This document shows, piece by piece, positions 1-21,385 of a stretch of DNA of 21,385 nt. Numbering within the stretch: the stretch's first letter is position 1; every line of letters begins with the position of its first letter. Origin of the DNA: a virus; the IMG/VR virus record IMGVR_UViG_3300033997_000160, positions 1 to 21,385 of that record. One strand, 5' to 3'. The notes under the pieces were generated by a model. That model was not told where the DNA came from and did not search any database. It saw only the letters and a list, made by a program, of their open reading frames with translations. The position numbers and the translations under genes were made by a program.

Positions 1-1074
1 CTGCCGCCCCAGGAAACCGCGCTGGAGGTGTATTCGAAGCCCTCCGGCCTGGAACCCTGGCTGGACAAGATCCGCGCCGAGGTGTCGGGCCACGTGCCGG
101 ACATGACGACGAAGAAGGGCCGCGAGGCCACCGCCAGCCTGGCGTTCAAGGTGCGCAAGTCCAAGGCCGCGCTCGACGCCCTGGGCAAGCAGCTGGTCGA
201 CGAGCTGAAGGATGTGCCCAAGCGCATTGACGCCGAGCGCAAGCGCATGCGCGACACCCTGGACGCCCTGGCCGAAGAGGTGCGCGCGCCGCTCACCGAG
301 TGGGAAGCCGCCGAGGAAACGCGCCAGCAGCGCCACCAGCAGGGTATCGAGTGGTTCCGCCTGCGCGCCGACGAACACCGCGACCTCGACGCGGCCGAAC
401 TGCGCGCCACCCTCGAACAGGTCAATGCGCGGGCTGTGGATGCGTCCTGGGAGGAATACGAGGCCGAGGCGCACCGCGTCAAGGCCCGCGCCCTGGACGC
501 GCTGACGCAAGCGCTGGCGGCGCGCGAGAAATATGACGCCGAGCAGGCCGAACTGGCGCGCCTGCGCGCCGCCGAAGCGGAGCGCGAGCAAAAGGAGCGC
601 GAAGAGCGCATCGCCCGCGAAGCCGCCGAGCGCGCCCAGCGCGAAGCCGAGGCCCGCGCCCAGGCAGAGCGCGACGCAGCCGCGCGCCGTGAAGCGGAAG
701 CCCTGGCCGCCGCCGAAACCGCCCGCCTGAATGCCGAGCTGGCCGAGCAGCGCCGCATTGCCGCCGAGCAGCAGGCCGAACTCGACCGCCAGGCCGCCGC
801 GGCGCGCGAACGGGAAGCTGCGGCGCAGGCCGAGCAGCGTGCGCGGCAGGCTGCCGAGCAGGCCGCCGCCGCCGAGCGCCAGCGCATCGCTGACGAACAG
901 GCCGCTATGGCCGCCGAAGCCGCGCGCCGCGAGGAAGACATGGCCCACAAGGCCGCCATCAACCGCGCCGCCCTGGATGCGTTCGTCCAAGGCGGCATGC
1001 CCGAGGACTGCGCCAAGCAGGCGATCAAGCTGATCGCCAAGGGCCAGATCCCCAACATCCGCATCACCTACTGA
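1..1074 (+). CDS. Coiled-coil phage protein, DUF1351-like (5' end cut by window)
   Basis: The frame is open from the first base, so the gene starts upstream and 357 residues are visible. A GTG at 28 is available, but the residues before it (LPPQETALEV) read as a natural continuation of this protein type, so I treat it as 5'-partial. The first 100 or so visible residues form a Lys/Arg/Asp-rich helical domain with KGREATASLAF and IDAERKRMRDTLD. About residues 150-320 are an Ala/Glu/Arg-rich coiled coil, followed by a short globular tail ending NIRITY. Similar proteins occur next to phage recombinases; no activity is established from sequence. It ends 7 nt before the annealing protein gene, so it is probably co-transcribed with it. 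The family name is from memory and less certain than the phage origin. Confidence 0.7.
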   Translation: MPPQETALEVYSKPSGLEPWLDKIRAEVSGHVPDMTTKKGREATASLAFKVRKSKAALDALGKQLVDELKDVPKRIDAERKRMRDTLDALAEEVRAPLTEWEAAEETRQQRHQQGIEWFRLRADEHRDLDAAELRATLEQVNARAVDASWEEYEAEAHRVKARALDALTQALAAREKYDAEQAELARLRAAEAEREQKEREERIAREAAERAQREAEARAQAERDAAARREAEALAAAETARLNAELAEQRRIAAEQQAELDRQAAAAREREAAAQAEQRARQAAEQAAAAERQRIADEQAAMAAEAARREEDMAHKAAINRAALDAFVQGGMPEDCAKQAIKLIAKGQIPNIRITY

Positions 1075-1081
1075 GGAAGCC

Positions 1082-1855
1082 ATGACCGAAATCATCGACG
1101 CCCCGGCCCGCGAAGTGGCCCCCCGCCCCGAACCGAACTCCGGCCACCTGCCCGCGCTGGCCGCCAATTCGCCCATGGGCATGATGCTGGCCGCCGTGCA
1201 GCAAGGCGCCACGCTGGAACAGGTCGAGAAGATGATGGACCTGCAGGAGCGCTGGGCCAAGGCCGAGGCCAAGAAGGCCTACGACGAGGCGTTCGCCAAC
1301 TTCAAGGCCGAGGCGGTCAAGATCATCAAGGGCAAGGACGTCACGGATGGCCCCCTGAAGGGGAAGGCCTACGCCGAGCTGCACGACGTCGTCAATGCGG
1401 TCACGCCGGCGCTTTCCAAGCATGGCCTGTCGTCGTCCTGGAAGCTTACGCGCGACGAAAAGGACTGGATGGAGGTGACCTGCTACCTGCGCCATGTGGG
1501 AGGCCACGAGGAAAGCGTCTCGATGGGCGGCCCGCCTGACGCTGGTGGCGCGAAGAACGCCATTCAGGCCCGCGCCAGCACGAAGACCTACTTGGAGCGC
1601 TACACGCTCAAGGCGATCACCGGCCTGTCCGAACAGAAGGACGACAACGACGGGAACGGCTCCGCGCACGCAGCCGAAGACCTGCGCGACGAGTGGATCA
1701 GCAAGCTGGCCCAGACCGAGACGCTGGATGCTGCCACCCGCGTTTGGCAAGAGGGCTGCCAAGCCATCGAGAAATTCAACAACTTGGCCGTCTATTCGGC
1801 TTTCAAGAAGGCCTACGCCGACAAGCGGGCCATGCTCAAGCAGGAGGAAAAGTAA
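1082..1855 (+). CDS. erf: ERF-family single-strand annealing recombinase
   Basis: The 257-residue product looks like an ERF superfamily protein, which anneals complementary single strands during phage recombination and genome circularisation. Visible family features are YAELHDVVNAVTPALSKHGL (about residues 97-116), QARASTKTYLERYTL (162-176) and the GLSEQKDDNDG segment (181-191). The N-terminal 30 residues are Pro-rich and probably disordered, and the C-terminus is charged. The ATG at 1082 has GAGG five bases upstream, overlapping the end of the preceding gene. The exonuclease gene follows immediately (stop 1853-1855, start 1856), matching the usual annealing protein/exonuclease pair that makes and then pairs 3' overhangs. 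Family assignment is firm; function rests on family knowledge. Confidence 0.88.
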   Translation: MTEIIDAPAREVAPRPEPNSGHLPALAANSPMGMMLAAVQQGATLEQVEKMMDLQERWAKAEAKKAYDEAFANFKAEAVKIIKGKDVTDGPLKGKAYAELHDVVNAVTPALSKHGLSSSWKLTRDEKDWMEVTCYLRHVGGHEESVSMGGPPDAGGAKNAIQARASTKTYLERYTLKAITGLSEQKDDNDGNGSAHAAEDLRDEWISKLAQTETLDAATRVWQEGCQAIEKFNNLAVYSAFKKAYADKRAMLKQEEK

Positions 1856-2491
1856 ATGGACCTGATCTTCCACAAGGACCCCCAGGGCTCGCCCGAATGG
1901 CTGGAGGCACGCCGCGGCGTCATCACCGGCAGCCGTTTCAAGGACTGCCGCGACCGGCTGAAAAGCAAGGAGCCGTCCAAGAACTGCCTGAACTACGCCA
2001 TGGACGTGGCCCGCGAGCGCGCCGGCGGCAAGGCGGCCGAGGTGTTCGTGAACGGCGCCATGCGATTCGGCACCGAGCAGGAGACGCACGCCCGCGCCGC
2101 CTACGAGGCCGCCACGGGCCGGTTCGTCGAAGAGGCTGGATTCATCACCACCGATGACCGCAAGTTCGGCGTCAGCGTGGACGGCCTGGTCGACGAAGAC
2201 GGCATCGTCGAGATCAAGACCATGGTGTCGTCCAACACCCTGTTCACCGCCGTCGTGTCCGGCGACATCAGCGAATACGTGGACCAGTGCAACGGCGCCA
2301 TGTGGCTGCTCGGCCGCCAGTGGGTGGACCTGGTGCTGTGGGCGCCGGACCTGGAGGCCATCGGCCGCAAGCTGACCATCGTGCGCATCACGCGCGACGA
2401 CGACGCGATCGAGGCCCTGGAGGCTGACCTGCTCGACTTCGAGCGCCGCGTCACGCGCTTTCACCAGCAGCTCACGCAGCTTGCCGCCTGA
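1856..2491 (+). CDS. YqaJ/lambda-Exo-type viral recombinase exonuclease
   Basis: The 211-residue product matches the YqaJ-like viral recombinase (PD-(D/E)XK) fold. The N-terminus has the typical GSPEWLEARRGVITGSRF, a Glu-rich FGTEQE lies near residues 71-76, and the active-site pattern is D109 in VSVDGLVD followed by E119-I-K121. A YVDQCNGAMW segment (141-150) matches the family motif after the active site. Family members resect double-stranded DNA 5' to 3', making single strands for the annealing protein encoded directly upstream. The ATG abuts the upstream stop codon and AGGAGG lies at 1842-1847, eight bases before it, so the two genes are probably translationally coupled. Length is normal for phage members of the family. 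Confidence 0.88.
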   Translation: MDLIFHKDPQGSPEWLEARRGVITGSRFKDCRDRLKSKEPSKNCLNYAMDVARERAGGKAAEVFVNGAMRFGTEQETHARAAYEAATGRFVEEAGFITTDDRKFGVSVDGLVDEDGIVEIKTMVSSNTLFTAVVSGDISEYVDQCNGAMWLLGRQWVDLVLWAPDLEAIGRKLTIVRITRDDDAIEALEADLLDFERRVTRFHQQLTQLAA

Positions 2492-2523
2492 CCCTTTCCC
2501 CAACGTAGCACCCTGGAGCCAAC

Positions 2524-3051
2524 ATGCTCGCACTTGAAAAACAGACTGGCCAATTCCAGAACTTCAACCTGCGCCCGGAAAAGCACGGCGACGAGAACGT
2601 GCCGGGCGCGGACCTGAAGATCCAGATCACCGCGTCCAACGACATCCTGAGCGAATTTCACCCCTCGCTCAAGGCCTCGCTTTACCGGGCGCCGCACCCC
2701 GGCGAGATGGACATGGTCGACCAGGCAGAAGCCGAGGAAGGCCAGCCCCCCGCGCTCACCCGCCTCGCCTTCGGCAACAAGCTGCACGGCTTCAAGTTGG
2801 ACGACGAAATCGTCGGCGCCGCCTTCACCGTGCACTACGGCACCGGCGGCAAGAGCGACATCGAGCTGGAGGATTGCACGGTCGACAGCTTCACCATCGA
2901 ACCGCTCGACGGCGGCAGTTGCTCGGTGTCGTTCCGCGTGAAGTGCAACCCGGACGAGAAGGCCGTGGGCAAGCTCTCGCGCCTGATGGGCAACGAAATC
3001 GAGTTCACCCTGCGGCCGCCGGAAGCGCCGGAGATGCGCGAAGCGGCGTAA
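2524..3051 (+). CDS. Conserved-looking phage protein of unknown function in the recombination cassette
   Basis: I do not recognise a named domain. The product has 175 residues, is acidic, and begins with a short segment rich in Gln/Asn/Phe. The rest alternates charged and beta-prone stretches such as ADLKIQITASNDIL, LHGFKLDDEIVGAAFTVHY and IELEDCTVDSFTIEPLDGG, and it ends in a Pro/Glu-rich tail. It has no signal peptide or membrane segment. The ATG has GGAG in the short 32-base gap after the exonuclease gene, so it probably belongs to the same transcript. Its position invites a role in recombination, such as a host nuclease inhibitor or a single-strand binding helper, but that is positional guesswork only. 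Confidence 0.75.
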   Translation: MLALEKQTGQFQNFNLRPEKHGDENVPGADLKIQITASNDILSEFHPSLKASLYRAPHPGEMDMVDQAEAEEGQPPALTRLAFGNKLHGFKLDDEIVGAAFTVHYGTGGKSDIELEDCTVDSFTIEPLDGGSCSVSFRVKCNPDEKAVGKLSRLMGNEIEFTLRPPEAPEMREAA

Positions 3052-3131
3052 CCCTTTGGCCGGCCCGGCGGCGGGACTCCTTCCCCCATCCGACCGCCGC
3101 CGGTGCCCGGCCTCCATATACCGAGAAGACC

Positions 3132-3551
3132 ATGACCCACGCCCGCAAGCCCCGCCGCAACAAGGCCCACCGGCCCATCGTGCCGCGCCTGCCTGTCATG
3201 GGCCCGCTGCGCGACGAGTTCGGCATGAGCCTGCACACGGCCTACTCCTGCCTGGCCAACGCGCCCACAGAGGACGCCTGGCACACGCTGGCGCGGGCGT
3301 TCAACCTGCTGCAGCTCACCCTGGAGCATGACGAGCGCCACGCCCACGAAGCGCGCCTGATAACCGGCGGCGCGGCCGCGCTCATCCAGGTCGAAAAGCG
3401 GGCTTGCCGCGGCGTGATCCTGCACGACTACGAGCTGGCGCCCATCCGCGTCGGCGTGAACACCATCGACGGCCTGCTGGGAAAGCTGGACGTCATCAAG
3501 CTGAACTACGCACGCATGCGCCTGAACGCCATGCAGACCCAAGGAGCCTGA
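3132..3551 (+). CDS. Small basic phage protein of unknown function
   Basis: The 139-residue product has a strongly basic, Pro-containing start (THARKPRRNKAHRPIVPRLP) and then a mostly helical body with several His and Cys residues. The frame is open further upstream, to about 2874, but that part overlaps the preceding gene and reads as a shadow. The ATG at 3132 has GAGAAG just upstream and gives the phage-like N-terminus. It follows an 80-base gap that holds no other ORF and no strong hairpin. The basic tail suggests nucleic-acid contact, but no known DNA-binding motif is visible. It ends two bases before the next start. Confidence 0.7.
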   Translation: MTHARKPRRNKAHRPIVPRLPVMGPLRDEFGMSLHTAYSCLANAPTEDAWHTLARAFNLLQLTLEHDERHAHEARLITGGAAALIQVEKRACRGVILHDYELAPIRVGVNTIDGLLGKLDVIKLNYARMRLNAMQTQGA

Positions 3552-3553
3552 CC

Positions 3554-3874
3554 ATGACGACCGACAACAACACCCTGCCCGACACCAGCCCGGCCGCGGT
3601 GCTGGCCATGACGCGCAATCTGCGCACCAACGGCTACGAGCTCGCGGCGCGAATGATGGAAGCGCTGGCGGGCGCCGCCCCTGGCGTATCCACGGTGGAG
3701 GAGTCTCCCGCTGCTGGCGATGCGCCGGCCATCGTGCTGCCCGCCAAGATGCCGAAGCATGAGAGCGACGGCGGCGAATACCCCAGCTCCGAATCCTACA
3801 AGGAAGGGTATGTCGAGGGCTGGAACGATGCCATTGCTGGAGCCATTGCAGCCCAACGTAAGGGGGATGCGTGA
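3554..3874 (+). CDS. Small phage protein with C-terminal GYVEGWNDAI motif, function unknown
   Basis: The 106-residue product has a low-complexity Ala/Pro/Glu-rich centre and a C-terminal amphipathic segment ESYKEGYVEGWNDAIAGAI. That kind of ending occurs on many short accessory phage proteins of this host group (from memory). The start is fixed by AAGGAG at 3541-3546, seven bases before the ATG at 3554; in-frame sequence upstream lies inside the previous gene. Its stop overlaps the next start in the form TGATG (3872-3876), indicating coupled translation with the methyltransferase gene. No function can be assigned. Confidence 0.7.
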   Translation: MTTDNNTLPDTSPAAVLAMTRNLRTNGYELAARMMEALAGAAPGVSTVEESPAAGDAPAIVLPAKMPKHESDGGEYPSSESYKEGYVEGWNDAIAGAIAAQRKGDA

Positions 3875-4995
3875 TGGCCAGGGCCGTCGCCTACTACAAC
3901 GAGATCGACCCTTACGCCGCCGACTGGCTCCGCAACCTGATCGCGGCCGGCCACATTGCCCCCGGCGACGTCGACGAACGCAGCATAGAGGACGTACACC
4001 CTGATGACCTTCGCCCCTACACCCAGTGCCATTTCTTCGCCGGAATCGGCGTCTGGTCGTATGCCCTTCGCCGCGCCGGCTGGCCTGACGATCGACCTGT
4101 TTGGACGGGTTCCTGCCCGTGCCAACCTTTCTCCGCGGCAGGCAAAGGAACTGCGTTTGATGACGAGCGGCACCTCTGGCCGGCCTGGCACTGGATCATT
4201 CAAGAGTGCCGCCCTCCAGTCGTCTTTGGCGAGCAAGTTGCAAGCAAGGACGCAGAACCTTGGCTCGACCTTGTTTCGACTGACCTGGAAGCCCTGGTCT
4301 ATGCCGTCGCGGCGTGCGCTTTCCCGTCTGCGAGCGTCGGTGCTCCGCACATCCGCGATCGAACCTACTTCGTGGCCTACGCCAGCGGCGCGGGACTGGA
4401 CAGGAGCGCCGCGGGAACGGTGGGGCGACAACGCGCGGCCGCTGAACGAGGTAGCAGTACTGGCCGGCTGGCCCACCCCGACGTCGTCGCTGGCAGACAA
4501 GGGCGTGAGGTCGACGGAGGGCGGCATCCGGGAAGCGATGCGCGGCCACGGGCCGGATCTGGCTGCGATGGCGTGCCTGTCAAGCTGGGCAACGCCGAGG
4601 GCGAACGATTCGGAGAAGCGCGGGGAACTGGCGCCGGACATCCGCAACGGTCTTCCGATGCAGGCACAGATGGCTGGGTGGCCGACGCCGTCCTGCAACA
4701 ACGATCGGACGGGCAACCCGGAATCGGCCATGAGCATGACCAGGGCGGACGGGTCGAAGGTGCAGCAGCGCCTACAGGACTTCGCGGCGATCTGCGGCCC
4801 GGCCCGGTTAACGGCTTCTGGCGAGCTGCTGATTGGCTCCTCTGCCGGGATGGAAAGTGGCGGCCAGTTGAGCCCGGCACATTCCCGCTGGCTCATGGGG
4901 CTCCCGCCCGAGTGGGACGCCTGCGCGCCTACGGCAACGCGATCAACGCGCAGCAAGCGCAAATCTTCATCGAAGAAAGCATGAGGTGCATATGA
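3874..4995 (+). CDS. DNA (cytosine-5) methyltransferase of phage type
   Basis: The 373-residue product has the C5-cytosine methyltransferase motifs in order: cofactor-loop FFAGIG (54-59), catalytic SCPCQPFS with the nucleophile Cys83, the GEQV equivalent of ENV with Glu120, and HIRDRTYFVA (159-168), an R-x-R motif. A long Gly/Arg-rich insert of about 130 residues follows, where target recognition usually lies, and the C-terminus has LRAYGNAI (motif X, GNAI at 354-357). Such enzymes methylate phage DNA, usually against host restriction. I chose ATG 3874 over GTG 3871 because AAGGGGG (3860-3866) is better spaced from it. The insert is odd: its third-position GC falls to about 58 % and it is overlapped throughout by another long ORF. 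The specificity is unknown. Confidence 0.85.
   Translation: MARAVAYYNEIDPYAADWLRNLIAAGHIAPGDVDERSIEDVHPDDLRPYTQCHFFAGIGVWSYALRRAGWPDDRPVWTGSCPCQPFSAAGKGTAFDDERHLWPAWHWIIQECRPPVVFGEQVASKDAEPWLDLVSTDLEALVYAVAACAFPSASVGAPHIRDRTYFVAYASGAGLDRSAAGTVGRQRAAAERGSSTGRLAHPDVVAGRQGREVDGGRHPGSDARPRAGSGCDGVPVKLGNAEGERFGEARGTGAGHPQRSSDAGTDGWVADAVLQQRSDGQPGIGHEHDQGGRVEGAAAPTGLRGDLRPGPVNGFWRAADWLLCRDGKWRPVEPGTFPLAHGAPARVGRLRAYGNAINAQQAQIFIEESMRCI
4004..4984 (+). CDS. Overlapping +1-frame ORF encoding a W-[PA]-T-P-repeat protein inside the methyltransferase gene
   Basis: A 326-codon ORF lies wholly inside the methyltransferase gene, shifted by one base. The product has a Ser/Ala/Leu-rich N-terminal part (about 60-110, with STLFRLTWKPW near the end), then repeats of the form SWPTP, GWPTP, SWATP and GWPTP. 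A C-terminal block follows, PARLTASGELLIGSSAGM then LSPAHSRWLMGLPPEWDACAP. I recall proteins of this shape from many proteobacterial phages, often loosely labelled methyltransferase or hypothetical. By hand count over 4441-4800 this frame has about 85 % GC at third positions, against 58 % for the methyltransferase frame. A possible ribosome site, GAGGA, lies at 3988-3992, eleven bases before the ATG. Function is unknown; it could still be an unexpressed shadow frame. Confidence 0.55.
   Translation: MTFAPTPSAISSPESASGRMPFAAPAGLTIDLFGRVPARANLSPRQAKELRLMTSGTSGRPGTGSFKSAALQSSLASKLQARTQNLGSTLFRLTWKPWSMPSRRALSRLRASVLRTSAIEPTSWPTPAARDWTGAPRERWGDNARPLNEVAVLAGWPTPTSSLADKGVRSTEGGIREAMRGHGPDLAAMACLSSWATPRANDSEKRGELAPDIRNGLPMQAQMAGWPTPSCNNDRTGNPESAMSMTRADGSKVQQRLQDFAAICGPARLTASGELLIGSSAGMESGGQLSPAHSRWLMGLPPEWDACAPTATRSTRSKRKSSSKKA
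4373..4689 (+). repeat. Four in-register copies of an 11-nt TGGSCNACSCC motif
   Basis: Copies lie at 4373-4383, 4469-4479, 4586-4596 and 4679-4689, spaced 96, 117 and 93 nt, all multiples of three. In the methyltransferase frame they read as VAYA, LAHP, LGNA and VADA. In the overlapping frame they read as WPTP, WPTP, WATP and WPTP. They mark units of 30-40 codons within the methyltransferase insert. Confidence 0.7.
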
Positions 4996-6377
4996 CCCAA
5001 CAAGACGACATCACCCAGCGCGTGCTGACGGACGACGAAATCCGCGACATCATCACTGGCACCCATCAGGCGTTCGGCGAATTCAAGTCCGGCTACATGC
5101 TCGTATTGGGCCGCGCCATCGAATCCGCCCTGCTGTCCAAGCTGCGCGCCCCTGTAGCCGATGAGCGGCAAGCCGTGGCGTATCTCGATCTGGGCACGGG
5201 CGGCTATATGGACATGGACACCGATCTGACCGACGCGGAACTGGCCGCACTGCCTAAAGGGCGGCACATGCTCGCCATCATCGGCACTCACGGCGTAAAC
5301 GGGTATACACCTGTAAGTGCCCCTATGGCCGATGAGCGGGCGGTGGAGACGTTCGCCGAGCGCTTCGCGCTGGCCCTTAAGCCTGTCGCCTATACGACCA
5401 AGCGCGGCGCCGTCTATCTCGGAAAATCAACGCAGGTCGGCAGCGAGAACCTCTGCACCATCAGCCAGGCCGTCTACGAGTTTCGCGCCGCCCTGGCAAG
5501 CGCCCCTGTAGCCGTAGAACAGCACGACGGCCTGCGGACGTTGCTGGCCGAGCTGCCCGGCATGCACGAAGACCCGAAAAAAGGAGACGCCGTGTTCCGG
5601 TGTGGCGTCAACGGTGCGCTGAATGTTGTCGAGCGCCGTATCCGCGAACTGCTGCGCAGCGCCCCTGTAGCCGGGGAGGCGCAGGAGCGTATCGAGCAGA
5701 TGGCCGTGAATCGGTATCGGCCGGTCCCTGATGGCAAGTTCAGCTACAAGGTCGTCGCGGGCGATGGAAGTCGGTCGCTTTACACCGGAACGAAGGATTC
5801 TTGCCTGCGGGTTGCTGCAAAGCTGACGGAAGCATTTCTTGATGGCGCGTTTGTTGCGTCAGGTGCCGCGCCCCAGGCCAGCGCCGAGGACGTGCGCAAT
5901 GCGGCGCTGGAGGAAGCGGCTCAAACGGCCTACAAGGCGCTGTTTCCCACGAATGATCGCAGTGACTGGACGGAATTCGCCGAAAGCGCGGCCTACCATG
6001 CGGAATGGGCAGCCAAATGCATCCACGCCCTCAAGACCCAGGCGAACAAGGACGGCGGGGATTGCGCGAAGGACGCGGGGGATGTGCCCGTCCACCTGCT
6101 GGACCGATTACGCCACCACGCCGCCGACAAGGCCAACACGGCGTTCTCCCGCAGCACGATGGCAGAGGCCGCCGCGATCCTGGACGACCGCCAGCAGCGC
6201 GCCGGGGATGACTTCGACGTTGAAGCTGCGGCGAAGACCATGGCCGAGTGCATGGACTATCCCTGGGCGCATATGCCCGAGAAGGGCCGAGAGCAAATGC
6301 GGCTGCATGCGCAGTCCGTCATCCGCGCCGCCCTTTCTGCCCCCCAGGCCGAACAAGGAGAGCGGGATGCGGGTTGA
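4992..6377 (+). CDS. Mosaic phage protein with repeated Ala-Pro-Val-Ala linkers, function unknown
   Basis: The 461-residue product has no recognised enzyme domain. It begins with a helical domain (DDEIRDIITGTHQAFGEF) and then alternates short modules separated by near-identical linkers, APVADER, APMADER, APVAVEQ and APVAGEA. The last part (about 400-450) is a compact helical unit, DVEAAAKTMAECMDYPWAHMPEKGREQMRLHAQSVI, of a kind I recall from many otherwise unrelated phage proteins. The first ATG is at 4992, in an ATGA overlap with the methyltransferase stop, with GAGG at 4983-4986. The modules look interchangeable, suggesting growth by recombination at the linker repeats. It sits between two methyltransferase genes, but a role in modification is not shown. 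Confidence 0.75.
   Translation: MTQQDDITQRVLTDDEIRDIITGTHQAFGEFKSGYMLVLGRAIESALLSKLRAPVADERQAVAYLDLGTGGYMDMDTDLTDAELAALPKGRHMLAIIGTHGVNGYTPVSAPMADERAVETFAERFALALKPVAYTTKRGAVYLGKSTQVGSENLCTISQAVYEFRAALASAPVAVEQHDGLRTLLAELPGMHEDPKKGDAVFRCGVNGALNVVERRIRELLRSAPVAGEAQERIEQMAVNRYRPVPDGKFSYKVVAGDGSRSLYTGTKDSCLRVAAKLTEAFLDGAFVASGAAPQASAEDVRNAALEEAAQTAYKALFPTNDRSDWTEFAESAAYHAEWAAKCIHALKTQANKDGGDCAKDAGDVPVHLLDRLRHHAADKANTAFSRSTMAEAAAILDDRQQRAGDDFDVEAAAKTMAECMDYPWAHMPEKGREQMRLHAQSVIRAALSAPQAEQGERDAG
5146..5679 (+). repeat. Four dispersed copies of a GCGCCCCTGTAGCC-type linker repeat
   Basis: Copies lie at 5146-5168, 5317-5339, 5500-5520 and 5659-5679, spaced 171, 183 and 159 nt, all multiples of three. 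Each encodes [SA]-P-[VM]-A followed by an acidic segment. The first two copies also share the following GATGAGCGG. The shared codons, including the GTA seen in three of the four copies, point to DNA-level duplication rather than protein convergence. Confidence 0.8.
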
Positions 6378-7068
6378 GCACATCGGTACCGCGACGCTGT
6401 ACTGCGGCGACTGCCGGGATCTACTGGACGACTTCCCGTCCTCGCACGCCCTGGTCACGGACCCGCCCTACGGCATCAACCTGGCCAAGCTGACCGGCAC
6501 GTCCCGCAACCGCTGGAACATGGCGCGCCGCACCGTCGCCTACGACTTCAACATTGTGGGCGATGACGGGCCATTCGACCCGGTACAGCTGCTGCGCTTC
6601 CAGACGGCCGTCATCTTCGGCGGCAATCATTTTGGTAGCCGACTGCCGGATGCCTCCTGCTGGCTGGTTTGGGACAAGCGCGACGGTGGCACCAGCGACC
6701 ACCAAGCCGACTGCGAGCTGGCTTGGACGAACCTGCGTGGCCCAGCGCGCTTGTTCTCGCACAAGTGGCGCGGCATGGTGCGCGCCGGCGAGGAAAACGT
6801 CTCCCGGGGCCAGTTCCGCGTGCACCCGACGCAGAAGCCGGTAGCCCTCATGGACTGGGTTCTCAAACAGTGCCGCCTGGCCCCCGGTACCCCCGTCCTC
6901 GATCCGTACATGGGCAGCGGCACCACCGGCATTGCGGCGGCGCGCCTGGGCCTGCCGTTCATCGGGTTCGAAATCGACCCCATTCACTTTGAACGGGCAT
7001 GCGACCGTCTGCGCACTGAGCTGCAGGCCATGCCCCTGTTCGCAACACACAACGATGGAGGCGTATAG
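6367..7068 (+). CDS. Beta-class N6-adenine/N4-cytosine DNA methyltransferase
   Basis: The 233-residue product carries TDPPYGI (31-37), the catalytic DPPY of amino-methyltransferases, then a middle region for target recognition. HPTQKP (153-158) and the cofactor-binding DPYMGSGTTG (179-188) with the following GFEID come last. The order catalytic motif, recognition region, cofactor motif defines the beta class (N6_N4_Mtase domain). DPPY fits adenine-N6 or, less often, cytosine-N4, so the modified base is uncertain. The ATG at 6367 overlaps the previous gene by 11 bases and has AAGGAG at 6355-6360; open sequence upstream in this frame is shadow. Together with the C5 enzyme it gives this phage two solitary methyltransferases and no visible restriction enzyme, consistent with anti-restriction. 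Confidence 0.9.
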   Translation: MRVEHIGTATLYCGDCRDLLDDFPSSHALVTDPPYGINLAKLTGTSRNRWNMARRTVAYDFNIVGDDGPFDPVQLLRFQTAVIFGGNHFGSRLPDASCWLVWDKRDGGTSDHQADCELAWTNLRGPARLFSHKWRGMVRAGEENVSRGQFRVHPTQKPVALMDWVLKQCRLAPGTPVLDPYMGSGTTGIAAARLGLPFIGFEIDPIHFERACDRLRTELQAMPLFATHNDGGV

Positions 7069-7329
7069 ATGGCACACGCAGCCCAACACCAAGCACCGGC
7101 CGCGGCGCCGAAGCTGCTGTATCGAGTGCATGAAGCGCGGGAGGCCCTGGGCCTGTCGACAGCGACGATCTACCGGCTGTGTGCGCGCGGCGAGCTGGTC
7201 AAGGCGCCTATCGGTGGCACCAGGTCGGTGGGCATCACCGCGGCGTCGGTGAATGCTATGCTGGCGCGCATGTCACAGCCGGTCACCGAAGAGGCCGACG
7301 AACCCAGCACCCCCTCGGTGGGTAGCTAA
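7069..7329 (+). CDS. Excisionase-like helix-turn-helix protein
   Basis: The 86-residue product contains a MerR/excisionase-type helix-turn-helix over about residues 17-66: YRVHEAREALGLSTATIYRL, then ARGELVKAPIGGTRSVGIT. Such small proteins bind and bend attachment-site DNA to direct integrase toward excision. The ATG directly follows the methyltransferase stop and TGGAGG lies at 7056-7061. The integrase gene begins 264 bases downstream on the same strand, and the TGGGTAGC repeat set starts over the last codons of this gene. This supports a Xis role. An AlpA-like transcription regulator is the main alternative. Confidence 0.75.
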   Translation: MAHAAQHQAPAAAPKLLYRVHEAREALGLSTATIYRLCARGELVKAPIGGTRSVGITAASVNAMLARMSQPVTEEADEPSTPSVGS

Positions 7330-7340
7330 ATGGGTAGCCA
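7319..7340 (+). repeat. Left copy of 22-bp direct repeat
   Basis: This copy is TGGGTAGC, TAAA, TGGGTAGC, CA. It is the same as 7541-7562 except for the two bases at its eleventh and twelfth positions, and the two lie exactly 222 bp apart. It covers the excisionase stop codon. It may be a pair of integrase arm sites. Confidence 0.85.
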
Positions 7341-7471
7341 GGGGCAATTACCAGAACAAGAAAGCCCCGGAAACCCGCATCAGTCCTATATCTTGCAGAA
7401 CACACCCGAGCAATACGACATAATCTTGGTCTGATGCTCCGGACTTCTCACCACCTATCACCGCCCCTCTG

Positions 7472-7497
7472 AAAGCCGCATAAATCCTTGCGGCTTT
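7472..7497. terminator. Rho-independent terminator hairpin between excisionase and integrase genes
   Basis: A perfect 9-bp stem, AAAGCCGCA (7472-7480) with TGCGGCTTT (7489-7497), encloses an 8-base loop and is followed by GTTTCTT. The A/T ends allow it to work in both directions. It would end early-cassette transcripts before integrase, implying that integrase has its own promoter or depends on read-through. I could not identify a convincing promoter between 7340 and 7590. Confidence 0.75.
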
Positions 7498-7540
7498 GTT
7501 TCTTGGCTTCTCAGGCGTTATCCTCCCAGCTCACAAAAAA

Positions 7541-7562
7541 TGGGTAGCTAGGTGGGTAGCCA
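7541..7562 (+). repeat. Right copy of 22-bp direct repeat, forming a hairpin with 7572-7579
   Basis: This is the second copy of the repeat at 7319-7340. Its last TGGGTAGC (7553-7560) can pair with GCTACCCA at 7572-7579 in an 8-bp stem with an 11-base loop. The stem ends six bases before the GAGGGA ribosome site (7585-7590) of the integrase gene. Confidence 0.85.
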
Positions 7563-7593
7563 AACCGCCCAGCTACCCAAAACCGAGGGAACC

Positions 7594-8907
7594 ATGGCGA
7601 CCAAGCGTGTATTGCAGGGCCTCCTGACCGATGTACAGATCAAGAGCTGGATCCGCGCCGGCGCGCCCGTGGCCAAGTCCGACGGCGGCGGCCTGACCTT
7701 CACCCTTTCCAAGGCGGGCACCGCGGCCTGGGTGCTGCGCTACCGAATGCCCGGCCGGCGCGCCGAGGCCACCATCGGTAACTACCCGGATATCACCCTC
7801 GCCGAAGCGCGCAAGGAGGCCAGCCGGTTGCGCGCCATGATCGACGCCGGCAAAGACCCGGCCGCAGAGAAGCGCGAGGCCAAGCAGAAAGCCCGCGCCG
7901 CCAAGACCATCGATTGGCTGGCGGACGACTACCGCGCCAAGGTGCTGCGCCATCTGGCGCCCAACAGCCAGAAGCTGTACGAGCGCCAGCTGCGCCGGAT
8001 AGGGAAGGACTGGCGCGGCCGTGCCGTCGATGGTGTCGCGCCAGGCGACGTCATCGACCTGATCCGCAAGACGAAGGACGGATTCGCCACCGGCGCGGGC
8101 TGGCGCGAGACCGAGGCGCTGTACATCGTCACCCGCGAGATGTTCAAGCACGCCGCAGGCCAGCACATCATCCAGGTCAACCCAGCCGTGGGCATCAGCC
8201 TTGAATCCCTGATCGGCAAGCGCCCCAAAGCAAAAGTGCGCCTTATGCTGACCGACGACGAGCTGGCGGAGGTCATGCGCGCCGCCGGCATGAACCGTCA
8301 GAACCAGCTCAGCGTCTGGATCATCCTGGCCACCTGCGTGCGCGTGTCCGAATTCACCACCGCGCTGCGCGAGCATATCCGCGTCGACCAGCACACGGTG
8401 AAGCGCCTGGGCGCCGGCCTGTGGCATATACCGGCGTCCAAGACCGGGCCTGCAATGGACATCCCCCTGGCCCCGCCAGTCGTGGAATGGTTCCGCGAGC
8501 TCGACGCGCTGGCGCTGGACTCCCGCTACATCGTGCCGGCGCGATCGGTGGCGCGTCTGCGGAACGGCGGCGGTGATGCGCCTATAAACAAAGACGCGAT
8601 CTGGGGCGCCATCTGCTACTGGTTCGAGAATGCCACGCCCAACGTGCGGCCGTTCACCCCGCACGATCTGCGGTCGACCGCGAAATCGCACATGCGCGCC
8701 CTGGGCGTCGACCGCGACATTTCAGAGATGTGCCTGAACCACAAGCTCAAGGGCGTGGAGGGGATCTACGACCAGTACAGCTACTGGAAGGAGCGGCGCG
8801 AGGCGCTGGCGCTGTGGGCCGACCACCTGCTGGCGTGCCGCGGCGCGGACGTCGAGGCGGCTGGCACCGCCCGCAACGCCCTGGCCGCCCTGCGCGCCGC
8901 GTCTTGA
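7594..8907 (+). CDS. int: P4-type tyrosine integrase
   Basis: The 437-residue product has an N-terminal DUF4102-type arm-binding domain (about 5-95, with RYRMPGRRAEATIGNYPDITLAEAR in it), a core-binding region (about 105-200) and a catalytic domain. Likely catalytic residues are R250 in TCVRVSE, K283 in SKTGPAM, H357 and R360 in HDLR, H383 in LNHK and the nucleophile Y392 in GIYDQYSYWKERREAL. The usual TGxR is TCVR here. I start at ATG 7594, which has GAGGGA four bases upstream, not at the open GTG at 7552. It integrates and excises the phage at an att site, probably with the small helix-turn-helix protein upstream. Length and motif spacing are normal, so it should be active. Confidence 0.93.
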   Translation: MATKRVLQGLLTDVQIKSWIRAGAPVAKSDGGGLTFTLSKAGTAAWVLRYRMPGRRAEATIGNYPDITLAEARKEASRLRAMIDAGKDPAAEKREAKQKARAAKTIDWLADDYRAKVLRHLAPNSQKLYERQLRRIGKDWRGRAVDGVAPGDVIDLIRKTKDGFATGAGWRETEALYIVTREMFKHAAGQHIIQVNPAVGISLESLIGKRPKAKVRLMLTDDELAEVMRAAGMNRQNQLSVWIILATCVRVSEFTTALREHIRVDQHTVKRLGAGLWHIPASKTGPAMDIPLAPPVVEWFRELDALALDSRYIVPARSVARLRNGGGDAPINKDAIWGAICYWFENATPNVRPFTPHDLRSTAKSHMRALGVDRDISEMCLNHKLKGVEGIYDQYSYWKERREALALWADHLLACRGADVEAAGTARNALAALRAAS

Positions 8908-8943
8908 GCCGCCATATACTGGCCTTTCCCACGGGAGGCCCCT

Positions 8944-9606
8944 ATGTGCAGCCACTACCAGACCCTGAAGGACGCCGAGCTGCTGCTGAAGAAGTTCGGC
9001 GCGCCCAACAAGCCGGCGGGCGGCAAGTACGACATGTGGCCCGGCTACGACGGCGTCATTGTGCGCAGGCCGCTGGAACATGACGCCGGCGACGAGGCCG
9101 TGCCCGAGCGAGAGGCAGTCGTGGGCCGCTGGGGCATGATTCCGCCAGGCACGCCGGCGGCCAAGCTCCCCAGCGCAGGTAAAGTGCCCACGTTCAACGC
9201 GCGGTCTGAGACGGCACATAAGCTTTGGACGTTTCGGAATGCATGGGCGAAGGCCCAGCGCTGCATCATCCCAGCCGACGCGATCTTCGAACCCGACTGG
9301 CGGTCTGGCGCCGCAGTGGCCACCCGGTTCACCCGAGCTGATGGCGCGCCGCTGGGCATTGCCGGCCTGTGGGATCGCTGGCGCGACGCCGCTGGCCAGG
9401 TGCAGGAAAGCTACACCATGCTGACGATCAACGCCGACCAGGACCCGCTGTTCCGGGACTACCACCAGGCCGGCAAGGAAAAGCGCATGGTCGTCATCCT
9501 GCCGGAGGGCGCCTACGGCGACTGGCTCACCGCGCCGGCCGATGCGACACGGGATTTCTTGGTGCCCTTCCCTGCGGAAAAGCTGGTTGCAACCCCGATG
9601 AAATGA
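8944..9606 (+). CDS. SRAP (YedK/HMCES-type) abasic-site protein
   Basis: The 220-residue product belongs to the SOS-response-associated peptidase family. Key family features are present: Cys2 directly after Met1, which forms the covalent link to abasic sites in single-stranded DNA; Asn85 in FNARSET; Glu116 in IFEPDW; and a His174/KRMVVILP segment matching the usual HxRMPVIL. The family shields abasic sites in exposed single strands. The ATG has GGGAGG at 8933-8938. The gene lies 36 bases after integrase, followed by a small gene with a LexA-like operator. In a phage that makes much single-stranded DNA through its exonuclease, protection of damaged templates is a reasonable inferred role. Confidence 0.92.
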   Translation: MCSHYQTLKDAELLLKKFGAPNKPAGGKYDMWPGYDGVIVRRPLEHDAGDEAVPEREAVVGRWGMIPPGTPAAKLPSAGKVPTFNARSETAHKLWTFRNAWAKAQRCIIPADAIFEPDWRSGAAVATRFTRADGAPLGIAGLWDRWRDAAGQVQESYTMLTINADQDPLFRDYHQAGKEKRMVVILPEGAYGDWLTAPADATRDFLVPFPAEKLVATPMK

Positions 9607-9625
9607 CCCCGTTTTCTGCGGATTA

Positions 9626-9645
9626 CACTGTTCATCCAACCAGTG
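9626..9645 (+). promoter_or_regulatory. LexA-like operator (CTG-N10-CAG) before the small gene at 9655
   Basis: The 16-base core is CTGTTCATCCAACCAG at 9628-9643, within the inverted repeat ACACTG/CAGTGT. It fits the CTG-N10-CAG spacing of enterobacterial-type LexA boxes, which betaproteobacteria also use. It lies in the 48-base gap after the SRAP gene and ends 9-11 bases before the ATG. A TACACT (9624-9629) could be a -10 element covered by the repressor. No clear -35 is seen. Confidence 0.5.
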
Positions 9646-9654
9646 TTTTCCGCC

Positions 9655-9948
9655 ATGCCGTTCAAAGCCCCCCTCACCGCCGAGCAACTGCGCGCCATCC
9701 GCGAACGCCAGCCCTGGAACCCCGATGTGATCGCCCTGCTGTGGGAGATCAAGCGCCTGCGCGCGACGCTGCTGCGCCTGCACCAGGTGTCCGGCGACCT
9801 GAAGCGGCCCGCCAGCCTGATGGGCGAGATCTACGACGACCTGCTGGCCGGCCTGGCCGCCGAGCCCTGTGTGATCGAGCGTGACCGAGATACGGCCGAG
9901 CTGCTGGAAGAGCCTCGCAAGCTGCGCAAGGGCATGGCGCCGCGGTAA
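9655..9948 (+). CDS. Small helical protein of unknown function, possibly SOS-regulated
   Basis: The 97-residue product begins MPFKAPLTAEQLRAIRERQP, continues with a predicted helix DVIALLWEIKRLRATLLRLHQV and ends in a charged tail. I recall related small proteins next to SRAP genes in Burkholderiales, but know of no assigned function. An alternative GTG at 9643 lies inside the LexA-like site; neither start has a good Shine-Dalgarno sequence, so a short or nearly leaderless transcript from a promoter at the operator is possible. The gene ends 7 bases before the converging DUF2335 gene, with no terminator between. Confidence 0.65.
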   Translation: MPFKAPLTAEQLRAIRERQPWNPDVIALLWEIKRLRATLLRLHQVSGDLKRPASLMGEIYDDLLAGLAAEPCVIERDRDTAELLEEPRKLRKGMAPR

Positions 9949-9955
9949 TGGCGCG

Positions 9956-10504
9956 CTATGTATCAGTTTTGGTCGGCTTGCCGGCGGCCTTTTCGCCGCG
10001 AGTTGGCTCAACCCTTCGACGGATTGCCTGGACCATCCCAAGGACGGGGAGCGACACTAGGGCGACGGGGATGGCCCAGTACCAGCGAGACGTGACGCCG
10101 TAGATCAGGCCAACAATGGCGGTTGCTGCGGCCGCGAGTAGAGCAATGCACGAAACCACCGCCCCGAGTATCTGGCCGGTCTTATCGCTGGAAAAAACAC
10201 CATCGATGCGGCGCTGCTCTATGCCAGTCAGGGTTCTGCGGTGCGCTACGTCTGATTCGAGCTGCTGGCGTTCCATCTCGCGGCGATGAGCCGCCTCGCC
10301 TTCCGCCATAGTGATAATACGGTCGGCAGCACCTGGAGAAAGCTGGTCGTATTGGCGCAGCACCTCGGGATGAGGCAGCGGTCCCTGATGGATTTCCGCC
10401 TGCATCATGGTCTGGCGGCGCACCACCTCTGCGCCTTGCTGTTGCCCAGCTGGCCGCAAAGATGAAGGGGAACTTGGGCGGTGAGACGGCTTACCGCGAG
10501 CCAT
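9956..10504 (-). CDS. DUF2335 family membrane protein
   Basis: The 182-residue product matches the DUF2335 pattern: a soluble N-terminal part with GPLPHPEVLRQYDQLSPGAADRIITMAE (about 41-68), a charged helix AAHRREMERQQLESD, then two hydrophobic segments (about 111-137 and 142-160) and a basic C-terminal tail. This is a predicted inner-membrane protein with the N-terminal helix in the cytoplasm. The family is common in prophages and other mobile elements and has no established function. The ATG at 10504 overlaps the upstream gene by 14 bases; no ribosome site is obvious, so translation may depend on coupling. It is the last gene of the leftward block and faces the + strand SRAP pair, suggesting a cargo pair at the end of the lysis module. 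Confidence 0.8.
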   Translation of the reverse strand: MARGKPSHRPSSPSSLRPAGQQQGAEVVRRQTMMQAEIHQGPLPHPEVLRQYDQLSPGAADRIITMAEGEAAHRREMERQQLESDVAHRRTLTGIEQRRIDGVFSSDKTGQILGAVVSCIALLAAAATAIVGLIYGVTSRWYWAIPVALVSLPVLGMVQAIRRRVEPTRGEKAAGKPTKTDT

Positions 10505-10712
10505 TGTGACGCGCTATCGAACGGCCAAAGTCGTCGCCGATGCGGCGCACGTCGCTACGCAGCGCGTCGTTGGACGAACGCGCCGGGCGATACAGCGGAT
10601 TGATCTGAGGTTCTTGGACAGTCGGAGCCGAGTAGTTAGAGAACAGCGCCAGCGGAGCGGCTATGCCGCCCCAAAAACCGCCCCAGAAAGCCTTTCTGCT
10701 ACGCTTTTTCAT
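10491..10712 (-). CDS. Short single-span membrane protein of unknown function
   Basis: The 73-residue product starts MKKRSRKAFWGGFWGGIAAP, a positively charged start followed by one Gly/Trp-rich hydrophobic stretch up to about residue 25, then a polar helical tail. I chose the ATG at 10712 over an in-frame start at 10772 because it gives a classic membrane-anchor N-terminus. It overlaps the DUF2335 gene by 14 bases, so the two are probably made together. It could be a signal-anchored envelope protein, but I do not recognise it. Confidence 0.55.
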   Translation of the reverse strand: MKKRSRKAFWGGFWGGIAAPLALFSNYSAPTVQEPQINPLYRPARSSNDALRSDVRRIGDDFGRSIARHNGSR

Positions 10713-10755
10713 AGGTGTACCGATGTGTTCCGAGGGATCCGCATTGCACGAAAAC

Positions 10756-10801
10756 TGCCTCACAACAGGCAAAATATAGCAGATGCTAATATTTTTCGCG
10801 C
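10756..10801 (-). promoter_or_regulatory. AT-rich leader with possible promoter and weak hairpin
   Basis: The 119-base gap between the spanin genes and the small membrane protein contains the most AT-rich patch nearby. On the minus strand it has TATATT (10778-10773) as a possible -10, without a good -35. A 5-bp stem, TGCCT/AGGCA (10756-10771), is followed on the minus strand by GTTTT and might act as a weak terminator. Either use would separate the lysis genes from the DUF2335 pair. Confidence 0.25.
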
Positions 10802-10831
10802 CCCTTCGGTCTTATTTGGGGTCGCACTCAC

Positions 10832-11338
10832 CTACCGCCGCCACGCTTGGCACGCCTCCAGTTGCGCCGTTAGCCGCTGGATCCCGGCCCTGAGGGCGAA
10901 ATAATCCGATCGAGCAGCGGGATCAAGTTCGGCGCGGGCTCCATGATCCACGCCGGCGGCGGCGCTGGCTTCGGGCACTCCACGGCCGGCGGCGGTGCAG
11001 GCGGCACGGACGTGCAGCCGCTGGCGCCCAGCATCAACATCAGCCCGCAGGCCATCGTCTTGAATCTGCGCATTGCGCATCCCCCCATAGGCGGCCCACT
11101 CGGCACGCCCGTTCCGTTCGTTGATTTCCGCGACGTCCGCATGGCGCCGCGCCAGAATCTCGCGGGCTTGCCGCTGGCCCTCGGCCACCTCGTCCGCCCG
11201 TGCCGCGCGCTGCTCTGCCAGTTGCTCGCCGTAGCGCCAGCCCTGCACCGTCCATGCCACAACGCCGCCCACGACGGCCGCCGCCGCGTACCCGCGCCAA
11301 CCCGCGACCAGACCGGCGGCGCGCGCCAGGGCGGTCAC
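10832..11338 (-). CDS. Rz-like inner-membrane spanin subunit
   Basis: The 168-residue product has a short basic start, one membrane segment (about 17-33, YAAAAVVGGVVAWTVQGW) and a long periplasmic helical domain rich in Ala, Glu and Arg. This is the layout of i-spanins, which span the periplasm and help fuse inner and outer membranes in the last lysis step. The start is a GTG whose last two bases overlap the endolysin stop as GTGA (11338-11335); the longer open frame upstream lies within endolysin. The lipoprotein partner is encoded entirely within this gene in another frame. Sequence identity to named families is weak, so the call rests on topology, position and the nested partner. Confidence 0.82.
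   Translation of the reverse strand: MTALARAAGLVAGWRGYAAAAVVGGVVAWTVQGWRYGEQLAEQRAARADEVAEGQRQAREILARRHADVAEINERNGRAEWAAYGGMRNAQIQDDGLRADVDAGRQRLHVRAACTAAGRGVPEASAAAGVDHGARAELDPAARSDYFALRAGIQRLTAQLEACQAWRR
10870..11073 (-). CDS. Rz1-like outer-membrane lipoprotein spanin, nested in Rz
   Basis: The 67-residue product begins MRRFKTMACGLMLMLGASGC, a lipoprotein signal with the lipobox ending at Cys20. A Pro-rich mature part follows (TSVPPAPPPAVECPKPAPPP), typical of o-spanins. The gene lies entirely within the i-spanin gene, in a different minus-strand frame, as in lambda. The ATG at 11073 has GGGGGGA upstream at good spacing, and an in-frame ATG at 11088 is a weaker alternative. The mature protein would sit in the outer membrane and bind the Rz C-terminus. 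Confidence 0.85.
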   Translation of the reverse strand: MRRFKTMACGLMLMLGASGCTSVPPAPPPAVECPKPAPPPAWIMEPAPNLIPLLDRIISPSGPGSSG

Positions 11339-11826
11339 GGGCGCACCTCGGCGGCGGCCTGACGGTACAGCTCCGCCCAGGTCTGCGGATGCGGGCGACC
11401 GGGCCGCCAGGTGCGCAGGTACAACGCCCACCCCGCGTCCGCGTCGCCCACGGCCGGCAGCGGCTTCGGATCAGTCCACAGCAGCAGCCGCGCCACGCCG
11501 GCGGCCAGCACGTCGTCATACTCCAGCGCCGGGTAGATCGCGTCCGGGTCACAAACCACACTGCGGGCCTTGCACAAGGCCACCAAGTGGCCCTTGCTCG
11601 CCGCGTGCAGGAACACTCCCCACACGCCCCCACGGCTCGCGCGGGTGCCTTTCTCGAACTGCCAGAAGCCCCGCGCCGGCCCGCCGATCTGCTGGCGGTG
11701 CGTGAATCGACTTTCCTGCAGGCCAATCGCCAACAGCATGACGCGCGCCGCCGGCGTGTCCATGCGCGTCGGCAGCAGCGCCAGCGCCGGGCTGATGGCG
11801 CCAGAAACGATGGTATCGATGGTCAT
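11335..11826 (-). CDS. Phage endolysin, lysozyme/transglycosylase-like
   Basis: The 163-residue product has the lysozyme-superfamily pattern QESRF (likely catalytic Glu38) followed by HRQQIGGPARGFWQFE (43-58), where GFWQFE corresponds to the glycine/aromatic strand after the catalytic Glu in transglycosylase-like enzymes. I recall this type as a phage lysozyme or hypothetical lysis protein in Burkholderiales phages. It has no clear Sec signal peptide, so holin-dependent release is expected. Its ATG overlaps the preceding stop as ATGA (11826-11823), and its own stop overlaps the Rz start, so the lysis genes form one coupled operon. Confidence 0.78.
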   Translation of the reverse strand: MTIDTIVSGAISPALALLPTRMDTPAARVMLLAIGLQESRFTHRQQIGGPARGFWQFEKGTRASRGGVWGVFLHAASKGHLVALCKARSVVCDPDAIYPALEYDDVLAAGVARLLLWTDPKPLPAVGDADAGWALYLRTWRPGRPHPQTWAELYRQAAAEVRP

Positions 11827-12101
11827 AGGGTCGGTTTCCTGATGTGCTTTGCCGTCACCGCGGCGACGTAAAAGGCAGCGGACGCGGCAAGCGCGGCATC
11901 ACCGGCACTGGCCCAACCCGCCATGAAGATCCGGCAAGCCGCGCCGGTGGCGGTCAAGCTGACAGCGGCCAGGCCGATCCGCTCGAAAGTGGTGTCCTTG
12001 ATGGCGCGCGAGAAGACAGCCAGCACGGCGCCGCCGGCGACGATGAGCCAGCTGACGAACGCCAGCACGGCCCACAAGGTCAAGTAGATGGTGCTGTCCA
12101 T
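11823..12101 (-). CDS. Small three-span membrane protein, possible second holin or antiholin
   Basis: The 92-residue product has hydrophobic segments at about 6-30 (LTLWAVLAFVSWLIVAGGAV is part of it), 42-62 and 68-84, and a short basic C-terminus KHIRKPTL. I start at ATG 12101, which directly follows the upstream gene. Position between a holin-like gene and endolysin, coupled to the latter by a 4-base overlap, suggests a holin or antiholin. The sequence itself shows only that it is a membrane protein. Confidence 0.65.
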   Translation of the reverse strand: MDSTIYLTLWAVLAFVSWLIVAGGAVLAVFSRAIKDTTFERIGLAAVSLTATGAACRIFMAGWASAGDAALAASAAFYVAAVTAKHIRKPTL

Positions 12102-12102
12102 A

Positions 12103-12411
12103 TCACGCCCCTTTGCCGCGCACGCGGTCAATCACTGCCTGCCACAGGGCGCCGATGGGCGCCGCCTGCACGGCCTCCCACCCTCGCGACACGATGGCCA
12201 TGCCGAACATGCCGGTCAGAAAGCCGGCCAGGCCTTCCGGGATGCCCAGCAGCAGGGACAGGTAGGGAGAGGCGTAATAGGCCACCAGCGAGCCGCTGGC
12301 GGCCATGCTCAGGCGCGCCGGCCACGATCCCTGCAGGTAGCGCATGGACACGGCCGCGCCCAGCACGCCGGCGAACTTTGCCGCGAAGGCGTCGAAGTCT
12401 TGGATGTTCAA
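12103..12411 (-). CDS. LydA/holin-like membrane protein with TTG start
   Basis: The 102-residue product has an N-terminal amphipathic helix (NIQDFDAFAAKFAGVLGA), then two or three hydrophobic segments (about 33-52, 55-76) and a basic C-terminus RVRGKGA. This fits the type of small phage holin often annotated as LydA or holin superfamily III, which forms the inner-membrane lesion for endolysin release. The start codon is TTG (12411-12409), supported by AGGGGA (12422-12417) five bases upstream; there is no in-frame ATG until about residue 23. It is the first gene after a strong terminator, so it needs a promoter in 12412-12470 or antitermination. Confidence 0.7.
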   Translation of the reverse strand: MNIQDFDAFAAKFAGVLGAAVSMRYLQGSWPARLSMAASGSLVAYYASPYLSLLLGIPEGLAGFLTGMFGMAIVSRGWEAVQAAPIGALWQAVIDRVRGKGA

Positions 12412-12428
12412 GCGGGTCCCCTAGAGGC

Positions 12429-12454
12429 GAAAAAAAGCCCGCGCGCGGCGGGCT
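12429..12454 (-). terminator. Rho-independent terminator between the tail fibre and lysis genes
   Basis: On the minus strand AGCCCGC (12454-12448) pairs with GCGGGCT (12442-12436) around a 5-base loop, and a run of seven T follows (12436-12430). It lies 17 bases after the stop of the last tail gene and 18 bases before the holin start, separating the tail and lysis transcripts. Confidence 0.85.
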
Positions 12455-12470
12455 ACGGTGCAGAGGCAAA

Positions 12471-12869
12471 CTACTTGGTTGACGCGATGGTGAAGAGCTG
12501 GTCCAGTTGCTCCTCCGTCCCCCCCAGTTGCTGCCACAGTGCAGCCAGGAACGCATTGGTCCGCTCCCAGGTATCGGCTTCATACTCGATCTGCGCCGCT
12601 CGGCGGTCTGTAGGATCTGCGATACCGTTGATCGCATCTTCAACCGCATCAATCCGGCCGACTTCGAGCAGTGCCAGACGCCCCTGGCGCCGCGTCACCG
12701 CCTGCGGTACGAAGGGTTTCTGAGTCCACGTACCGTCCGCTTGTGCGACGTAATCGGGTGCCGGGCGCTCGCCCTGCATCTCGATCCAGCCGTCGGGCCC
12801 ATCGGCGCCGACATGCTGCATATAGCCGCCCACCGCGGCGAAGACCTTGAGAGTTACCTGAGCGCTCAT
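12471..12869 (-). CDS. Tail fibre-associated small protein (possible fibre chaperone)
   Basis: The 132-residue product starts MSAQVTLKVFAAVGGYMQHVG, has a central segment resembling short fibre-assembly proteins (WIEMQGERPAPDYVAQADGTW), and ends in an acidic helical region with RIDAVEDAINGIADPTDRRAAQIEYEADTWER. I recall this helical ending in many proteins encoded just after phage fibre genes. The ATG overlaps the fibre gene stop as ATGA (12869-12866) and AAAGGAG precedes it. A role in folding or assembly of the neighbouring fibre is inferred from position. Confidence 0.72.
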   Translation of the reverse strand: MSAQVTLKVFAAVGGYMQHVGADGPDGWIEMQGERPAPDYVAQADGTWTQKPFVPQAVTRRQGRLALLEVGRIDAVEDAINGIADPTDRRAAQIEYEADTWERTNAFLAALWQQLGGTEEQLDQLFTIASTK

Positions 12870-13609
12870 GCCACTGCTCCTTTCACTTTCCAGCACTTGA
12901 TGCGCGCCGGCGCGGTGGTCACCACCCCGGGCGCCGGGAACGGGTGGCATGAGCCGCCCGGGTTATTCGAGATCAGGAAATTATTGGCCGTCTGGACCAC
13001 GAGGTCGCCGTCGTTGTACTGCGATGCGATGCATCCGAAATACTCAGTGCCACCGCCGGATCCTGCTACGGCCAGGTTGCCCCCCGGGCTGCCCCAAAGA
13101 CCACCGATACGCAGCTCGAGTTCGCAGTAAACGCGGAACCCGGGAAACGGATTCGTCACAACATACCGGCTGTTCACCGAGATATTCGCGGGGCTGGCAG
13201 CACTGCCGCCATTCGGGTAAGCGATCGCGAAGCCCAGCGCCCCGTCCAGAGTGCGAAACTCGGGCGCAGCGGCATATGCTCCCAGAGTCGCGTTCCACTC
13301 GCGCATGCCATAACCAGCGACGTACACCGGGCCGACATCGGTAGTTGGCAAATCAGACAACGAAATTGCATCGACGCGCTGGCGGAGAATGCGTCCGACG
13401 ACAATCCAGGCCGTCCCCGCAGCGTTTCGGCGCTTGAGGAAACCCGATGACGTGTCAGCCCACGTCATATATGGCTGCGCATAGGCAGCAGGGTCAGTTG
13501 GCCCTGCAAAATTTGTCCCCAACGCAGCCATGGCGTCGTTCAGCATAGGCACCATGGTCGTGCCAGGCAGAGGCGGAGTGGTCGGAATGATGATGGAAGC
13601 TTGAGACAT
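12866..13609 (-). CDS. Phage tail fibre-like protein
   Basis: The 247-residue product has an N-terminal segment typical of fibre attachment regions: LNDAMAALGTNFAGPTDPAA, then PYMTWADTSSGFLKRRNAAG and TAWIVVGRIL. A Gly/Ser/Asn-rich, beta-prone C-terminal domain (about 115-247) with several aromatic residues follows. It has no collagen-like repeats and no chaperone domain. It directly follows the tail-tip gene (its ATG at 13609 abuts the J stop codon) and precedes a probable chaperone. It may bind host receptors or decorate the tip. No reverse transcriptase or template repeat is present to suggest a diversity-generating system. Confidence 0.75.
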   Translation of the reverse strand: MSQASIIIPTTPPLPGTTMVPMLNDAMAALGTNFAGPTDPAAYAQPYMTWADTSSGFLKRRNAAGTAWIVVGRILRQRVDAISLSDLPTTDVGPVYVAGYGMREWNATLGAYAAAPEFRTLDGALGFAIAYPNGGSAASPANISVNSRYVVTNPFPGFRVYCELELRIGGLWGSPGGNLAVAGSGGGTEYFGCIASQYNDGDLVVQTANNFLISNNPGGSCHPFPAPGVVTTAPARIKCWKVKGAVA

Positions 13610-16600
13610 TTAGTACCCCTGTGCGATCCAGTTGACCTGCCGGGCAACCGGCGCGCCATTGTTGGTGATAGAAAGAGAAAACCCACTCACCGTCTCCGCG
13701 GTGAGCTTGATCGTGTCGCCCTCTTGGCCGCCAGCGATAGTTATCTGAACGTTTGGCTTGGCGTGGAAATCCTTAACGTAGTCCACGACCAAGCCACCAA
13801 TCGGTACGGATACGCCTTCGGCGTGCTGGATCAGATCAGGCACATCAACGGTCCATTCGAACCGCTCGACGAACGGCACGATGTTCGGATCTTGTGTTGA
13901 GAGCTTCAGACGCACCTGGAAGTAGCGCGCGTTGATGAGGCCAGGCACGTAATCACGCCAGCCGTCCCACGCTCCCGACACCTGCGCCGAGCGGATCTGC
14001 GGTACAACTGACACGAACTGCCGGTTTGATCCACCCAACACATCAGCCACGGCGAATATGTCTGACACCGACAAGATGTCGTCGTCCAGATTGCGCGCAT
14101 GAAATTCAACCAGGATGTCCAGGCGCACTGGCGTGACGTAGCCGATATCGACGGTGTTGCCTTCGGCGGTCGTGTACTCCCCGGCCGAAGTCGAGCCGCC
14201 GACCCATAGGACATCAGGCAAGGCAAGCACGTCCGGAACCCCAAGCAAGTCGCCGGCCGGCGCCAGCGTCAGCATCTCGTCGTATACCGTGACGCCACCC
14301 GTCCGAACACCTGTCCACTCGGGCTGCTCGACCTTGGTCACCAAGACGTTGCGCTCGAGCGTGGCGCCCGCGATCAACAAGCTGGCCGGTGGCCCATAGA
14401 TGACCGTGCCATTCGACATGCGGAATCGAGCAGCCACCCAGTACAGGCCGTTCCCGATGGCCAGGGCTTCCAGACCGTCCGTAGTGCCAACAACCGCGCC
14501 ATCAGCCCAACTCGGGCCGAGGCGAATCTCGTACGACGGTTGGCGGATATCGACGACTCGACTCCACACCAGCACGGTCAGACCGTCCCGGAATACGCTC
14601 TGCAGGCCCGTGACAGCAGGCAGCGGCGCGCCGAGCCCTTGCACCACCATCGTCACGGACTTAGGAACTCCACTGCCCACTGAGCTGCGAGGCGTCACAG
14701 TGACCACCACCGTATCGCCAGTCGCGGCCACAACGTCCGCCGAACGGCCGGGGACCATATCTGCAAGGCGCTGCTGACCGTTCACGGCGATGAGAACCTG
14801 CGAATCCATATCGCGCGTCAGGACCCAATTGAAAGTCACCCGCGACTGATCTGCAGCCACACTGACGATCTGCTCAAACCACGTCAACGAGAGCACCACG
14901 CCGGCCAACTGCGCGCCATCGCGCGGCGGCGTGTACTGGTACGGATCGTTCTCGCTGTCGTAATACTCCGGGTCATCGTCCATCGCCTCAAAGCGCAGAC
15001 CGTCGCCAGCCGGTGCCACGCTTGTGATCTTGAAGCGTCGGCCGGGCGTCTGCAGCGGGTCGAACTGGTAGGTCCAATCCATCGCGACGAGGTCTTCGTA
15101 GCCCGGGTCGCCTGGCATCGGGAAACCATCCAGATCGCTCACGATCTCGAGTTCATCGACTTCGCCCACAGCGGACACAACCGAGACGATCTTCAGATTG
15201 CCTTCCGGATCGCGCAGCAACGCAGTGCCGGTGCCGGCGCTCGGCACCTTATTCTGCAGCTTCATGAGAACGCCGCCGCTGCCTGGCAGGAGCCGACCCG
15301 AATGCCCCCACTCCGTCAGGTCGTGCGAGAACCGGACTACGTCGCCTCGCGTGCACATCAGCCCCTCGATGTCGGTTTCCCAAGTCACGCGCCGCCGCTT
15401 CCATACTTGCGATGCGGCGAGGAGGTTTGCCTCGCGGCCTGCCTGATCCAGGTTCGTCACGCCGTCCAGATCCAACTGGAGCGGATTGTTGGTAGCGATG
15501 GCACCAGGCACCTTCGCGCGGACCTCATCCAGCACCCAGCCGTTATCTTCGTTGACGAAGCTAGCCACGATCTCGTCGACCATGCCGTCGTTGACGTACG
15601 CGATGCGGAAGGAGCCAGCCTTGACGTTGAAAGGTCCAAACACGGCTGTTTCAGGCAGGTTCTCCGCATCCCAGATAACGCCCAGCCGGCCGGTCTGGTA
15701 GGTTGGTGTGGCTCGGCCAGCGCGGGCGATTATCTGCAGCACGCTAGCGGTGCTCATCTTCGCGTCCAGCACGTAGTTGAAGGTCAGCTTCTTCTCGTCG
15801 CACCAGGCCGCCCAGGCCTTGACACCCTCCACGTCGATTTGAGAGTTGCTCATTCCACCGCCGTAAACCCGGTCCCCATTTGAGCGAACCTTACCCTTGG
15901 CGAACCAGAGGAACCACCACCCTGGGTTGCTAGTTTCCTTGGTGATCCATTGCGAGCCATCCCACACCGGACATTGGGCACTCACCACAGCGTTGAACTC
16001 GTCGACGGCGCCGTTGATCTGGCCCGAAGCCTTGATGCGCATGGCCAGGCGGCACTGCCCCGAATAGTCCGCATCGTCCTGCTGGAAGACCAGGATCTGA
16101 TTGACCGCTGTCTCATTGGATTCCCGCGAGTCGTTGACGTCGTCGGTGTCCTTGAGGATCGCGAGCTCATATTGCCCGCGGGGCACGTCGAATGAGACCG
16201 TGAGCCGAGACGGGTCCTGGCGTGCACCAGAGATCAGAAATCCTGGCAGCCCGGCCGAGAGCATCGGGTCCGGTGCCAGTCCCTGCCAGGGTTGACCCAA
16301 AGCATACGGATGTGGCACCCACCGCCACACGCCCGCATGCGCTCCCCCTTCGTCGTCCACGTAGCTAAACACTTCACCGTCGAAGTGTTCGCCGGGATCG
16401 GTGCCGCCCATTCTGATCTGAGATTGCTCACCATACAAAGGGCGACCCGACCAATAATGCGTTGCATACACCGCATCGATGCCGCCAAGGTCAGTCCAGG
16501 TGAACGTTCCAACCGGCCGATACTGCACACGGACGTTCACCGACCGGCTCGCCATCGACCCATCGTCGCGGACGCGGAACAGCCGAGCGGCAAACTCCAC

Positions 16601-17467
16601 CGATATCGAGATGGTGTCAGGCGGCGTGGTCCGAAACTGGTACCCGTCCGCCTTCGTTAGCGTGAAGCCCTGCAAAGTGTCCACATTGCCAGGGAACATA
16701 TCCAGCTTACCGCCAGTTCCCTGCATCTGCGTTTGCACATCGCGATAGTCCGTGATAGGTGTATTGCCGATCTTCAGATCCGATAGCAGCAGGGAGTCTC
16801 CCTGCAAGCCGAAATGAAAGACCTGGTTCAGGTACTGCTCGCTTCCCTGAAATTGGGTGTAGGGAGCACCACCGAGATCCGGAACGACCTTGTGACGCCC
16901 GAACACCAGCGACATGGGTTCCCAGGACCGCACGCGGTTGCGGCCGCCCTGAATGGAATATGTGGGGCTGCTCTCGTACTTCTGGCCGGTTCCCAGCTTT
17001 GCCGCGGTGGGCGTGGGCATCGGGAGCAGAGCGTTGACCAGCAAACTTCCGCCGATCATGATGATAGAACTGCCAACAGCGGCGGCGGTCGTCCCCGAAA
17101 GTCCCAAGGCGCCGCCGAGGGCCGCTCCATATCCATAACTGAGAACGACTATAGCGACCAACGCCACAGTTCGCAGAATCTTCCCACCACCGCCTCCACC
17201 AAGCCCGCGAGCGCTGATGACGACCATGTCGCCATGCCGGGGAATCAGCCGCTGCCACAGCGCCAGCGGAACCTCGCGGCCGTTATGCTCGACGCGCAGC
17301 ACGCGCGACGGGACCGTGACGCCAACGCGTCGCACGTAGGCGCCCAGCGTCTCGCCAGGCGCGAAGCACTCAAAATGCTCGGCGCGCTCGCCACCCAGCG
17401 GCTTCGGGTAAACCACCATCGACGGAGCGGCTACCGGCCCCACGGGCCGCCGCGTCACGTTTTCCAT
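13610..17467 (-). CDS. J: Tail-tip/central fibre protein J (host specificity), with gpI-like N-terminus
   Basis: The 1285-residue product has the features of lambda J-type tail-tip proteins. Residues 1-90 form a compact domain (VVYPKPLGGERAEHFECF, then GDMVVISARG) followed by GGGGGG and a hydrophobic stretch (about 97-150), resembling the ubiquitin-like and membrane-like parts of the separate lambda gpI. The attachment region continues with GGRNRVRSWEPMSLVFGRHK and a large beta-rich body that includes NADRVYGGG-like and WYLL-free insert-type segments and fibronectin-like strands. It ends with GFSLSITNNGAPVARQVNW, IAQGY. It is probably the host-contacting tip. I start at ATG 17467, which overlaps the NlpC/P60 gene by 13 bases, with GGAAGG upstream. 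No separate gpI gene lies between the peptidase and J, so the N-terminus may supply it. Confidence 0.88.
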   Translation of the reverse strand: MENVTRRPVGPVAAPSMVVYPKPLGGERAEHFECFAPGETLGAYVRRVGVTVPSRVLRVEHNGREVPLALWQRLIPRHGDMVVISARGLGGGGGGKILRTVALVAIVVLSYGYGAALGGALGLSGTTAAAVGSSIIMIGGSLLVNALLPMPTPTAAKLGTGQKYESSPTYSIQGGRNRVRSWEPMSLVFGRHKVVPDLGGAPYTQFQGSEQYLNQVFHFGLQGDSLLLSDLKIGNTPITDYRDVQTQMQGTGGKLDMFPGNVDTLQGFTLTKADGYQFRTTPPDTISISVEFAARLFRVRDDGSMASRSVNVRVQYRPVGTFTWTDLGGIDAVYATHYWSGRPLYGEQSQIRMGGTDPGEHFDGEVFSYVDDEGGAHAGVWRWVPHPYALGQPWQGLAPDPMLSAGLPGFLISGARQDPSRLTVSFDVPRGQYELAILKDTDDVNDSRESNETAVNQILVFQQDDADYSGQCRLAMRIKASGQINGAVDEFNAVVSAQCPVWDGSQWITKETSNPGWWFLWFAKGKVRSNGDRVYGGGMSNSQIDVEGVKAWAAWCDEKKLTFNYVLDAKMSTASVLQIIARAGRATPTYQTGRLGVIWDAENLPETAVFGPFNVKAGSFRIAYVNDGMVDEIVASFVNEDNGWVLDEVRAKVPGAIATNNPLQLDLDGVTNLDQAGREANLLAASQVWKRRRVTWETDIEGLMCTRGDVVRFSHDLTEWGHSGRLLPGSGGVLMKLQNKVPSAGTGTALLRDPEGNLKIVSVVSAVGEVDELEIVSDLDGFPMPGDPGYEDLVAMDWTYQFDPLQTPGRRFKITSVAPAGDGLRFEAMDDDPEYYDSENDPYQYTPPRDGAQLAGVVLSLTWFEQIVSVAADQSRVTFNWVLTRDMDSQVLIAVNGQQRLADMVPGRSADVVAATGDTVVVTVTPRSSVGSGVPKSVTMVVQGLGAPLPAVTGLQSVFRDGLTVLVWSRVVDIRQPSYEIRLGPSWADGAVVGTTDGLEALAIGNGLYWVAARFRMSNGTVIYGPPASLLIAGATLERNVLVTKVEQPEWTGVRTGGVTVYDEMLTLAPAGDLLGVPDVLALPDVLWVGGSTSAGEYTTAEGNTVDIGYVTPVRLDILVEFHARNLDDDILSVSDIFAVADVLGGSNRQFVSVVPQIRSAQVSGAWDGWRDYVPGLINARYFQVRLKLSTQDPNIVPFVERFEWTVDVPDLIQHAEGVSVPIGGLVVDYVKDFHAKPNVQITIAGGQEGDTIKLTAETVSGFSLSITNNGAPVARQVNWIAQGY

Positions 17468-17841
17468 TGGTAGAACCCTTCCAGCTTGTAGTCGACCATC
17501 AGCATGCGCCGCAATGGTTGACGGACCACGGCGCCGAAGCCCTTGTCCGCGTGCAACACCCACCATTCGTTGGCCAGGCGGCACATCACCCCAATGTGGA
17601 AGAGATCGCCACGCGAGCGCAACAGCACCGGGTGTCCCTCGATGGGCTCGGGCACCTCTTTGGCGAACTCGCCACGATGGGCGCGGATCTGAGCCGCTTG
17701 CGCGCGCAGCGCGGTGGCATGGCCGTCCGGCAGGCCCACAGCGATGCCAAGGCGCTCACGAGCCACCCGCTCGGCAAACGCCGCGCAGTCGCCCGTCTCG
17801 GGCACGTAAGGCTGATTCACGTACTTATCCGACCAGTGCAT
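17455..17841 (-). CDS. NlpC/P60 tail-assembly peptidase (lambda K-like)
   Basis: The 128-residue product has the NlpC/P60 cysteine peptidase arrangement: catalytic Cys19 in TGDCAAFAERV and His82 in DLFHIGVMC, with polar residues further on that may complete the triad. In siphophages this protein sits at the tail tip and may cut peptidoglycan during DNA entry or act in tip assembly. I start at ATG 17841, one base after the upstream stop; the longer open frame to 17874 overlaps that gene. It is short and has no Mov34/JAB domain, unlike lambda K. Gene order (peptidase then J) is the standard one. Confidence 0.88.
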   Translation of the reverse strand: MHWSDKYVNQPYVPETGDCAAFAERVARERLGIAVGLPDGHATALRAQAAQIRAHRGEFAKEVPEPIEGHPVLLRSRGDLFHIGVMCRLANEWWVLHADKGFGAVVRQPLRRMLMVDYKLEGFYQWKT

Positions 17842-17842
17842 A

Positions 17843-18319
17843 TCAGAAGACCCCTGGAGCCGTCGACGGATCAAAGCGGACCGTCACGGCGGATTGCATA
17901 AGCGTGTTCTTGAATCCAAGATCACCCGTTACCCGAAAATTAGTGATCTCCAGGCCCGTCAGGTCGAGCGTCATGTCGAACTCGATGTTGGTGGGCGCTG
18001 ATCGCAGCACCATGATGATTCGGCATTTCGCGCCGGCGCCGCCCTGGCTTTGTTCGAGCCATTGGGTAAGCTCGCGTCCAATGTTGTCCACTTCGAGGCG
18101 CGCCTGTGGCACCTGCTCGTCCTGGTCGTCCGGCAACGTCAGATCGAAGCGACACGCGAAGAATGTATTGCCCTCGATGGTGATGCCCTGCGTGTCGTTC
18201 ACGAAGCGCGCAGGCACCTCCAGTTCGGGATGCGTGATCTCGATGGCGGCCAGCAGCGGCTCTTCAGCCGATGTGGCGAGGACGTTGCGCGCCGCGGCTG
18301 TTGAAAGCGATCGGGTCAT
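17843..18319 (-). CDS. DUF1833 family phage tail protein
   Basis: The 158-residue product carries the DUF1833 pattern: LAAIEITHPELEVPARFVND, TQGITIEGNTFFACRFDLTL, PDDQDEQVPQARLEVDNIG and a C-terminal AVTVRFDPSTAPGVF. It occupies the place of the lambda gpL-type minor tail protein, between another minor tail gene and the tip peptidase, and probably forms part of the tail-tip ring. I use ATG 18319, one base after the upstream stop; a TTG at 18328 is an in-frame alternative. Confidence 0.85.
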   Translation of the reverse strand: MTRSLSTAAARNVLATSAEEPLLAAIEITHPELEVPARFVNDTQGITIEGNTFFACRFDLTLPDDQDEQVPQARLEVDNIGRELTQWLEQSQGGAGAKCRIIMVLRSAPTNIEFDMTLDLTGLEITNFRVTGDLGFKNTLMQSAVTVRFDPSTAPGVF

Positions 18320-18320
18320 G

Positions 18321-18665
18321 TCAGCCAACCGTTTCCAGCTTCGCCTGGCCGGTCCAGACTACGCCTGGCGTAGCCCAGGACACGTCACCAGCCACGATAC
18401 GCGCCTGCTTGACCACGCCGCTCTCGTCCTTCCAATCGAACCAGCCCGCGCCGCCGCCAATCTCGTCGGCCATCCAGGCGTCGAAGGCGTCACGGTCCTC
18501 GACGCTCTGCACCAGGATGGTGACCGCCCTGGTGATGATGGGCGTCGTCCAGCGCGGGCGCTGCTTGGCGATGCCGCCGTCCATGTCGGTGCGCAGCACG
18601 CCGTAGTCGGACTTCTTCGAATAGCCCGCATCGATGATTCGAGCATATGAGGGGAAGGTGGCCAT
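18321..18665 (-). CDS. Minor tail protein (lambda M-like position)
   Basis: The 114-residue product has features I recall from small minor tail proteins of lambda-like phages: MATFPSYARIIDAGYSKKSD, RTDMDGGIAKQRPRW and GGGAGWFDWKDESG near residue 80. Its stop and start abut those of its neighbours (TAA of the tape measure gene directly before its ATG), as in a continuous tail operon. It probably lies at the tail tip next to the tape measure. No enzymatic motif is visible. Confidence 0.78.
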   Translation of the reverse strand: MATFPSYARIIDAGYSKKSDYGVLRTDMDGGIAKQRPRWTTPIITRAVTILVQSVEDRDAFDAWMADEIGGGAGWFDWKDESGVVKQARIVAGDVSWATPGVVWTGQAKLETVG

Positions 18666-21335
18666 TTATGCCGGCTCCTGCAATTGGCGACGGAAGCCGC
18701 GGTCCTTGCGCGCCCTGGCCAGGACCACGTCGCAAATCCATGTGGAAAGCCCGGCGTCCCACCGGGAGCCGCCCTGCTGTGCTTCCATCTGTTCGCCGCT
18801 CTGGTTGATGAGGTTGATCTGGACTTTGGGCGCATCGCCGCCTTGCGCGGCCGTGCCGGTAGAGACCGGTGTGGCGCTGCCGCCGCCGGAGTCCGACATC
18901 GGCAGAGGGCCCCCGGCGTTCAGCGCATCCAGCGTCCCGCGGCCCAGGCGCGCCGTGGTGTTCGCGTTCAGCACGTACTCCTGCCCGTGGACAATGCCGG
19001 TAGCCTGATCGCGCGGCTTGTCACCGGTGTATCCGCCGGAGGACAACGACAGCGGCAGGCCAGCGTTCACGCCTTGGGTGGCGCCCGCGACCTGGCCGGC
19101 GGTCGGCGCGCCGCCACCGCCGGCGAACATGCCACCCAAGGCTGAGCCCAAGCTGCTCGCCAGCGCGCCCGTGATTCTCTGCCTGATCGCGATGCGCGCC
19201 AGGTCCGCGATGATGCTGTTGGCCAGATCAGAGAAATTCAGCTTGCCGGTGGTGACGAAGGTAACCAGCGCATCCTCGGCGCCCTTGAATGCATCCGTGA
19301 AGGCGCTGCGCGTGGCCGCGGCAACGTTGGAGGCCTCGTAGGCGTAGTCATTCAGCCCACCGATGGCCCCATTGCGCCAGTCGGCTTCCATTGCCGTGAG
19401 CTGGCTGTAATAGTCGGCCTGCAGGGCCAGGCGGTCATCGAGGCTCTGCTTGAGAACTCGCACGCGGTCCGCGTAGCCCTGCGGCGAAAGCTCGCCGGCG
19501 GCTTCCTGCTCGGCCGCACGGCGCACTTGGCGCTGAAACTCGCGGTAGATCTGCTGCTGGGCCTGCAACTGCTCGCGCAGCCGCGGGCTACCCGTGAAGC
19601 CCTGCAATTGGTCGTTGTAGCGCTGCTGGTCTGCCGCCAGCATTTCCTGGGCCGACGCTTCCAGCGCCTTCAGGTGCACGGCCTCCTTCTGCATCCTGAC
19701 CTGGTCCGCCAGGCCGGCGTTGCGCTCGAGCTGCTGGCGGATTGCCGTTTCATTGGACAGGACGCTTTTCTCGTCCGCCGTGAGCTGGTCCTTGGCCTTC
19801 AGGTCGGCGATGCGCTGCTCGAACTTGACCAGCTCCTGGCGCGCCGTGGTGATCTTTACCGCGCTTTCCAGCTGGGCGCGCAGCGCCGCTTCCTGCTGGC
19901 GCGCCTGCTCCAGCTCGCGCACGCCGGCGGCGACGGTGCCGGCGCCCTTCGGCCCCGCGAACTGCTTCTGGATCTGCGCCACCCGATCGGTGTGCGCCTT
20001 CAGGGCGTCCTGATACTCCTGGCTGTCCTGCGAAAACTCCGACGTCGCTTTCTTGAACGCCTTGTTCTCGGCCTCCAAGGACGCGGCCAGGGACGTGCCC
20101 TTGCGCGAGTCCATGTAGCTGTCCAGGTCGCGGCGCGCCTGGATGCCGCGCGCCACGGCGCCGGCTTCATCGGCCTGTGCTTTGGCCGCTGCGCCCTGCC
20201 ACTTGACCAGCTCCTGCAGGCCCGTCAGCTGCGCCCGCAGCGCGTTGGCGCGGTCCTGGTGAAAGAACGAGGTGCCGATCTGATCCAGTTCCTTCTGGAT
20301 CTGCCCGATACGGTCCTGCGGCGTGAGGTCGCGGCCGATGCCCAGCATCGCGTCCCAGGCCTCTTTTGCCACGGTCTTGGCGCCGTTCCACGCCTTCTCG
20401 ATGTAGCCGACGTTCTGGACGACCTGCTGCGAGCGCTCCTCCATCGCCTGCGAGTACGTCGTCAGCGCCAGGCGCGCGGCGTCCTGCTGGCGGCCCTCCT
20501 TCTCCAATGCCGCGATCTGCTCGTAGACCGCCAGCGTCAGGAAGTGGTAACGCTCGTTGAGCTTGGTAATTGCCTCTGTGGGAGCGTCGGCGATGCGCTC
20601 ATAGTCCTTGACCATGTCGTCGACGCTGCGCCCGGTGGCCGCCTGCGTCAGGATGGCCGCCCGGCCCAAGCCCTCGATCGAGTCGGCGCCCAGCTTGCCC
20701 GTGTCCACCAGCTTGGTCAGCGCCTCGGCCGCCGCGGCCGTCGTGCCGCGCACGTCGCCGATGCGCTTGGCCATGGCGCCCAGCTCGTTGGCCGTCACGC
20801 CTGCGGCGCCGCCGGTCATGGTGATGGCGTTCTGGAACGCTCGCACCTCGTTTGCGCCCTTCTCGAACGCGAACGCCATGGCCACCACACCCGCAGTGAC
20901 CAGCGTGATGGGCGTGAGCAGGCCGGCCACATATCCCACCACCGCGCGGATCGCTGGCCCGATGCCGCCGAACATGTCCTTCAGCTGGCCGCCCTGCTGC
21001 ATCAGCACCATGAAGGGGGATTGCCCGGTGCTAAGGCCCACCGTGATATCGGTGATCTGCGCCGGCAGCATGCGCATGGCGTTGTTCAGCTGGCCGGTGG
21101 ACATGGTGGCGCCCGCCGCCGACGCTCCCAGCGCCTTGTTGGCCGCCGTGGCCGTCTGCGCAGCGGTGCCGGCCTCCTTCGTATTGACCGCGAGCTGCTT
21201 CTCCGTCTGGGCCAGCTCCTCAACGGCCTTCTCGGTCTTCTGGCTCGTGACGGCCAGTTGGTCGAGAGCCGTGTCAGCGGCCTTCGCCTGCGTGCTGTCG
21301 ACCCGGAGGACAAGGGAAGCGACTTGATCAGCCAT
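18666..21335 (-). CDS. Tail length tape measure protein
   Basis: The 889-residue product matches prophage tape measure proteins: an N-terminal coiled coil (1-80), a conserved segment [20 protein letters not shown] then [13 protein letters not shown] (about 90-125), and a hydrophobic region (about 127-155). A long Gln/Glu/Ala-rich helical body follows, with many AEQ/LQ heptads. The lambda-type C-terminal domain has [20 protein letters not shown] and [20 protein letters not shown]. Near the end is [32 protein letters not shown], found in many such proteins. At about 0.15 nm per residue this would set a tail of roughly 130 nm, an inference. The start is ATG 21335; an upstream chaperone pair is outside or cut by the window. 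Confidence 0.92.
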
Positions 21336-21348
21336 GTGGCACCGTTTC

Positions 21349-21361
21349 AGCCCGTCGGGCT
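21349..21361. repeat. Short palindrome AGCCCGTCGGGCT upstream of the tape measure gene
   Basis: It is a 5-bp stem with a 3-base loop (or 6 bp around one base), located 13 bases before the tape measure ATG and overlapping a possible TAG stop at 21360-21362. It has no T-run, so it is not a typical terminator. Confidence 0.4.
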
Positions 21362-21385
21362 ATTTCCTGTTCATCATCGTGAGCG
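21360..21385 (-). CDS. Possible 3' end of the gene upstream of the tape measure (partial)
   Basis: On the minus strand one frame reads LTMMNRK and stops at TAG 21362-21360. I recall DUF1799-type phage proteins, encoded just before tape measure genes, with similar endings. A second frame stays open from the window edge to TGA at 21330-21328, ending AETVPHG. Only a few codons are visible, so which frame is real cannot be decided here. Confidence 0.35.

Follow-up and report, generated by a model that had tools for sequence, protein, structure and literature searches.

A probable phage attP matching the 3′ end of host rng, and covariation of its arm octamers with two integrase residues

Genes flanking the octamer region

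The DNA analyzed here, referred to as the window, is a virus record of 21,385 bases classed as linear. The region of interest, 7319–7579, is flanked by two genes on the plus strand. On its left, 7069–7329 encodes an 86-aa HTH_17 protein resembling phrog_66 (excisionase and transcriptional regulator), which from its family and position is a candidate Xis/RDF. On its right, 7594–8907 encodes a 437-aa P4-type tyrosine integrase, with a PF13356 Arm-DNA-bind_3 domain at residues 11–96 (77.7 bits against a cut-off of 27) and a PF00589 catalytic domain at residues 219–392. Its R250, H357, R360, H383 and Y392 were invariant across 22 aligned integrases. No tRNA was found within the window. Farther out, a gene for an SRAP-family protein (SOS response associated peptidase, 8944–9606) lies directly 3′ of int, and genes for C5-cytosine and N6/N4 DNA methyltransferases (3871–4995 and 6367–7068) lie left of the Xis-like gene. 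On the minus strand, 9956–10504 encodes a membrane protein with DUF2335, which PHROG classes under "moron, auxiliary metabolic gene and host takeover".

Arrangement of the octamer copies

The window holds five exact copies of TGGGTAGC, every one of them inside 7319–7579. Two on the plus strand form the P arm (7319–7326 and, 12 bp further on, 7331–7338). Two more on the plus strand (7541–7548 and 7553–7560) form the P′ arm together with a third, inverted copy on the minus strand (7572–7579). No further copy was found in the 21,385 bp outside this region. The five sites proposed in an earlier note on this DNA, a pair on each side plus one inverted copy, were all recovered. The chance expectation for the window is 0.33 copies, and the maximum in 100 shuffles was 2. 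In simulated windows, however, some octamer reached at least five copies within 261 bp in 13 of 200 cases, for which reason the count alone was dropped as proof. Copy number being only moderately surprising, the case rests on the arrangement of the copies, two pairs with a 12-bp periodicity placed one on each side plus the inverted copy, and on its conservation in relatives; judged from sequence comparison, these two together exclude chance.

The 22-bp units that begin the two arms (7319–7340 and 7541–7562) start 222 bp apart, exactly as the earlier note had it, but they are 91% identical rather than exact copies. The region sits between the HTH/Xis-like gene and the integrase gene, but its core is not simply gene-free, as that note described it: 7408–7434 (+) encodes EQYDIILV-stop. 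The HTH gene, moreover, runs into the first octamer with its final codons (stop codon at 7327–7329).

Integration junctions at rng

A single scan of genome contigs yielded one relative of the integrase and was replaced by searches of prophage records and whole genomes. The search of viral contigs returned 23 IMG/VR prophages with integrases 66–98% identical to ours, and one fragment. In all 23, a host gene, not the P arm of the window, stood left of the core; it was followed by the core, a terminator-like hairpin, the P′ pair, the inverted copy (usually exact) and int. With genome G829 included, the attL order rng-core-P′-int was found in 24 prophages with this integrase type. The host gene encodes RNase G (equivalog NF008689, 650 bits against a cut-off of 594) and ends in ...YDIILV-stop. 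The segment at 7408–7434 is a phage copy of this 3′ end.

An attR carrying the P pair was found in two cases, G001 and G829, with the pair 95 bp before the core in both; both P-arm sites are present there, and attL and attR of G829 are ~46.7 kb apart. An empty attB was found in G810, a near-identical host, and agreed almost letter for letter with the rng side of attL and the downstream side of attR in G001. When the four sites were aligned, attP and the chromosomal attB shared the core and yielded attL and attR. Two polymorphisms between phage and host delimited the crossover. At 7413, attP has A and hosts often have G, and here attL has the host base and attR the phage base (in G829, GCAGTACGAC and ACAATACGAC). 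At 7422, the phage A occurred in every attL and C, the usual host base, in both attR. Strand exchange is thus placed within the 8 bp TACGACAT at 7414–7421, where the sequence switches between phage and host in attL and attR and which is present in the attB of G810.

Downstream of the crossover, the phage sequence reads I-I-L-V-stop and so ends the RNase G gene with its final four codons and the stop. Because the phage supplies these codons, the C-terminus YDIILV of RNase G is unchanged after insertion. A terminator-like hairpin with a 9-bp stem and a T-rich tail (7472–7503, +) comes to lie just downstream of rng after integration and is kept in prophage attL, as are the P′ sites. Folding of 7460–7510 gave −19.2 kcal/mol (z −4.95). 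Some empty host sites have a GC-rich hairpin of their own at a comparable place, e.g. GGAAAGCCGCGATCGCGGCTTTC in L109.

The best overall explanation is that 7319–7579 is the whole attP of a temperate phage whose tyrosine integrase is of the P4 type, to which we assign a probability of about 0.93. The aligned junctions establish the integration site, the crossover interval and the restoration of the gene. Lysogen junctions outside the region, or repeats missing from relatives with this integrase, had been named in the earlier note as evidence against an attP. The junctions lie inside it, with the crossover within the 7340–7540 interval singled out for an attB search, and the repeats are present in 24 of 24 prophages with this integrase and in relatives down to ~40% identity. 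As the sequences show, recombination takes place within TACGACAT against the identical 8 bp near the end of host rng and yields an attL composed of rng, core, P′ arm and int, and an attR composed of the xis-like gene, P arm, core and the old rng end. Since attP is intact, the window is not read as one simple integrated prophage.

Just after rng, L115 (genome G796) has the attL-like sequence TGTCCCGGGCTTCTCAC and a lone TGGGTAGC ~0.9 kb farther on. No integrase match above the search threshold was found nearby; this is probably a decayed prophage at rng.

Arm layout and octamer classes among relatives

The P′ pair at 12-bp spacing, usually with an inverted copy, was found upstream of integrases down to ~40% identity. 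Across 41 non-redundant integrases the arm layout persisted while the octamer varied (TGGGTAGC, TGAGTAGC, TTTGTAGC, xTGGTAGC), and we count its conservation, too, as shown. GTAGC(T/C)A is the near-invariant part of the octamer, and the two preceding bases define the classes GG, GA, TT and TG. In most loci where both arms were found, the distance between the starts of P and P′ was 219–223 bp around differing core sequences, and the two arms carried octamers of the same class. The exception in class is L144, with GC/GA in its P arm against TT in P′; its arm domain is also of the TT class. L144 may have acquired its P′ sites together with its arm domain in a recent swap, or may mark where two tandem elements meet. 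In L146 and L147 (genomes G893 and G899), which lie in large bacterial contigs, the core has P as well as P′ sites around it, the arrangement that tandem elements at one site would give.

Among more distant integrases, L395 and L396 have GTGTACC(C/A) repeats 12 bp apart upstream of int, the same arm plan with another motif. This motif, with an inverted copy, stands upstream of int in L003, L395 and L396.

Covariation of the octamer with integrase residues 51 and 56

Among 415 alignment columns tested over the 41 integrases, residues 56 and 51 were the best associated with octamer class. R51/R56 occurred in 22 of 22 integrases of the GG class, R51/Q56 in 4 of 4 of the GA class and S51/R56 in 4 of 4 of the TG class; in the TT class, 10 of 11 had M or Q at 51, with A, P or S at 56. 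Outside these two residues no arm-domain position stood out. An association spread over the whole arm domain was unsupported, the mean being 0.16 in the arm domain and 0.18 in the rest. L143 (GA) and L144 (TT) differ in octamer; the two integrases share 96% identity over the catalytic part and 70% over the arm domain. In a predicted model (mean pLDDT 83.5), residues 44–52 and 55–63 form adjacent strands, which would bring residues 51 and 56 close together near the hairpin turn.

From this covariation we propose that Arg51 (codon 7744–7746, +) and Arg56 (codon 7759–7761, +), on the beta-hairpin of the arm domain, read the two G's that precede the invariant GTAGC: Arg51 would specify the base two before it and Arg56 the base just before. 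The other proposed pairings are Gln56 with A, Ala, Pro or Ser56 with T, and Ser, Met or Gln51 with T. The rule was fixed in writing before any new loci were looked at, and was then applied to 15 of them. Eleven fitted fully by the majority of their sites (L260, L271, L284, L290, L292, L293, L294, L378, L389, L393 and L403), two gave a mixed fit (L388, L390) and two failed (L404 and L405, with Gln56 and T). For L284 and L393, the automatic pattern missed sites or residues, which were then identified by eye. The new loci are not all independent, as L260 is fairly close to BcepC6B and L271 to L217, both training members. Four of the fitting loci combined R51/P56 with GT, a combination outside the training classes except for one L204 site (R51/S56). 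On a tree of the catalytic part, which includes L026 as a long-branch row with an over-long reading frame, independent pairs were concordant in 2 of 2 cases for R56 and G, in 4 of 6 for R51 and G (2 uninformative) and in 2 of 3 for Q56 and A (1 uninformative). There were no contrary pairs; residue changes were few, and none of the three associations was significant on its own.

The same pattern could arise if octamer and arm domain were simply co-inherited as linked DNA, without recognition. The P′ sites adjoin the arm-domain code within ~60 bp, so that linkage alone could move both; the tree holds few independent changes, and the P arm of L144 mismatches its own P′. On the other hand, most loci have matching P-arm sites, which lie ~220 bp off and beyond the core; the association is strongest at two residues of the hairpin and follows an Arg-G and Gln-A logic; and the rule predicted the new R51/P56-GT combination. 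We therefore consider mere co-inheritance unlikely, and have moderate confidence that residues 51 and 56 read the octamer. It is fairly probable, in our view, that P4-like integrases share a two-residue beta-hairpin code, in which residue 56 reads the position immediately 5′ of GTAGC and residue 51 the one preceding that (Arg pairs with G, Gln with A, and a small residue or Met/Ser with T), and that phages can swap the arm domain and the P′ sites as a unit, so that their attP sites become orthogonal to one another while the ~222-bp geometry, the core and the target are preserved.

Proposed role of the arm sites

The covariation with the arm domain, including the L143/L144 comparison, also lends strong support to the suggestion of the earlier note that the octamer may be the binding site of the integrase N-terminal domain. 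Very probably, then, the integrase docks at the octamer, and it would do so through its N-terminal domain; the cognate gene, with its catalytic domain, adjoins the region. While this domain holds the octamers, the catalytic domain would work at the core, and the intasome may be built from the two side-by-side pairs, ~21 helical turns apart, and the inverted third P′ site. No IHF-like site matching the consensus at 8 or more of 9 positions was found in about 7250–7620, a threshold that weak sites could escape.

Alternatively, the octamers might be operators through which the integrase, the HTH protein or a repressor controls int, rather than sites for building the intasome. The P′ sites and the inverted copy do sit in the 5′ leader of int, and int autoregulation from attL sites is documented for IntS of KplE1 (PMC2951348) and of ICEMlSymR7A (PMC11963761). 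Nevertheless, the P pair is ~260 bp upstream, on the other side of the core, and integration moves it to the opposite end of the prophage, 46.5 kb off in G829. It nonetheless switches octamer class together with P′ in most loci, and the octamer tracks the integrase arm domain. All this makes a purely regulatory role very improbable. Arm sites of an attP could still have a regulatory effect: the P′ sites lie 15–53 bp before the int start codon, and bound integrase probably represses int, by analogy with the same two systems (PMC2951348; PMC11963761). As the promoter scan gave no sigma-70-like site for int, we claim no int promoter. The inverted copy could instead help to form a hairpin in the leader RNA of int (7541–7555 with 7565–7579; 15-nt arms, 87% complementary), but we give this little credence, since outside the octamer the arm varies among prophages (CCGCCCAGCTACCCA, CTTCCAGCTACCCA, GATGCAGCTACCCA), the spacing between inverted copy and pair varies among relatives, and the P arm is left unexplained.

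Implications

The overall plan of a P4-like attP is already known. Searches of the open-access literature turned up neither prophages reported at rng, nor TGGGTAGC described as an arm site, nor the covariation rule. With the present site, an attP/attB pair is resolved to the base for a family whose insertion site, the 3′ end of rng, is conserved and protein-coding. Since insertion leaves the RNase G C-terminus unaltered, it is a candidate integration tool for what appear to be Achromobacter- or Bordetella-like hosts. If the two-residue rule is true, protein sequence could be used to predict the arm sites of many P4-like integrases, genomic-island ones among them, and recombination tools for the laboratory could be given other arm specificities. 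R56Q or R51S arm domains would then shift their preference toward TGAGTAGC or TTGGTAGC; more generally, shifts among TGGGTAGC, TGAGTAGC, TGTGTAGC and TTGGTAGC are predicted for R56Q, R56A, R51S and R51M. The near-constant distance between P and P′ across different targets is a constraint for intasome models to explain.

Comparison with known systems

Lambda attP has an arm-core-arm plan and an integrase with separate arm- and core-binding domains. The present site was likened to it in the earlier note, with a new arm sequence; the plan is indeed alike, but the five-site attP of the P4-type ICEMlSymR7A is the closer precedent. The lambda arm domain belongs to another family and its arm sequences differ. 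In lambda, int and xis are both on one side of attP, whereas here int and the xis-like gene flank it.

The attP of ICEMlSymR7A spans 283 bp and contains five P/arm-type motifs, all reported to be required for efficient integration; int is immediately 3′ of attL, and IntS represses its own promoter (PMC11963761). As there, five arm-type sites flank the core, here two on the P side and three on the P′ side. ICEMlSymR7A differs in being a Mesorhizobium ICE with the arm consensus TGKTGGTATC and with the RDF gene rdfS elsewhere in the element (PMC11963761). In the KplE1 prophage, the int promoter region overlaps attL and the arm sites, and IntS is autoregulated (PMC2951348). Arm sites at the int promoter region are a point of likeness to our attP; the argW tRNA target and the TAAA-motif arm sites are not.

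In the predicted model, arm-domain residues 10–86 matched the arm-type domains of the HPI integrase, 3jtz (Z 12.6, 1.8 Å) and 3rmp (Z 12.5, 1.5 Å), at 31–32% identity over 75–77 residues. The latter entry is titled "Structural basis for the recognition of attP substrates by P4-like integrases". The arm-type binding domains of the P4-like integrases in 3jtz, 3ju0 and 3rmp, that of HPI among them, are homologous to the one here, whereas arm sequence and target differ.

In a search of phage records, the integrase matched that of BcepC6B (NC_005887) at 41% identity and others at <30%. No published analysis of the BcepC6B attP was found in the open-access literature searched. BcepC6B resembles the window in its GGGTAGC arm class and its P/P′ spacing of ~220 bp. 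It differs in having an MKIATC... reading frame between the arms, without the rng end, and probably uses another target. In L143, L144, L146, L163, L189, L224, L235, L378, L389 and L403, a stretch like ATGAAAMTNGCNACCTG (MK[I/L]AT[C/W]...) lies between the arms. It resembles the beginning of a host gene, possibly that of exodeoxyribonuclease III; if it is a host gene start, it would be a second conserved target, one at which the phage replaces the start of a gene.
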